Source: Aquabacterium sp.
Lineage (GTDB): Bacteria > Pseudomonadota > Gammaproteobacteria > Burkholderiales > Burkholderiaceae_C
Assembly: GCF_029946005.1 (NCBI RefSeq)
Contig: NZ_JAQSDR010000008.1
Location: 186,001-250,000, forward strand
Length of the DNA stretch: 64,000 nt
Direction of reading: 5' to 3'
Shown here piece by piece: positions 1 through 64,000 of the stretch. The position numbers and the translations under genes are program-made. Under the pieces are notes generated by a model that did not search any database, was not told the DNA's origin, and was given only the letters and a program-made list of their open reading frames with translations. Positions within the stretch are counted from its first letter, which is position 1. The number at the start of each line of letters is the position of its first letter.

Positions 1-221
1 TGTTGTACCGTCGAGGTGAATATGAGCGCGCACGCTTTTACATTCGCCGTGTGAACAACATTCCAGAGCAAATCACACCTGAGTCCATCTGGTTAGGTGC
101 GCGTGTCGAGAATCGCATGGGCAACGTGGGTGGCCGCGATGAGCTGGCCGGGATTTTGCGCAGCCGCTTCCCCAATTCGCGCGAAGCCACGGCGTTGGAG
201 TTGGGGCGTTTCGATGAGTGA
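1..221 (+). CDS. pilF: Type IV pilus biogenesis/stability protein PilF (PilW), C-terminal part
   Basis: The frame enters from the window edge, so only about the last 72 residues are present. They have the helical, Arg/Tyr/Leu-rich pattern of TPR repeats (RGEYERARFYIRRVN). PilF is an outer-membrane lipoprotein that helps the PilQ secretin assemble for type IV pili. The fragment is short, so the call leans on context: pilF-rodZ-ispG-hisS is the usual order in Burkholderiales. Its stop overlaps the next gene by eight bases (ATGAGTGA), which suggests translational coupling. Confidence 0.72.
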   Translation, partial: LYRRGEYERARFYIRRVNNIPEQITPESIWLGARVENRMGNVGGRDELAGILRSRFPNSREATALELGRFDE

Positions 222-1128
222 TCCCACTGCGTTCAGCGCAAGCTCCCCCTTGGGTGCCAAAGCGGGCGACTTGCTGCGTGGAGCCCGGCAGGCTCAGAAC
301 CTGGAAATCGATGCTTTGGCCTCGATGATCAAGGTTACTCCGGCCAAGCTCGAGGCGCTTGAAAGCGGTCGACATGATCAATTGCCCGATGCCAATTTCA
401 CGCGTGCGCTGGCGATGACGGTGTGTCGCAGCCTGAAGATCGATCCGGCGCCTGTGTTGGCTGCTTTGCCTGCGGCCCAGGCCATTCCCTTGTCACCGCA
501 AAAGCCCGCTTTGAACCAACCGTTCAAGGAGTCGCGCGGTGCCAATTTGTCTTTTGATTCCGGCGAGTCGTTTGATTTAAAAGCCTTGCTCAAGCCGCAA
601 TGGCTGGCGCCAATCGTGCTGCTGTTGGCTTCGCTGGTGGTCTATTTCATGCCTGACACTGTTCAGTGGCCGCGTTGGGCTCTGCCAAGCCAGCAACCGG
701 TGGCCGCCGACACGGTGGCTGCGCCCGCATCGGTGCCAGAGGCTCCCTCGCCCTCGATCGAGGCGGTCAGCTCCCCTGCGGTGGTGCCTTCGCCATCCGA
801 GGCTCCTGCCTCATCGGCCGTACCCGACTTGGCCGCCTCTGCGGCCGCGGCTGAGGCGCCACTGCTCGCCACGTCATCCCCAGTCAGTGCGGGTGATGGG
901 GCTTTGGTGCTCAAAAGCAGTCGAGCTGCCTGGGTCGAGATTCGCGATGGCAAGGGAGTCTTGCTGTCCCGTCACCTCAAAGAGGGTGAAACCGTCGAGT
1001 TGACGGGCATGCCACCTTTCAAGCTGCACCTTGGAAACTCTTCGGCCCTGGGCGTGATCTACCAAGGCCAGCCGGTTGAACTGACCCCTCACACACGCAA
1101 CAATGTCGCGCGGCTTGAACTGAAATGA
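214..1128 (+). CDS. rodZ: RodZ-like cytoskeleton/cell-shape protein with HTH domain
   Basis: 304 residues. An N-terminal Cro-type helix-turn-helix (about residues 15-75) is followed by a linker, one membrane segment (about 130-147, [18 protein letters not shown]), an Ala/Pro/Ser-rich periplasmic linker and a C-terminal DUF4115-like beta domain ([17 protein letters not shown]). This is the RodZ layout, an MreB-binding inner-membrane protein that maintains rod shape. I chose ATG 214 because it overlaps the pilF stop; upstream in-frame codons would add unrelated sequence read from inside pilF. The end overlaps ispG by ATGA. Confidence 0.85.
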
Positions 1129-2405
1129 ACGACTTTTCCTCTTCTTTGGACAGCCCGATCGAGGTCGCCAGACCAGCATCACGGCGCTCGCGTCAGGCCC
1201 GCGTCGTCTGGGGGCAGCGTGTCGTGACCATCGGGGGTGATGCCCCCGTTTGCGTGCAGTCCATGACGAACACCGACACGGTCGATGTCATTGGCACGGC
1301 CATCCAAGTCAAGGAGCTGGCGATTGCCGGCTCCGAGCTTGTGCGCATCACGGTCAACACGCCGGAGGCCGCCGAAGCCGTGCCACACATCCGCGAGCAA
1401 CTCGACCGCATGGGCATCGACGTGCCCTTGGTGGGCGATTTCCACTACAACGGTCACCGCCTGCTGACCGACTACCCCGAGTGCGCCAAGACCTTGTCCA
1501 AGTACCGGATCAACCCGGGCAATGTGGGCAAAGGCGACAAACGCGACAAGCAGTTCGCGCAGATGATCGAGGCCGCACTCAAGTACGACAAGGTCGTGCG
1601 CATCGGCGTCAACTGGGGCAGTCTGGACCAGGAACTGATGGCCTCGCTGATGGACGAAAACGCCCGGCGCGCTCAGCCCTGGACCACCCAGCAGGTGATG
1701 TACCAAGCCCTGATCAATTCGGCGCTTGAGTCGGCTCAGGCCGCCCGTGAATTAGGCATGGCGCCCGAGCAGATCATCTTGTCTTGCAAGGTCAGCGGTG
1801 TACAGGATCTCATCAGCGTCTACCGGGGTTTGGCTCAGCGCTGCGACTACCCCCTGCACCTGGGTTTGACCGAAGCTGGCATGGGCACCAAAGGCACGGT
1901 GGCATCGGCAGCCGCGCTGTCGGTGCTGATGCAAGAGGGCATTGGCGACACCATCCGCGTCTCCCTCACGCCCCAGCCCGGCGAGTCGCGCACACAAGAA
2001 GTCGTGGTGGCGCTTGAGATCTTGCAAGCCTTGGGCTTGCGCACCTTCGTGCCCAGCGTCACCGCCTGTCCGGGCTGTGGCCGCACCACCAGCACCACCT
2101 TCCAGGAACTGGCCAAGCAGATCGATGACTTCCTGCGTGCCCAGATGCCTGTCTGGCGCGTCAAGTACCCCGGCGTCGAAAACATGAAGGTGGCCGTGAT
2201 GGGTTGCATCGTCAACGGCCCCGGTGAAAGCAAGCATGCCGACATCGGCATCAGCCTGCCCGGCACTGGCGAAGCACCCGCTGCGCCGGTGTTCATTGAT
2301 GGCGAGAAAGCCCTGACCCTGCGCGGCGACCGCATCGCCGATGACTTCCAGAAGCTGGTGCAAGACTACATCGATCGGCGTTTCGGCACAGCCATCCAGG
2401 CCTGA
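1125..2405 (+). CDS. ispG: 4-hydroxy-3-methylbut-2-enyl diphosphate synthase (IspG/GcpE)
   Basis: 426 residues. IspG is the iron-sulfur enzyme that converts MEcPP to HMBPP, the penultimate step of the MEP isoprenoid pathway. The N-terminal TIM barrel begins near [11 protein letters not shown]. The C-terminal 4Fe-4S domain shows [10 protein letters not shown] and [10 protein letters not shown], which carry the cluster cysteines and glutamate. The start overlaps the rodZ stop by four bases. The window also holds dxr of the same pathway near 22.4 kb, so the MEP route supplies isoprenoids, including the substrate used by UppS. Confidence 0.97.
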
Positions 2406-2468
2406 TTTTCTTTCCCGGCGCAGGCTCTGCGCCGCTCTCTCACAGACACCGTCTCGACTTTCATTTTC

Positions 2469-3770
2469 ATGGCCGACATCCTCCAAGCCATCAAAGGCAT
2501 GAACGACATCCTGCCGCCCGAATCGGCGCGCTGGGAATGGCTCGAAGAAACCGTGCGCGCCCTCATGCGCCGCTACGGTTACAGCAATATCCGCACCCCC
2601 ATCGTCGAACCCACCGCGCTGTTCGTGCGCGGCCTGGGCGAGGTCACCGACATCGTCGAAAAGGAGATGTACTCCTTTGCCGACAGCCTCAATGGCGACA
2701 AGCTCACCTTGCGCCCCGAAGGCACCGCGGGCGTGGTGCGTGCCATGAACGAGCACAGCTTCTTGTATGAAGGCGGCAAGCGTCTGTTCTACATCGGCCC
2801 CATGTTCCGCCACGAGCGCCCGCAAAAAGGCCGCTACCGCCAGTTTCACCAGGTCGGCGCCGAGGCGTTGGGCTTCGCAGGCCCGGATGTCGATGCCGAG
2901 TTGATCCTGATGACCGTGGCCCTGTGGCGCGACCTGGGTTTGAACGTGGGCACGGATGTGCGCCTGGAGCTCAACAGCCTGGGCCAGCCTGAAGAGCGCC
3001 GCGCTCACCGCGAGGCCCTGATCAAGCACCTGGAGCAGCATGCCAGCTTGCTGGACGAAGACGCGCGCCGTCGCCTGCACAGCAACCCGCTGCGCATCCT
3101 CGATACCAAGAACCCGGCCATGCAGCCGGTGGTCGAGGCCGCCCCCAAGCTCATGGATTTCCTGGGCGAGGCTTCTTTGGCCCACTTCAATGCCGTCAAG
3201 CAGGTGCTGGACGCCGCCGGGGTGGTCTACAAGGTCAACCCGCGCCTGGTGCGTGGCATGGACTACTACAACCTCACCGTGTTCGAGTGGGTCACCGATC
3301 GCCTGGGCGCGCAAGGCACCATCTGTGGCGGCGGCCGCTACGATGGCCTGATCGAACAATTGGGCGGCAAGCCCGCACCCGCTGTGGGCTGGGGTCTGGG
3401 CATGGAGCGCTTGCTGCTCCTGTTGCAAGAACTGGGCATCGAGTCACCGTCCACTGCGCCTGACGCTGTCGCGCTGGTGTTCGCGGGCACACCCCTGTCC
3501 ACCGTGATGAGCACCGTCGAAGCACTGCGCCAGGCAGGTGTCCGCGTCTTGCTCAATCCCGCAGGTAAAGATGGCCCCGCCAGCCCCAAGGCCCAGTTCA
3601 AGAAAGCCGATGCCAGTGGCGCCCTCTTCGCCCTGATCTTCGGCCCCGACGAGGTTGCCCAAGGGCAGGTCTCGGTCAAGCCCTTGCGCGACGGTGGCGA
3701 GCAAGTTGCGCGACCTCTCGCTCAGCCTGGGGAATGGGCGGCGTCATTGCTAGCCCATCGCCAGTCATAA
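2469..3770 (+). CDS. hisS: Histidyl-tRNA synthetase
   Basis: 433 residues, a class II aminoacyl-tRNA synthetase that charges tRNA-His. Motif 2 appears as [16 protein letters not shown]. The histidine-binding signatures are [15 protein letters not shown] and CGGGRYDGL, and motif 3 is [13 protein letters not shown]. The C-terminal anticodon-binding domain occupies roughly the last 100 residues. It lies 63 bases after ispG, in the conserved ispG-hisS order. The HisRS paralogue HisZ, which serves histidine synthesis, is at 11.4 kb, and tRNA-His itself is at 51.4 kb. Confidence 0.97.
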
Positions 3771-3803
3771 TCCACCGCTTCCACCTACACCAATAAAAAC
3801 GTC

Positions 3804-4514
3804 ATGGCCACTTACGACCTTGAACAACAAGAGCAGCTTGATCAGGTCAAGCACTTCTGGAAACAGTACGGCAATCTGGTCACCTGGGTGCTGGTGCTGG
3901 CTCTGGGCGGCTATGCAGCATGGACCGGCTACCTGTACTGGCAGCAAAAGCTGTCTGTGGGGGCGGGAAGCCTGTACGAAGAGCTGGACCGTGCCGCCAG
4001 TGCCGGTGAAGTCGACAAGGCCGCTAAGGTGTTTGCCGACCTGAAGGACAGCTACGCTGGCACCACCTTTGCGGAGCAAGGCGCTTTGCTGGTCGCCAAG
4101 GTCGAGGTAAGCCGGCAAAAGCCTGAGTTGGCGCGAGCCAGCCTTCAGTGGTTGGTGGACAGCGGCAAAAATAAAGACTTGGTGGCCATCGGCCGCTTGC
4201 GCTTGGCTGGCTTAATGCTCGATGCAAAACAGCATGACGAGGCATTGAAGGTGTTGAGCGCCGAGATGCCCAAGGCCTACGCTGCCTTGATCGCCGATCG
4301 GCGTGGCGACATCCTGTTCGCGCAAGGCAAGAAAGAAGAAGCCGTCAAGGCCTACCAGGAAGCCTGGAAAGCTTTGCCTGCCACGGTTGACTACCGCCGT
4401 TTCGTGGAGGGCAAACTGACGGCTGCAGGCCAGGCGCCTCAGCCTCTGCAAGTGCCAAGCACCGGCGCTGCTGCGCCTTCGGGCATGCCGCCCGGCCTGG
4501 CCCCCACGAACTGA
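3804..4514 (+). CDS. YfgM-family TPR protein (ancillary SecYEG/periplasmic chaperone network)
   Basis: 236 residues. A short cytosolic N-terminus rich in Gln/Asp (DLEQQEQLDQVKHFWKQYGN) precedes one membrane segment (about 24-44), then a periplasmic TPR-like helical domain (DUF2133) to about residue 200 and a Pro/Ala-rich tail. YfgM in E. coli binds the SecYEG translocon with PpiD; a PpiD homologue lies near 49.4 kb. The gene sits between hisS and bamB, its standard place. Identification is by layout and context. Confidence 0.85.
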   Translation: MATYDLEQQEQLDQVKHFWKQYGNLVTWVLVLALGGYAAWTGYLYWQQKLSVGAGSLYEELDRAASAGEVDKAAKVFADLKDSYAGTTFAEQGALLVAKVEVSRQKPELARASLQWLVDSGKNKDLVAIGRLRLAGLMLDAKQHDEALKVLSAEMPKAYAALIADRRGDILFAQGKKEEAVKAYQEAWKALPATVDYRRFVEGKLTAAGQAPQPLQVPSTGAAAPSGMPPGLAPTN

Positions 4515-4536
4515 TTTCTCACCCGAACCTCTGTCC

Positions 4537-5679
4537 ATGGACCATCCTCTGACCATGACTCCTTTCCGACGCGCTCTTGGCGCCACGGCTTTGGCCGCCG
4601 CCGTTGCACTGTTGTCGGCTTGTGGCTCGACCAAGCCTAAGCCCGCATCACTTGAGACCTTCACCCCGACCCAGGCCATCACCACGGTCTGGAGCAAGCG
4701 CCTGGGATCGATGGATGGTCCCGCCTCCCTGGCTGTGACCAAGGGTGCGGTGACCTGGGCTGCCACCGATGGGCAAATTTTGTCGGTGGATGTCAAAACT
4801 GGCCAGGAACGCTGGCGTGCCCAAGCCAACGCCAAGCTCAGCGCTGCGGTGGGCAGCGATGGCCGCTATGCTGCGGTGGTCACCACCGACAATGAGCTGA
4901 TCACCTTTGACCAAGGCAAAGTCCTGTGGCGCGAGCGCCTACCAGGCCGTGTCATCACCGCACCCCTGGTAGCCGGTGAGCGCGTTTTTGTGCAAAGCGT
5001 GGACCGGAGCGTGCGCGCCTATGACGTCCTGGACGGCCGCTGGCTCTGGAATTACCAGCGCCCTGGTGGCGATCCCTTGTCGCTGTCCACGCCTGGCCTG
5101 TTGTCCGCCTTCCGCGACACCTTGGTGGTGGGGCAGGGTGCCCGTTTCGTGGGTCTGGATCCTTTGAAGGGGGCCCCCCGTTTCGATTTCAGCGTTGGTA
5201 CGCCGCGTGGCACCAATGAAGTCGAGCGTCTGGCCGACCTGGTTGGCCCCGGCGCCCGTGCGGACGATGAAATCTGTGTTCGCGCTTTCCAGCTGTCGGT
5301 GGCTTGTATCGAGATGAATCGCGGCAGTTTGCGCTGGTCACGCCCTCAGTCGGGCACCCAGGCCGTGGCCGCCGACGAGACCTCCGTGGTGGGCGCGGAC
5401 GGCGCCGACCGCCTGACCTCCTGGCGCACAGAAAACGGTGAAATCCGCTGGCGCGTTGACCGTTTCACCCACCGCAAGCTGAGCGCTCCGGCTGTTTGGG
5501 GCAGGCTGATCGCCGTGGCCGATGGCGACGGACAGTTGCACATCCTGGCCTCGGACGACGGCCGTACCGTGGCGCGCATTTCCCTGGACAACCCCTTGAG
5601 CGCCGCCCCGGTGGTCTCCGACGGCCTGCTGTTGCTCGCCACCCGTTCCGGCACGCTTTACGCTTTGCGTGCCAATTAA
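4537..5679 (+). CDS. bamB: Outer membrane assembly lipoprotein BamB
   Basis: 380 residues from ATG 4537; ATG 4555 (MTPFRRALGATALAAAV) gives a more compact signal peptide and may be the true start. A lipobox, LLSACGS, marks the lipidated Cys. The body has the repeated beta-propeller strands of a PQQ-like WD fold (SVDVKTGQERW, AYDVLDGRWLWNY, SWRTENGEIRW). BamB is a subunit of the BAM complex that inserts beta-barrel proteins with BamA, encoded at 25.0 kb. It is followed 18 bases later by der, as is usual in proteobacteria. Confidence 0.93.
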   Translation: MDHPLTMTPFRRALGATALAAAVALLSACGSTKPKPASLETFTPTQAITTVWSKRLGSMDGPASLAVTKGAVTWAATDGQILSVDVKTGQERWRAQANAKLSAAVGSDGRYAAVVTTDNELITFDQGKVLWRERLPGRVITAPLVAGERVFVQSVDRSVRAYDVLDGRWLWNYQRPGGDPLSLSTPGLLSAFRDTLVVGQGARFVGLDPLKGAPRFDFSVGTPRGTNEVERLADLVGPGARADDEICVRAFQLSVACIEMNRGSLRWSRPQSGTQAVAADETSVVGADGADRLTSWRTENGEIRWRVDRFTHRKLSAPAVWGRLIAVADGDGQLHILASDDGRTVARISLDNPLSAAPVVSDGLLLLATRSGTLYALRAN

Positions 5680-5697
5680 AAGTTTCCCTGGAGTTTC

Positions 5698-7038
5698 ATG
5701 AAACCTGTCATTGCGTTGGTCGGACGACCCAACGTCGGCAAATCGACGTTGTTCAACCGCCTGACCAAAAGCCGCGATGCGATCGTGGCCGACTTCGCCG
5801 GGCTGACCCGCGACCGCCACTACGGTGAAGGCCGGCTGGGCTCGCGCGAGTTCCTTGTCATCGACACCGGTGGCTTCGAGCCGGACTGCACTGAAGGCAT
5901 CTTCAAGGAGATGGCCAAGCAGACTCGCCAGGCCGTGGCCGAGGCCGATGCCGTCGTCTTCGTGGTTGATGCCCGGGGTGGCTTGTCTGCTCAGGACCAC
6001 GACATCGCCCGCTACCTGCGCACGGCCAACAAAAAGGTGCTGCTGGCCGCCAACAAGGCCGAAGGCATGCAGGAAGGTGTGCATCTGGCCGAGTTTTTCG
6101 AGTTGGGCATCGGCGATCCGATCCCCATTTCGTCCGCGCACGGGCAGGGCATTCGCAGCCTGCTCGACATGGCGCTGGACGACTTCTTCGGGGATGAGGA
6201 AGACGAGGACGAGGCGGTTGAAATCGATGTCAATGCCCCGATCAAGCTGGCCGTGGCAGGGCGCCCCAACGTGGGCAAATCCACCCTGATCAACACCTGG
6301 CTGGGGGAAGAGCGCCTGGTGGCCTTTGACATGCCCGGCACCACCCGCGACGCCATCAGCGTGCCTTTTGAGCGCGAAGGGCAACGCTTTGAGTTGATCG
6401 ACACCGCTGGCCTGCGCCGCAAGGGCAAAGTGTTTGAAGCGATCGAGAAATTTTCCGTCGTCAAAACCCTGCAAGCCATCTCCGACGCCAACGTGGTCCT
6501 GTTGCTGCTGGATGCCACACAAGGCGTCACCGACCAGGATGCCCACATCGCCGGCTTCATCCTTGAATCAGGCCGCGCCGTGGTCCTGGCCATCAACAAG
6601 TGGGATGCGGTGGACAGCTACCAGCGCGAACTGTTGGCCCGATCCATCGAGACCCGCCTGGCCTTCTTGAAATTCGCGCCGATCTTGCACATTTCGGCCA
6701 TCAAGCGCCAAGGCTTGGGCCCGGTCTGGAAATCGATCGCCGACGCCTGGTCTTCGGCCACGCGGAAAATGCCCACGCCGATTTTGACGCGCCTGCTGCT
6801 GGAGGCTGTTGAATTCCAGCAGCCCAAGCGGGGCGGCATTTCGCGTCCAAAACTGCGTTACGCGCACCAAGGTGGCCAAAATCCGCCCATCATCGTCATC
6901 CACGGCAACTCGCTGGAACACCTCACGGACTCCTACAAGCGGTACCTGGAAGCCCGTTTCAGGGCGCATTTCAAGCTTACCGGCACGCCCTTGCGCATCC
7001 AGACGAAATCGTCCAGCAATCCGTTCGTCGATAAATAG
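5698..7038 (+). CDS. der: Ribosome-biogenesis GTPase Der (EngA)
   Basis: 446 residues with two tandem G domains, the hallmark of Der. Each has a P-loop GRPNVGKST (near residue 8 and near residue 188), a DTAG-type G3 (DTGG in the first, DTAG in the second) and NK.D-type G4 motifs (NKAE, NKWD). An acidic linker ([11 protein letters not shown]) separates the domains, and a KH-like domain ends the protein. Der acts in 50S subunit maturation. Confidence 0.97.
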
Positions 7039-7134
7039 CAGTCTCTTTACCCCGCTTCACAATCCCTTCACCGATCAGGCGTAAGGGGCTGTGTTAAGGT
7101 GTCAAGTCCGAAACTTTTCAACACGGAGCATATC

Positions 7135-7380
7135 GTGAGCAACAAAGGGCAACTCCTACAAGACCCCTTCTTGAATCTCTTGCGCAGAGAACATGTGCCG
7201 GTGTCCATTTATTTGGTCAACGGCATCAAACTCCAGGGACACATCGAGTCGTTTGACCAATACGTGGTGCTGCTTCGCAACACGGTCACCCAAATGGTCT
7301 ACAAGCACGCGATTTCGACCGTCGTGCCTGGCCGTGCGGTGAATTTTCACGCCAACGACTCTACCGAAGACGCGGCCTGA
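7135..7380 (+). CDS. hfq: RNA chaperone Hfq
   Basis: 81 residues from GTG 7135. The Sm1 and Sm2 motifs are intact ([20 protein letters not shown], and [11 protein letters not shown] with the YKHA signature). Hfq hexamers pair small RNAs with mRNAs. I chose GTG 7135 because GGAG lies 6 bases upstream and the protein then begins [11 protein letters not shown] as in homologues; a longer in-frame start at GTG 7099 would add 12 residues not typical of Hfq. The order der-hfq-hflX-hflK-hflC is conserved. Confidence 0.96.
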
Positions 7381-7444
7381 TTTTGTCAGCCATGTCTTCT
7401 CGCTCATCCAGCACCGATCCGTCTTGCATTGACGCACCGACGCC

Positions 7445-8707
7445 TTGACATCCTCATCGCAGTCTGTGCAAAAACTCTCCGATGCACCTCGGGTCGTGCT
7501 GGTGGGCGTCGATTTTGGGCCGGGATCGTCCTTTGATCCCACCCTTGACGAGCTTGCCTTGCTGGCTGAATCCGCGGGCGATCAGCCCGTCGAAAAAGTC
7601 ACGGCCAAACGCAAGGCGCCCGACCCCGCTTTTTTTGTCGGCTCGGGCAAGGCCAATGAGATCAAAGAATTGGTCACGCTGCATCAAGCGCAGGCTGTGA
7701 TCTTTGACCAGGCGATTTCTCCCGCTCAACAACGCAACCTTGAGCGCCACCTTGGCGTTGAGGTTTTGGACCGCACTGGTTTGATCCTCGAGATCTTCGG
7801 TGCGCGTGCCAGAAGCCACGAGGGCAAGCTGCAAGTCGAGCTGGCCCGCCTGAAATACCTCTCCACCCGCCTGGTTCGTCGCTGGTCTCACCTGGAGCGC
7901 CAACGCGGTGGCGCCGGCATGCGCGGCGGCCCTGGCGAAACTCAGATCGAGCTGGACCGACGCATGATCGATCAGCGCATCAAATCGCTGAAAGAGCAAC
8001 TGGTCAAGGTCAAGCGCCAGCGCAACACCCAGCGTCGCTCACGTGAACGCACGGGCACTTTCCGCGTGTCGCTGGTGGGCTACACCAACGCGGGCAAGTC
8101 GACCTTGTTCAACGCCTTCACCAAAGCGGGCACCTACGCGGCCGACCAGTTGTTCGCCACGCTGGACACCACCACGCGCCAGTTCTACCTGGCCCAGGCG
8201 CAGCGCAGTGTCACCTTGTCCGACACCGTGGGTTTCATCCGCGACCTGCCGCACACCCTGGTGGAGTCTTTCGAGGCGACCTTGCAGGAAGCGACCGAGG
8301 CCGACTTGCTGCTGCACGTGGTGGATGCCGCTAGCCCCGTGCTGATGGAGCAACTCACCGAAGTGATCCGCGTGCTCGGCGACATCGGAGCGGCCGACAT
8401 TCCCCAAGTGCTGGTCTTCAACAAGTGCGATTGCCTGCCCGAGCACCAGCAGCCCCGGCACACGTTGGATGTGTTCGAGCTGCCTTCCGGTCGCCGTTGC
8501 CTGCGCGTTTTCGTCAGCGCTTTGCGCGGGCAGGGGCTGGACGTGTTGCGGCAAGTCATTGCCGAAGCCGCTTTGAACGGCCTGGGCGAAGACCCTGGTG
8601 CGTTTCCCGGTTTGCAAAGCCCATTCACAATGCACAATTCCCACAATTCTCAGCAGGAGCCCGATGCCGGACTCCTGGAAACTCCTTCGACGACTGTCCA
8701 ATCATGA
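7445..8707 (+). CDS. hflX: GTPase HflX
   Basis: 420 residues. An N-terminal HflX domain (VVLVGVDFG... AVIFDQAISPAQQRNLE) is followed by the GGxGxxGPGETQ motif (GGAGMRGGPGETQIELDRR), a coiled region and the G domain with P-loop GYTNAGKST and DTVGFIRDLPH. HflX binds the 50S subunit and splits stalled ribosomes after stress. No in-frame ATG lies near the start; TTG 7445 or GTG 7466 are the candidates, so the exact start is uncertain. The stop overlaps hflK by four bases. Confidence 0.95.
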   Translation: MTSSSQSVQKLSDAPRVVLVGVDFGPGSSFDPTLDELALLAESAGDQPVEKVTAKRKAPDPAFFVGSGKANEIKELVTLHQAQAVIFDQAISPAQQRNLERHLGVEVLDRTGLILEIFGARARSHEGKLQVELARLKYLSTRLVRRWSHLERQRGGAGMRGGPGETQIELDRRMIDQRIKSLKEQLVKVKRQRNTQRRSRERTGTFRVSLVGYTNAGKSTLFNAFTKAGTYAADQLFATLDTTTRQFYLAQAQRSVTLSDTVGFIRDLPHTLVESFEATLQEATEADLLLHVVDAASPVLMEQLTEVIRVLGDIGAADIPQVLVFNKCDCLPEHQQPRHTLDVFELPSGRRCLRVFVSALRGQGLDVLRQVIAEAALNGLGEDPGAFPGLQSPFTMHNSHNSQQEPDAGLLETPSTTVQS

Positions 8708-10092
8708 ACATGCAATCCCTGGAGCCAGGCCAAGTGCCTGAAAACCCTCGTCAGCCAGCCTTGAGTGTGTTGGCTGCTGCGGCTCAATTGTCCGCTGGCA
8801 CTGGTCGGCGGCTGGGCTGGCTTGGCCTCCGAGCGCTCAAGCTCGCTTTGCCGCAATCAGCCGGGTCACAAGTGGTCTACAACAATGGCCGCAATGAAGG
8901 CCCGCCCGATCTTGACGAACTGTGGCGAGACTTCAACCGCAAGCTCAGCGGCTTGTTCGCAGGCAAAGGCGGCGGTGACAGTAGCAACAACAACAGTTCT
9001 GGTGGCGGCTTGTCCCCCGATGGCAACAACGCTGGCATCGGCATTGGTTTGATTGCGGGCTTGGTGGCCTTGATTTGGCTGGGCAGCGGCTTCTTCATTG
9101 TTCAGGAAGGCCAGCAGGCCGTGGTGATGTCCTTCGGGCGTTTCAGCCACACCGCCGAAGCCGGCTTCCAATGGCGCGCGCCATACCCCTTTCAGAGCCA
9201 CGAAATCGTCAACCTGACCCAATTGCGGTCGATCGACGTGGGCACCAATTCGGTGATGCAGGCGACTGGTTCACGCGAGTCCTCCATGCTGACCCGTGAC
9301 GAGAACATCGTCGACATCCGCTTCACGGTTCAATACCGCTTGAGCGATGCCCGACAGTACCTGTTCGAGAACCGCAGTTCCGATGAAGCCGTGGCCCAGG
9401 CCGCCGAATCGGCCGTGCGCGAAATCGTGGGCAACAGCACCATGGACTCGGTGCTCTATGAGCAGCGCGACGCCATTGCTGCCGAACTGGTCAAGTCCAT
9501 TCAGGCCCAGGTCAACAAGGTCAATGCCGGTGTCATCATCGCCAACGTCAACGTGCAAAGCGTGCAGGCGCCTGAGCCGGTGCAGGCCGCTTTCGATGAT
9601 GCCTTCAAGGCTGGTGCTGACCGCGAGCGTGCCAAGAACGAAGGACAGGCCTACGCCAATGACGTGATTCCCAAGGCGCAAGGCACCGCCGCCCGGCTTC
9701 GGGAAGAGGCCGCGGCTTACTCTGCCAACGTCGTGGCACACGCCGAAGGTGATGCGCAGCGCTTCAAGTCGGTGTTGACCGAGTACCAGAAGGCGCCTGG
9801 CGTGACGCGCGATCGCCTCTACATCGATGCGATGCAGCAGGTGTATGGCAATGTGACTAAGGTCATGGTGGACTCTCGCTCCGGTTCCAACTTGCTTTAT
9901 TTGCCGTTGGACAAGATTGTGCAGATGAGTGCTGCTTCGGGCAATGCGCCAGGCGCAACGTCTACCAGTACGCCAGCCACCAATGGCAATGCGGCGGTTG
10001 CCGAGACTGGCAGTGCTGCTGCCGCAGGTGGCCCCCCCCTCGCAACAGACCCCCGATCACGTGACGGCTTGCGCAGCCGTGACAGTCGCTGA
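8704..10092 (+). CDS. hflK: FtsH protease modulator HflK
   Basis: 462 residues from ATG 8704, which overlaps hflX. The recognisable family begins at NEGPPDLDELWRDFNRKLSG (about residue 62), then a Gly/Asn-rich stretch, one membrane segment (GIGIGLIAGLVALIWLGSGF) and an SPFH/band-7 domain, and ends in an Ala/Gly/Thr tail. HflK and HflC form a large periplasmic cage around FtsH. The first 60 residues have no obvious family counterpart; a GTG at about 8872, just before the conserved block, is an alternative start. Confidence 0.93.
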   Translation: MNMQSLEPGQVPENPRQPALSVLAAAAQLSAGTGRRLGWLGLRALKLALPQSAGSQVVYNNGRNEGPPDLDELWRDFNRKLSGLFAGKGGGDSSNNNSSGGGLSPDGNNAGIGIGLIAGLVALIWLGSGFFIVQEGQQAVVMSFGRFSHTAEAGFQWRAPYPFQSHEIVNLTQLRSIDVGTNSVMQATGSRESSMLTRDENIVDIRFTVQYRLSDARQYLFENRSSDEAVAQAAESAVREIVGNSTMDSVLYEQRDAIAAELVKSIQAQVNKVNAGVIIANVNVQSVQAPEPVQAAFDDAFKAGADRERAKNEGQAYANDVIPKAQGTAARLREEAAAYSANVVAHAEGDAQRFKSVLTEYQKAPGVTRDRLYIDAMQQVYGNVTKVMVDSRSGSNLLYLPLDKIVQMSAASGNAPGATSTSTPATNGNAAVAETGSAAAAGGPPLATDPRSRDGLRSRDSR

Positions 10093-10115
10093 ATGTCAAA
10101 GGCAAGGAACCTGAC

Positions 10116-11009
10116 ATGAACCGCATTGGAATCTTCGTGGCTGGCGCATTGCTGGTCATCATCATCCTGGCCTCGACCTTGTTCGTGGTCGATCAACGCC
10201 AGTTCGCCGTGGTCTATGCCTTGGGCGAGATCAAGGACGTCAAGAGCGAGCCCGGCCTCAAATTCAAGCTGCCTGCCCCGCTGCAGAATGTGGTGTTCCT
10301 GGATCGCCGCATTCAAACGCTGGACAGCGTAGAGTCGCGCCCCATCTTCACGGCTGAGAAGAAAAGCCTGGTGATCGACTGGCTGGTCAAATGGCGTATC
10401 ACTGATCCACGCCAGTTCATCCGCAACAATGGCACGGACATTCGAAACATCGAGAATCGCCTGAGCCCCATCGTGCAGGCCGCGCTCAATGAAGAGGTGA
10501 CCAAGCGCACCGTTGGTGCGGTGTTGTCCACCGAGCGTGAAAAAGTCATGCAGGGTGTGATTCAGCGCCTCGCCGATGATGCCAAGGCCTTTGGCATCGT
10601 CATCGTTGACGTGCGAATCAAGCGTGTTGACTTCTCGGCCAACATCACCGAATCGGTCTATCGCCGCATGGAGTCCGAACGCAAGCGCGTGGCCAACGAG
10701 TTGCGTTCTACTGGCTTTGCCGACAGCGAAAAGATCCGCGCTGATGCCGATCGTCAGCGTGAAGTCATAGTGGCCGAAGCCTACCGCGATGCCCAGAAGG
10801 TCAAGGGCGAGGGCGATGCCAAGGCATCGACCATCTACGCCGAAGCCTTTGGCAAGGATCCCCAGTTTGCTCAGTTCTACCGCAGCTTGGAAGCCTACCG
10901 AACCACTTTCCGAAGCAAGACGGACGTGATGGTGCTTGATCCAAACAGCGAGTTCTTCAAGGCCATGCGTGGTAACAGCGGTTCTGCGCCTGCGCCCGCG
11001 AGGAAATAA
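10116..11009 (+). CDS. hflC: FtsH protease modulator HflC
   Basis: 297 residues. An N-terminal membrane anchor (IGIFVAGALLVIIILASTLF) precedes an SPFH/band-7 domain (VVDQRQFAVVYALGEIKDV, IDWLVKWRITDPRQF) and an Ala/Glu-rich helical region. It partners HflK in the HflKC complex that regulates FtsH proteolysis. It starts 23 bases after hflK, in the same operon. Confidence 0.96.
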   Translation: MNRIGIFVAGALLVIIILASTLFVVDQRQFAVVYALGEIKDVKSEPGLKFKLPAPLQNVVFLDRRIQTLDSVESRPIFTAEKKSLVIDWLVKWRITDPRQFIRNNGTDIRNIENRLSPIVQAALNEEVTKRTVGAVLSTEREKVMQGVIQRLADDAKAFGIVIVDVRIKRVDFSANITESVYRRMESERKRVANELRSTGFADSEKIRADADRQREVIVAEAYRDAQKVKGEGDAKASTIYAEAFGKDPQFAQFYRSLEAYRTTFRSKTDVMVLDPNSEFFKAMRGNSGSAPAPARK

Positions 11010-11038
11010 GTTCAGAAGCTAGCCGACAGGCTTGACTC

Positions 11039-11224
11039 ATGTCCAACTCACTGTGGTCGGCATTGGCCCTGGTACTGGTGATTGAAGGCTTGCTCCCGTT
11101 GCTGAACCCTGCTGCATGGCGGCGGGTGTTCGAGCAAGCGCTTAGCCTGAGTGATGGCCAGCTTCGTTTCATGGGGCTGGGCTGCATTTTGGTCGGCTTG
11201 GTCTTTTTCTGGGTGCTGCCGTGA
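11039..11224 (+). CDS. DUF2065 (YjeT-type) small membrane protein
   Basis: 61 residues with two hydrophobic helices (LWSALALVLVIEGLLPLLNP and FMGLGCILVGLVFFWVLP), the pattern of the DUF2065/YjeT family that commonly follows hflC. Function is unknown; location next to HflKC suggests the inner membrane. It starts 29 bases after hflC. Confidence 0.88.
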   Translation: MSNSLWSALALVLVIEGLLPLLNPAAWRRVFEQALSLSDGQLRFMGLGCILVGLVFFWVLP

Positions 11225-11353
11225 CCGGAACCAGGCCTTTTTAAGCGCCAATTCCATTGGTTCAGGTGCAGATTCGTTCCGGGTCGAAATTTGGCCGTCA
11301 AATTGTCGCCAGACCCCGGTAAAATCCGGTTTTTAACCCCCTCCCCATTTCTT

Positions 11354-12538
11354 ATGTCGTCTGCTTGGCTGCTGCCAGAGCACATTGCTGATGTCTTGCC
11401 TGCTCAGGCTCGACGCCTCGAAGAGTTGCGCCGAACCTGGTTGGACGCAGCGCGTGGTTGCGGCTACGAGTTGGTGATGCCTCCTTTGTTGGAGCACATC
11501 GAGTCCCTCCTGTCAGGCACCGGCCATGCGCTCGACCTCAAGACTTTCAAGTTGGTGGACCAACTCAGCGGTCGCACGCTGGGCGTTCGCGCCGACAGCA
11601 CGCCCCAGGTGGCCCGCATTGATGCGCACCTGCTCAACCGTGACAGCCTGACCCGGCTTTGCTATTGCGGTCCGGTGCTGCACACGCGGCCCGCCAGTCC
11701 GCATGCCAGCCGTGAGCCCCTGCAATTTGGCGCTGAAATCTTTGGCCACGCAGGCCTGGAAGCCGACCTCGAAGTGCAAGAGTTGGCCCTCGAAGGCCTG
11801 CAAGCCATTGGGCTGAAAGGCCTGGTGCTCGACTTGGCTGATGTGCGCCTGGTTCAGGGTGTGCTGCAAGGCCTGGGCGTGGCCGACCGCCTGGATGCCG
11901 ACACCCAAGATGCCTTGCTGGCCGCCTTGGCAGCCAAAGACGCGGCCACGCTGCGTGAGCTGGCCAGCCCTTGGTCACCACAAGCGGTTCAATCCCTGGT
12001 GGCCTTGACCCGTCTGTACGGAAGCGAAGAGATCCTGGCCGAGGCCCGGCGCGCGTTGCCCGACCATCCCCTGGTCCGCGCTGCGCTGGACGACCTGCAA
12101 TGGTTGGTCACGAATCTGCGCCGCTCGCATCCCGAAGTGCGCATTGGTTTTGACTTGGCCGACCTCAGCGGTTACGCCTATTACAGCGGCTCCCGTTTTG
12201 CCGTTTATGGCGAAGGCCATGCCGATGCCCTGTTGCGCGGTGGACGCTACGATGAAGTTGGCGCCATCTTTGGGCGCCGCCGTCCGGCCGTGGGCTTCAG
12301 CCTTGATCTCAAAATCGTGGGCGATCTTTTGTCGGGCCGTGACGGCTCTCCGCCGCGTTCGGCGATCCGTGCCCCGTGGGGTGAGGATCCCGCATTGCGC
12401 CAAGCCGTGCGGCAACTGCGTCAAGAGGGGCACACCGTGGTGTGTGTGCTACCTGGTCATGAACACGAAGTCCAAGAGTTTGACTGCGACCGCGAACTGG
12501 CGCTGCTCAACGGACAGTGGTCGGTGCGTTCGCGCTAG
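11354..12538 (+). CDS. hisZ: ATP phosphoribosyltransferase regulatory subunit HisZ
   Basis: 394 residues from ATG 11354. It resembles the catalytic core of HisRS ([41 protein letters not shown]) but lacks a full anticodon-binding domain. In organisms with short-form HisG, HisZ is the required regulatory partner in the first step of histidine synthesis; hisG is not in the window. An in-frame upstream start (11291) would add 21 residues unlike the family and run through a TAAAAT -10-like element. purA follows after 57 bases. Confidence 0.93.
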
Positions 12539-13963
<1,425 letters not shown>

Positions 13964-14022
13964 AGCGCAATCCGGCCATGGCAGCCAGCCCTAGCATTCG
14001 AGATCACGAGATAGGAGACCCC

Positions 14023-14544
14023 ATGCTCACCGATGACGGCAGGCACTTGTATGTGTCTTGGGAGGAGTACCACCACCTGACCGAGCGCCTGGCGCTGCAG
14101 GTGCATCAATCGGGCTGGGAGTTCGATCAGATCCTTTGCCTGGCACGAGGCGGTCTGCGTCCAGGCGATGTGCTGTCGCGCATTTTCGACCGGCCTCTGG
14201 GCATCATGGCAACCAGCTCTTACCGCGATGACGGCGGCACCCTTCAAGGGCGCCTTGACATGGCTCAGTACATCACCATGCCCAAGGGCGAGTTGGCTGG
14301 CCGAGTGTTGTTGGTCGACGACTTGGCTGATTCGGGCGTGACCTTGCGCGCGGTGGTGGATCGCTTGCGCAGCATGCCGGCCATCACCGAATTGAAGTCG
14401 GCCGTGTTGTGGGTCAAAGGTGTGTCCAGCTACACGCCGGACTTCTTTGTGGAGACCTTGCCCACCAGTCCATGGATCCATCAGCCCTTCGAAGACTACG
14501 ACACCTTGCGGCCTGATGCTTTGCTCAAGCGCTTCCCGGTTTGA
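14023..14544 (+). CDS. Phosphoribosyltransferase family protein
   Basis: 173 residues. The PRPP-binding loop is VLLVDDLADSGVT, with an upstream substrate region LCLARGGLRPGDVLSR, as in hypoxanthine/xanthine-type phosphoribosyltransferases. The base specificity cannot be read from sequence. I chose ATG 14023 because GGAG lies six bases upstream; ATG 13978 and TTG 13960 are in frame but have no ribosome binding site. Its place after purA fits purine salvage. A strong terminator follows. Confidence 0.85.
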   Translation: MLTDDGRHLYVSWEEYHHLTERLALQVHQSGWEFDQILCLARGGLRPGDVLSRIFDRPLGIMATSSYRDDGGTLQGRLDMAQYITMPKGELAGRVLLVDDLADSGVTLRAVVDRLRSMPAITELKSAVLWVKGVSSYTPDFFVETLPTSPWIHQPFEDYDTLRPDALLKRFPV

Positions 14545-14570
14545 CTTCAGGCTGGATGGCGGTGTTCACG

Positions 14571-14606
14571 AAAGGCAACAGGCCGAGGGTCTGTTGCCTT
14601 TTTTCT
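14571..14606 (+). terminator. Rho-independent terminator after the purA-phosphoribosyltransferase unit
   Basis: A perfect stem AAGGCAACAG / CTGTTGCCTT encloses a 9-base loop and runs into six T residues. It begins 27 bases after the phosphoribosyltransferase stop. Confidence 0.92.
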
Positions 14607-14639
14607 TGCGCCCCGGTTTATCTGATCTTCAAGGACGAT

Positions 14640-14676
14640 AAAAAAGCCGCATGATGTTATTCATGCGGCTTTTTTT
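14640..14676. terminator. Bidirectional terminator between the purA unit and the tRNA-Leu genes
   Basis: The stem GCCGCATGA / TCATGCGGC has a run of A on its left and T on its right, so it can terminate in both directions. It sits just beyond the 3' end of the minus-strand tRNA-Leu pair and backs up the plus-strand terminator to its left. Confidence 0.88.
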
Positions 14677-14681
14677 GAATC

Positions 14682-14766
<85 letters not shown>

Positions 14767-14825
14767 AGGTGTTCAATCTTTTCGATTTTTTCAACCGATT
14801 TTCCAGCAAAATCAACCGCAGCATC

Positions 14826-14910
<85 letters not shown>

Positions 14911-14980
14911 CAGAAATCTGCAGCTTCCCTCGCTTTCAGCATCCGGAAATATGTTTCCGGCGCCAACTGCGAAGAGCGCA

Positions 14981-15010
14981 ATTATAGCATCAAAATAAGA
15001 CATATGACAA
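14981..15010 (-). promoter_or_regulatory. Sigma-70 promoter of the tRNA-Leu pair
   Basis: On the minus strand TTGTCA, an 18-base spacer and a perfect TATAAT (preceded by TGC) lie about 70 bases upstream of the first tRNA. The -35 box falls inside the first codons of rnr on the other strand. Confidence 0.8.
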
Positions 15011-17349
15011 CTCAAACACAACATTTAGTGAGCCTGATGAGTGAAATCGTCGGGACCGTGCATGGCCACCGTGATGGCCACGGTTTCGTGAGCACCGACG
15101 ATGGCGAATCCACCATCTACATCCCGCCACAAGAGATGCGCAGCGTCATGCACCGGGACCGCGTCAAGGTCCGTGTGTTGCGCTTCGACCGCAAGGGTCG
15201 CCCCGAGGGACAGGTGCTTGAAATCCTGGAGCGCCGCAAAACACCCATCATTGGGCGCTTGCTGCATGAGGGGGGCGCCTGGGTGGTGGCGCCCGAAGAT
15301 CGCCGTTTTGGACAAGACATCCTGATTCCTGCCAAGGGCATTGCCAATGCGGAGCCAGGGCAGGTTGTCTCGGTGGAGCTCACAGAATTGCCTTCGCTGC
15401 ATGCCCAGCCGGTTGGCCGCGTGGTCGAGGTCCTGGGGGGCATCGACGACCCCGGCATGGAAATCGAAATCGCAGTGCGCAAGTACGAGGTGCCGCATCG
15501 TTTCAATGACGACGTGCTGGCGCAGGCCGCCAAGTTGCCTGAAAAGCTTCGCCCGGCTGATCGCAAGAACCGCATTGATTTGACCGACGTGCCGCTGGTC
15601 ACCATCGATGGCGAAGATGCGCGCGACTTCGACGATGCCGTTTACTGCGAGCCCGCCAAGATCGGGCGCAGCAAAGGGCCGAATGGCTGGCGCTTGTTGG
15701 TGGCCATTGCCGATGTGAGCCACTACGTCAAGCCCGGTGAGCCGCTGGACCGCGATGCGTATGAGCGCGCGACGTCGGTGTACTTCCCGCGGCGAGTGAT
15801 TCCCATGCTCCCGGAGAAGCTGTCCAACGGCTTGTGCTCGCTCAATCCCGAGGTCGAGCGCCTGTCCATGGTGTGCGACATGCTGGTCACGGCTGAAGGC
15901 GAAGTCCACGCTTACCAGTTTTACCCGGCTGTGATTTGCTCGCATGCGCGCTTCACCTACACCGAGGTGGCTGCCATCCTGGGCAACACGCGGGGGCCAG
16001 AGGCTCAGCGGCGTGCTGAGCTGGTGCCGCACCTGCTGGACCTGCACGAGGTGTACCGCGCGTTGCTGAAGTCGCGCGCGGTGCGCGGTGCGGTTGATTT
16101 CGAAACCACCGAAACGCAGATCGTGTGCGACGACAACGGCAAGATCTCCAAGATCGTGCCGCGCGTGCGCACCGAGGCGCACAAGCTGATCGAAGAGGCC
16201 ATGCTGGCGGCCAATGTGTGCTCGGCCGACTTCATTTCGCGCGCCAAGCAGCCATCGCTTTACCGGGTTCACGAGGGGCCAACCCCCGAGAAGCGCACGC
16301 TGCTCAAGAACTACCTCAAGGCGCTCGGTCTGGGTCTGAGCATCAGCGACGACCCCACGCCCGGCGAATTCCAGGCATTGGCGCACGCCAGCAAGGATCG
16401 CCCCGACGCGCAGCAGATCCACACCATGTTGTTGCGCTCCATGCAGCAGGCCATTTACACGCCCACGAACAGCGGACACTTTGGCTTGGCCTACGAGGCG
16501 TACACCCACTTCACCAGTCCTATCCGCCGTTACCCGGATTTGCTGGTTCACCGCGTGATCAAAGCCCTGCTGGGCAGTGATCGCTACATCCTGAAACTGC
16601 CGCCGGTGCAGTCATCGCCGAGTTACTTCAAGGGGCGCCCGGGTGCCAAGGGCGGTGCGGCCCAGTCTGCCAAGGGGCTACCCAAGCCGCCCGTCAAGGT
16701 CGCGGCGCGCATCAAGCTGCCGCCAGAAGAGGCTGCTGCCTGGGAAACTGCGGGGATCCATTGCAGCTCGAACGAGCGGCGCGCCGACGAGGCCTCTCGC
16801 GACGTCGAAGCCTGGCTCAAGTGCATGTTCATGCGCGAGCGCTTGGGTGAGGAATATGGCGGTACGGTTAGCACGGTGACCAGTTTCGGCTTGTTCATTC
16901 ACTTGGATGGCTTGTACGTCGAAGGGCTGGTGCACATCACCGAACTGGGTGGCGAGTATTTCCGCTTTGACGAGGCCCGCCAGGAGCTGCGTGGCGAGCG
17001 CAGTGGTTTGCGCTACGCCTCGGGTGCTCGCGTTCGGGTCCAGGTCAGTCGGGTCGATCTGGACAGCCGGAAGATCGATTTTCGCCTGGTGCGTGAAGGT
17101 GAGGATCAGCCCGCCAGTGGTGGCGGCGGAGGGGGGCGTCGTCGTCACCGCGGCGCAGAAGTTCCTGGGCGTGCTCCATTGGCCTCGGCTCAGGACGAGC
17201 TGGCGGATGTCCAGCGCCTGGACCGTGAAACCAAGCGTTCTGCCAAGCGGGCGTCTGCGGCGGGCAAGCCTGCGGGAGCCGCCTCAGGAAAGGGCGGCAA
17301 GTCGGCGCCTAACGGGCCGGTGGGGCGCAAGACTTCGCGAAAGCGCTGA
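15004..17349 (+). CDS. rnr: Ribonuclease R
   Basis: 781 residues. Cold-shock-type domains come first, then the RNB catalytic domain with the acidic active-site cluster DGEDARDFDDAVYC and YTHFTSPIRRYPDLLVHR, then an S1 domain (GTVSTVTSFGLFIHLDG) and a basic Lys/Ala/Gly tail. RNase R is a processive 3'-5' exonuclease that degrades structured RNA. ATG 15004 or ATG 15037 could be the start. About 45 Pro/Gly/Lys-rich residues are inserted between the RNB core and its last helices (QSSPSYFKGRPGAKGG region), longer than in E. coli. Confidence 0.95.
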   Translation: MTTQTQHLVSLMSEIVGTVHGHRDGHGFVSTDDGESTIYIPPQEMRSVMHRDRVKVRVLRFDRKGRPEGQVLEILERRKTPIIGRLLHEGGAWVVAPEDRRFGQDILIPAKGIANAEPGQVVSVELTELPSLHAQPVGRVVEVLGGIDDPGMEIEIAVRKYEVPHRFNDDVLAQAAKLPEKLRPADRKNRIDLTDVPLVTIDGEDARDFDDAVYCEPAKIGRSKGPNGWRLLVAIADVSHYVKPGEPLDRDAYERATSVYFPRRVIPMLPEKLSNGLCSLNPEVERLSMVCDMLVTAEGEVHAYQFYPAVICSHARFTYTEVAAILGNTRGPEAQRRAELVPHLLDLHEVYRALLKSRAVRGAVDFETTETQIVCDDNGKISKIVPRVRTEAHKLIEEAMLAANVCSADFISRAKQPSLYRVHEGPTPEKRTLLKNYLKALGLGLSISDDPTPGEFQALAHASKDRPDAQQIHTMLLRSMQQAIYTPTNSGHFGLAYEAYTHFTSPIRRYPDLLVHRVIKALLGSDRYILKLPPVQSSPSYFKGRPGAKGGAAQSAKGLPKPPVKVAARIKLPPEEAAAWETAGIHCSSNERRADEASRDVEAWLKCMFMRERLGEEYGGTVSTVTSFGLFIHLDGLYVEGLVHITELGGEYFRFDEARQELRGERSGLRYASGARVRVQVSRVDLDSRKIDFRLVREGEDQPASGGGGGGRRRHRGAEVPGRAPLASAQDELADVQRLDRETKRSAKRASAAGKPAGAASGKGGKSAPNGPVGRKTSRKR

Positions 17350-17386
17350 GTTCCAGCGGTTGCGTGCGCGGCGGGTCCCGCCTTCG

Positions 17387-17495
17387 TGCTAAAATCTTGG
17401 GGTTTTTCCGAAATGGTTCGGATAAAACAATCTAAACCGCAAATCCCGAAGCCAACAAACCTCAGGTGTCGCAACCGGTGCAACAACGCATCGGT
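17387..17495 (+). promoter_or_regulatory. Probable rpsB promoter and structured 5' leader
   Basis: An extended -10 (TGCTAAAAT, 17387-17395) has no clear -35. About 138 nt of untranslated leader follow, with a hairpin TCCGAA/TTCGGA (17407-17422) and a second, ACCGGTGC/GCATCGGT, with one G-T pair (17474-17495). rpsB leaders in other proteobacteria are bound by S2 as feedback; whether this one is so used is inference. Confidence 0.45.
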
Positions 17496-17537
17496 GTGAT
17501 TTTTGATGGCTTCTAGACCCAACCTCTGGAGTTACTT

Positions 17538-18287
17538 ATGGCAGTGTCCATGCGCGAAATGCTGGAAGCCGGTGTCCACTTTGGTCACCAAACCCGCTTC
17601 TGGAACCCCAAGATGGCTCCGTACATCTTCGGCCATCGCAACAAAATTCACATCATCAACCTCGAAAAAACGCTGCCCGCGTTCGAGGATGCCCTGAAGT
17701 TCGTGCGCCAACTGTCGGCTCGCCGCGGCACGATCATGATGATCGGCACCAAGCGTCAAGCCCGTGAAGCCGTGTCTTCCGAAGCTCAGCGCGCTGGCGT
17801 TCCTTTCGTTGATCAACGCTGGTTGGGCGGCATGCTGACCAACTTCAAGACGGTCAAGGGTTCGCTCAAGAAGCTGAAAGACATGCAGGCTCAGATCGAA
17901 GCCGGTGGCCTGGAACAACTGAGCAAAAAAGAAGGTCTGCTGTTCCAACGCGACCTGGCCAAGCTCGAAAAAGACATCGGTGGCATTCAGGACATGAGTG
18001 CTCTGCCTGACGCTCTGTTCGTGATTGATGTGGGTTACCACAAGATTGCCATCCTGGAAGCCAAGAAGCTGGGCATCCCCGTGATCGGCGTGGTTGACAC
18101 GAATCACTCGCCTGAAGGCATTGACTACGTCATTCCCGGCAACGACGACTCTTCCAAGGCTGTGGCGATGTACGCCAAGGCCGTGGCCGATGCCGTGCTG
18201 GAAGGCCGTGCCAACGCCGTGAACGAAGTCGTGCAAGCCGTGGCTGCCGATGGCGACGAATTCGTGGAAGTCAGCGAAGCGGCTTGA
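17538..18287 (+). CDS. rpsB: 30S ribosomal protein S2
   Basis: 249 residues. It opens with [24 protein letters not shown] and contains the conserved [14 protein letters not shown] and [26 protein letters not shown] region (signature in the middle of the protein). It begins the classic rpsB-tsf-pyrH-frr block. A GGAG-type ribosome binding site (CTGGAG) lies upstream. Confidence 0.98.
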
Positions 18288-18309
18288 TCGCCTCTGACTG
18301 AGCACCACA

Positions 18310-18331
18310 GGGGCTGATTCAGCCCCTTTTT
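18310..18331 (+). terminator. Attenuator-like terminator between rpsB and tsf
   Basis: The hairpin GGGGCT-GATTC-AGCCCC is followed by five T residues, 22 bases after the rpsB stop. Since tsf follows within 33 bases, it probably lowers read-through and so sets the S2 to EF-Ts ratio. Confidence 0.7.
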
Positions 18332-18363
18332 CACAACAGATTTCAGATTTACGGAGAAAGCAT

Positions 18364-19248
18364 ATGCCCGCCATCACCGCAAGCATGGTCGCTGAACTGC
18401 GCGCCAAGACCGACGCTCCCATGATGGAGTGCAAGAAAGCCCTGACCGAAGCCGAAGGCGATTCGGTCAAGGCTGAAGAAATTCTGCGCGTCAAGCTGGG
18501 TAGCAAGGCCTCCAAAGCTGCGTCGCGCGTGACCGCCGACGGCGTGGTCATGTCCTTCATCGACGGCACCAACGGCGCCCTGGTTGAAATCAACTGCGAA
18601 ACCGACTTCGTCTCGAAGAACGACGACTTCCTGGGCTTCAGCAAGTCGGTTGCCGAACTGATCGCCAAGCAAAATCCGGCCGACGTGGCCGCGCTGTCGA
18701 ACCTGGAAATCTCCGGCCAAACGGTTGAAGCCACCCGGGCGGCCCTGATCGGCAAGATCGGTGAGAACATCACCATCCGTCGTTTCAAGCGCTTCAGCGG
18801 TGACCAGAAGCTGGCCAGCTACCTGCACGGTGCGCGCATCGGCGTCGTCGTCGAGTACACCGGTGACGACACGGCTGCCAAGGATGTCGCCATGCATGTG
18901 GCGGCCATGAAGCCCGTGTCGCTGTCGTCGTCTGACGTACCTGCCGCCTTGATCGAGATCGAGCGCAGCGTGGCCACCGCCAAGGCTGCAGAGTCCGGCA
19001 AGCCCGCCGACATCGCCACCAAGATGATCGAAGGCGCTGTCCAGAAGTACCTGAAGGAAGTCTCCCTGTTCAACCAGGTCTTCGTGAAGGCCGCCGATGG
19101 CAAGCAAACCGTCGAGCAGTACCTGAAGTCGGCCAACACGGCGGTCACAGGCTTCACGATGTACATCGTGGGTGAAGGCATCGAGAAAAAGCAGGACGAC
19201 TTCGCTGCGGAAGTGGCCGCCACCATGGCCGCCGCCAAGGGTCAGTAA
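18364..19248 (+). CDS. tsf: Elongation factor Ts
   Basis: 294 residues. The N-terminal UBA-like domain and signature [16 protein letters not shown] are followed by the core domain with [12 protein letters not shown] and the C-terminal module. EF-Ts regenerates EF-Tu-GTP. Confidence 0.98.
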
Positions 19249-19260
19249 TTTTCGACCCGT

Positions 19261-19296
19261 CCGTGGGTTGTTTGAGGAAACTTAAGCGGCCCACGG
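19261..19296 (+). promoter_or_regulatory. Hairpin in the tsf-pyrH spacer
   Basis: CCGTGGG and CCCACGG form a 7-bp outer stem enclosing GTTT-GAGG-AAAC, a second small hairpin. It lies between tsf and pyrH in an 84-base gap. There is no T-run after it, so a terminator is unlikely; it may mark mRNA processing or stability. Confidence 0.35.
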
Positions 19297-19332
19297 TGAC
19301 TCTGATTACAACAATTACTTAAGGACGTCTGC

Positions 19333-20043
19333 ATGGCCGCCTATAAGCGCATCCTTCTGAAACTCTCCGGTGAGGCCCTCATGGGCGATGATGCCTTTGG
19401 CATCAACCGCGCCACCATTGTCCGCATGGTGCAAGAAATCCAGGAGATCACGAAGCTGGGATGCGAGGTCGCAGTCGTCATTGGTGGTGGCAATATTTTC
19501 CGTGGCGTCGCGGGTGGTTCGGTCGGAATGGACCGCGCCACAGCCGACTACATGGGCATGCTGGCCACTGTCATGAATTCGCTGGCCCTGGCCGACACCA
19601 TGCGCCAGGAAGGCATGACCGCTCGGGTCATGTCGGCCATCAACATAGAGCAGGTCGTGGAGCCCTATGTGCGTCCCAAGGCTTTGCAGTACCTCGAAGA
19701 AGGCAAGGTGGTGATTTTCGCCGCTGGCACGGGCAACCCCTTCTTCACCACCGACACGGCCGCCGCTTTGCGCGGTGCCGAAATCGGTGCTGAGATCATG
19801 CTCAAGGCCACCAAGGTTGATGGCGTTTACAGCGCCGATCCCAAGAAGGATCCGCTGGCCACGCGCTACAGCACCATCACCTTCGACGAAGCCTTGATCA
19901 AGAATCTCCAAGTGCTGGACGCGACAGCGTTTGCGCTGTGCCGCGACCAGAATCTGCCCCTCAAGGTGTTTTCCATCTTCAAGCCCGGCGCCCTCAAGCG
20001 TGTGGTGATGGGCGAGGATGAAGGCACCCTGGTCCACGTGTGA
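19333..20043 (+). CDS. pyrH: UMP kinase
   Basis: 236 residues. The amino-acid-kinase fold shows [12 protein letters not shown] at the N-terminus, the GGGN phosphate loop ([11 protein letters not shown]) and [20 protein letters not shown]. The enzyme phosphorylates UMP to UDP. It lies in its usual place between tsf and frr. Confidence 0.98.
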
Positions 20044-20056
20044 TCCGGAGCATTTC

Positions 20057-20617
20057 ATGAGCATTGCAGACATTAAAAAATCCCTTGAGCAGAAGATGCT
20101 CAAAAGCATCGACTCCTTCAAGGGTGATCTGAGCAAGATCCGCACGGGCCGCGCCCACCCTGGCATCCTTGATCAGGTGCAGGTGGACTATTACGGCTCG
20201 CTGGTGCCCATCAGCCAGGTTGCCAATGTGACCCTGATCGATGCGCGCAACATCAGCGTGCAGCCTTGGGAAAAGGGCATGGGTGCCAAGATCGAAAAAG
20301 CGATCCGCGAATCCGACCTGGGCCTGAATCCTGCTTCGCAAGGTGACCTGATTCGCGTGCCGATGCCTGCGCTGACCGAAGAGCGCCGCAAGGACCTGAT
20401 CAAGATTGTCAAGGCTCAGGCCGAAGACGCCAAGATTGCCGTGCGCAATCTGCGCCGCGATGCCAATGAGCAAGCCAAGCGCCTGCTCAAGGACAAGGAA
20501 GTCACCGAGGACGATGACCGCCGCTCGCAGGATGAGGTTCAGAAGCTGACCGACCGCGTGATCATCGAGGTCGACAAGTTGGTTCAGGCCAAAGAAGCCG
20601 AGATCCTGGCGGTTTGA
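20057..20617 (+). CDS. frr: Ribosome recycling factor
   Basis: 186 residues from ATG 20057, which has GGAG six bases upstream; an in-frame start at 20018 would read back into pyrH. The sequence [14 protein letters not shown] and the C-terminal helix [16 protein letters not shown] are characteristic. RRF splits post-termination ribosomes with EF-G. Confidence 0.97.
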
Positions 20618-20645
20618 TCGGCTTTTCATTGATCTCGATGCAGTC

Positions 20646-20666
20646 TGAGGCGGTTTGACCGCCTCA
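20646..20666 (+). terminator. Weak terminator-like hairpin between frr and uppS
   Basis: The stem TGAGGCGG / CCGCCTCA with loop TTTGA is followed by ATCTGTTTT rather than a clean T-run. It probably gives only partial termination, as uppS starts 19 bases later. Confidence 0.45.
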
Positions 20667-20684
20667 ATCTGTTTTGGAGCCAAC

Positions 20685-21470
20685 ATGGCCAAGCGCAATC
20701 CTTCCAACCTGACATCGGCCCCCCGCCACGTCGCCATCGTCATGGATGGCAATGGGCGTTGGGCTCGCAAACGCCTCATGCCCCGTGGCGTGGGCCACAA
20801 GGCCGGTGTCGATGCCTTGATCTCCGTGGTGCAGGCCTGCGCTGACCGCGATATCGACTACCTGACGGTGTTTGCATTTTCGTCAGAAAACTGGAAGCGC
20901 CCTGAGGAAGAAGTCTCTGGCCTGATGAGCCTGTTGCTGGTGGCCTTGTCCAAGCACATCGCCAAGCTCAAGGCCGATGGCGTGCGCATCCGCATCGCGG
21001 GTGACCTGAGCACCGTGGCAGAGAAGATCCGCAACGCTTTGCTGGATGCAGAAGCCCGCACCCGCGACAACAGCCGCTTGACCTTGACCGTGGCTTTCAA
21101 TTACGGTGGCCGCTGGGACATTGTCCAGGCATGTCAGAAGGCGATGGCCGCGGGCTTATCGGCAGAGGCGCTGAACGAAACAGAGTTGTCGCGCTTCATG
21201 GCCATGAGCTATGCGCCCGATCCCGATTTGTTCATCCGCACGGGTGGCGAGGTTCGACTGTCCAACTTCCTGTTGTGGCAAAGCGCGTACGCCGAGTTGT
21301 ATTTCACCGATTGTCTGTGGCCGGATTTCGATGCCGCTGAAATCGACAAGGCTTTGACGGCGTTCGCCATTCGCGAGCGGCGTTTTGGCGATGTCGGGGC
21401 TTCGGGTCAAGGCGAGGGCGCCGTGGGTGGCGCGGTTGACAAAGACGAATCCACGTCAGAGAGATTCTGA
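20685..21470 (+). CDS. uppS: Undecaprenyl diphosphate synthase
   Basis: 261 residues from ATG 20685, which has GGAG upstream. The signature VAIVMDGNGRWARKR holds the catalytic Asp, and FAFSSENWKRP and DLFIRTGGEVRLSNFLLWQ follow. It makes the C55 lipid carrier for peptidoglycan and O-antigen using isoprenoid units from the MEP pathway (dxr and ispG are in this window). cdsA follows two bases later. Confidence 0.97.
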   Translation: MAKRNPSNLTSAPRHVAIVMDGNGRWARKRLMPRGVGHKAGVDALISVVQACADRDIDYLTVFAFSSENWKRPEEEVSGLMSLLLVALSKHIAKLKADGVRIRIAGDLSTVAEKIRNALLDAEARTRDNSRLTLTVAFNYGGRWDIVQACQKAMAAGLSAEALNETELSRFMAMSYAPDPDLFIRTGGEVRLSNFLLWQSAYAELYFTDCLWPDFDAAEIDKALTAFAIRERRFGDVGASGQGEGAVGGAVDKDESTSERF

Positions 21471-21472
21471 AC

Positions 21473-22399
21473 ATGCTCAAGCAACGCGTGATTACGGCGC
21501 TGATCCTCATGGCCATCCTGTTGCCTGCTCTGGCTGCACAGGCCCTGTGGCCCTTCGCCGCTTTGGGCTTGTTGTTCGTCAGCGCCGCAGGTTGGGAGTG
21601 GGCGCGCTTGAATGGGTGGCCGGGTGTGCGTGCCTGGGCCATGGGCGCTGCGGTGGCCGGGCTGGGCTTTGTCGTCGCAGAGGCTGTTCATCTGGATCCT
21701 TGGGGATGGTCTGACCCGAGCCTTGGAGGCGCGGCTGCCGCCCATGTCCACGTCTCCGGTCATGCATTGGCTGGTTTCGTGGTGCCTGCGGCAGTGTGGT
21801 GGGTCACTGGTGTCTTGTGGGTGCTGGGTGGGGCTTCGGCCCTGCGTTGGGGCACCGTGTACTGGAAGCAGTCACCTTCGGCTTTGCGTGCGCTGCTCGG
21901 GCTCGGCATCCTGGTGGTGGCATGGCTGGCTCTGACTGAAAGCAAGGCCCAAGGGCTCAATTTTCTGTTGTCGGTTTTCTGCCTGGTGTGGGCGGCTGAC
22001 ATTGGTGCCTATTTTGGTGGCCGTGCCTTTGGGCGCCGCAAGCTGGCCATCAGCATCAGCCCGGGCAAGAGTTGGGAGGGTGTTTGGTCCGGCATGTTGG
22101 CCGTGCTTCTGCTCGCGGTGGCCTGGATCGCGGTTGACCGCAGTTGGTCGGTTGATTCACCCAGCATGTACAGCCACCTGCTGTCGGGCTTGGGGCCCGT
22201 TGGCCTGGTGCTGAGCATTGTCTTCCTGGTGGGCATGAGTGTGGTGGGCGATTTGTTCGAGTCACTCATCAAGCGCCAGGCCGGTGCCAAGGACAGCAGC
22301 CAGTTGCTGCCAGGACATGGTGGGGTGCTGGACCGGATCGATGCCTTGTTGCCCGTGCTGCCTTTGGTGCTTGCTTTGATGTCCTTGTGCCATGGTTGA
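21473..22399 (+). CDS. cdsA: Phosphatidate cytidylyltransferase (CDP-diglyceride synthase)
   Basis: 308 residues with multiple hydrophobic helices and the C-terminal signature SVVGDLFESLIKRQAGAKDS followed by LLPGHGGVLDRIDALL. The enzyme makes CDP-diacylglycerol, the precursor used by PgsA (48.2 kb). Its stop overlaps the dxr start by eight bases. Confidence 0.96.
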   Translation: MLKQRVITALILMAILLPALAAQALWPFAALGLLFVSAAGWEWARLNGWPGVRAWAMGAAVAGLGFVVAEAVHLDPWGWSDPSLGGAAAAHVHVSGHALAGFVVPAAVWWVTGVLWVLGGASALRWGTVYWKQSPSALRALLGLGILVVAWLALTESKAQGLNFLLSVFCLVWAADIGAYFGGRAFGRRKLAISISPGKSWEGVWSGMLAVLLLAVAWIAVDRSWSVDSPSMYSHLLSGLGPVGLVLSIVFLVGMSVVGDLFESLIKRQAGAKDSSQLLPGHGGVLDRIDALLPVLPLVLALMSLCHG

Positions 22400-23603
22400 C
22401 ACCTCCATCCCCACGGGCCGTCGCCAGCGTCTGTGCGTGCTGGGTTCCACCGGTTCAATCGGAACCAACACGCTGGACGTGGTTGCCCGGCATCCGGATC
22501 GTTTCGAGGTGTTTGCCCTCAGTGGCGGGCGCCGCGTGGAGGAGTTGCTGGCGCAATGCGCGAAATGGCGTCCTCGGTTTGCCGTGATGTCACACGAGGA
22601 TGCGGCGCAGCGTCTGCGCGAAGGCATTGCGCAAGCAGGTTTGTCGACCGAAGTGCTCAGCGGCGAAAAGGCCTTGTGCGACATCGCCTCTCATCCTGAA
22701 GTTGACGTCGTGATGGCAGCCATCGTGGGCGCGGCCGGTTTGGCCCCTTGCCTGGCGGCGGCGCGTTCGGGCAAGCGTTTGCTGCTGGCCAACAAGGAGG
22801 CTTTGGTCGTGGGCGGTGCCTTGTTCATGAGCGCGGTGGCCGAAGGTGGCGCAACCTTGCTGCCCATCGACAGTGAGCACTCGGCCATCTTTCAATGCTT
22901 GCCGGAAGATGTCGGCACCTGGGCCGAACGCATCGACCACATCGTGCTGACGGCGTCGGGGGGGCCCTTTCGCCAGCGGGACCCAGCCACCTTGCGCGAT
23001 GTCACGCCTGATCAGGCCTGTGCCCACCCCAATTGGGTCATGGGCCGCAAGATCTCGGTCGATTCGGCCACGATGATGAACAAGGCGCTGGAGGTGATCG
23101 AGGCGCGCTGGCTGTTTGGCCTCAAGCCCGACCGAATCAAGGTGGTCTTGCACCCGCAAAGCATCATCCACTCGATGGTGGTGTGCCGTGACCGCTCGGT
23201 GCTGGCGCAGTTGGGCACACCGGACATGCGTGTGCCCATTGCTTACGGCCTGTCGTGGCCGAATCGGATCGAGTCGGGGGCTGATTTACTTGACTTTACC
23301 CGCCTGTCCGCCTTGACCTTCGAAGAGGCTGACGCACACCGTTACCCGGGGCTTCAATTGGCCTGGGACACCCTGAATGGCCCTGCAGGCAGCACCTGTG
23401 TGCTCAATGCGGCCAACGAAGTGGCGGTGGATGCTTTCCTGACCGGGCGCATCCGCTTTGACCAGATTCATGTGGTCAACGCCCAAAGTCTGGTCGATTG
23501 CGGGGTAGAGTCCGGCTGCTGCGACAGCGTCGACGGTCTGCTGGCGCTCGACGCCAAGGCCAGGCGCATCGCCCAGGTGATTTCATCTGGCTTGAGCCGC
23601 TGA
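22392..23603 (+). CDS. dxr: 1-deoxy-D-xylulose 5-phosphate reductoisomerase
   Basis: 403 residues. The N-terminal NADPH-binding motif LGSTGSIGTNTLDV, the LLANKEALVVGG segment, the metal-binding LPIDSEHSAIFQ and the flexible-loop region TASGGPFRQRD are all present. It catalyses the second step of the MEP pathway. It overlaps cdsA. Confidence 0.98.
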   Translation: MVDTSIPTGRRQRLCVLGSTGSIGTNTLDVVARHPDRFEVFALSGGRRVEELLAQCAKWRPRFAVMSHEDAAQRLREGIAQAGLSTEVLSGEKALCDIASHPEVDVVMAAIVGAAGLAPCLAAARSGKRLLLANKEALVVGGALFMSAVAEGGATLLPIDSEHSAIFQCLPEDVGTWAERIDHIVLTASGGPFRQRDPATLRDVTPDQACAHPNWVMGRKISVDSATMMNKALEVIEARWLFGLKPDRIKVVLHPQSIIHSMVVCRDRSVLAQLGTPDMRVPIAYGLSWPNRIESGADLLDFTRLSALTFEEADAHRYPGLQLAWDTLNGPAGSTCVLNAANEVAVDAFLTGRIRFDQIHVVNAQSLVDCGVESGCCDSVDGLLALDAKARRIAQVISSGLSR

Positions 23604-23621
23604 TTTAACCGGAGCCTTGCC

Positions 23622-25025
23622 ATGTTGTTGACGGTGTTGGCATTTTTAGTGACCATCGGTGTGCTGGTGGTCATCCATGAATACGGGCATTACCGTGCGG
23701 CCTTGGCATGCGACGTCAAGGTGCTGCGGTTTTCCGTGGGCTTTGGGCGCGTGCTTTGGCGCCGTATGCATGGTGAGACCGAGTTCGTGGTGTCGGCGCT
23801 GCCGCTGGGCGGCTATGTGAAGATGCTGGACGAGCGCGAAGGCGCGGTGGCGCCCTCAGAATTGAGCCGCGCGTTCAACCGCAAGCCGCTCAAGCAACGG
23901 GCCTTCATCGTGGCCGCCGGGCCAGCGGCCAATTTGCTGCTCGCGGTGTTGCTGTATGCCTGCGTCAATTGGGCTGGCGTGCAGGAGCTGCGCCCCTGGA
24001 TGGCGCAGCCCAAAGCCGAAAGCCTGGCCGATCAGGCTGGCTTACAGGCGCGAGATGAAATCCTGTCGGTCGCCCAGGTGGGCGCTGACGACGCCTCCGA
24101 GGAGGGCTGGCAAGCCATCCGCTCGATGAGCGATTTGCAGTGGCAGTTCACCCAGGCCGCTTTGGCGGGGCGCGACTTGCGCCTGCAGGTCAGCCACAAC
24201 GCTTCTGGCACAGGCGAGCCACAGCAGCGCGGCAGCCGCACATTGACCTTGGCGCTGAGCCGGATTCCGGCGGCCGATGTGGACGCCAAGTTGCTGGACC
24301 GCATTGGCCTGACGGGGCCGTTTGTCGAACCGATCATTGCCCAGGCCATCGCCGGTGGTCCTGCCGAGCGGGCTGGCCTGAAGGCGGGTGATCGCATCTT
24401 GCAGATCAATGGCCAGGTGCCCACGGACGCCGCCCAATTGCGGCAACTGATAGGTGCCAGCCACGATCAGGGGCAGATCAAACCTATCCAGTTGAAGGTG
24501 CTTCGCGGTGGGCAAAACCTGGACATCACCGTCACCCCGGCCATGAAAGACGTGGACGGCAAGCAGCTGGCGCGCATTGAGGCCGGCATCGGATCGCCGC
24601 CTGCGGTTGTCGATGTGAGCTACGGGCCACTTGAGGGCTTGACGCTCGCGCTCAACCGCACCTGGGACGTCTCTCGCATGAGCCTCGAAATGCTGGGCAA
24701 GATGGTGGTGGGGCAGGCTTCGCTGAAAAATCTCAGCGGGCCTTTGACCATTGCCGATTACGCGGGGCGCTCGGCCGAAATGGGTTGGGTACATTACCTG
24801 GGTTTTCTGGCGCTGGTCAGCGTCAGTCTGGGCGTGCTCAATCTGCTGCCACTGCCGGTTCTGGATGGCGGGCACCTCATGTATTATCTTTTTGAAGGAC
24901 TCACCGGCCGACCCATCTCAGAAGTATGGATGGAGCGGTTGCAACGCGGTGGCGTGGCCATCATGCTCACCATGATGTCACTTGCCCTCTACAACGATTT
25001 GGCCCGAATGTTGGGCTCGCACTGA
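23622..25025 (+). CDS. rseP: RIP zinc metalloprotease RseP
   Basis: 467 residues. A first membrane helix carries the zinc site HEYGH, followed by PLGGYVKMLDER, two PDZ regions (the second around AGLKAGDRILQINGQ), and a late membrane segment with the third metal ligand in PVLDGGHLMYYLFE. RseP cleaves membrane-bound anti-sigma factors and remnant signal peptides; being next to bamA links it with envelope stress control. Confidence 0.97.
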   Translation: MLLTVLAFLVTIGVLVVIHEYGHYRAALACDVKVLRFSVGFGRVLWRRMHGETEFVVSALPLGGYVKMLDEREGAVAPSELSRAFNRKPLKQRAFIVAAGPAANLLLAVLLYACVNWAGVQELRPWMAQPKAESLADQAGLQARDEILSVAQVGADDASEEGWQAIRSMSDLQWQFTQAALAGRDLRLQVSHNASGTGEPQQRGSRTLTLALSRIPAADVDAKLLDRIGLTGPFVEPIIAQAIAGGPAERAGLKAGDRILQINGQVPTDAAQLRQLIGASHDQGQIKPIQLKVLRGGQNLDITVTPAMKDVDGKQLARIEAGIGSPPAVVDVSYGPLEGLTLALNRTWDVSRMSLEMLGKMVVGQASLKNLSGPLTIADYAGRSAEMGWVHYLGFLALVSVSLGVLNLLPLPVLDGGHLMYYLFEGLTGRPISEVWMERLQRGGVAIMLTMMSLALYNDLARMLGSH

Positions 25026-25032
25026 TCTTTGC

Positions 25033-27339
25033 ATGCAATTCCCTTCCAAGACTGTCCATCGGTTCAAACCGACCCTGGCCGCCGCGCTCATCGCTGTGAC
25101 CATGTTCCACACCGCCGCTTTCGCGGTGGAGCCCTTCGTGCTCAAGGACATCCGTGTCGAGGGCCTGCAGCGGGCTGACGCGGGCACCGTGTTCGCCTCT
25201 TTGCCTTTCCGGGTGGGGGACACCTACACGGACGACAAGGGCTCGGCTGGTTTGCGTTCGCTGTTTGCCACGGGGCTGTTCAAGGACGTGCGCATCCAGA
25301 TTGATGGCAGCGTGGTCGTGGTGGTCGTGGAAGAGCGCCCGGTCATCTCCAAGGTCGAATTCGTGGGCACCAAGGAGTTCGACAAAGACAACCTGGTCAA
25401 GGCGCTCAAGGACATCGGCATCGGCGAGGGCCAGCCTTTTGACCGCGCCCTGGCCGACCGCGCCGAGACCGAGCTGAAGCGCCAGTACCTGTCGCGCAGC
25501 CTGTACGGCATTGAGGTTGTGACCACCATCACCCCGGTGGACCGCAACCGTGTCAACGTGACCTTCAGCGTGACCGAAGGCGAAACGGCCAAGATCAAGA
25601 GCATCCGGATCACCGGCGCCAAGGCGTTCTCTGAAAGCACCTTGCTGTCGCAGATGGACCTGACCACGGGCGGTTGGCTGACTTGGTACACCAAGTCCGA
25701 CCAGTACGCGCGGGCCAAGCTGAACGCCGACCTGGAAACGATCAAGGCCTATTACCTGAACCGTGGCTACCTGGAGTTCCGGGTCGAGTCCACCCAAGTG
25801 GCCATCTCGCCAGACAAACAAGACATCTCCATCGCCATCAATGTGACGGAAGGCCCTCGCTACACCGTGACCGGCGTGAAGCTGGAGGGTGATTACCTGG
25901 GCAAGGACGAAGTCTTCCGCTCCCTGGTGGCCGTCAAGCCGGGCGATTCCTACCGCGCTGAAGACATCGCCACAACCACGAAAGCATTCACCGACCGATT
26001 CGCGGCCTTTGGCTATGCCTTCGCCCGCGTAGATTTCCGCCCCGAGTTGAACCGCGACAAAGGCACGGTCGTGGCCGTGTTCAGTTCGCAGCCGCAACGT
26101 CGCGTGTACGTGCGCCGGGTGAACGTGGCCGGCAATTCGCGCACGCGTGATGAAGTGATCCGCCGCGAGTTCCGTCAGTTCGAATCGGCGTGGTACGACG
26201 GCCAGAAGATCAAGCTGTCACGCGACCGCGTGGACCGCCTGGGCTATTTCAAGCAAGTCGGCATCGACACGGTGGAAGTGCCGGGTACGCAAGACCAGGT
26301 GGACCTGACCATCACGGTGGAAGAAAAGCCCACCGGCAACCTGATGCTGGGGGCGGGTTTCTCCAGCGCCGAAAAGTTGTCCCTGACCGCCTCGATCAAG
26401 CAAGACAACATCTTTGGCACCGGCAACTACCTGGGCGTTGAAGTCAACACCAGCAAGTACAACCGCACGTTGGTGGTCAGTACGGTCGATCCGTACTTCA
26501 CCGATGGCGGCATTTCGCGTGCGGTGGACGTGTTCTACCGGACTTCACGCCCGCTGAGCAGCCAGGGGGGCGACTATGAAATCGTGACCCCTGGTGCCAC
26601 CATCCGTTTTGGCGTGCCTTTCACCGAATTCGACACCGTGTTCTTTGGCCTGGGCGCTGAACAGACCACCATCAAGGGCGAGGTGGGGTTGCCTGACAAC
26701 TACAAGACGTACCGCCGCAACTTCGGCGAAAGCAGTTTGTCGATCCCATTGACGGTGGGCTGGGCTCGTGATTCACGCGATAGCACGATCGCGCCCAACC
26801 AGGGCCGTTATCAACGCGTCAACATGGAGTGGGGTGTGGCGGGCGACACGCGCTACTTGCGCGGTGATTACCAGTTCCAGCAGTATTTCCCGCTGACCAA
26901 CCGTTTCACCTTTGGCTTCAATGCCCAAATTGGCTACGGTGTGGGCTTGGCGGGGAAAGAGTACCCCTTCTTCAAGAATTTCTATGGCGGGGGCCTGGGC
27001 ACGGTGCGGGGTTTCGAACAAAACTCGCTGGGCATGCTCGACAATACGGGCGCCTACATTGGGGGCACCAAGCGCATCAACATCAATAACGAGTTGTATG
27101 TGCCATTCCCTGGGGCTGGCAATGACCGCACCCTGCGCTTGTTTGGATACCTGGACGCTGGTAATGTCTGGGGCAGTGAAGAGCCTATCAAGCTGGATGA
27201 TTTCCGCCTGTCCATGGGCGTAGGCGTCAGCTGGGTCTCACCGGTGGGGCCGCTTAAACTCAGCTACGGCCAGCCTTTCCGCAAGTTCGATGTGGATAAA
27301 ATCCAGAAACTCCAGTTCCAGATCGGTACCGCATTCTGA
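25033..27339 (+). CDS. bamA: Outer membrane protein assembly factor BamA
   Basis: 768 residues from ATG 25033. A signal peptide (ALIAVTMFHTAAFA) precedes five POTRA domains (first at FVLKDIRVEGLQRADAGTVF) and a 16-stranded barrel. The conserved VRGFEQNSLG motif of strand/loop 6 and a C-terminal aromatic residue (IGTAF) are present. BamA is the insertase of the BAM complex with BamB (4.5 kb). It lies 7 bases after rseP; skp follows directly. Confidence 0.97.
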   Translation: MQFPSKTVHRFKPTLAAALIAVTMFHTAAFAVEPFVLKDIRVEGLQRADAGTVFASLPFRVGDTYTDDKGSAGLRSLFATGLFKDVRIQIDGSVVVVVVEERPVISKVEFVGTKEFDKDNLVKALKDIGIGEGQPFDRALADRAETELKRQYLSRSLYGIEVVTTITPVDRNRVNVTFSVTEGETAKIKSIRITGAKAFSESTLLSQMDLTTGGWLTWYTKSDQYARAKLNADLETIKAYYLNRGYLEFRVESTQVAISPDKQDISIAINVTEGPRYTVTGVKLEGDYLGKDEVFRSLVAVKPGDSYRAEDIATTTKAFTDRFAAFGYAFARVDFRPELNRDKGTVVAVFSSQPQRRVYVRRVNVAGNSRTRDEVIRREFRQFESAWYDGQKIKLSRDRVDRLGYFKQVGIDTVEVPGTQDQVDLTITVEEKPTGNLMLGAGFSSAEKLSLTASIKQDNIFGTGNYLGVEVNTSKYNRTLVVSTVDPYFTDGGISRAVDVFYRTSRPLSSQGGDYEIVTPGATIRFGVPFTEFDTVFFGLGAEQTTIKGEVGLPDNYKTYRRNFGESSLSIPLTVGWARDSRDSTIAPNQGRYQRVNMEWGVAGDTRYLRGDYQFQQYFPLTNRFTFGFNAQIGYGVGLAGKEYPFFKNFYGGGLGTVRGFEQNSLGMLDNTGAYIGGTKRININNELYVPFPGAGNDRTLRLFGYLDAGNVWGSEEPIKLDDFRLSMGVGVSWVSPVGPLKLSYGQPFRKFDVDKIQKLQFQIGTAF

Positions 27340-27341
27340 CC

Positions 27342-27851
27342 ATGAAATCCGTCCTCAAGACCCTGATGGTCACCGGTTTGCTGGTGGCCGCGGCCACGGC
27401 CTCAGCCCAGGAATTCAAGATTGGTTACGTCAATCTTGACCGTGTCCTGCGTGACGCTACGCCTGCCAAGGCCGCACAAGCCAAGCTGGAGGTTGAATTC
27501 AGCCGCCGCGAGAAAGAGTTGACCGAAACGGCTCAGCGCATCAAATCGGCCTCTGACAGGTTCGAGAAAGACGCGCCCACCTTGGTCGAGGGTGAGCGGG
27601 GTCGCCGCCAACGCGACTTGGTGGAGCAAGACCGCGAGTTCCAACGCAAACGCCGTGAGTTCCAGGAAGACCTGAACCAGCGCAAGAACGAAGAATTGGC
27701 CTCAGTGCTCGACCGCGCCAACCGCGTGGTCAAGCAAATTTTTGATCAGGAAAAATACGACCTGATCGTTCAGGAGGCCGTGTTTGCCAGCCCGCGCGTG
27801 GACATCACCGACAAGGTGATCAAGTCCCTCAACACCGCGCTTGGCAAGTGA
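27342..27851 (+). CDS. skp: Periplasmic chaperone Skp/OmpH
   Basis: 169 residues. A signal peptide ([20 protein letters not shown]) is followed by a short beta region ([15 protein letters not shown]) and a long charged coiled-coil that forms the tentacles of the trimer. Skp holds unfolded outer-membrane proteins before BAM. It starts two bases after bamA and its stop overlaps lpxD by four bases. Confidence 0.95.
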
Positions 27852-28936
27852 GCCGGGCGGTCAACCCGACCGGCTCGACGTCCATGGTTCAGCTCGGTCA
27901 GATCGTCGCGGCACTGGGTGGTGAGTTGTTGGGGTCGGCAGCTTTACCGATTGCCCGCATCGCGCCGATCGAGCAGGCACAAGCTGACACGATCACCTTC
28001 CTGGCCCACCCCAAATACCGAGCCCAGCTGGCCAGTACTTCGGCCGGTTGCGTGATCGTGTCTGGCGCGTTGAAGGCGGAGGCCGCAGCCCGTGGCGCGG
28101 TCATCGTCACGGACGATCCTTACCTGTACTTTGCCAGGCTGACGCAGTGGTGGGCCAGCCGCACGCGCCCTCAAGCGCCAGCCGGTGTCCACCCCAGTGC
28201 CGTGATCGACCCAAGCGCCAGCTTGGGTGAGGGCGTCAGCATTGGTCCCTTGGTGGTGGTGGAGGCCGGTGCGGTCATTGGTGCTGGCGCGGTGATCGGG
28301 CCCCACTGCGTGATCGGGCGAGGCGCCCGCATTGGCGCGGGCACTCGTTTGGCCGCCAGTGTCAACATCGGCTTTGATTGCAGGATTGGCGAGCGCTGCC
28401 TGTTCCACAGCGGTGTGGTGATTGGGGCCGATGGCTTCGGCTTTGCCCCAACGCAGGGCCGCTGGGAGAAAATCGAACAGTTGGGCGCCGTGCGCATTGG
28501 GGATGACGTCGAGATCGGCGCCAATACCTGTGTGGACCGCGGCGCCTTGGGCGACACCGTCCTAGGCGATGGGGTCAAGCTCGACAACCTGGTCCAGATC
28601 GGGCACAACGTCCAGATCGGCGCACACGTGGCCATGGCCGGTTGCGCTGGCGTGGCGGGCAGCGCCGTCATTGGCGCGCATTGCACCGTGGGCGGTGGCG
28701 GCATGGTATTGGGTCACCTGACGCTGGCCGAAGGGGTGAATGTCTCGGCCGCCACGTTGGTCTCGCGGTCCATTCACAAACCGGGGCTGTACAGTGGCGT
28801 GTTCCCCTTCGATGACAATGCATCGTGGGAAAAGAACGCCGCGACATTGCGCAATCTGCATGCCCTGCGCGAACGCGTTCGCGCCTTAGAGAAACAACAG
28901 AACAACCATGATGATGGACATCCACAAGATTCTTGA
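27848..28936 (+). CDS. lpxD: UDP-3-O-(3-hydroxyacyl)glucosamine N-acyltransferase LpxD
   Basis: 362 residues from GTG 27848; ATG 27884 is an alternative. An N-terminal uridine-binding domain ([17 protein letters not shown]) is followed by many left-handed beta-helix hexapeptides and the catalytic His region ([16 protein letters not shown]). It performs the third step of lipid A synthesis. The end overlaps fabZ by 29 bases. Confidence 0.96.
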
Positions 28937-29351
28937 AAAGCTCCCGCACCGCTACCCCATGCTGCTGGTGGACCGTGTGCTGGAGATTGAAAAGAACGTG
29001 CGCATTCGCGCGGTCAAGAACGTGACCTTCAACGAACCCTTCTTCCAAGGCCATTTTCCGGGCCGCCCGGTGATGCCTGGCGTGATGATGCTGGAAGCCC
29101 TGGCACAAGCTGCCGGCATCTTGGCGTTTGAAGGCATCGGTGCCAGTGCCGACGAGAAAATGGTGTACTACTTCGTGGGCATCGACAACGCACGTTTCAA
29201 GCGGCCGGTTGAGCCGGGCGACCAGTTGATTCTGGATGTGACGATTGACCGCCATCGCGCTGGTATCTACAAGTTCAATGCCAAAGGCTGGGTGGGTGAC
29301 GAGTTGGCCGTTGAGGCACAACTGATGTGCACGCAGCGCACGGTGGGTTGA
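28908..29351 (+). CDS. fabZ: 3-hydroxyacyl-ACP dehydratase FabZ
   Basis: 147 residues with a hot-dog fold. The signature [20 protein letters not shown] holds the catalytic His and Glu. FabZ dehydrates 3-hydroxyacyl-ACP in fatty acid synthesis and competes with LpxA/LpxD for hydroxyacyl-ACP, which explains its place in the lpx operon. ATG 28914 is an equally good start. Confidence 0.97.
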
Positions 29352-29368
29352 GGCGAGGGCGCAGCAAC

Positions 29369-30157
29369 ATGGCGAGCATTCATCCCACTGCGGTGGTCGA
29401 TCCCCAGGCGCAACTGGGCGACACCGTCAGCGTCGGACCGTACACGGTCATCGGTCCCCACGTGCGCATTGACGAGGGCACCACCGTGGGCCCGCATTGT
29501 GTGATCGAAGGCCACACCACGATTGGCCGCGACAATCGGATCTTCCAGTTCGCTTCATTGGGGAGCAGTCCGCAAGACAAGAAGTACGCCGACGAGCCCA
29601 CCCAACTGGTGATTGGCGACCGCAACACCATCCGCGAGTTCAGCACCTTCAACGTGGGCACGGCCCAGGATGAAGGCATCACACGCCTGGGCCATGACAA
29701 CTGGATGATGGCCTACACCCACCTGGCGCACGATTGCCAGGTCGGCAACAACACCATCTTTGCCAACAACGCGCACATTGCCGGCCACGTGCATGTGGGC
29801 GATTGGGTCATCCTGGGTGGCTTCACCTGCGTTCACCAGTTCGTCAAGATTGGCGCTTATGCGATGACCAGCATGGCGACGGCTTTGGGCCAGGATTTGC
29901 CGCCTTTCGTGATGGCGCAGGGCAACATGGCCGAGGCACGCGGCATCAATCTGGAAGGATTGCGCCGCCGTGGTTTCGGCCCCGAGCGGCTCAAAGCGGT
30001 CAAGGAAATGCACCGCGCCTTGTACCGTCAGGATCTGACGCTGGAAGAAGCCAAGGGCCGCATCGCCGAGCTGGGCACCACCCACCCCGAGGCCCGGCAG
30101 GACGTTGATTTGATGATCAACTTCCTCGTGGCGTCCACCCGCGGCATCGTGCGCTGA
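29369..30157 (+). CDS. lpxA: UDP-N-acetylglucosamine acyltransferase LpxA
   Basis: 262 residues from ATG 29369 ([12 protein letters not shown]). Hexapeptide repeats form the beta-helix, with the catalytic His in [13 protein letters not shown]; a C-terminal helical domain follows. It performs the first step of lipid A synthesis. The in-frame start at 29327 lies inside fabZ and is less likely. Confidence 0.97.
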
Positions 30158-30179
30158 GCGCACCTCTGGAGCCGTTTTA

Positions 30180-31340
30180 ATGAGTGGATCTGCTGCGCCC
30201 AAGGTGGCCATGGTGGCTGGCGAAGTCTCGGGTGACTTGCTGGCCGGCCTGCTGATGGGTGGGCTTAAAGCGCGCTGGCCCGAGTTGAGCGCCATGGGCA
30301 TTGGTGGCCCCCGCATGGTGGCACAGGGCTTCGAGGCCTGGTGGCCTTGTGAGAAGCTGTCCGTTTTCGGATTTGTCGATGCGCTGCGCCACTACAGCGA
30401 ACTCTCCGGCATCCGTCGGCAACTGGGCGATCGCCTGTTGGCGCAACGCCCGGATGTGTTCATCGGTGTCGATGCGCCTGATTTCAATTTCGGGCTGGAA
30501 GCTCGCTTGAAGGCCCAGGGCGTCAAGACGGTTCATTTCGTGAGTCCGTCGATCTGGGCATGGCGGGGTAAGCGCATCAACAAGATTGCCCAGTCCACCG
30601 ACCACATGCTGTGCATGTTCCCGTTCGAGCCTGAGCTGTACGCGGCCAAGAACATCCCGGCCACGTACGTGGGCCATCCGCTGGCCGATGCCATCCCGAT
30701 GGAGCCACCGTGCGAGGCCAGCCGCCAGAGCCTGGGTTTACCGCTGGATGCACCCGTGCTGGCAGTGTTGCCCGGCAGTCGACGCTCCGAGATCCAGTAC
30801 ATCGCGCCCACGTTCTTGCAGGCCGTGACCGAACTGAGCCACCAGCGGCCCGACATGCGTTTCGTGATGCCTGTGGTGCCGAGCTTGCGGGACATGGTGC
30901 TGCCGTTGGTGGCCCAGTACGCGCCCAATGCCAACATCCAGCTGCTGGATGGCCGTTCGCACGAGGCCTTGGCCGCCTGCGATGTGACCTTGATTGCCAG
31001 TGGCACGGCCACGCTGGAAGCCGCGCTGTTCAAGCGTCCCATGGTGATTGCCTACCGCGTCAGTGGCTTAAGCTGGCAACTGATGAAGCGCCTGGGTTAC
31101 TTACCCTGGGTGGGTTTGCCCAACATTTTGTTGAAGGACTTCGTGGTGCCCGAGCGCCTTCAGGACGCGGCCACCCCCCAGCAACTGGCCGCCGATGTAC
31201 TGGACTGGCTGGACCACCCGGCCAAGGTCTTGGCGGTTCGCCAGCGTTTCATTGAGCTGCACCACACCTTGCGGCGTGATACCGCCCGTTGTGCCAGCGA
31301 GGCCATTGCCCAAATCCTCGAGGACGGTCGCCGTGCCTAA
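30180..31340 (+). CDS. lpxB: Lipid-A-disaccharide synthase LpxB
   Basis: 386 residues. The GT19 family start [16 protein letters not shown] is followed by [23 protein letters not shown] and LPGSRRSEI. It condenses lipid X with UDP-diacylglucosamine. rnhB starts inside its last codons. Confidence 0.97.
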
Positions 31341-31980
31341 GCCAAAGCAACCCACCGAACCGCAGCAACTGGGCCTGCAATGGCAGGTGGCCACCCTGAT
31401 GGCGGGCGTGGACGAAGCCGGACGCGGCCCTTTGGCTGGGCCTGTCGTGGCCGCTGCCGTCATCCTGGATGATCAGCAACCCATCAAGGGCCTGGCCGAC
31501 TCCAAGAAGCTCACGGCCCGCCAGCGCGAGCGCCTGTTTGACGAGATCCGGGCCAAGGCGCTGTGCTGTTGCATTGCCGAAGCCAGCGTCGAAGAGATCG
31601 ACCAACTCAACATTCTGCACGCCACCATGCTGGCCATGAAGCGAGCGGTTGAGGGCCTGCGCCTCAAGCCCGGGCTGGTGCTGGTCGATGGCAACCGCAT
31701 TCCTGTGCTCAAGGTGCCCGCCGAAGCCATCGTCAAAGGCGATGACAAGGTGCAAGCCATTTCAGCCGCGTCGATCCTTGCCAAGGTGTACAGAGACCGC
31801 CTGTGCCTGCAACTGCATGAAGCGCATCCTCAGTATGGCTTTGACCAGCACAAGGGATATCCGACGGCGGACCACCTGGCTGCCTTGCGTGAGCATGGCG
31901 CCATTCAGGCCCATCGCCGCAGCTTTGCGCCCGTCAGGGCGGCGCTTGACTTGATGGCAGCGAGGCCCGAGCCGTGGTGA
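31333..31980 (+). CDS. rnhB: Ribonuclease HII
   Basis: 215 residues from GTG 31333, overlapping the lpxB stop. The active-site motif [16 protein letters not shown] contains the paired acidic residues, with [10 protein letters not shown] and [10 protein letters not shown] further on. It removes ribonucleotides from DNA. The longer in-frame reading from 31195 lies inside lpxB and is not supported. Confidence 0.96.
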
Positions 31981-32819
31981 TGCCCGCCAACGTGCAGCCC
32001 ATCACTTCGCGCGACAACCCTTTGGTGCAGCGTCTGCGCAAGCTGGCCCAGGATCCAGCCGCTTACCGCAAGCTGGGTGAAGTCTGGCTGGAAGGGGATC
32101 ATTTGTGCTCCGCCTACCTGGCACGGGGCAAGAAGGCCGCTGTGGCGGTGATCGCCGATACCGCCTGGCTGGGTGAGCATGGCCTGGGCAATGGTGGTGA
32201 CCCGCTGGCCTACAAGCTGACGGCCCTGGCACGCCAAGCTGACAAGGTGGTCGTGTTGCCAGAGTCGATCTGGAAGGGTTTCACGGGGCTGGAGTCACCG
32301 GCCCGCCTGGGTTTCCTGGTGCAGACGCCCTTGTTGGGAGATGGACTGGCCACGGCGGATGTGCGTGCGGGCGTGCCCACGGTGGTGCTGGACCGCGTCC
32401 AGGACGCCGGCAATGTCGGCAGTATTTTGCGCAGCGCTTCGGCCTTGGGCGTGTTGCAGGTGGTCGCCATGAAGGGGACGGCCGCTTTGTGGTCGCCCAA
32501 AGTGCTGCGGGCCGGCATGGGCGCCCACTTTGCATTGCACCTGGTGGAGCAGGCCTTGCCCGAGCACTTGGCAGGTTTGCAGGTGCCCATGGTGGCGACC
32601 AGCTCCCATGCAGACCACGAACTGCCTCGCGCGCCCCTGCCTGAGCCCTGCGCCTGGGTTTTGGGTCACGAAGGGCAGGGCGTGGGACCGCAGATCATGG
32701 CGCTGTGTGCTCACACAGTGTCGATTCCTCAACCTGGCGGCGAGGAGTCGCTCAACGTGGCTGCTGCGGCGGCCATTTGCCTTTACGAGTCATTGCGCCG
32801 TCGATGTGGCGGCATTTGA
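31974..32819 (+). CDS. TrmH/SpoU-family RNA 2'-O-methyltransferase
   Basis: 281 residues. An N-terminal substrate-binding region ([19 protein letters not shown]) is followed by the trefoil-knot SpoU domain with [28 protein letters not shown] and the SAM-binding [20 protein letters not shown]. It most likely methylates rRNA or tRNA; the target cannot be read. Starts at GTG 31974 or ATG 31980 overlap the end of rnhB. Confidence 0.9.
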
Positions 32820-32884
32820 CCTTGATCAGGATCTGGCTATTCAGACTTTGGACTGGTCCGGCGTCAGAGATCTAGAATCAAAGC

Positions 32885-33043
32885 ATGGACCAATCACTCA
32901 AACCCCGCCTTCATGCTGTATGCGCCTCAAGCGGCGGCGAGACCAACTATGTTTCGGCCACCCTGGCGATCTACCTGGACGTTTACAACGTGTTCCAGTC
33001 GCTGGTGAGCATCCTTGGTTTTGTGGGCGGCGACCGCGACTGA
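32885..33043 (+). pseudogene. Remnant of a Bax inhibitor-1 (YccA) family gene, C-terminal tail only
   Basis: A 52-codon ORF starts MDQSLKPRLHAVCASS and continues in frame into GGETNYVSATLAIYLDVYNV and FQSLVSILGFVGGDRD. The latter part is the conserved last transmembrane segment and tail of BI-1/YccA proteins, which are normally about 230 residues with seven membrane helices. Here some 180 residues are missing. A -10-like TAGAAT (32873-32878) ends seven bases before the ATG, so the promoter region and start may have survived an in-frame internal deletion. Alternatively the first 15 residues are chance sequence and only the tail is a relic. Confidence 0.75.
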
Positions 33044-33050
33044 GCTCTTG

Positions 33051-35510
33051 ATGCCACTTTGGATGCGTCGTCTGGCCCTGGCATTGGGCGTGGTGGTACT
33101 GGGCCTGGCGGGCGGGGCGTCTTACCTGCTGATCACCTTTGATCCCAACCGTTACCAAAGCCTGCTGACCGATTGGGTGCAGACGAACAAGCAGCGCACC
33201 TTGGTGATCGGGGCGCCCATGGAGTTGAAGGTCTTCCCCAAATTGCGGCTCAAACTGGCCAAGGTCACTTTGAGCGAACACCAGCGTGCTGATGAGTTCC
33301 TGGCCGTGGATGAGGTGGAGTTGTCGGTCAACGTGATGCCCTTGCTCAGGCGGCAATTGGTGATCGACCAGATCAGCGCCAAGGGCGTGCGGATGACCTA
33401 CCAGCGCGATGCCCAAGGCCGCGCCAACATCGACGATCTGCTGAAGAAAGACGAGCAGCCTCAATCGCCCGGTGCACCTTCCGATCCCTTGCAGTTTGAT
33501 GTGGCGGGCATTCAGTTGAAGCAGGTGCAGGCTAAGGTGCAGGATGCCAAGACTGGCCTGACAGGGGCGTTGATGGTGAACAGCCTGAGCGCTGGCCGCC
33601 TGGCCGACGGAGTGCCCACGGACGTTAAGCTGGATGTCGCGTTCGATGTGAGCCAACCGCAGTTGGCCAAGGGCGCTTTGAACGGCGCATTCCGCATCAC
33701 ACCCTGGTTGGCCACGGGCTCGGCCGATGTCGATCAGATCAAGCTGTCCTTGGCGGGCGATGTGCCCGGTGTGCGGGCCTTGCAGGCCGGTTTGGAAGGC
33801 GCGTTGGCCTGGGATGGTGAGCATGCGTCGCTCAAGGCGCGCGCGCTGGTGGCCGAGGTGTCGGGGCAGGTCGGTGGGCCGCCGGGCAAGCCGGCCCTGG
33901 TGCTGGACAAGAGCCGCGTCAGCGTCGATGCCTTTGCCTACGACCCTGCTCAGCAGTTGATGGCTGTGAGCAAGCTGGCCGTGGCCTTGACCGGGCAGCA
34001 GGATGGCCATGCTTTGAGCTTCAAGCTGGATTGGCCCGAGCTGGACGTCAAGGGCGATCAGCTCAAGGGCAGTGCGCTGCAGGGGCAGTTCAAACTGTCC
34101 GGGCCCATGGCGGTGGAGGCGCAGTTCGCCAGCCAGTCGCCCAGGGGCGGGTTCTCGGCCATCAAGGTGCCGGGCCTGAAGGTTGGTTTCAAGGTGAGCA
34201 TGGCGGGGCAGGGTGGCCAGCGCGAGGTGGCTGGCCAGTTGTCCGCCAACGTGTCGGCGCAACCGGTTCAAGCGGCTGGCGCGCTGGAAGCTTTGAACCT
34301 GCAGGCCCGTATCCAGGAGCCCTCGCTGCAGCCCTTGGTGATTCAGATGGATGGCCGGGCCGCGATGGCACCGGGTGGGGCCGCGCAATGGGCCTTGAAG
34401 GGGCAGGTCAACGACAACCCATTCTCGTCCGAGGGCACAGCGACGCTGGGCAAGGGCGTGCCGCAGGTGCAGGCCCATGCGCGCTTCGCGGCCTTGGACT
34501 TGAACCGGCTGCTGCCGGCACCTGCGGGCGGAGCCGCTTCCGCACCAGCCACGCCCGGCGGTGCCGCGCCTGATGCGCCTGTGGACCTGAGCGCCTTGAA
34601 GGCCATCAATGGTCAATTCAAGTTCAGCGCGGGCACGCTGGTGTACCGCCAATACAAACTGGCCGACGCCGAATTGAACGCAGCCCTGGACAAGGGGCAC
34701 CTGAGTTTGTCCAGGCTGTCGGCCAAAGCCTGGGGCGGGCGCGTGGTCGCCAGTGGCTCGGCCGATGCCGCGCCGCAGCGCATGGCCCTGCAAGCCCAAG
34801 CCGACGGTATCGACATCCTGGCCATGCTCAAGGACGTGGCGCAGAAGGACGTGTTGGAAGGCACTGGCCAGGTCAAGCTCGATGTGCATACAAGTGGGGT
34901 CAAGGCGTCGCAACTGGTGGCGGGACTCAACGGCACGGCCGCCATGCAGTTGCGCGATGGCGCGGTGCGCGGCATCAACCTGGCCAAGTCCTTGCGTGAG
35001 TTCAAGGCGAAGTTGTCCGGGCAAAGCGATGCCGTTCAGCGCGCATCGCAATTGGAGAAAACCGATTTCACCGAGATGGCGGGCACCTTCAAGATCACGA
35101 ACGGCGTGGCCCACAACGAGGACCTGGCGGCCAAGAGTCCTTTCCTGCGCTTGGGCGGGCGTGGCGACATCAACCTGATGGCGCGTCAGCTGGATTACAC
35201 CGTCAGCGCGACGGTCACCGGCACGATCAAGGGGCAGGGCGGCGTGGGTGCCGATGCCTTGAATGGGGTCACGGTGCCGGTGAAGTTGAAGGGGCCGTTT
35301 GATGCGCCGGACTGGCGGATCGCGTGGTCGCAGGTTGCCGTGGGGGCCCTGCAGAACACGGTCAAGTCCCGGTTGGAAGACGAGCTCAAGGCCAAGCTGG
35401 GACTGGGTGGCGCGGTGGCACCTGCCGCGTCAGGCGCGAGCGAGCCCGCTACACCTGCCAAGTCTCTTGAAAAGCAACTGAAGGATCAGCTCAAGGGCCT
35501 GTTCCGCTGA
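33051..35510 (+). CDS. AsmA-family protein
   Basis: 819 residues from ATG 33051 (ATG 33063 also possible). One N-terminal membrane helix (LALALGVVVLGLAGGASYLL) is followed by an AsmA domain (KVFPKLRLKLAKVTLSEHQR) and a large repetitive beta region, with the AsmA C-terminal block LRDGAVRGINLAKSLREFKA. AsmA-like proteins are envelope-spanning, probably lipid-transporting proteins. A Pro/Ala-rich insertion (APAGGAASAPATPGGAAP) lies in the middle. It converges on dnaB with a 14-base gap. Confidence 0.9.
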   Translation: MPLWMRRLALALGVVVLGLAGGASYLLITFDPNRYQSLLTDWVQTNKQRTLVIGAPMELKVFPKLRLKLAKVTLSEHQRADEFLAVDEVELSVNVMPLLRRQLVIDQISAKGVRMTYQRDAQGRANIDDLLKKDEQPQSPGAPSDPLQFDVAGIQLKQVQAKVQDAKTGLTGALMVNSLSAGRLADGVPTDVKLDVAFDVSQPQLAKGALNGAFRITPWLATGSADVDQIKLSLAGDVPGVRALQAGLEGALAWDGEHASLKARALVAEVSGQVGGPPGKPALVLDKSRVSVDAFAYDPAQQLMAVSKLAVALTGQQDGHALSFKLDWPELDVKGDQLKGSALQGQFKLSGPMAVEAQFASQSPRGGFSAIKVPGLKVGFKVSMAGQGGQREVAGQLSANVSAQPVQAAGALEALNLQARIQEPSLQPLVIQMDGRAAMAPGGAAQWALKGQVNDNPFSSEGTATLGKGVPQVQAHARFAALDLNRLLPAPAGGAASAPATPGGAAPDAPVDLSALKAINGQFKFSAGTLVYRQYKLADAELNAALDKGHLSLSRLSAKAWGGRVVASGSADAAPQRMALQAQADGIDILAMLKDVAQKDVLEGTGQVKLDVHTSGVKASQLVAGLNGTAAMQLRDGAVRGINLAKSLREFKAKLSGQSDAVQRASQLEKTDFTEMAGTFKITNGVAHNEDLAAKSPFLRLGGRGDINLMARQLDYTVSATVTGTIKGQGGVGADALNGVTVPVKLKGPFDAPDWRIAWSQVAVGALQNTVKSRLEDELKAKLGLGGAVAPAASGASEPATPAKSLEKQLKDQLKGLFR

Positions 35511-35524
35511 TCAACCGACGTCGA

Positions 35525-36958
35525 TCAGTATTCGCTGCTGTTGCTGTAGCTGCCTGGCGCCAGGTTCTCGAACCGGGTGTTGGACTTCACGAAGGCCAGC
35601 TTGACGGTGCCCACAGGCCCGTTACGCTGCTTGCCGATGATGATCTCGGCCACGCCCGGCTCTTTCGATTCCTTGTTGTAGTACTCATCGCGGTAGATGA
35701 ACATGATGACGTCGGCATCCTGCTCAATGGCGCCGGATTCGCGCAAGTCGGACATCATGGGGCGCTTGTCGGGGCGGGTTTCAACGCTTCGGTTCAACTG
35801 CGACAGGGCGATCACCGGGCATTGCAGTTCCTTGGCCAAGGCTTTCAAGCCCCGCGAGATTTCGCCGATGACCGTGGCGCGGTTTTCTTCGTTGCCGCCT
35901 GAGCCGCTCATCAGTTGCAGGTAGTCGACGATGATCAGGCCGAGGGTGCCGCCGAACTGGCGCGCCAGGCGGCGTGCGCGTGAACGCAACTCACTGGGAG
36001 TCAAGGCGGCGGTCTCGTCGATGAACACATTGGCGGATTTGAGCTTGTCGACGGTTTCGCTCAGGCGGCCCCATTCGTCGTCACTCAGGCGCCCGGTGCG
36101 CAGGTTTTGCTGGTTGATGCGGCCGATGGAGCCCACCATCCGCAGCGCCAATTGCGAGGCGCCCATTTCCATCGAGAACACGGCCACGGGCAAGCCTTCG
36201 TTGACAGCGACGTTCTCGCCGATGTTCAAGGCAAACGCGGTTTTACCCATGGAAGGGCGAGCCGCCAGAACGATCAGGTCGCCCTTTTGCAGGCCAGCGG
36301 TCATGCTGTCCATCTCGACGTAGCCGGTGCGCACGCCGGTCACGTCTTCGGCGCCGTTGTCGGCCAGCTCCTGCACGCGGTCCAGCAGGCTGACCACGAG
36401 GTTGTCCATCGAGTGGAAGCCCTGTTTGTTGCGGTTGCCTTCTTCGCCGATCTTCAGGATCTTGGATTCGGCCTCGTCCAGGATGGTCGATACCGGCTTG
36501 CCTTGCGGGCTGAAGGCCGCGCTGGCAATCTCATCGCTGGCGGTGACCAGCTTGCGCAGCACCGCGCGCTCGCGCACGATCTCAGCGTAGCGGCGCATGT
36601 TGGCCGCGCTGGGCACGCTCTGCGCCAGGGCGTTGAGGTAGGCGATGCCACCAACGTCGGTGGACTTGCCCAGGTTCTGCAGGTTCTCGTACACGGTGAT
36701 CACGTCGGCTGGCTTGGACGCGTTGATCATCTGGTGGATGGCCTTGAAGATCAGCTGATGTTCATGGCGGTAGAAGTCGTCTTCGGACAGCAGGTCGGCG
36801 GCCCGGTCCCAGGCGCTGTTGTCCAGCAGCAAGCCCCCCAGCACGCTTTGTTCGGCCTCGATGGAGTGCGGCGGCACCCGCAGGCGAGACACTTCATCGG
36901 AGCTCAGCGAAGAAGAGGCGCCCGAGGCGGAAAACGGAATGGGGAATACAGCAGACAT
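35525..36958 (-). CDS. dnaB: Replicative DNA helicase DnaB
   Basis: 477 residues. The N-terminal helical domain begins at RVPPHSIEAEQSVLGGLLL. The RecA-like domain has Walker A ARPSMGKTAFAL, the Walker B/H2 region LGLIIVDYLQLM and PVIALSQLNRSVETR. No intein is visible and rplI is not adjacent. Confidence 0.98.
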   Translation of the reverse strand: MSAVFPIPFSASGASSSLSSDEVSRLRVPPHSIEAEQSVLGGLLLDNSAWDRAADLLSEDDFYRHEHQLIFKAIHQMINASKPADVITVYENLQNLGKSTDVGGIAYLNALAQSVPSAANMRRYAEIVRERAVLRKLVTASDEIASAAFSPQGKPVSTILDEAESKILKIGEEGNRNKQGFHSMDNLVVSLLDRVQELADNGAEDVTGVRTGYVEMDSMTAGLQKGDLIVLAARPSMGKTAFALNIGENVAVNEGLPVAVFSMEMGASQLALRMVGSIGRINQQNLRTGRLSDDEWGRLSETVDKLKSANVFIDETAALTPSELRSRARRLARQFGGTLGLIIVDYLQLMSGSGGNEENRATVIGEISRGLKALAKELQCPVIALSQLNRSVETRPDKRPMMSDLRESGAIEQDADVIMFIYRDEYYNKESKEPGVAEIIIGKQRNGPVGTVKLAFVKSNTRFENLAPGSYSNSSEY

Positions 36959-37048
36959 GGGTGGAGATGATACGGGCCGTGCCGCCGCCTGCCTGTGGAC
37001 AACTCTGGGGGCAACCGGGGGAAATGCTGGGGATTGGCGTGGATAAGT

Positions 37049-38041
37049 TCAAACCGCCTTCACGCCCCGTAGCTCTGCCGCGATTTCGTAAGAGCGCAGC
37101 CGGGCGGCGTGGTCAAACATCTGGGAAGTGATCATCAACTCGTCGGCGCCGGTGCGCTCTATGAACTGGTTGATCGCGGTGCGCACCGTGGCAGGCGAGC
37201 CGATCGCGGTGCATGACAGGACCTGGTCCAGCATGGCGCGGGCCGTGGGGTCCAGGCGGTCTGCGTAACCCGCCATGGGGGGCTGCAAGCGCGATGGGCG
37301 CCCGCTGCGCAAGTTGACAAAAGCCTGCTGCATGGAGGTGGCCAGGAAAGCGCCTTCTTCGTCGCTGTCGGCCGCGAACACGTTGAAGCCCAGCATGACG
37401 TGGGGCTTGCTCAGCTGCGCGGAGGGTTTGAAGTTGGCGCGGTACATGGCCACCGCTTGCAGCATCTGGGCTGGGGCAAAGTGAGAGGCGAAGGCGTAAG
37501 GCAGGCCCAGCACCGCGGCCAGTTGTGCGCCGAACAGGCTGGAGCCCAGGATCCAGACGGGCACGGAGAGCCCCATGCCCGGCACGGCGCGCACGGGTTG
37601 TTTGGGCGCGGAAGAGAAGTAATCCATCAGCTCGACCACGTCTTGCGGAAACTCGTCGGCGTCGGAGCCCAGATTGCGGCGCAAGGCGCGGGCCGTGGCT
37701 TGATCAGAGCCGGGTGCTCGCCCCAAGCCCAGGTCGATACGGCCAGGGTACAGCGAGGCCAGGGTGCCAAATTGCTCGGCGATGACAAGTGGCGAATGGT
37801 TGGGCAACATGATGCCGCCAGCCCCCACCCGGATGGTGGACGTGGCCCCCGCCACGTGCCCGATCAGGACCGCGGTGGCCGCGCTGGCGATGCCTGGCAT
37901 GCCATGGTGTTCAGCCAGCCAGAAGCGTTGGTAGCCCCAGCGTTCACCATGCTGGGCCAGGTCCACCGTGTGCCGAAAAGACTGGGCGGCATCGCCACCT
38001 TCGACGATGGGGGACAAGTCAAGGATTGAAAATGGAATCAT
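37049..38041 (-). CDS. LLM-class flavin-dependent oxidoreductase (MsnO8 type)
   Basis: 330 residues from ATG 38041. The bacterial luciferase-like fold shows [26 protein letters not shown] and [14 protein letters not shown], typical of the group 1 LLM oxidoreductases. These use FMNH2 and oxygen; the substrate is unknown. The upstream in-frame start (38089) would extend by 16 residues of poor quality. It lies alone downstream of the GST gene with a 93-base gap. Confidence 0.85.
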
Positions 38042-38134
38042 GGTGGCGAGTCTGCCGCCTGAAAGGCTAAGGGCTGCGCGCCCCGTCACATAGACCCCAG
38101 GCTTGGCAATGAGATGAACCCGCTGGGCCGTTGG

Positions 38135-38776
38135 CTAGAACGCGGTGGGCGCATCTCCGGGCTGCCAGGCGGGGTACTTGGCCATCACGGACTGGAACAA
38201 GGGTGACTCGACCCGCTGATTCAGCCAAATCCGCAATGCGGGGAACGGTGCGCTGGCAAACCAGTCGGCATCCACTTGGGCGAACTGGCGGATGAAGGGA
38301 GCGATGGCCATGTCGGCCAAGCTTGGCAGGTCGCCCAGCAAGCAAGGCGTCTCGGTCAAGCGTTGGTTCAGGTCCCGGATGCACAACTCGACGGCCTGAT
38401 CCCGGTAGTCGAAGAACGTTTGCTCAGGATGCCGCTCGGGGTATTTATAGCGGTCCAGCAGCGCCTTGAAAGGGCCATCGTTGCGGTCGATCAAATCGCG
38501 GGTTAACGGGGCAGCTCGGTCAATCTGCCAGCCTTCAGGATCGGCTTGCTGCAAAGCCCAGTCCATGATGTCGAGGCTTTGCTCAAGGACTCGGCCATCG
38601 GGCAGTTGCAGCACCGGCACCGTGCCTTTGGGCGAGATCGCCAGCAGGGCTTGGGGCTTGTGTCTAAGCACCACTTCGCGAAGCTCCAGCGGGACTTGGG
38701 CGCATTTCAGGGCGAGGCGGGCGCGGATGGCATAGGGACAGCGGCGAAACGAATACAGGATGGGCTGCTGAGGCAT
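38135..38776 (-). CDS. Glutathione S-transferase family protein
   Basis: 213 residues. A thioredoxin-like N-terminal domain begins ILYSFRRCPYAIRARLAL, with the cis-Pro segment GTVPVLQLPDGRVLEQS; an all-helical C-terminal domain follows. It starts six bases after the upstream kinase gene, so the two are probably cotranscribed. Confidence 0.88.
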   Translation of the reverse strand: MPQQPILYSFRRCPYAIRARLALKCAQVPLELREVVLRHKPQALLAISPKGTVPVLQLPDGRVLEQSLDIMDWALQQADPEGWQIDRAAPLTRDLIDRNDGPFKALLDRYKYPERHPEQTFFDYRDQAVELCIRDLNQRLTETPCLLGDLPSLADMAIAPFIRQFAQVDADWFASAPFPALRIWLNQRVESPLFQSVMAKYPAWQPGDAPTAF

Positions 38777-38782
38777 CGGCGT

Positions 38783-40876
38783 TCAGTGTTCAGCTTTGTC
38801 CGTGGCGGACTCCAGCCCGGCGTCGATCGCCTCCAGCAAATCCTTGACGTTGATCGGCTTGGTGATGTACCTGAAGAACCCAGACGCCAGCCCCTGGTTG
38901 ATGGCGCGGGGCATGGCATTGGCAGTCAGCGCGATGACCGGGATGTGCTCGGTCTTGGGATCTTTGCGCAAGATGGCCTGCGCCGAGGCGCCATCCAGCC
39001 CGGGCAGGTTGTTGTCCATCAGGATCAGGTCGGGCAAGTGGGCCCGAGCCAGTTCCACGCCCATTCGGCCATCAGGGGCCGAGAGCAAGCGGATGTCGGG
39101 CCGGGTGCTCAGGATCTGCTCCACCAGCTTGAGGCTTTCCGGGTTGTCTTCCACGTAGAGCACGGTGTAGCAATTGTGAGGGTGATGCTCAATCTTGGAC
39201 GCCATGGCCGTGGTCACCTCATCGTGGACGAATGTCGGCATGGGTTCGCTGGCGTTCAGCTCGATCCAGAACATGCTGCCCATGCCCACCGTGCTGGTCA
39301 CCCCGATCTCGCCGCCCATGGATTCCACCAGGTGCTTGGTCACCACCAGGCCGATGCCCGTGCCTTCCTGCGCGCCGGCCTCCTGGCCGAGTCGGTTGAA
39401 AGGTTGGAAGAGCAGCTTGAGTTGATCCTCGGTCAGCCCCATGCCCGTGTCTTGCACCGCGACCCGAATGCGCCTCTCGCCGTGCGCACTGCAGTCCACC
39501 ACCACGGCCCCCATGTCGCGGTTGTATTTGATCGCGTTGGACAACAGGTTGAGCAGCACCTGCTTCAAGCGCGTGCGGTCGGCCATGACGGTCAGATCAC
39601 AGGACGCGGGAAAGAGTGTGCGGACGCCGCGCTGATCGCCCAGGGGTTCCACCATGGTCTGGCAGTCCTGCAGAACTTCTTGAAGGGACACCGGCTCCAG
39701 CGACAGCGACAAGTGACCCGATTCGATCTGGGCCAGGTTGAGGATCTCGTTGATCAACTCCAGCAGGTGGCGCCCCGCCCGAAGGATGTGCTCGGTGAAA
39801 GTCTTTTTCTGCTCGGCCGTGGGCGACATCACGTCCGAGGTGAGCAACTGGCCGAAGCCGATGATCGCGTTCAGCGGGGTGCGCAATTCATGGCTCATGC
39901 TGGACAGGAACTCGGACTTGGCCTGGTTGGCGCTTTCGGCCGCCTGCGTCGCCAGATTCAGTTCTTGGTTCGAGGCTTCGAGCTGCCGGGTGCGCTCCTG
40001 CACGCGTTGCTCCAACTCCTCATTCAGCCGCATGATCTCGTGCTGAGCGTTGCGCCGCTCATCGACCTCGCGCACCTTCTCTCTGTTGGAGGTCTCCAGT
40101 GCCAGCGTGCGCCGTTCAATCTCGATCAGCATGTTGTTGAAGGAGTCGACCAATTCGCCCAGCTCGTCATCGTTGGTCTTTTTCACACGGCGGGAGTAGT
40201 CGCGCTGGGCCACTACCTCACGCGCAGTCTTGCCCATGTCCAAGATGGGGCTCATCACGATTTTCTGCAGCCACATGGACACCAGGAAGGCGACCAGCAT
40301 CGACAAGGCCGAAACCCCGACCGCGATGCCCGCGTAGCTCACGACCCGATCAAAGAGTTCATAGTCGGCCTTCAAGTACACCGTGCCCAGCACCTTGTCG
40401 TCCTCGACAATGCGCGTGAAGATCACCAGGCTGGCTTTGCTGATGTCGACTTGGTCGGCTTGCGCACGCGGGGGCAGGGGGGCTTTTTCGCCCAGGGCGG
40501 CATAGGTGGCGAACAGCGAACCGTCGGGGCCATAGATGGCGGCGGCACGGACCTTCGGCTGAAATCGCAGGGTGCCCAGGTTGTCGCTGGCCGCGCGCTT
40601 GTCGTCAATCGACAAGGCGGGCGCGGTGGTCCGTCCCAGCAATTGGGCTTGCGCAGTCATGTCATCGACCCAACCGCGGTGGTAGGCGCGCAGGTCGTAA
40701 GTGATCATGGCGCCCAGTGCCACCACCAACGCTGCCAGCGTGGTGAGCAGCATCATGGCCAGCAGCTTGCGCTGCAATGAGCCCTGCAACGCCCTGATCA
40801 TGGTGACGGGCTCGCCGTCTTTGGTGCCGCCATCTGTTTCCTTTGGTGGTGTATTACTGGCTCCTTTGAAACCCAT
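38783..40876 (-). CDS. Hybrid sensor histidine kinase with C-terminal receiver
   Basis: 697 residues from ATG 40876; ATG 40801 (MIRALQGSLQRK) is a good alternative. Two membrane helices flank a small periplasmic sensor of CHASE8 type (ALSIDDKRAASDNLGTL). Then come HAMP, a coiled-coil, HisKA with the phospho-His in SHELRTPLNAIIGF, a HATPase domain (LLNLLSNAIKYN, EGTGIGLVVTKHLVE) and a REC domain with LYVEDNPESLKL and the phospho-Asp in LILMDNNLPGLDG. There is no output domain and no adjacent regulator, so a phosphotransfer partner must be encoded elsewhere. Confidence 0.92.
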   Translation of the reverse strand: MGFKGASNTPPKETDGGTKDGEPVTMIRALQGSLQRKLLAMMLLTTLAALVVALGAMITYDLRAYHRGWVDDMTAQAQLLGRTTAPALSIDDKRAASDNLGTLRFQPKVRAAAIYGPDGSLFATYAALGEKAPLPPRAQADQVDISKASLVIFTRIVEDDKVLGTVYLKADYELFDRVVSYAGIAVGVSALSMLVAFLVSMWLQKIVMSPILDMGKTAREVVAQRDYSRRVKKTNDDELGELVDSFNNMLIEIERRTLALETSNREKVREVDERRNAQHEIMRLNEELEQRVQERTRQLEASNQELNLATQAAESANQAKSEFLSSMSHELRTPLNAIIGFGQLLTSDVMSPTAEQKKTFTEHILRAGRHLLELINEILNLAQIESGHLSLSLEPVSLQEVLQDCQTMVEPLGDQRGVRTLFPASCDLTVMADRTRLKQVLLNLLSNAIKYNRDMGAVVVDCSAHGERRIRVAVQDTGMGLTEDQLKLLFQPFNRLGQEAGAQEGTGIGLVVTKHLVESMGGEIGVTSTVGMGSMFWIELNASEPMPTFVHDEVTTAMASKIEHHPHNCYTVLYVEDNPESLKLVEQILSTRPDIRLLSAPDGRMGVELARAHLPDLILMDNNLPGLDGASAQAILRKDPKTEHIPVIALTANAMPRAINQGLASGFFRYITKPINVKDLLEAIDAGLESATDKAEH

Positions 40877-40997
40877 GCAGGAGAAAGTAGCTTGCGCTGC
40901 GCACCAATTTACGCGGAATATGCCAACTCGGCCAGCCGGTGACTTGATTCACCCTGCTTGACTCAGGACAAGCGCATGGGTTTTCGCAGCGGCAATG

Positions 40998-41021
40998 AAA
41001 AAGGACACCGCTAGGGTGTCC
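40998..41021 (-). terminator. Rho-independent terminator of efp
   Basis: Read on the minus strand, GGACACC-CTAGC-GGTGTCC is followed by TTTTT, 30 bases beyond the efp stop. It closes the minus-strand run that starts at the carotenoid oxygenase. Confidence 0.9.
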
Positions 41022-41050
41022 TCATGAGGGTGCCGGTGAAGCGCTGTGAC

Positions 41051-41605
41051 TTAGACGCGCTTCTTGTACTCGTGCGTGCGGGTGTCGATTTCGATCTTGT
41101 CGCCCGAATCCACGAACAGGGGCACGGGGATCTCGAAGCCGGTGCCGACCACGCGGGCAGGCTTCATGACCTTGCCAGAGGTGTCGCCCTTGACGGCGGG
41201 TTCGGTTTCGATTTCGCGCACGATGGTCGTGGGCAGTTCGACCGAGATGGCCTTGCCGTCGTAGAACACGACTTCAGCAGCCATGCCGTCTTGCAGGTAG
41301 TTGATCGCGTCACCCATGTTCTCGGTTTCGATCTCGAACTGGTTGTACTCGGCGTCCATGAAGGCGTACATGGGGTCGGCGAAGTAGGAGTAGGTGCACT
41401 CCTTCTTGTCGAGGATGACCTGGTCCATCTTGTCGTCGGCCTTGAACACGGTTTCTTGACCGAAGCCGTTCAGCAGGCTCTTCATCTTGATTCGGACCGT
41501 GGCGGCGCCACGGCCACCGCGGCTGTATTCGGTTCTCAGGACGACCATCGGGTCCTTGCCCTGCATGATCACGTTGCCAGCGCGGATTTCTTGTGCGGTT
41601 TTCAT
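41051..41605 (-). CDS. efp: Elongation factor P, Arg32 type
   Basis: 184 residues from ATG 41605. The KOW-like domain I has [20 protein letters not shown], and the loop that reaches the peptidyl-transferase centre reads YSRGGRGAA. Counting from the start Met places the modifiable Arg at residue 32. EF-P relieves stalling at polyproline. Arg32 is the site rhamnosylated by EarP, which lies just upstream. Family members with Lys at this place use EpmA instead. Confidence 0.97.
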
Positions 41606-41648
41606 GGTGGATTCCCGAGGGGGTCGTGTTTGAGCAAAGCCTTGGATT

Positions 41649-42752
41649 TTAACGCCTATCCAGGACAAATCCGCAAAGCTGAGTCACCAGATCACCAATT
41701 TCAAGCAATCTTTGCCGGGAGGCATGGCTGCCGGCGGCCCATCGCGGGTCGTCCAACAGGCCATTCAGCGACTCAAACCCCCGTGCTGAAGCAGGCGTCA
41801 AACCGTTCCAGCTCAGCCAAAGCCCGCGCACGTCGGAGGCCAAATCATCGGGCCAGTCGGCCATCCATCGGTCCATGAAGGCTTCCAGCTTGCCCGCGTG
41901 AACACCGTCTTCCTGAGGGTAAATGTGCCAAAGGTGGGGCTGGCCGGCCCAAAGGGCGCGAACGGCGGAGTCTTCGCCGCGCACAAAATTGAGGTCGCAG
42001 GCCCATAACAGGCGGTCAAACTCGCGCTGGCTGAGTGGTGGCAACTCGTGCAGGCTCAGGTGGCTGGTCGGCGCTGCTGCTGCTTGCCACTGCCGGGCCA
42101 GTTGCGTGGCAAAGCCTGGGGTGAGCAGCACCTGTGTGGGATAGCCACCGGCGGCCAGCGCATCCAACAGGGCGCCCACAGGGGCCTGTTCATAGCAAAA
42201 AAGCGCAAGGCACCGAGCAGTCGGGGGGCGCACGCTGATGCCCAAAGTCGCCAGCCATTGGTCCCGATGCTGGTGCGGGGTCGCCTCCCAGACCTGCCGT
42301 GCACTCATCAAGTCTGCTTCGCGCAGCAGCCCGCCTGTGGCGCGGGTGAAGCCCGGGTAGAAAAACCATTTGGACAAGCCCGCGCCGGGCCCGCTCATCA
42401 CGGGTGAGGGCAAGCCATGGCAGCGCTCCACCCACTGCTCGGCGCTCAGGTATTCCAAGTTGATCCACACTGGCGGCGCAGGGCGCTGCATGCGGGCCAC
42501 GAAGGCGTCTGGCGGGTTGCAGCCAAAGGCCTCGACGACGATGTCGCCGGGTTCCAGGACTTCTGCATCCCAATGAAGCACCTGGACGCTCGGTGACCGA
42601 AGCGCCGCAGGGGCCATCCAGGCCAGGGCACTGGCATCATCCACCCACAACCGAACCGCGTGACCACGCTCTGCCAGGTCATGGCTTAAGCGCCAGCACA
42701 CACCGATGTCACCGAAGTTGTCGATGACGCGGCAAAAAACATCCCACAACAT
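41649..42752 (-). CDS. earP: EF-P arginine rhamnosyltransferase EarP
   Basis: 367 residues. The DUF2331 family start [19 protein letters not shown] and the late [20 protein letters not shown] match EarP, a GT-B enzyme that transfers rhamnose from dTDP-rhamnose to Arg32 of EF-P. It lies 43 bases upstream of efp on the same strand, the typical pairing. Cytosolic. Confidence 0.95.
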
Positions 42753-42762
42753 GGTGGCGGGC

Positions 42763-43431
42763 TCAGGCCGGTTTCAGCACGTGCAGCAGCCAGCGGTTGA
42801 GGTCGGCGATCTCGGCGGCGCAGACTGAATGCGGCATGGGGTATTCATGCCACTCGATCTGGTAGCCCAAAGATTGCAGCGTGTCGCGTGAAGCCGTGGC
42901 ACGGACGAAGGGCACGATCGGGTCGTGTGTGCCATGCGCCATGAAGATGGGCACCTCGTGGTTGCCCGTGTGGCGTTCAGTGGCCGTCTGAGCGGCCAGT
43001 GGCAGGTAGCCTGACAGGCCGACGATGCCTGCCAGGCGCTCTTCATGGCGCAACCCTGTCTGCAGGGCCATGGCGCAGCCCTGCGAAAACCCCATCACCA
43101 CGATGCGCGAGGCGGGCACACCCCGTGATTTCTCGCGGGCGATCAGGGCTTCGACCGTGGCTTGTGATTCGCGCAGGCCTTGTTCGTCTTCACGGCGCGT
43201 GAGGTCGGCGCCCGTGATGTCATACCAGGCCCGCATCACGTGGCCACCGTTGATGGTGACCGGCCGCGTGGGCGCGTGCGGGAAGATGAAGCGCACTGGC
43301 CCCACCGAGGCCAGGTTCAACTCCTCGGCCACCGGCACGAAGTCATTGCCATCCGCGCCCAGGCCGTGCAACACGATGATGCTGGCCGTGGGCTGGTCGC
43401 CCGTTTCAATTTCGATCAATTCAAGCGACAT
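42763..43431 (-). CDS. Alpha/beta-hydrolase carboxylesterase (phospholipase/carboxylesterase family)
   Basis: 222 residues. The oxyanion region is VLHGLGADGNDF, the nucleophile elbow GFSQGCA, the acid in GTHDPIVPF and the base His in YPMPHSV. These are the features of the COG0400 esterases. The natural substrate is unknown. It ends ten bases before earP on the same strand. Confidence 0.9.
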   Translation of the reverse strand: MSLELIEIETGDQPTASIIVLHGLGADGNDFVPVAEELNLASVGPVRFIFPHAPTRPVTINGGHVMRAWYDITGADLTRREDEQGLRESQATVEALIAREKSRGVPASRIVVMGFSQGCAMALQTGLRHEERLAGIVGLSGYLPLAAQTATERHTGNHEVPIFMAHGTHDPIVPFVRATASRDTLQSLGYQIEWHEYPMPHSVCAAEIADLNRWLLHVLKPA

Positions 43432-43477
43432 GATGGCTGGCCCCGAGGGTGGTTAACGGCCCATTTTAATGATGTGC

Positions 43478-44893
43478 TCAGTGGCTGTCAGGGATCCAGT
43501 TGCCGTGAAAGCCTGCCGGCACGCGCACGGGCAGGTGAACAATGGCCTGAGGCGGTCCGGTCAGGTCCTGCGCGTTGACCACGACCAGGTCACTGCGCTG
43601 GGTGTTGGCATCGTGCACATAGGCCATCAGCCAGCCGTCGTCTTCGGCCGTGCCACCTTGGCGCGGTACGAACACGGCCTCGCCAGTGGAGCGCCCGGCG
43701 CCATGGTCGTGGGTCAGCGTGGTGCCGGTGTGCAGATCATGGCGGAACAGTCCGCGCGCTTGTTCGGCGTTGCTGAAGCCCACCGTGTAGGCGTAGCGGT
43801 AAGGGCGCGTGTTCAGAGTCTCGTTGCAACGCGGAAACTCCTGGTTCTGCTCCGATATCACGGTGCGCTTCACGGCGCCACGTGCCGGATCGATGTGCCA
43901 GCGCTCAAAGGTGATGCGGGTGCCATCGGCCTCCGGCCCAATGCGCGAACGGTCGAACATGCGGGCATGCACCACCACGTCCAGCATCACGCCGCCATCG
44001 TCCAGGTCGTAGGCATTGCAGGTGTGGAAGACGTAGCAGGGGTCGACGGGGATCCAGCGCACATCCTTGGCGGCGCCATCTCTGGGCAGCAGGCCCACAC
44101 GAGCCTGGTGTCGATCATTCCAGCCATAGGGCAGGCCCGCGCCCTGAAACACGTGCTTGACCGAGAAGGTCACCGGCAGGTCCAGGATGATGACCTGGCT
44201 GCGCGTGATAGCGCAGTCGTGGATCATCGGGCCGTGCTTGACCGGCACCTCTACCACCTTGGTGACCTGGCAGCGGGCATCGACCACGACGTGGCTGATG
44301 CGATTGGGCTTCAAGGCGTCGTAGCAGATGGCGTGGGCCTCGCCTGTGACCGGGTCAATCCGTGGATGCGCGGTGAACGCGCGCAAGGCCGTGCTGTCGA
44401 ACAGGCCATGCTTGACGGTGCCCAGTTCGCCATCCAGTTCAACGGGCAGGGCACCCGCTTCGACAGACGCCCAAATGCGGCCGCCGTGCCCGAAGACATT
44501 GGTGTTGACCGCATCCACCACCCCGCGCCGTGGGCCAGGCACCTTGGGCAGGTTTTGGTGGCGCCGCACCGAGTCGGTCCCGATCCAGCGATTGCGGTAC
44601 CAGGCGGCCTGGCCATTCTCCAGGCGCAAGCCATGCACCATGCCGTCACCCGTGAACCAGTGGTAGGCCCCGGGGTTGGACACGTGCATGGGGTTGGGGC
44701 CAATGCGCGCGTACAGGCCATTCAGCTCTCGTGGCAAGTCGCCAGTGATTGTCAGTTTGGTCTCGGTGCGCTCTTCGGACACGGGTGCGTAGATGCCTTC
44801 CAGGTACCGGTTTGAATCCGAGTACGGCACGCGACTTTTCATCCGGGCACTCAACCAGCCGACCGCGCGTTCTTTCAATGAGAGTGAAGACAT
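43478..44893 (-). CDS. Carotenoid oxygenase family protein (carotenoid/stilbene cleavage dioxygenase)
   Basis: 471 residues from ATG 44893. The family start GDLPRELNGLYARIGPNP and FTGDGMVHGLRLENG are clear. The four iron-binding His residues are probably those in FTAHPRIDP, GPMIHDCAIT, FHTCNAYD and GFHGNWIPD. Such enzymes cleave a C=C bond of apocarotenoids or lignin-derived stilbenes; which one cannot be told. It is divergent from a TetR gene across repeated operator-like sites, so local repression is likely. A longer in-frame extension to 45151 crosses these sites and is rejected. Confidence 0.92.
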   Translation of the reverse strand: MSSLSLKERAVGWLSARMKSRVPYSDSNRYLEGIYAPVSEERTETKLTITGDLPRELNGLYARIGPNPMHVSNPGAYHWFTGDGMVHGLRLENGQAAWYRNRWIGTDSVRRHQNLPKVPGPRRGVVDAVNTNVFGHGGRIWASVEAGALPVELDGELGTVKHGLFDSTALRAFTAHPRIDPVTGEAHAICYDALKPNRISHVVVDARCQVTKVVEVPVKHGPMIHDCAITRSQVIILDLPVTFSVKHVFQGAGLPYGWNDRHQARVGLLPRDGAAKDVRWIPVDPCYVFHTCNAYDLDDGGVMLDVVVHARMFDRSRIGPEADGTRITFERWHIDPARGAVKRTVISEQNQEFPRCNETLNTRPYRYAYTVGFSNAEQARGLFRHDLHTGTTLTHDHGAGRSTGEAVFVPRQGGTAEDDGWLMAYVHDANTQRSDLVVVNAQDLTGPPQAIVHLPVRVPAGFHGNWIPDSH

Positions 44894-44919
44894 GACTTTA
44901 TTTCCTTTGCCGAATGACT

Positions 44920-44969
44920 TAATGTGTACGGTGTCAACACTCTGAAATCTAATGTGTACAATGTCAACA
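44920..44969. promoter_or_regulatory. Tandem operator-like repeats between carotenoid oxygenase and tetR
   Basis: Two 20-base direct copies, TAATGTGTACGGTGTCAACA and TAATGTGTACAATGTCAACA, differ at two central bases and start exactly 30 bases apart (about three helical turns). Each contains the dyad GTnnAC-nnn-GTnnAC (44924-44938 and 44954-44968). On the minus strand each reads TTGACA, so they may overlap the -35 of the oxygenase gene. They are probable TetR binding sites. Confidence 0.7.
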
Positions 44970-44991
44970 TAAATGCTGTAAAACCCTTGTG

Positions 44992-45603
44992 ATGGCCAAG
45001 CCTTCCTCCACTCCCTCCGGTTCCTATCACCATGGCAATTTGCGTTCAACCCTGGTGGAGCAGGGCTTGGTGCTGCTGGAAAGCAGTCAGCAGGGCGAAT
45101 TGAGCCTGCGCGAACTGGCCCGCCATGTCGGCGTATCGGCCAATGCCGCATACCGCCACTTCGCCAACAAGGAAGCGCTGTTGGCGGCGCTGGCTGCAGA
45201 AGGATTCCGTCGGCTCAACGCGGCGCAGATCCAGGCCGCCATGGCATCGTCTGACCTCAAAAAAGGCTTCCGCCAGTCAGGACGTGCCTATGTGCAGTTC
45301 GCCCAAGACAACCCCGCCTTGTTCCGCTTGATGTTCAGCCGATTGACGTCTGGCAACCCTACCGAGGAGTTGTCGGAGGCCAGCAAGGCGTCATTCCAGA
45401 CCTTGCAGACGGCGGTGTCGGCCGTGACCGGCGTACCCCTTGACGACCAGCAGACCACGGTGATCGCCATGGTGGCCTGGAGCCTCGTGCACGGACTCAG
45501 CCACCTGGTGCTGGACGGCCAGCTGGATCACCATGGCGACAAGGCCGATGACTTGATCGACCAGGTCATCGGGATGCTGCAGACCCCCAGTCCGCCAAGG
45601 TGA
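44992..45603 (+). CDS. TetR-family transcriptional regulator
   Basis: 203 residues from ATG 44992 (GTG 44989 is also possible). The N-terminal HTH reads [20 protein letters not shown], then [20 protein letters not shown] and [16 protein letters not shown], a classic TetR DNA-binding domain. The C-terminal ligand domain is helical ([20 protein letters not shown]). It is divergently placed from the carotenoid oxygenase, its likely target. Confidence 0.92.
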
Positions 45604-45649
45604 CGCCTGCCCTCGGCAAGGCACCACGTTGTCCGCGACAATGCCGCCC

Positions 45650-47629
45650 ATGACCGTGCCCACCGACACCGATCCAGCCCCATTGCCGGAACCTCAAGCC
45701 GAATCCACGCCTGAAGAGGCGGCGATCCACCGTGCCCAGGTCTGGAGCCGCTTGCTGCTGGAAGTGGCGGCCTTGCCGGGGTTGCCGGGCGTGTACCGCT
45801 ACTTCGACGCCAAGGGCGACGTGCTTTACGTGGGCAAGGCCCGTGACCTCAAAAAGCGCGTCTCCAACTACTTCCAGAAGACTCACGGCGGCACGCGCAT
45901 CGGGCAGATGATCTCGCGCATCGTGCGCATGGAAACCACGGTGGTCCGCAGCGAGGCCGAAGCCCTGCTGCTGGAAAACAACCTGATCAAGACGCTCAAC
46001 CCGCGCTTCAACATCCTGTTCCGCGATGACAAGAGCTACCCCTACCTGAAGATCGCGTCCCACGACTTTCCTCGCCTCGCCTATTACCGTGGCTCGGTTG
46101 ACCGCAAGCACCGCTACTTTGGGCCGTATCCCAACGCTTGGGCGGTGAAAGAGTCCATCCAGCTGCTGCAAAAAGTGTTCTTGCTGCGCACGTGCGAGGA
46201 CTCCTTCTTCAAGCACCGCACGCGACCCTGCTTGCTCTACCAGATCAAGCGCTGCAGCGGCCCTTGCGTCGACCTGATCAGCAAAGACGACTACCAACGT
46301 CACGTCCTGCAAGCCGAGCAATTCCTGCTGGGCGAGCAAGAAACCGTCATGCAAAGCCTGCAAGCGCAGATGATGAATTACGCCGAGCGCATGGAATACG
46401 AGCAGGCCGCCGAGATCCGCAACCAGATCAGCGCCTTGTCCAAGGTGCTGCACCAGCAGTCCGTTGACACGGCGGTGGACAAGGACGTGGACGTGCTGGC
46501 CGTGAAAGTGGAGGGCGGCCGTGCTTGCGTGAACCTCGCCATGGTGCGCGGCGGGCGACACCTGGGCGACCGGGCCCATTTCCCGGTGCATGTGCAAGAC
46601 CACGCGCTGGCCGAGGAAGAGCAAGAATCCACCTCCCTCGACCTGGCCCAGGCCACCGAGGTGCGGGTGCTGGAAGCCTTCCTGGCGCAGCACTACCTGG
46701 GTGGTGTGGTGCCATCGTTGCTGGTGCTCAGTCACCCGGTGGACCCGGCCCTGATCGCCGCCCTCAGCGAGCACTGCGAACACAAGATCCAGACCTTGAT
46801 CCAGCCCCGCGAAGAGCGCCGTGCCTGGCTGGACATGGCCATCACCGGGGCCGACCTGGCCCTGGCCCGTTTGCTCAGCGAAGAAGGCTCGCAGCAAGCC
46901 CGCACCCGTGCCCTGGTCGATGCCCTCGACCTGGCCCTGGACCCTGGCGACAGCGGCAGCGGTGAAGGCAGCGACCCCCAGGCCAAACTGCGCATCGAAT
47001 GCTTCGACATCAGCCACACCGCAGGCGAAGCCACCCAGGCATCGTGCGTGGTCTACGAACAGCACCGCATGCAGTCCTCGCAATACCGACGCTACAACAT
47101 CAAGGACATCACCGGGGGCGATGACTACGCCGCCATGAAGCAGGTGCTCGAGCGCCGTTACGGTTCAGCCAAACCCGAGCACATCCCCGATGTGGTGCTG
47201 ATCGATGGCGGCAAGGGCCAGGTCTCCATCGCCCGCCAGGTGTTCGAAACCTTGGGCCTGGACCTGTCCATCATCGTGGGCGTTGAAAAAGGCGAGGGCC
47301 GCAAGGTGGGCTTGGAAGAACTGGTCTTTGCCGATGGCCGCCCCAAGCTGCAACTGGCGCCCACCTCGGCCGCCTTGATGCTGGTCGCGCAGATCCGCGA
47401 CGAGGCGCACCGCTTCGCCATCACCGGAATGCGCGCCAAACGTGCCAGTGTGCGCACGGGCGGCAGCCGCCTGGAGGACATCCCCGGTGTGGGCCCCAAG
47501 CGTCGTGCCAAACTATTACAACGCTTTGGCGGCGTTCGCGGCGTCAGTTCGGCCAGCATGGAAGAGCTGGCCACCGTCGAAGGCATATCCAGAGAACTGG
47601 CCGAGGAGATTTACCGTGCCTTGCACTGA
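45650..47629 (+). CDS. uvrC: UvrABC system protein C
   Basis: 659 residues. The GIY-YIG nuclease domain shows [18 protein letters not shown], a UVR motif sits near [17 protein letters not shown], the second endonuclease domain has [14 protein letters not shown] and [10 protein letters not shown], and the end carries helix-hairpin-helix motifs ([14 protein letters not shown]). UvrC makes both incisions in nucleotide excision repair. ATG 45641 is another possible start. No LexA box is seen upstream. Confidence 0.97.
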
Positions 47630-47633
47630 CAGC

Positions 47634-48164
47634 ATGAAAAGATTGATGTTCACGGGCTGCCTGATGGCGGTCATGGCGACCACCGCCTGGTTGGCTGGTT
47701 GCGCGTCCAGAAATCAGGAAGCCGCACAATCATCCGGCACCACATCGACGCCCGCCAAGCCGGCGCCTGATCCGGGTGTGGTCACGGGCACCGTCAAGTC
47801 GGGCGGTCGTGTCGTGTTGCCGGTGCCCAGCAAATCCCGCAACTGGAAAGAAGTCCGCCTGCAGGCCGCTCGCCGCTTGGTGGCGGCCAATCCTGACATC
47901 ACCTACATGGGCAAACCCCCCGATCTGCTCCGGGCCATTCCTGTGTTGACCTTTGAGCTCAATGCCGACGGCACCATCCGCCGCGTTGAAGTCATGCGTT
48001 ACCCCAGCCAAGACCGCGAAACCGTCAACATCGCCATCGAATCCATGCGCCGCGCGGCACCTTTCGGCAATGTGTCGCACCTGCCCAAACCGTGGCGCTT
48101 CAACGAGACTTTCCTGTTCAACAACCAGCACAAGTTCAAACCCATGACCTTGGATCAACTTTGA
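47634..48164 (+). CDS. Putative lipoprotein with TonB C-terminal-like domain
   Basis: 176 residues from ATG 47634. The signal peptide ends with lipobox WLAGCAS. A Thr/Pro/Ala linker is followed by a domain with VLTFELNADGTIRRVEVMR and VNIAIESMRRAAPFGNVS, which resembles the C-terminal domain of TonB-like proteins but there is no N-terminal TonB membrane anchor. Function unknown; probably a periplasm-facing lipoprotein. It starts four bases after uvrC and ends 27 bases before pgsA. Confidence 0.7.
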   Translation: MKRLMFTGCLMAVMATTAWLAGCASRNQEAAQSSGTTSTPAKPAPDPGVVTGTVKSGGRVVLPVPSKSRNWKEVRLQAARRLVAANPDITYMGKPPDLLRAIPVLTFELNADGTIRRVEVMRYPSQDRETVNIAIESMRRAAPFGNVSHLPKPWRFNETFLFNNQHKFKPMTLDQL

Positions 48165-48191
48165 TCTCCGTCTTCACGGCACAATCACCTC

Positions 48192-48758
48192 ATGTTTTTA
48201 ACTTTGCCCACCTTGCTCACTTGGGCGCGGATCGTTGCGATTCCGCTGATCGTGGGATGCTTTTACCTGCCATTGCCCATGACTCAGATCAATCTGCTGT
48301 CGTGCGTGCTGTTCATCGTCGTTGCTTTAACGGACTGGGCAGACGGCTGGCTGGCCCGCCGCCTGAACCAAACCTCGGCCTTCGGGGCTTTCCTGGACCC
48401 GGTGGCCGACAAGTTCCTGGTGTGTGCCTCATTGCTCATCCTGCTTGAGCTGGGGCGGGTCAATGCCTTGGTGGCCCTCATCATCATTGGCCGCGAGATC
48501 GCCATTTCAGCCCTGCGCGAATGGATGGCCCAGATTGGCGCCTCCCGCAGCGTGGCTGTTCACATGCTGGGTAAGTTCAAGACCGCGGCGCAAATGATTG
48601 CCATCGTCCTGCTGCTTTTCGATGGTGAAATTTTTGGCGTGCAGCACACCCGCGTGTGGGGCACGTGGCTGATCTACGTCGCCTGCGGGCTTACTATCTG
48701 GTCGATGGCGTATTACCTGAAAAAATCCCTGCCGGCCATCCGCGCTAAGGCGGGCTGA
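48192..48758 (+). CDS. pgsA: CDP-diacylglycerol-glycerol-3-phosphate 3-phosphatidyltransferase
   Basis: 188 residues with several membrane helices and the CDP-alcohol phosphotransferase motif DWADGWLARRLNQTSAFGAF continuing LDPVADK. It makes phosphatidylglycerol phosphate from the CDP-diacylglycerol produced by CdsA. The uvrC-pgsA neighbourhood is common in proteobacteria. Confidence 0.96.
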   Translation: MFLTLPTLLTWARIVAIPLIVGCFYLPLPMTQINLLSCVLFIVVALTDWADGWLARRLNQTSAFGAFLDPVADKFLVCASLLILLELGRVNALVALIIIGREIAISALREWMAQIGASRSVAVHMLGKFKTAAQMIAIVLLLFDGEIFGVQHTRVWGTWLIYVACGLTIWSMAYYLKKSLPAIRAKAG

Positions 48759-48955
48759 CAAGCCGAAATCTGGGCTTCATGTCAAGCGTGCATACACGCC
48801 CTCCAGGGCGATGGTGTCGGCAAGGATTGGGCATAGAATGATTTCTCTCATTTTATCCGCAGCAGGTATTTCGGTGCTGCACCCATCGCCCCAGCGCTGT
48901 TAGTACGTTCGTTTTGTGGAACTCGTTTTGTGACGCCTTCAAGAAGGGATTTTTT

Positions 48956-49228
48956 GTGAACAAGTCCGAGTTGATTGAACACATCGCCCAGCAAGCTGAC
49001 ATTTCCAAAGCCGCTGCTGGTCGTGCGCTGGAGGCCTTGATCGGCGGTGTGCGAACCACGCTGAAAAAGGGCGGGACGGTCTCACTGGTAGGCTTTGGCA
49101 CCTTCGCTGTTTCTACCCGTGCGGCACGCACTGGCCGCAATCCGCGCACCGGCGATGCCATCAAGATCAAGAAGGCCAAAGTACCCAAATTCCGCCCGGG
49201 CAAGGCCCTCAAAGACGCGGTGAACTAA
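48956..49228 (+). CDS. HU-family DNA-binding protein
   Basis: 90 residues from GTG 48956. The sequence [33 protein letters not shown] and the DNA-binding arm [12 protein letters not shown] are diagnostic of HU beta-type proteins. A purine-rich AAGAAGGGA lies upstream of the GTG. The in-frame ATG-type start at 48914 gives an N-terminus unlike HU. A tRNA-Val gene follows 22 bases after the stop. Confidence 0.95.
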
Positions 49229-49250
49229 AATATCGTTTTCTGAATCTATT

Positions 49251-49326
49251 GGGTGCTTAGCTCAGTTGGCAGAGCGGCGCCTTTACACGGCGTAGGTCGG
49301 CGGTTCGACCCCGTCAGCACCCACCA
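49251..49326 (+). tRNA. tRNA-Val (anticodon TAC)
   Basis: 76 nt including CCA. The acceptor stem GGGTGCT/AGCACCC, D-loop AGCTCAGTTGGCAGAGC, anticodon stem GCGCC/GGCGT with loop TTTACAC (anticodon TAC, reading GUA) and T-loop GGTTCGACCCC are all present. It follows the HU gene, probably cotranscribed. Confidence 0.97.
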
Positions 49327-49338
49327 TCGATAGCGATG

Positions 49339-49364
49339 CAAAGGCGGACCACGGTTCGCCTTTG
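49339..49364 (+). terminator. Hairpin terminator after tRNA-Val
   Basis: CAAAGGCG and CGCCTTTG form an 8-bp stem that can extend inward with GACC/GGTT. TCTCGTTT follows, a weak T-run. It starts 13 bases after the tRNA and probably ends the HU/tRNA-Val transcript. Confidence 0.65.
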
Positions 49365-49423
49365 TCTCGTTTGACATCTGGTTTTCCTGAACCCTGTGAC
49401 CCGGCCTCGGCCGTAGCCCTCTC

Positions 49424-51370
49424 ATGTTTGATTTCGTTCGCAAGCACACCCGTGTCATGCAAGGCCTTCTGGTGTTGCTGATCGTGCCTTCCTTTGTCCT
49501 CGTCGGCTTTGAGAGCTATTCAAAGTTCATGGACGAGGATGGCATCGTGGCCAAGGTGGCCGGCAAAGACATCACTCAGACCGAGTGGGATCAAGCCCAT
49601 CGCCGCATGGTTGAGCGCGTGCGTTCCCAGCAGCCCGATGCCGACCCCAGCGCCTTTGACAAGCCTGAATTCAAGAAGCAGGTTCTCGAATCGCTGGTGC
49701 GCGAATATGTGCTCAGCGTGGCCGCCCGTGATCTGCACCTGACCGCCGCTGATGCGCGCCTGGTGCGCATGTTTGCTACCGATCAGCAGTACGCTTTCTT
49801 GCGCAACCCCGATGGCTCGCTGAACAAGGATCTGCTTCAAGCCCAAGGCATGACCGCAGCCCAGTTTGCAGAGCGCCTGCGTCTGGACATGTCGGTGAAC
49901 CAGGTCCTGGGGGGCGTGGCAGGCACAGGCCTGACCTCAACAGTGTCCAACCGCGAGGCGGTTGAAGCCTTGTTCCAGGTCCGCGAAGTGCAATGGTTGA
50001 AGTTCGAACCCAAGAGTTACGCGGCCCAACTCAATCCCACGGCCGACCAGCTCAAGGCGTTTTACAACAGCCCGGCCAACACCAAGGACTTCATGGTTCC
50101 TGAAAAAGCCGACGTGCAGTATGTGGTGTTGGACTTGGACACGCTCAAGAAGGGCGTCTCGGTGCCCGAAGAAGAGCTGCGCCGCTCCTATCAGGAAAAC
50201 ATCACCCGCTTCACTCAGCCTGAAGAGCGCCGGGCCAGCCACATCCTGATCAAGGCCGAAAAGAGCGCACCGGCAGCGCAAAAGCAGGCCGCTCAAGCCA
50301 AGGCTGAGCAACTGTTGGCTCAGCTCAAGAAAGACCCGGCACAGTTTGCCGAACTGGCCAAGAAAAACTCCGACGACCCCGGCTCCGCCGTCAACGGTGG
50401 CGACCTGGATTTCTTTGGCCGTGGCGCCATGGCCAAGCCCTTTGAAGACGCGGCTTTCAGCCTCAAGCAAGGTGAGATCAGCAGCGTGGTTGAGACCGAC
50501 TACGGCTATCACATCGTCACCGTGACGGGCCTGCGCGGCGGTCAACCGCTGCCTTTCGAGGCCGTTCGCGCCCAAATCGAAGACGATGCGCGCAAGCAAT
50601 TGGCACAGCGTCAGTACGCCGAGGCCGCCGAGAGCTTCACCAACAAGGTCTACGAGCAACCCGACAGCCTGAAACCCGTGGCCGACGACCTGAAGTTGAT
50701 CGTGCAAACGGCCGTGGACGTTTTGCGCATCCCTGGCACCAAAGACCAGGGCCTGCTGAGCAACCCACGTTTGCTGGAAGCCGTGTTTGACTCGACCAAC
50801 CGGGCAAAAAGCCGCAACACCGAAGCCATTGAAGTCGGCCCCAACAAGTTGGTCTCAGCCCGCATCGTGAAGTACACACCTGCCAGCAAGCCTGCCTTCG
50901 AGTCGGTGCAAGCCCAGGTTCGTGAGCGCTGGATCGCCGCGGAGTCCTTCAAGGCGGCGCGTCAAGACGCCGACCAAAAGCTCGCCTTGTGGAAGCAGTC
51001 GCCTGACAAGGCCCAGCTGCCTGCGCCGGTGCAGATGTCTCGTCGTTTGGTGTTCTCTCAACCGCCCGCTGTGCTGGATGCCGCATTGCGCGTCCCCGAC
51101 AAGCAATTGCCGGCCTGGGTGGTGGTGGACATCGGCAACGAGGGTTCTGCTTTGTTGAAGATCAACAAAGTGTTGCCATTGCAGATCACGCCCCAGGAAT
51201 TGCAAGAAACTGAGGGTCAGTTCGCCGGGTACTGGGGCAAGGCCGAGGCTGACGCCTATTTCAACTCTCTCAAGCAGAAGTACAAGGTCGAGTACCTGAA
51301 TGGCGGCAAGAAGTTGATGGAAGAGGGCGCCAAAGCGGGCGATGCGCAAAAAACCGCATCGGCCTCCTGA
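49424..51370 (+). CDS. ppiD: Membrane-anchored peptidyl-prolyl isomerase PpiD (SurA-N/parvulin)
   Basis: 648 residues. A single N-terminal membrane anchor ([19 protein letters not shown]) is followed by a SurA-N-like chaperone domain and a parvulin domain ([46 protein letters not shown]). PpiD works at the exit of SecYEG with YfgM on new envelope proteins; a YfgM homologue is at 3.8 kb. The order HU gene-ppiD matches many proteobacteria. A second, degenerate parvulin-like C-terminal region may follow. Confidence 0.93.
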
Positions 51371-51387
51371 TTTGTTCTTTTTGACGC

Positions 51388-51393
51388 TATAAT
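51388..51393 (+). promoter_or_regulatory. Probable -10 box of tRNA-His
   Basis: A perfect TATAAT lies 15 bases upstream of the mature tRNA-His start, with no good -35 at 17 bases; it may be preceded by an extended element. The tRNA would otherwise be read from ppiD. Confidence 0.5.
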
Positions 51394-51408
51394 CTCGTTC
51401 TTTCCAGT

Positions 51409-51485
51409 GGTGGCTGTAGCTCAGTTGGTAGAGTCCAGGATTGTGATTCCTGTTGTCGTGGGTTCGAGCCCCATCAGCCACCCCA
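51409..51485 (+). tRNA. tRNA-His (anticodon GTG)
   Basis: 77 nt including the extra 5' G (G-1) opposite C73 that is unique to tRNA-His, and an encoded CCA. The anticodon loop TTGTGAT gives GTG. The acceptor stem GTGGCTG/CAGCCAC and T-loop GGTTCGAGCCC are intact. Decayed mobile elements begin just downstream. Confidence 0.97.
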
Positions 51486-51516
51486 TTGAAACAATTCATA
51501 CCGGCCCACAAACGCC

Positions 51517-51555
51517 AAAAACCCCTAAGTAAATCAATGACTTAGGGGTTTTTTT
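51517..51555. terminator. Strong bidirectional terminator after tRNA-His
   Basis: The stem AAAAACCCCTAAGT / ACTTAGGGGTTTTT with a 9-base loop is followed by more T residues. It separates the tRNA from the insertion-sequence fragments. Confidence 0.92.
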
Positions 51556-51598
51556 ATGCCTTGACGGCTCATGCCGTGTCATTGCATCCCGCTAAAAA

Positions 51599-51656
51599 GA
51601 GGGGAACATATCGGGGAACAACCGGTGGTGTCCCGGCAATGTGGAGCTTTGTTCCC
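51599..51656. repeat. Short GGGGAACA direct and inverted repeats downstream of tRNA-His
   Basis: GGGGAACA occurs twice directly (51601, 51613) and as an inverted TTGTTCCCC copy ending near 51657, so GGGGAACAA and TTGTTCCCC could pair around about 25 bases. Similar motifs are often seen at the ends of tRNA-integrated elements, but no integrase or duplicated tRNA end is visible here. Confidence 0.35.
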
Positions 51657-51658
51657 CT

Positions 51659-51766
51659 ATGTTGCTCGACAACCTCAAAGAGGGCATGCTCAAGCCCGAC
51701 CTGTACGAGCCCCAGCTCAACCGGTGTATGCGGCCATGCTGCGCCTTGTTGGTGCCATCGCCATTC
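51659..51766 (+). pseudogene. Fragment of an IS21-type transposase (IstA-like), frameshifted
   Basis: The translation MLLDNLKEGMLKPDLYEPQL matches the catalytic-core stretch of IS21-family IstA-type transposases. The family would continue NPVYAAMLRHYGAIAI; here PVYAAMLRLVGAIAI appears in the next frame, because one C is missing in the AACC(C)GGTG context near 51720. Nothing of the N- or C-terminal transposase domains or an istB gene is present, so this is a dead fragment. Confidence 0.65.
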
Positions 51767-51775
51767 AAGCAACGC

Positions 51776-51926
51776 ATGGGCGCCTTGCTACCAGAGGCCG
51801 CGACGTGGGCAATGTTCAACAAAGCGCAAGAGGGCCGCGAGCAATACCTCAAGGCCGGAGACGTGGTGGAAGCCCGGATTCAAAGTCCGGACGGTGCCAT
51901 TGACCTGGGCCTGCAGCGAAATAAGG
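51776..51926 (+). pseudogene. Possible fragment of a fumarylacetoacetate-hydrolase-like gene
   Basis: Immediately after the IS21 fragment the frame reads MFNKAQEGREQYLKAGDVVE and ARIQSPDGAIDLGLQRNK. The KAGDVVEARI...DGAIDLGLQRN pattern resembles the C-terminus of FAA-hydrolase family enzymes, from memory only. It stops at the start of the 27-bp inverted repeat, as if interrupted there. The match is not certain. Confidence 0.3.
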
Positions 51927-51985
51927 GTAAGCGTCCAGCAAACACATGTTGACGGGATGTCAACATGTGTTTGCTGGACGCTTAC
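51927..51985. repeat. Perfect 27-bp inverted repeat with 5-base spacer
   Basis: The left arm (51927-51953, beginning GTAAGCGTCCAGCAAAC) and the right arm (51959-51985) are exact reverse complements separated by GGGAT. No T-run follows, so it is not a terminator. It sits between the FAA-like fragment and an IS3 orfB fragment. It may be two transposon ends joined after loss of the interior, or a small hairpin element. Confidence 0.85.
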
Positions 51986-51987
51986 GG

Positions 51988-52086
51988 TACAACAGCACCT
52001 GGATGCACTGGACGCTGGCCTATGTCAGCCCGATGCAGTTCGAGTAAAACTGGCTTGCCGCTCAATCCAAGCAAGCCAACTCATGC
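51988..52086 (+). pseudogene. C-terminal fragment of an IS3-family transposase (orfB), with a stop mutation
   Basis: The frame reads YNSTWMHWTLAYVSPMQFE, stop, NWLAAQSKQANS. This matches the end of IS3/IS150-type OrfB (YNSTRMHSTLGY..PMQFE.NWLAAQ). Point changes (Arg to Trp, Ser to Trp, Gly to Ala) and a TAA in place of a Lys codon at 52045 show decay. Only about 33 codons remain, abutting the inverted repeat. Nothing further is recognised between here and the next gene (52087-52205). Confidence 0.65.
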
Positions 52087-52205
52087 TCTCGGTTATGGGA
52101 TACGGAATTCAGGGGCAAGGTCAAGGACGCCTCAAGGGGCAGGACTTGCGGCAGAACTCAAAGGGCACTCCATCTGGTTTTCGTGGACACCCTTTGATTC
52201 TTGAA

Positions 52206-52847
52206 TCAGAACCCGTACTGAGCGCCAATCGACAGCAAACCTACCGTTGACTTGTCACCTTGGATATCACTGGTGGTGACGTCCAGAGCGGCCACAGCCC
52301 TTAGCTTGGTTGCCAAGGCGTATTCCAGACCGAAGCCCGCATAGGGTGCAATCTTCGTGTCAGAAGCCGAAGCGTAGGCTCCTGGTACGTTTGCACTTGC
52401 AGACACCTTGGAATCGACGCTGGCAAGGCCCACACGCACGACACCACTGAACTTGGGTGTCATGTCGAAGCGCCAAGCGCCATTCAATACCAAGGCGTTT
52501 GACTCTTGAGCGCCCTTAAATGGGATGCCGCTAACGGTACCCTTGATTGTGGCGCTGCCAAACCCGATGTATCCAAGCTCTACAGCGATATCGGACGTGA
52601 TGTTGAACCCGCTATAGACCTTGAAGCCGGTGTCGTTGGGCTCGCAAGTGTATGAATCCGCGCCGATGACGACGCAGTTGGTCGCCAGGTGGGAGGCTCC
52701 GAAGGTAGCCCCGCCATACAGTTGAAAGCCTTGTTCGCCCCGGTGTGTTATTTCGGGTGAATTCGTTGGGAATGCCCCATAAATGTCAACGGCAAAGGCG
52801 CTGGTATTGGCCAGCACCAGCAGTGCAGCAGAAATGATTGTCTTCAA
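52206..52847 (-). CDS. Small outer-membrane beta-barrel protein (OmpA/OmpW-like), TTG start
   Basis: 213 residues. A signal peptide (TIISAALLVLANTSAFA) is followed by alternating amphipathic strands (KVYSGFNITSDIAVELGYIG, APYAGFGLEYALATKLRAVA) and a C-terminal Phe (IGAQYGF), the insertion signal for BAM. This fits an 8-stranded barrel. No ATG is available; TTG 52847 with AGGGA about six bases upstream is the likely start. It is flanked on both sides by decayed insertion sequences, so it may have arrived with them. Exact family not recognised. Confidence 0.75.
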   Translation of the reverse strand: MKTIISAALLVLANTSAFAVDIYGAFPTNSPEITHRGEQGFQLYGGATFGASHLATNCVVIGADSYTCEPNDTGFKVYSGFNITSDIAVELGYIGFGSATIKGTVSGIPFKGAQESNALVLNGAWRFDMTPKFSGVVRVGLASVDSKVSASANVPGAYASASDTKIAPYAGFGLEYALATKLRAVAALDVTTSDIQGDKSTVGLLSIGAQYGF

Positions 52848-53092
52848 AGCGGTCCCTGAATGTTGATATCGGAAATCGACCGCTGGGATTTTATTAGGGG
52901 AATTTTGGATGCGCCATCCCGTGGTCAGAGGGATGTCTTATCAGCACTCCGTGGGGGGCTCTTCGTGCGCTTCTTGCACTTTAACTCCCCGTTGATGTTC
53001 TCGATTTTTAGGAATGAGTTGACATTGGGCAACGTGCTCCTATGAATCGCCCCGGGTTTTGAGGAGGCTCCAACCTTTGAGAAGATGGAGCC

Positions 53093-53415
53093 ATGAAGAA
53101 GTCAAACAAGTTCTCACCCGAAGTCCATGAGCGAGCAGTGCGCATGGTGCAGGAGATCGCGGCGAGTACCCCTCGTTGTGGGCCGCAGTCGAGTCGATTG
53201 CACCGAAGATCGGCTGCGTTCCACAGACCCTGCTTGGCTGGGTTCAGCAGCACGAGATCAACAACGGCTCCCGCGATGGGGTGACCACGGCCGAGGCGCA
53301 ACGCGTGAATGAGCTGGAGCGCGAGGTCAAGGAGCTGCGCCGGGCCAACGAGATCCTCAAGCTGGCCAGCGCTTTTTTCGCCCAGGCGAAGCTCGACCGC
53401 CGACTCAAGTCTTGA
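53093..53415 (+). pseudogene. IS3-family transposase OrfA, one-base frameshift
   Basis: The frame begins [20 protein letters not shown], typical of IS3 OrfA. After codon GAG at 53153-53155 one base is missing (GAG-[C]AT-CGC-GGC-GAG-TAC would restore EHRGEY), and the sequence continues one frame over as [20 protein letters not shown] and the leucine-zipper [20 protein letters not shown]. The stop is at 53413-53415, next to orfB as usual in IS3 elements. Confidence 0.85.
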
Positions 53416-53565
53416 AGGATTTCATTGACCAACATCGCGCCACCCACGGGGTCGAGCCGATCTGCAAGGTATTGCAGATGGCCCCTTCGGGATACCGCCG
53501 CTATGCGGCCCAACAACGCGATCCAAGCAAGCGCTGTGACAGAGCCAAAAGCGATGACACCCGAG
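53412..53565 (+). pseudogene. IS3-family transposase OrfB, N-terminal fragment
   Basis: About 50 residues, KDFIDQHRATHGVEPICKVL followed by QMAPSGYRRYAAQQRDPSKR, match the start of IS3 OrfB upstream of the DDE domain. The match is lost after DRAKSDD; the DDE catalytic domain is absent. Confidence 0.8.
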
Positions 53566-53690
53566 ACACCAGCTCCTTCGAGGCCTCAGGTGCGGCTGTC
53601 TTCAACCCATGGCATGCGTGATAGGCGGATGGAGCCGTGACCGTTTCGCCTTAAGGGTTCGGGATGAACTCTGTTGGGATTGGGGTCCCT

Positions 53691-53710
53691 GAGTGCACGA
53701 ATGTGCACTC
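53691..53710. promoter_or_regulatory. 20-bp perfect palindrome upstream of the chemoreceptor gene
   Basis: GAGTGCAC-GAAT-GTGCACTC lies about 113 bases upstream of the chemoreceptor start, in a 258-base gap with no gene. It could be a regulator binding site or a leftover of the neighbouring mobile DNA. Confidence 0.4.
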
Positions 53711-53823
53711 AACAAACACGGTATTTCGGTCGATATTGCAATGGCATCCAGGGATAGCCTGAGCACGCGCTGCATTGATGCGTTGCAAGCCACTCAATAA
53801 CAACGATCTACCGAAAGTACTGA

Positions 53824-55764
53824 ATGATCAAAAAAGCACTGACGATCCGCGGTCGGTTTGCGTTGCTGCTCACGATCTGCGCGCTGGCGATATCCATTCC
53901 TGCCGGGTTGTTGAGTTGGCGGTACATCAATGAGGTACGCATCGCCCAGCGCGAGGTCACCGGGATGGCTCCAGCGCTTGCTCTGCTGGAAGTGATTCGT
54001 GTCGTGCAGCAGCACCGTGGTTTGTCGGCAGTCTTGTTGGGCGGGGATGAGGGTGCTGCGCCCAAACGCGTTGCCAAACAGGCCGAGATTGAGAAGGCCA
54101 TGGCTGCATTTGCTGCGCATGTGACAGCCGATGAAGCTCAGGCATCGCGATTGGGCGCCGCCTGGAAGCTCGACATGAAGAAGTGGCAAGAAGTCAGCCA
54201 GGCGGTGGCCGACAAGCGCATCACCGGCCCCGAGTCTTCCGCGCGCCACACCGCAATGCTGGCCAGCATGCTGAGAACGCTGGGTGAGGTCGGAGACCAT
54301 TGGGGGCTGTCCTTGAGCGCAGAACCATCGGTCTATTTCTTGACACTTGGCACCCTGTCAAACGCCCCAGGCATGATTGAAATGATGGGCCAGACGAGAG
54401 CGCGCGGCGCCAACTTGCTGTCCACCAAGCAGGCACTTGATCCTGCCGACAAGGCGCGCTTTGAGGCCTTGCAGATTCGCATGCGCAGCGCCTATGAAGA
54501 CATGCTGTTGACCTTTGAGAAAGGCGCGACGGCGCATGCGCAGTCGCGTGGTCGCATTGATGAGGTGGCGAAGAGGCTCAACGAGCTGGCTCAAACGGGC
54601 ATTGGCCTGGCGCAGACGCACGTCTTGCAACCTGCGGTGCCCAGCTATCCAAGCGCGGCGTATTTTGCCGAGACCACCAAGGTCATTGACGCCATGTACG
54701 AGACGCTGTGGCAAGCCATGGCCTTGCTGAAAGAATCATCCGAGCAGAATGCTGCCGATGCACGCAACAGCGCCATGGTGGCCATGTTGCCGGTGGTGCT
54801 GTTGTTCATGGTGGCCGCCGCTTTTGCTTTGCGGACTGGACATTCCATCAGGCGTGAGCTTGGTGCCGAACCCTTCGAGTTGCGGGCGGTCGCGCGCAAT
54901 GTGTCGAAAGGCGATCTGTCGTCCCCGATTGAACTGGCCCAAGGCGACGATCACAGTGTCATGGCGGCTATACGCCAAATGCAGATATCGCTGACCCAGG
55001 TGGTGAGCACTGTCCGTGGCAATGCAGAAAGCGTGGCAACCGCCAGCGCGCAGATCGCCCAGGGCAACCAGGATCTGAGCCAACGCACCGAGCAGCAGGC
55101 GAGCGCGCTGCAGCAGACTGCCGCGACCATGGATGAGCTGGGTAGCACCGTGAAGAACAATGCCGACAATGCAGCGCAAGCCAATCAGCTGGCACAGGAT
55201 GCCTCCACGGTGGCAGCCAAAGGCGGGGACGTGGTGCGCGAGGTGGTTCAGACCATGAGGGGCATCAACACGAGCTCGCGCCAGATTGCCGACATCACTG
55301 CCGTCATTGACGGCATTGCCTTCCAGACCAACATCCTGGCGCTGAATGCCGCGGTTGAAGCGGCGCGGGCAGGAGAGCAAGGCCGGGGATTTGCCGTGGT
55401 CGCTAGCGAAGTGCGCACATTGGCCCAGCGCTCGGCCACAGCCGCCAAGGAGATCGGCGCGTTGATCGCCGAGAGTGTGGCGCGCACTGATCAAGGTGCT
55501 GCACAGGCGGATCAGGCCGGGCGCACCATGCAGGAAATCGTGACATCCATTCGCCGGGTCACCGACATTGTGGCCGACATCAGTTTGGCCAATGCAGAAC
55601 AAAGTAGCGGTGTGGGGCAGGTGGGGCAGGCAGTCTCACAAATGGACCAAGCCACTCAGCAAAACGCAGCGTTGGTGGAGGAGTCGGCCGCAGCTGCCGA
55701 GAGCCTGCGCCAACAAGCGCAGCAGCTGGTCCAGGCCGTCGCGGTATTCCAACTGGTCAGATGA
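53824..55764 (+). CDS. Methyl-accepting chemotaxis protein with NIT-like periplasmic sensor
   Basis: 646 residues. The first membrane helix is at about 13-31 ([19 protein letters not shown]). A long helical periplasmic domain of about 270 residues ([38 protein letters not shown]) resembles the nitrate/nitrite-sensing NIT type. Then come a second helix ([16 protein letters not shown]), HAMP and the signalling tip [20 protein letters not shown] with [12 protein letters not shown]. There is no C-terminal CheR-tethering pentapeptide. No che gene is nearby. Confidence 0.93.
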
Positions 55765-55783
55765 TCGTGGCTGCTTGAAGAGG

Positions 55784-56110
55784 TCACGCTGAATCGTCTT
55801 CAAGCCCACCCAAACGCTCTGCCTCATCCAGGGCCGCCATCAGGCATTCCTGACTGGCCTGGGCACCTTCCAGGTGGTCATCGGATTCGGCCCTCGCCAC
55901 GATGGCCGCATCGACTGCCGCCAGCAGCGTTTCAAGCACCGGTCTGAGCGCTTGGGGGTAGGGGTGGGAAATGATGATGGACTCAATGGCTGCGTGGTAC
56001 ATCCGCTGGTGGCCCCCCAGGTTTTGCAGCAGCGCAACCAGCTCGCCGTTCTGGACGGTCAGCTGTGCAATGTCCTCTTCTAACTTATCGATGCGTTCTT
56101 CTGTGGTCAT
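55784..56110 (-). CDS. Small coiled-coil protein of unknown function
   Basis: 108 residues from ATG 56110; a longer in-frame reading to 56200 is less likely. The N-terminus is a heptad-like helix (EERIDKLEEDIAQLTVQNGE), followed by a helical, acidic body. I do not recognise the family. It converges on the chemoreceptor gene with 19 bases between. Its start lies about 96 bases from the LexA-like box at 56206, which could also affect it. Confidence 0.6.
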   Translation of the reverse strand: MTTEERIDKLEEDIAQLTVQNGELVALLQNLGGHQRMYHAAIESIIISHPYPQALRPVLETLLAAVDAAIVARAESDDHLEGAQASQECLMAALDEAERLGGLEDDSA

Positions 56111-56205
56111 GGCCGAGGTTTCCAGATGGGTGAGCCATGGTAGTGGCAAGTCACCCTCAACTTGAGCAGGGTTGTGCCTCAATCCCCACATGGCTTTCAT
56201 GAATG

Positions 56206-56221
56206 CTGTATAAAATTACAG
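56206..56221. promoter_or_regulatory. LexA (SOS) box 1
   Basis: CTGTATAAAATTACAG fits the LexA operator CTG-N10-CAG (E. coli consensus CTGTATATATATACAG) with an AT-rich core. It contains a -10-like TATAAA (56209-56214) and ends one base before the ATG of the 30-codon ORF at 56223. Confidence 0.75.
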
Positions 56222-56222
56222 T

Positions 56223-56315
56223 ATGAAAACGCTGTTGGAACAGGATTGGGTTGATTGGGGTGTGGACCTCGCATTGACAATGGCCATGCTCGGAACCCTG
56301 GTGTATCCATGGTAG
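56223..56315 (+). CDS. Putative 30-residue hydrophobic peptide behind a LexA box
   Basis: The ORF encodes MKTLLEQDWVDWGVDLALTM followed by AMLGTLVYPW, then TAG. It has a short charged head and one hydrophobic stretch (about 13-28) long enough to sit in a membrane. The ATG is two bases past the end of a LexA box whose inner TATAAA would place transcription start at or just before the ATG, so a leaderless mRNA is possible; no ribosome binding site is seen. Size and control recall TisB of E. coli, but there is no sequence match claimed. Coding status is inference. Confidence 0.45.
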   Translation: MKTLLEQDWVDWGVDLALTMAMLGTLVYPW

Positions 56316-56404
56316 GCCTGATGCTGTCTTCCCTGTGTCACATGACGAGGCCACCCTTGGGTCCCTTGGATGTGCCTAACCACTGCCAGAAAGGACGTGT
56401 CAGC

Positions 56405-56518
56405 ATGAAGCGCACCCCCTCTAAGCCCTTCTTTCTGCGTCTGTTGGACGACTGGGTGGTCGACATCAGCGCTGCATTGGCCCTGGCCGGGACTTTGTTG
56501 GTGATGTGGGTCAGATAA
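56405..56518 (+). CDS. Putative 37-residue single-pass membrane protein
   Basis: The ORF encodes MKRTPSKPFFLRLLDDWVVD followed by ISAALALAGTLLVMWVR. A basic head precedes one membrane helix. AAAGGA lies about 10 bases upstream. The pattern DWV.D....AL..AGTL...W is shared with the 30-residue ORF upstream (DWVDWGVDLAL...LGTLVYPW), which suggests a family or an old duplication. It lies between two LexA boxes and could be read from the first. Confidence 0.55.
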   Translation: MKRTPSKPFFLRLLDDWVVDISAALALAGTLLVMWVR

Positions 56519-56545
56519 CCTAATCCGGTGTGATGGCATAAAATA

Positions 56546-56561
56546 CTGTATAAAATAACAG
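56546..56561. promoter_or_regulatory. LexA (SOS) box 2
   Basis: CTGTATAAAATAACAG differs from box 1 at a single position. It too contains TATAAA (56549-56554) and ends one base before an ATG (56563). Shared sequence extends through the following TATG. Confidence 0.75.
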
Positions 56562-56562
56562 T

Positions 56563-56760
56563 ATGGAAGCGCACCTTAAAGACACCTGGATTCAGCGTTG
56601 CGCGCAGCGCATTGCCGAGTTGCGCCCCCAGTTGCGACCCCGCCTGGCCACCTTGGTGGCGGCTGAGCTGTGGCAGGACATGCGAGGACACATTCCGCCC
56701 GAAGAGTGGGCTGAGATCGAGGTTGATACTTGGGGCAAACAAGGGGCCCCCAACAGGTGA
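56563..56760 (+). CDS. Small soluble protein of unknown function behind a LexA box
   Basis: 65 residues, EAHLKDTWIQRCAQRIAELR, then LATLVAAELWQDMRGHIPPE and EWAEIEVDTW. It looks like a small helical protein with an Arg-rich middle. The family is not recognised. Its ATG is two bases past LexA box 2, again with no ribosome binding site, so the same leaderless layout as the 30-residue ORF. It ends ten bases before the converging kinase gene. Confidence 0.6.
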   Translation: MEAHLKDTWIQRCAQRIAELRPQLRPRLATLVAAELWQDMRGHIPPEEWAEIEVDTWGKQGAPNR

Positions 56761-56770
56761 GGCAGCACCA

Positions 56771-59032
56771 TCAGGATGGCTGCGGCGACGGGATGACTTC
56801 CATTTTTTGGGTGCTTTGCTTCAGGGGTAGGGTGACGCGGAAAGTGGTGCCCTCGCCTTCCACGCTGTGCACGCTCATCTGCCCCGCGTGTTTCTGAACA
56901 ATCCCATACGACAACGACAGGCCCAGCCCCGTGCCTTTGCCCACAGGTTTGGTGGTGAAGAAGGGGTCAAAAATCTTGACCAGGTTATCGGGCGAGATGC
57001 CGCAACCGGTGTCTTCCACTTCGATTGACACCGAGTCGTCCCCCGAGCTTGTACGCACGGTGATCTTGCCCCTTGTTTCTCCGATGGCATGTGCCGCGTT
57101 GACGACCAGATTCATCACCACCTGGTTGATCTCTGACGGCAGGCATTCCACCAGGGGGATGTCGCCATACTCTTTGATGATTTCAGCTTTGTACTTGACC
57201 TCGCTGTTCACCATGTTCAGGGTCGAATTGATCCCGTCGTGCAGGTTGGCCATCTGCCATTCCTGGGAGTTGTCGACGTGTGAGAAGTCTTTGAGGTCTT
57301 GCACGATCTTGCGAACACGTTCAATGCCATCTTTGGTTTCGCGCATCAAGAGCGGGATGTCGTCCTTGATGTAGTCAAACTCAAGCTGATCCTTCAAGTC
57401 GAGGATCCGTGTTCGCAAGGCCAGGTCAGCCAGTTGGCTCTCGGTTTCCTGATAGGTGTCCAGCATCTGCAGCAGGCTGTTGAAGTACCCGTCCAGCGCG
57501 CCAATGTTGGACAACACGAAGCCGATGGGGTTGTTGATTTCGTGGGCGACACCGGCGGCCAGCAGCCCGATGGATGCGAGTTTTTCCGATTGCACCAGCT
57601 GTTGATGGGTTTCCGTGAGCTTGTGGTTCAGCGCAGTCAGCTCGTTGTTGCGGCGCACCAGCTCGGCTTCAATGCGTTTGCGTTCGCTGATGTCTCGGAC
57701 GATGGCCACCACACCGCTGCCAGCGCGTACCACCTGGGCATGCAGCCATTGGGCTCGGATGGAGGGTTCATGGTTCTCCCATTCCTGGTCATGTGCGATG
57801 CCAGTGTTGACGACCTGGCACAGCACCTTGAATGCACTGGTGTCACGGATGTCTGGCAGCAAGGCTCCGATGGGCTTTCCCAACATGGCCGATTTGTTCA
57901 GATTCAGCAGGGCCACGCCACGACTGTTGGTGTCGGTCAGCGCGAAGTCACTGATCGCGCCTTCTGAATCGCACAGGCTGTGCAGGACAAACGTGGCGTC
58001 TCTGCTCGCTTCCGAGGCTGCCAGATAGGTTTCCTGTGCCTTGAGCACCCGAGACCTGCTTCGGGCCAGTTGCCGCAACAGCATGCCCAGCGCGATCACC
58101 AGCGCGCTGACGAGCGTGGCTTGCCATCGGTAGGCCTGCTCGCGAGGTAGGAACGAGGCGAGTTGTTCTTCCTCGGAGAGCCCGACCACGGTTGTGATGC
58201 CAAACATGCTCAAACTTTCTGAGACGGTGTAGCGCTTGATGCCATCCCAGGGGCTGAGCAGGAGCTTGGCGGCGCCTTCGTCTTCGGGAGTGGCGGGAAT
58301 CAAATGCTTCAAGGGCCCGGTGCCATTGCCTTCGATGATCTTGTCGCCGCTGCGCGCCACGATCAGGTCACCGCGGGCTCCCAGGACCCCCAAGGTGCCT
58401 TTCAACCCCATGCGCGAAGGCTCATAGTCGCTGGTGAAGTACTCGGGGTTGATGGACACACTCACCACACCCGCGAAGGCGTTGTTGGCATCGGTGAGCC
58501 GACGTGCAAATGTCATTCGGCTCTTGCCGGTTCTTGGGTCTCGCACTGCAGGGCCCACGTAGAGCGTGTCCCCCAGTCGTGTGTGCTCGCTGAAGAACCG
58601 AAAGTGCGGTTGATCGACCGCGCGCGATACTTCGCCACGGTTGTCGTTGTTGGTGGCCACAATGTCGCCGTGGTGATCGGCCACATCGATGACGAACAGC
58701 AGCGCCGTGGGGATCAGCAATTCGCTTTCAAGGTTGGCCAAGGCCCGGGTCAGGCCTTTTTGCTCGCTGACGTACCGGACGACGTTGATGGTGAGGTCGA
58801 TCTCGCGCAATGCGCGCAGCATCTGCACTCGATAGACGCCTGACAGGTTCTGAGCGGCGATTTGAGCTTTGCGCTCGGCAGAGGCGCGTTCGCGTGCGGT
58901 CCAGTTGAATGTGGCGACCCAAATCGCGATCAGGACAAGCCCGGTCAATGATGGGATCAGGCTGGACGCATCACCGCGGAAGATGCTGCGCATGCGCCAA
59001 CGCGACAGGGTGGGCCCGTTCAATTGAATCAT
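56771..59032 (-). CDS. PAS-containing sensor histidine kinase (orphan)
   Basis: 753 residues. A first membrane helix (LIPSLTGLVLIAIWVATFNW) precedes a large periplasmic dCache-like sensor (VGPAVRDPRTGKSRMTFARR; GVVSVSINPEYF) and a second helix near 310-330. A PAS domain, a coiled-coil (NNELTALNHKLTETHQQLVQ), HisKA with the phospho-His in GVAHEINNPIGF, and HATPase (VMNLVVNAAHAIGE, GKGTGLGLSLSYGIVQ) follow. It lacks a receiver and no response regulator gene is adjacent. Confidence 0.92.
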   Translation of the reverse strand: MIQLNGPTLSRWRMRSIFRGDASSLIPSLTGLVLIAIWVATFNWTARERASAERKAQIAAQNLSGVYRVQMLRALREIDLTINVVRYVSEQKGLTRALANLESELLIPTALLFVIDVADHHGDIVATNNDNRGEVSRAVDQPHFRFFSEHTRLGDTLYVGPAVRDPRTGKSRMTFARRLTDANNAFAGVVSVSINPEYFTSDYEPSRMGLKGTLGVLGARGDLIVARSGDKIIEGNGTGPLKHLIPATPEDEGAAKLLLSPWDGIKRYTVSESLSMFGITTVVGLSEEEQLASFLPREQAYRWQATLVSALVIALGMLLRQLARSRSRVLKAQETYLAASEASRDATFVLHSLCDSEGAISDFALTDTNSRGVALLNLNKSAMLGKPIGALLPDIRDTSAFKVLCQVVNTGIAHDQEWENHEPSIRAQWLHAQVVRAGSGVVAIVRDISERKRIEAELVRRNNELTALNHKLTETHQQLVQSEKLASIGLLAAGVAHEINNPIGFVLSNIGALDGYFNSLLQMLDTYQETESQLADLALRTRILDLKDQLEFDYIKDDIPLLMRETKDGIERVRKIVQDLKDFSHVDNSQEWQMANLHDGINSTLNMVNSEVKYKAEIIKEYGDIPLVECLPSEINQVVMNLVVNAAHAIGETRGKITVRTSSGDDSVSIEVEDTGCGISPDNLVKIFDPFFTTKPVGKGTGLGLSLSYGIVQKHAGQMSVHSVEGEGTTFRVTLPLKQSTQKMEVIPSPQPS

Positions 59033-59132
59033 TTGGACATGAGCCGTTGGTCGGACGCGTTGCCCGAGACTGGGTGGCCAAATGCATGTTAGTCCGAAGG
59101 ACCCAAACTTGTCCCGAGAAAATGAGCCTTCG

Positions 59133-60299
59133 TCAGTGGCTTGTATTTTGGGCCGTGCCGTGAATCACGCAGTGAATGAAGTGCAGCTTGGTGACCACCT
59201 CGCGCGACAGCACGAATGGGTAAAAATCAGGCTGACCCATGCTGCGTGACATCTCGTTCATCACGGCCGTCAGGCCCACCCAGTCATTGAGCAGGGCTAA
59301 AAACGGCGGCCCTTCTTCGCCCATGTCCTGCTTCCAAAGTACGTCAACGCCAAAGGGTTCTGTCTCCAGGCCGATCTGTGTGAGGTCGATGCCAAAGCTG
59401 GCGGCCGTGTCGGCGGTGTCGACCATATGCAGGTAGTGGGCCCAGGTTTCGGCCCAGTCTTCCCAGGGGTGGGTGGACGCGTAAGCGCTGACGAAATGAA
59501 CGCCCCAGCCCAAGGCGGCGCCGTTCTGGTAATGGGCTTTCACGGCTTCGTCGTAGTCCTGGCGCTCGTCGCCAAAAAGGGCCCGGTAGGGCTCCAGCCA
59601 GTTGGTGTGGTCCACCAGGCGATCCCAGTAATAGTGACCGACCTCGTGGCGAAAGTGACCGAGCAGTGTGCGGTAGGGCTCGCCCATGCTTTTGCGCGTT
59701 CGCTCGCGTGTGGGGTCGTCGGCTTCTTCCAGGTTGATGGTGATCAGGCCGCAGTCGTGGCCGGTCAGCACCCGGGGTTCGGTGGGGTTTGAGCGCAGGA
59801 AGTCGTAGGCCAAGCCACGTTCTGGGTCCTCACCCACCTTGGTGGCCACCGGCAGCTTCAAAGCGATCAGCTGAGACACCAACCGCCTCTTCGCGGTTTC
59901 GATGCGACGCCACAATTCCTGGTTCTCGGGATTGGACAGGTCGGGGATGGTGCGGTTAAGGCGGCAGGCCTGGCACAGTGTGACGCCATTGGCCGCTTGA
60001 GATTGCGGGATCAGCCAGTTGCACTCGGCCGCGCTGGCGAAATTGGCGCAGCGCACGTACTGTTCGGCTTGACCTGCGGGTGCGTTGGCAGGCACGAAGA
60101 CATTGGTTTCCTGGCCCGGGTCCAGCGGAATGACACGCGCCTGAGTGGGTTCATAGCCCAAGGGCGTATTACAGGCCAGGCACACCGAGTTTCGGAAAAA
60201 TACAGGGCGCCCGCAACGGCAGCGGTAAGCCCTGGAAGACACAGGCTCATAGGCCGTGGCAGTGCGCTGAGTGGGGTTGGATGGCAGGGTATCGTTCAC
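59133..60299 (-). CDS. Putative zinc-binding metallopeptidase with N-terminal zinc ribbon
   Basis: 388 residues from GTG 60299. The N-terminus carries a four-Cys zinc ribbon (YRCRCGRPVFF... SVCLACNTPLGY), with more Cys around VRCANFASAAECNW and CQACRL. The peptidase core has HEVGHYYWD with the HExxH zinc site. This matches the zinc-ribbon plus Peptidase_Mx arrangement found in many betaproteobacteria. No signal peptide, so probably cytosolic. Substrate unknown. Confidence 0.85.
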   Translation of the reverse strand: MNDTLPSNPTQRTATAYEPVSSRAYRCRCGRPVFFRNSVCLACNTPLGYEPTQARVIPLDPGQETNVFVPANAPAGQAEQYVRCANFASAAECNWLIPQSQAANGVTLCQACRLNRTIPDLSNPENQELWRRIETAKRRLVSQLIALKLPVATKVGEDPERGLAYDFLRSNPTEPRVLTGHDCGLITINLEEADDPTRERTRKSMGEPYRTLLGHFRHEVGHYYWDRLVDHTNWLEPYRALFGDERQDYDEAVKAHYQNGAALGWGVHFVSAYASTHPWEDWAETWAHYLHMVDTADTAASFGIDLTQIGLETEPFGVDVLWKQDMGEEGPPFLALLNDWVGLTAVMNEMSRSMGQPDFYPFVLSREVVTKLHFIHCVIHGTAQNTSH

Positions 60300-60366
60300 G
60301 TTGTGTTTCCAAGGGCGCTACATTGTTTCGCGGGGCAAATGGCGTGCCCGTGTTTTGGGGTGTTGA

Positions 60367-60687
60367 ATGGGCGAGGTCAGTGATACTGGGTGGCATGAAC
60401 TGGTCATTGAGCCCATGGGCGCGCGCCTGCGTGTACCGGCTGAACAGCCTTTACTGGTCAGCGCACTCGCCGCCGGCATTGAGCTGACCCGTTCCTGCCG
60501 CAATGGCACCTGCCGGACCTGCCTGTGCCGCCTGATCAGCGGACGGGTGACTTACCGCATGGAATGGCCTGGCTTGAGCTTTGAGGAAAAGCGCGATGGC
60601 TTCATTCTGCCGTGCGTGGCCTATCCTGTGTGTGACTTGGTGGTGGAGGCGCCTGGGGCCAAACGCCTGAACGCTTCAGAGCCTTGA
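60367..60687 (+). CDS. 2Fe-2S ferredoxin-type protein
   Basis: 106 residues. The cluster ligands are in SCRNGTCRTCLC (Cx4CxxC) and LPCVAYP, as in plant-type ferredoxins. It is a stand-alone electron carrier; no oxygenase or reductase gene is adjacent. It is divergent from the metallopeptidase gene and its end overlaps the converging hydrolase gene by 12 bases. Confidence 0.9.
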   Translation: MGEVSDTGWHELVIEPMGARLRVPAEQPLLVSALAAGIELTRSCRNGTCRTCLCRLISGRVTYRMEWPGLSFEEKRDGFILPCVAYPVCDLVVEAPGAKRLNASEP

Positions 60688-61464
60688 TCTGGAGGCCGAG
60701 CGCCACTTCTGGACTTGCGCGGCCATCCAGGGGCCGTCATCCAGGGGCAGGTCGTGGCCCGCAGTGGGGTGTTCCGCAAAATCGGTTTGCCAACTGGCGG
60801 CCAGTTGCCTTGAGCACCGGGGATCGACCAAGCCATCTTGGACACTGGTCAAAATCAAGGTGCGGGTTGATGGGCCTTCCATCGGCGCGGTGTAGCGCGT
60901 GGCGGCCAGCAGTTGGCGCAAAGCGTTGTCGCGCGAGACGGGGCACTCATCGCGGTAGGCGATCCAGTCCCGCACTTGCTGTTCAGGCTGAGGCGGGTGT
61001 CGGGTGGTGATTTTGAGGATGGCTTCTTCCCACTGCCTGGAGGTGCCACCGAGCAAGGCCAGTTTGAGAATCAAAGGGTAGTTGCGTGGCCGCAGGCGTC
61101 TGTAAAACGGGCTGAAAGGGCGCATGCTGGTGTTGATCAGCACGCATCCATCGATCTCATTCGGATGGTTGAGCGCCCAGGCGGTGGTCACCATGGCGCC
61201 CAGCGACATGGCTAGCACGTGGTAGGGCGGCTTGATGCCCTGGCGAGAGAGTTCGGCTCGGCATTGCTCGGCCATCTCGGGCACGGTGGCTGGGCTGGTT
61301 TGGGCGCACAGGCGGCCGTTGCCAGGCAAGTCCATGGCCACGATGCGGGCGCCTGGCATGTGGTCGGCCAGCAGCTTGGGGAAGCCGCCCCAGTGCCTTT
61401 GTTCACGCGTGAGCCCACGCAGCAAGACCCAGGTGTCTGGCGTGTTGTGGGTGGGGCCAGTCAT
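60676..61464 (-). CDS. Alpha/beta-fold hydrolase
   Basis: 262 residues. The strand-turn LLRGLTREQRHWGGF supplies the oxyanion region, the nucleophile elbow is LAMSLGAMV (A-M-S-L-G rather than the usual GxSxG), and a late His in HPTAGHDLPLDDG is the likely base. Substrate unknown. Its start overlaps the upstream M14 gene stop by ATGA, so the two are translationally coupled. Confidence 0.85.
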   Translation of the reverse strand: MTGPTHNTPDTWVLLRGLTREQRHWGGFPKLLADHMPGARIVAMDLPGNGRLCAQTSPATVPEMAEQCRAELSRQGIKPPYHVLAMSLGAMVTTAWALNHPNEIDGCVLINTSMRPFSPFYRRLRPRNYPLILKLALLGGTSRQWEEAILKITTRHPPQPEQQVRDWIAYRDECPVSRDNALRQLLAATRYTAPMEGPSTRTLILTSVQDGLVDPRCSRQLAASWQTDFAEHPTAGHDLPLDDGPWMAAQVQKWRSASRSRL

Positions 61465-62546
61465 CCGTACCAGCGGTCGTGGGCGGCTTGGCGATGCGCA
61501 TCACGCGCCGGGCCCTGGGGCACCCAACTGGTGTGGCTGCTGGCGGCGTGGGTGATGAAGTCCAGCCAGGCCATGTGTCGCCGCAGCACGCGTTGCTGCC
61601 GGTGCTCGGCCAGGGGGTTGAAGATGCCTTGCCGGGAGAATATCTGGCGTGGGTTTTTCTTGATCCAAAGCCAGGAGCCCATCTCCAAGGTCAGGGGCAA
61701 CAGGGTACGGTCCTCCTGGGCGCAGGCGCGCAGGTACAGGTGGTCCCACAGGTCGCCATGGGTCAGGTACTGTCGGCTTTGCGGCTCGATGACATAGCGG
61801 TGGTGGGGGTAAGCCTGGTCGAAAATCTGGTTGAGCGCCAGCATCTCTGGCAGGTGCTTGATGGGCTTGGTGGTGTGGGCATGCGGGAACCAGATGCGGT
61901 CAGCCATGCCAAAGCCGGAATGACAATCGATGGCGATGCTGAATCGGCGGCTGAGGAGCTCTTGATCGACAACTTGGCACAGGGCTTGGCTTTCAGCTTC
62001 CATGGCGGCATCGGCCGCGCCTCGGTACCAGGGCAGGGCAGGGCTGAGGCGCTGTCCGCCCAGCATGAAAGGCACGGGCTCGCTGGCGTTCACCGGGGCG
62101 TTGCGCATGAGGTCCACGCCACGGGGATTGGCGCGCGTGCCAGCCCACAAGCCGCCGGGGTTGACGATGGGCATGAACACCAGGCGGATGGATTCCAGCT
62201 GGCGGTGCAGTTGGCTGTCCCATTTCAAGCGCATGACCAAGCTGCGCAGATAGGCCATGACCACGCGCGAGCCGATGCGTTCCAGGCCATGCACGCCGCC
62301 AAAGAAGCCCACGGCCGGAACGTCCTTGCTGGGGTTGCCCAAGGTGATGGCCTGCACCGGGAAATGGTGCGGGCCTGCTTGCACTTCGCAGACTTGGCTG
62401 ACCTCGACCTGCGGACCAGCCTCGTCGAGGATGCGCTGAAGATCGGCCAGCTCGATGAGAGGCTCAGGCGCGGCGTCCCCTGTCAAACGAAGGGGCGTTT
62501 GGGAGGGGACGAAGCTGCGGCGGTCAAGGCGAAAGAGCTTGGCCAT
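61461..62546 (-). CDS. M14-family carboxypeptidase-like / succinylglutamate desuccinylase-type protein
   Basis: 361 residues. The zinc-binding signature is FFGGVHGLERIGS (HxxE), followed by MPIVNPGGLWAGTRANPRGV and the third ligand in IAIDCHSGFG. These are features of the AstE/AspA branch of the M14 peptidases. It may deacylate or trim a small amide. It is the first gene of a two-gene unit with the hydrolase. Confidence 0.85.
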   Translation of the reverse strand: MAKLFRLDRRSFVPSQTPLRLTGDAAPEPLIELADLQRILDEAGPQVEVSQVCEVQAGPHHFPVQAITLGNPSKDVPAVGFFGGVHGLERIGSRVVMAYLRSLVMRLKWDSQLHRQLESIRLVFMPIVNPGGLWAGTRANPRGVDLMRNAPVNASEPVPFMLGGQRLSPALPWYRGAADAAMEAESQALCQVVDQELLSRRFSIAIDCHSGFGMADRIWFPHAHTTKPIKHLPEMLALNQIFDQAYPHHRYVIEPQSRQYLTHGDLWDHLYLRACAQEDRTLLPLTLEMGSWLWIKKNPRQIFSRQGIFNPLAEHRQQRVLRRHMAWLDFITHAASSHTSWVPQGPARDAHRQAAHDRWYG

Positions 62547-62584
62547 GGTCTTACTTGACTCGGCTCAGGAATGAGCCAAACGGC

Positions 62585-63031
62585 TCATTCGCCTTTCCTG
62601 GGGCGGCCCGCTTTCAGCGGGACCAAGCCTTCCAGCACCAATTTCAGTTTGGCGTCAGGCAGGGTGGACAGGGCATGGAGCCCGGCACGCAACAACTCGC
62701 TTTTCTTGGTGGGCCGGCGAAAGGTCAAGGCGCGTTCCTTGAGCGAGTGGATCAGGCTGAAATCGGCACGAGGCATGGTGAAGCTGTCGCGCACCAGCTT
62801 TTGCTTGACCTTAGCGGGGCTGCTGATCTTGGTGGGGGTGGCAGCCACCACGGTGGGCTTGGCGGCGGCGGTACGCGGCACGGCCTTCTTACTGATGGGG
62901 GCCGGGGCTGCAGCCTTGGGTGTTTTTTTGGCGGCAACTTTTTTGGCAGGGGCAGCTGCGGGCTTGGCGGCCTTGTTGATGGTCTTGGCTTCAGGCTTGG
63001 TTTTGACGTTCTCGGTTTCGGTATTGCTCAT
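62585..63031 (-). CDS. Histone H1-like Lys/Ala/Pro-rich protein with C-terminal RHH-like domain
   Basis: 148 residues from ATG 63031. The first half is a low-complexity tail rich in Lys, Ala and Pro (AKPAAAPAKKVAAKKTPKAA), as in bacterial H1-like proteins. The second half, FTMPRADFSLIHSLKERALT then RRPTKKSELLRAGLHALSTL, resembles a ribbon-helix-helix DNA-binding unit (short beta start, two helices). It probably binds DNA. A dyad overlaps its promoter, so it may repress itself. Confidence 0.7.
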   Translation of the reverse strand: MSNTETENVKTKPEAKTINKAAKPAAAPAKKVAAKKTPKAAAPAPISKKAVPRTAAAKPTVVAATPTKISSPAKVKQKLVRDSFTMPRADFSLIHSLKERALTFRRPTKKSELLRAGLHALSTLPDAKLKLVLEGLVPLKAGRPRKGE

Positions 63032-63052
63032 GATGACTGCTTGATGAATTGA

Positions 63053-63067
63053 TATAAACGATTTATA
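63053..63067. promoter_or_regulatory. Dyad TATAAA-CGA-TTTATA overlapping the promoter of the H1-like gene
   Basis: A perfect 6-bp inverted repeat with a 3-base centre covers the -10 box (minus strand) of the gene at 62585-63031. It lies 22 bases upstream of the start codon, a position suited to repression. Confidence 0.5.
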
Positions 63068-63089
63068 CAATAAATTAAGGCCGTGTCAA
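63062..63089 (-). promoter_or_regulatory. Sigma-70 promoter of the H1-like gene
   Basis: On the minus strand TTGACA (63084-63089), a 16-base spacer and TATAAA (63062-63067) lie just upstream of the start at 63031. It is one of the best promoter matches in the window. Confidence 0.75.
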
Positions 63090-63193
63090 CCGTGAATTTG
63101 ACGCCGAAATGATCAAGGCCTGTCACAGGGTTGTCGGGCAGCCACGTCAAGAATACGCAGGCATCAAAAACCATCCAATCAGGGCCAGCTCAC

Positions 63194-64000
63194 ATGAACG
63201 CCATGCTCCACCGTTTGATCTGCTCAACGATTCTGACCGCTTCGGTTTTGGTCGGCAGCGCTGCCTGGGCAGGGGGGCGGTCTGACGATGACAGGCCGCA
63301 TCGCCATGGCGAAAAAATCAATGTGCAGGTGGGCGTTCGGCCTTTCTACCTGGTGGATGGCCTGGACGAAGGCAAGCTCAAGAGCCGATTGCAGCAATGC
63401 GAGGCCGGGCCGTTTTACCGCAGCCAGTTTTCGATCAGCCACCGGGGGGCGCCGCTGGAATTTCCAGAGCATTCGCGCGAGTCTTACGAGGCCGCGAACC
63501 GGATGGGCGCGGGCATCATCGAGTGCGATGTGAGCTTCACCAAGGATGGCGAGCTGGTGTGCCGCCATTCGGAGTGCGATCTGCACACCACCACCAACAT
63601 CGTGAACACGCCCTTGAACGCCGCGTGCACGGTGCCTTGGGCACCCGGAGGGCAGGCACCCAAGTGCTGCACCAGCGACATCAGCTTGAGTGAATTCAAG
63701 TCCTTGAAGGCCAAGATGGATGCCAGCAATCCGGCTGCCACCACGGCCGCTGGCTACCTGGGCGGCACCGCCAATTGGCGCACTGATCTGTACACCGGCC
63801 GCCCCGCTGGCAATGTGGTGACTTTGAAAGAGCACATCGCCTTGATCAAGCAATGGGGCGTGTCGCAAACGCCCGAGCTGAAGGACGGCGATGCCGCTCG
63901 CATCCAGTCCATCTTTGGCGGCCAGGCGCAGTACGCGCAAAAGTTGATCGACACCTACAAGGATGCGGGCGTTGATCCACGCAAGGTGTATGCGCAGTCC
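63194..64000 (+). CDS. Glycerophosphodiester phosphodiesterase, N-terminal part
   Basis: 269 codons are present and the frame runs off the window. A signal peptide ([19 protein letters not shown]) indicates export. The GDPD catalytic region follows: [20 protein letters not shown], with the first catalytic His-Arg, then [20 protein letters not shown] with the metal-binding Glu/Asp and second His. It hydrolyses glycerophosphodiesters to glycerol-3-phosphate and alcohol in the periplasm. A Cys pair (KCCTSD) and an inserted segment before [12 protein letters not shown] fit the larger, secreted GlpQ-like type. Confidence 0.9.

Follow-up and report, generated by a model that had tools for sequence, protein, structure and literature searches.

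We analyzed a 64,000-nucleotide stretch of Aquabacterium sp. DNA (the window), taken from a genome of 4.53 Mb in 41 contigs, and found that a small group of short genes lies around two LexA-type boxes on its plus strand. First, box 1 (CTGTATAAAATTACAG, 56206-56221) is followed by a single base (T, 56222) and then by an ORF (56223-56315, stop included) for a 30-residue peptide with one hydrophobic segment, MKTLLEQDWVDWGVDLALTMAMLGTLVYPW. The match to the LexA operator with an ATG directly behind it was thus present as claimed in the preliminary description of this DNA, with one base in between. Second, a paralogous membrane peptide of 37 residues, MKRTPSKPFFLRLLDDWVVDISAALALAGTLLVMWVR, is encoded on the plus strand at 56405-56518, without a box of its own and with AAGGA upstream. 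Third, box 2 (CTGTATAAAATAACAG, 56546-56561, plus strand) ends one base 5' of the ATG of a 65-residue ORF (56563-56760, plus strand), whose product, a soluble partner protein with three predicted helices, belongs to an unnamed LexA-linked family. The two boxes are 340 bases apart and have equal spacing to their ATGs; box 2, the 65-residue soluble ORF and the 37-residue ORF in between had been overlooked in the preliminary description. On the minus strand, a gene for a 109-residue coiled-coil-like protein (55784-56113) diverges from box 1. This neighbour, which matched no protein family above its cut-off, was present in 5 of the 42 genomes of the genus, the same five that carry membrane peptides at the locus, and it is probably not part of the module. 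Box 1 was rejected as the operator of this divergent gene, since two of its five genomes lack box 1, and an operator 5' of the 37-residue ORF was also rejected, CTGTGTCACATGACAG of genome G230 not being kept in the other four genomes. In G230 (locus L130), 962 bases lie between the 37-residue ORF and box 2 and hold other ORFs, one of them tautomerase-like and one MarR-like by eye.

Analysis of the occurrence of LexA-type sites revealed that the bare CTGT-N8-ACAG pattern proves little, because its three matches in the window (0.8 expected) were also reached in 4 of 100 shuffles. The third of them, CTGTGTGCTCACACAG at 32703-32718, is not AT-rich and is probably due to chance. The AT-rich form, CTGTAT-N6-ACAG, occurred at 9 distinct sites in the 4.53-Mb genome (reversed-pattern control, 0), two of which fall in the present locus. 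Other strict sites precede lexA, imuA and an integron integrase (named by NCBIfam) as well as a radical-SAM-like ORF (by eye). The genome's own lexA (TIGR00498, 220.5 bits) has its box, CTGTATAGAATGACAG, 27 bases 5' of the ORF, and box 1 has the operator form used there and lies at the presumed promoter. In the alignment, box 1 reads CTGTATAAAACAACAG in G215 and CTGTATAAAATACCAG in G230, where one half-site base is changed, so that the half-sites are strict in two of the three genomes carrying the 30-residue ORF; box 2 is identical in G214, G230 and G235. Among 13 Aquabacterium module genes, namely 10 that were found by protein similarity without using the box and the three 30-residue genes, CTG-N10-CAG + T + ATG was present in all and CTGT-N8-ACAG was kept in 11.

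The -10 element had been placed inside box 1 and read as TATAAA in the preliminary description. A -10-like stretch does lie there, but it is better read as TAAAAT (56211-56216), because in G210, G211 and G220 the sole sigma-70-like promoter of each scanned stretch (TTCACA or TACACA, 17 bases, TAAAAT) has its TAAAAT inside the box. No sigma-70-like promoter passed the scan of 55700-56900 on either strand of the window, and box 1 of G215 gave none either. Six bases separate TAAAAT from the ATG of the 30-residue ORF, and the same layout was observed in G210, G211 and G220. A transcript starting 6 to 7 bases after TAAAAT would therefore begin on or next to the ATG and be leaderless or nearly so, since this distance leaves no room for a leader from that promoter. 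The earlier suggestion of LexA-type control combined with a near-leaderless start is backed by sequence.

Conservation of the membrane peptides and their fusion to the soluble domain

Two other Aquabacterium-like genomes have box 1 and the 30-codon ORF as well, likewise one base apart; their orthologues of the same length are MKTLLENNWIEWGLDLALTMAMLGTLVYPW (G215) and MKTLLGNDWIDWGVDLALAVAMLGTLVYPW (G230). Loss of the ORF in relatives that retain the box, which had been considered a sign against a real gene, was not encountered: both other genomes with box 1 keep the ORF intact, and the 30 codons are free of indels in all three. The in-frame dN/dS values were 0.19, 0.18 and 0.31 for the three pairs among these 3 genomes, and the other two frames gave 0.63-5.08 where defined. 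Variable sites were distributed over the codon positions as 7/1/11 (3 sequences, p 0.024), and the synonymous excess had p values of 0.009, 0.008 and 0.085 for the three pairs. This codon pattern, whose comparison had been proposed along with the peptide, fits a selected peptide, and the coding evidence from 3 sequences could be regarded as good but not overwhelming. Coding on the opposite strand was rejected; the minus frames are partly open over the same 110 bases in the three genomes, and the pattern of variation over codon positions agrees with the plus frame. In G214 and G235 the locus is retained, with neither box 1 nor the 30-residue ORF. Because of this absence and of the changed half-site in G230, the 30-residue piece is dispensable.

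The preliminary description had also noted one hydrophobic segment in the 30-residue peptide. The segment is there, but its hydrophobicity is moderate, the Kyte-Doolittle value being 1.69 over the best 15 residues and 1.27 over 19, which is marginal, the stretch having an Asp inside. Over 19 residues, the three 30-residue forms scored 1.27, 1.27 and 1.54, the 37-residue forms 1.86-2.11, the 38-residue form 1.73 and the tails of the fused proteins described below 1.66-2.11. A membrane segment in the 30-residue form, and its insertion, are therefore suggested mainly by its relatives. The 37-residue ORF has orthologues of the same length in G214, G215, G230 and G235, in addition to a 38-residue copy in G215; its variable sites by codon position were 13/8/24 over 5 sequences, and dN/dS was 0.03-0.43 in the 9 pairs (of 10) for which it is defined. 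NCBIfam gave two matches of approximately 13 bits to the 37-residue peptide, against cut-offs of 182 and 135, and none of Pfam, PHROGs, PADLOC and NCBIfam names any module protein.

When the 42 genomes of the genus were searched with a profile of the membrane peptides, the matches at E 1.8e-9 or better, which came from 5 genomes, were the 12 rows of the profile itself and nothing else; the following match had E 0.054. These peptides consist of a single segment with a DWxxD...GTL core and have been seen in Aquabacterium-like genomes only so far. When 399 genomes of the bacterial family were searched and the best 15-20 candidates per genome were scored, 41 genomes had a match at E up to 0.2, and the best match outside this genome (E 2.9e-4) lay in a 769-residue frame. 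At 29 of those loci (L175-L203), neither a strict nor an AT-rich box was present near the match, and three loci with short frames were unlike the family by eye.

The module was carried by seven named relatives: five Aquabacterium sp., one Leptothrix sp. and one Burkholderiales bacterium. With the 65-residue protein as query, we identified 16 places in 9 of the 42 genus genomes, which comprised 10 with box + T + ATG, five paralogues of 38-40% identity without box, and one fragment. The fragment (L138, G231:C56:146562) resembles the protein's C-terminal third (60% over 20 residues), lacks box and start, and is possibly a decayed copy. Six genus relatives with box + T + ATG showed 61-90% identity, and dN/dS of the 65-residue gene was 0.06-0.27 in the 18 pairs (of 21) for which it is defined. 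In G214, G215 and G235, the soluble domain is fused to a membrane segment in a box-controlled protein of 106/107 residues (dN/dS 0.13, G214-G235). In G210, G211 and G220, a box-controlled soluble gene of 62 residues has a membrane-peptide ORF, preceded by AGGAG, 112-155 bases 3' of it; the interval contains terminator-like sites in G210 and none in G211 or G220. The 49-residue membrane ORF had a dN/dS of 0.15 (G211-G220). With a hold-out profile, the membrane ORF of G220 reached 12.9 bits, compared with a best value of 4.7 in 58 other loci, and those of G210 and G211 were at the top of their own loci with 3.7 and 3.0 bits, values within the null; the latter two may be tied in to the family by their likeness to G220. 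The fusion found in three genomes, and the neighbouring position of the two parts in others, indicate that in this lineage soluble domain and membrane segment probably cooperate at the inner membrane. A mobile origin was rejected, as tblastn with query A3 found no relative in viral contigs and the fused protein of G214 was without relative in plasmids or phages.

Distribution of the soluble family beyond the genus

Pfam gave no match to the 65-residue protein at E up to 1. Our searches of the bacterial family covered samples of 200 or 399 genomes, the best 15-20 candidates per genome being scored in profile searches. With E values of up to 0.001 and scoring of the 15 best candidates in each genome, a profile of the 65-residue protein matched 22 of the 399 genomes, and at 3 of the 29 loci besides the window's own (L069, L072 and L073, from three genera) a LexA-type box ends 7-29 bases 5' of the ORF. 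A second profile (A9), which was built from these three relatives, found 49 places in 40 of the 399 genomes and 26 of 141 genera (best 15-20 candidates per genome scored), two of them in this genome, and it matched the window's 65-residue protein at E 1.2e-6 (profile versus profile probability, 97.3). Strict CTGT-N8-ACAG was present within 120 bases upstream of the matched domain at 25 of the 47 places outside this genome, in 15 genera, versus 0 of 47 for the reversed pattern. Without the three rows of the A9 profile the count was 23 of 44; by score, the strict box was found at 24 of 39 places with 40 bits or more and at 1 of 8 weaker places. Of 3000 pieces drawn at random from the first 30 loci, 127 had a strict or AT-rich box. 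Thus, given 25 of 47 places with the strict box against none with the reversed pattern, SOS control of the module is well supported by sequence, and we consider control by LexA highly likely. Outside the genus, the distance from the box to an in-frame ATG was 7-46 bases in the 22 cases (of 25) where such an ATG follows, and the one-base spacing is therefore special to the Aquabacterium genes.

The membrane-peptide profile at E up to 0.05 had no match at any of the 47 soluble-family loci outside this genome, so that docking by such a peptide cannot be the general mode of the soluble family. As far as searched, the membrane peptides appear to be a lineage addition to a widespread LexA-linked soluble family. 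AlphaFold2 predicted three helices for the 65-residue protein (mean pLDDT 78.7), and three similar helices, a low-confidence linker and a C-terminal helix for the fused protein, with a low mean pLDDT of 58.3. Comparison with the PDB by sequence gave best E values of 0.051 and 0.13 for the soluble profile and no match for the membrane profile, and comparison by fold gave no significant match (best E 0.13). Similar ORFs downstream of the soluble gene (by BLAST) are common to L207, L209, L229 and L242, those of L207, L209 and L242 being without Pfam family.

In beta-Proteobacteria, an unnamed gene, hypA, has been predicted to be LexA-regulated (PMC3323433). Like the soluble family, to which it might belong, hypA is thus unnamed and linked to LexA. 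The accessible part of that study, which also deals with splB, describes no membrane peptide or fusion, unlike what is found in the Aquabacterium module (PMC3323433). We found no paper on this module in the open-access literature.

Possible function of the module

The genes, boxes, spacing, selection, homology and fusion can be read directly from the sequences, and they suggest that the 30-residue ORF represents a genuine gene under LexA control and forms part of a small module. This module would consist of a three-helix soluble protein of approximately 60-80 residues and of single-segment membrane peptides, the two parts being neighbouring genes or one tail-anchored protein of 106/107 residues in relatives. 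In the mechanism that we infer, which includes LexA binding, induction, a leaderless start, membrane insertion and docking, LexA on the box would cover the -10 element, judging from its position. DNA damage would lead to cleavage of LexA, and transcription would then start at or next to the ATG, providing a near-leaderless mRNA for immediate translation. In the Aquabacterium lineage, the soluble protein would work docked at the membrane via the peptide segment, and the free 30- and 37-residue peptides would either dock it or bind the same membrane partner. The likeliest effect would be a transient inhibition of a membrane-embedded complex of growth or division, and not pore formation. The target and an arrest of division are speculative, and division as the target of the module is possible but doubtful.

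Both YneA and SosA are membrane proteins and have other domains and hosts than the Aquabacterium module. They are SOS-induced division inhibitors of Bacillus and Staphylococcus, respectively (PMC13396833, PMC6851548); compared with them, the membrane segment of the module is C-terminal and partly encoded by a separate gene. Among known systems, SidA of Caulobacter crescentus comes nearest in size and control (length, LexA and probably one membrane segment); it is a 29-residue division inhibitor of the inner membrane that is induced by the SOS response and interacts with FtsW (PMC4211646). SidA acts on FtsW/FtsI/FtsN, and the module is proposed to act somewhat likewise. What sets it apart from SidA is the presence of paralogous peptides, of a soluble partner that has a box to itself, and of a fused version. 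A LexA-controlled small soluble protein that is docked at the membrane by a peptide and acts in a SidA-like manner on a membrane complex is thus the best explanation that we can offer, and we hold it tentatively, with somewhat less than even confidence.

A search for SulA (PF03846) gave no match in this genome, with a control match obtained in E. coli. Absence of SulA is usual in this bacterial group and hence weak evidence. It is conceivable, but in our opinion unlikely, that the soluble proteins form a widespread new LexA-controlled family that is the missing SOS effector of this SulA-less group. In Aquabacterium, it would have been turned into a membrane checkpoint, made either in one piece, as a tail-anchored protein, or in two separate halves encoded by paralogous box-ATG cassettes, and the free peptides would complete the docked form or compete with it. 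The locus is a small and tractable candidate, its LexA-linked protein family being represented in 26 genera of one bacterial family, 15 of which show strict boxes, and the natural fusion in one genus suggests the place of action of the soluble family.

On the other hand, the module might serve DNA repair or damage tolerance, in which case the soluble family would be an accessory of LexA-controlled repair operons and the peptides would only place it at the membrane. The gene 3' of the soluble ORF encodes SRAP (SOS response associated peptidase; PF02586, 59.4 bits) in G125 and a DUF5131 protein (PF07505, 362.9 bits) in G366, both behind LexA boxes; the downstream ORF of L222 resembles the SRAP neighbour by BLAST, Pfam giving it no name, and many members of the soluble family are without membrane peptide. 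However, the downstream ORFs mostly differ between loci, a Pfam scan of five others revealed no family, and it is not obvious why a role in repair should entail selection on two membrane peptides and fusion to one of them. Because the SRAP and DUF5131 neighbours point to DNA repair no less than to division, we keep a repair role open, while considering it rather improbable.

The 30-residue gene may have been derived from a fused gene by loss of its middle, which is a guess from likeness. If so, it could be a by-product: an internal deletion in the box-controlled fused gene would have left the box, the first codons and the membrane segment, and the peptide may be dominant-negative or near loss, the 65-residue or fused protein being the working part. 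The fused proteins end in a segment homologous to the peptide, which, beyond its two orthologues, is closest to the tail of the G215 fusion (48%). Apart from inner box bases, the fused gene of G215 has box + T + ATGAAAACGC in common with the 30-residue genes, and the two genomes without the 30-residue ORF, G214 and G235, keep the fusion. The conserved 30 codons with their low dN/dS in three genomes argue against a by-product, as does G215, which retains both the fusion and the free peptide, and we regard it as quite unlikely.

The preliminary description had compared the peptide with TisB of E. coli, and a depolariser of the TisB or DinQ kind would enter the inner membrane after SOS induction, lower the proton-motive force and cause dormancy. 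TisB and DinQ are both SOS-controlled inner-membrane peptides (PMC11575346, PMC3567139). The Aquabacterium peptide is like TisB in small size, SOS control through a LexA-type box and one hydrophobic segment, and like DinQ, which has 27 residues, in LexA control and probably in a single membrane segment (PMC3567139). Beyond size and LexA-type control, the analogy with TisB did not hold. The Aquabacterium peptide has a net charge of -3, with one Lys and four acidic residues, and its homology to the tail of a larger fused protein is also unlike TisB. TisB depends on a structured leader that is processed and carries a standby site, and the antisense RNA IstR-1 keeps it in check (PMC11575346); for DinQ, the translated form is the processed +44 transcript, and the antisense RNA AgrB opposes it (PMC3567139). 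The Aquabacterium mRNA, in contrast, would be near-leaderless. In agreement with the preliminary description, no antisense RNA gene was found, there being no Rfam match at E up to 1 within 55600-57000 and no sigma-70-like promoter on either strand within 55700-56900, although an RNA of a new kind under another type of promoter may exist. Neither the antisense RNA gene nor the structured 5' leader of a type I toxin-antitoxin system was thus predicted at the locus, and a depolarising action appears very unlikely. Finally, an AT-rich palindrome standing by chance before a functionless short open frame was rejected as extremely improbable: the bare pattern is near chance in the window, but this reading is contradicted by the strict-site count (9 versus 0), the two equally spaced boxes, and the conservation with codon-level selection across relatives (in-frame dN/dS 0.18-0.31).

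Other LexA-type sites

A search for box + one base + ATG reveals SOS genes below the length limit of ordinary gene callers. In the bacterial family, CTGTATA-N5-ACAGTATG was present in 46 of 200 genomes, the reversed-pattern columns being 0 throughout. Among 48 such sites listed, 31 lay in the 30 loci examined, and an ORF with the radical-SAM motif NPYRGCEHGC follows 22 of these 31. One radical-SAM protein of that kind, from the same genus and with a related pattern, matched NF033668 (PA0069 family) at 441.1 bits. Homologues of splB have been predicted to be LexA-controlled in beta-Proteobacteria (PMC3323433), and the radical-SAM genes behind box + T + ATG may be splB.

Within this genome, the box CTGTATATCCATACAG lies 32 bases 5' of the integron integrase (L054, G000:C34:2789-2804; TIGR02249, 458 bits), which makes this integron a candidate for SOS control. 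Two ImuA-like ORFs (L048, G000:C6:47714, and L134, C9:189254) each stand behind a LexA-type box, the former being confirmed by NF033429 and the latter recognized by eye, and a strict LexA-type box was observed 33 bases 5' of a putative DNA cytosine methyltransferase ORF (L049, G000:C6:322176; by eye). Further ORFs of 100-127 residues were located directly behind a LexA-like box + T + ATG in relatives (L016, L024, L122 and L128).
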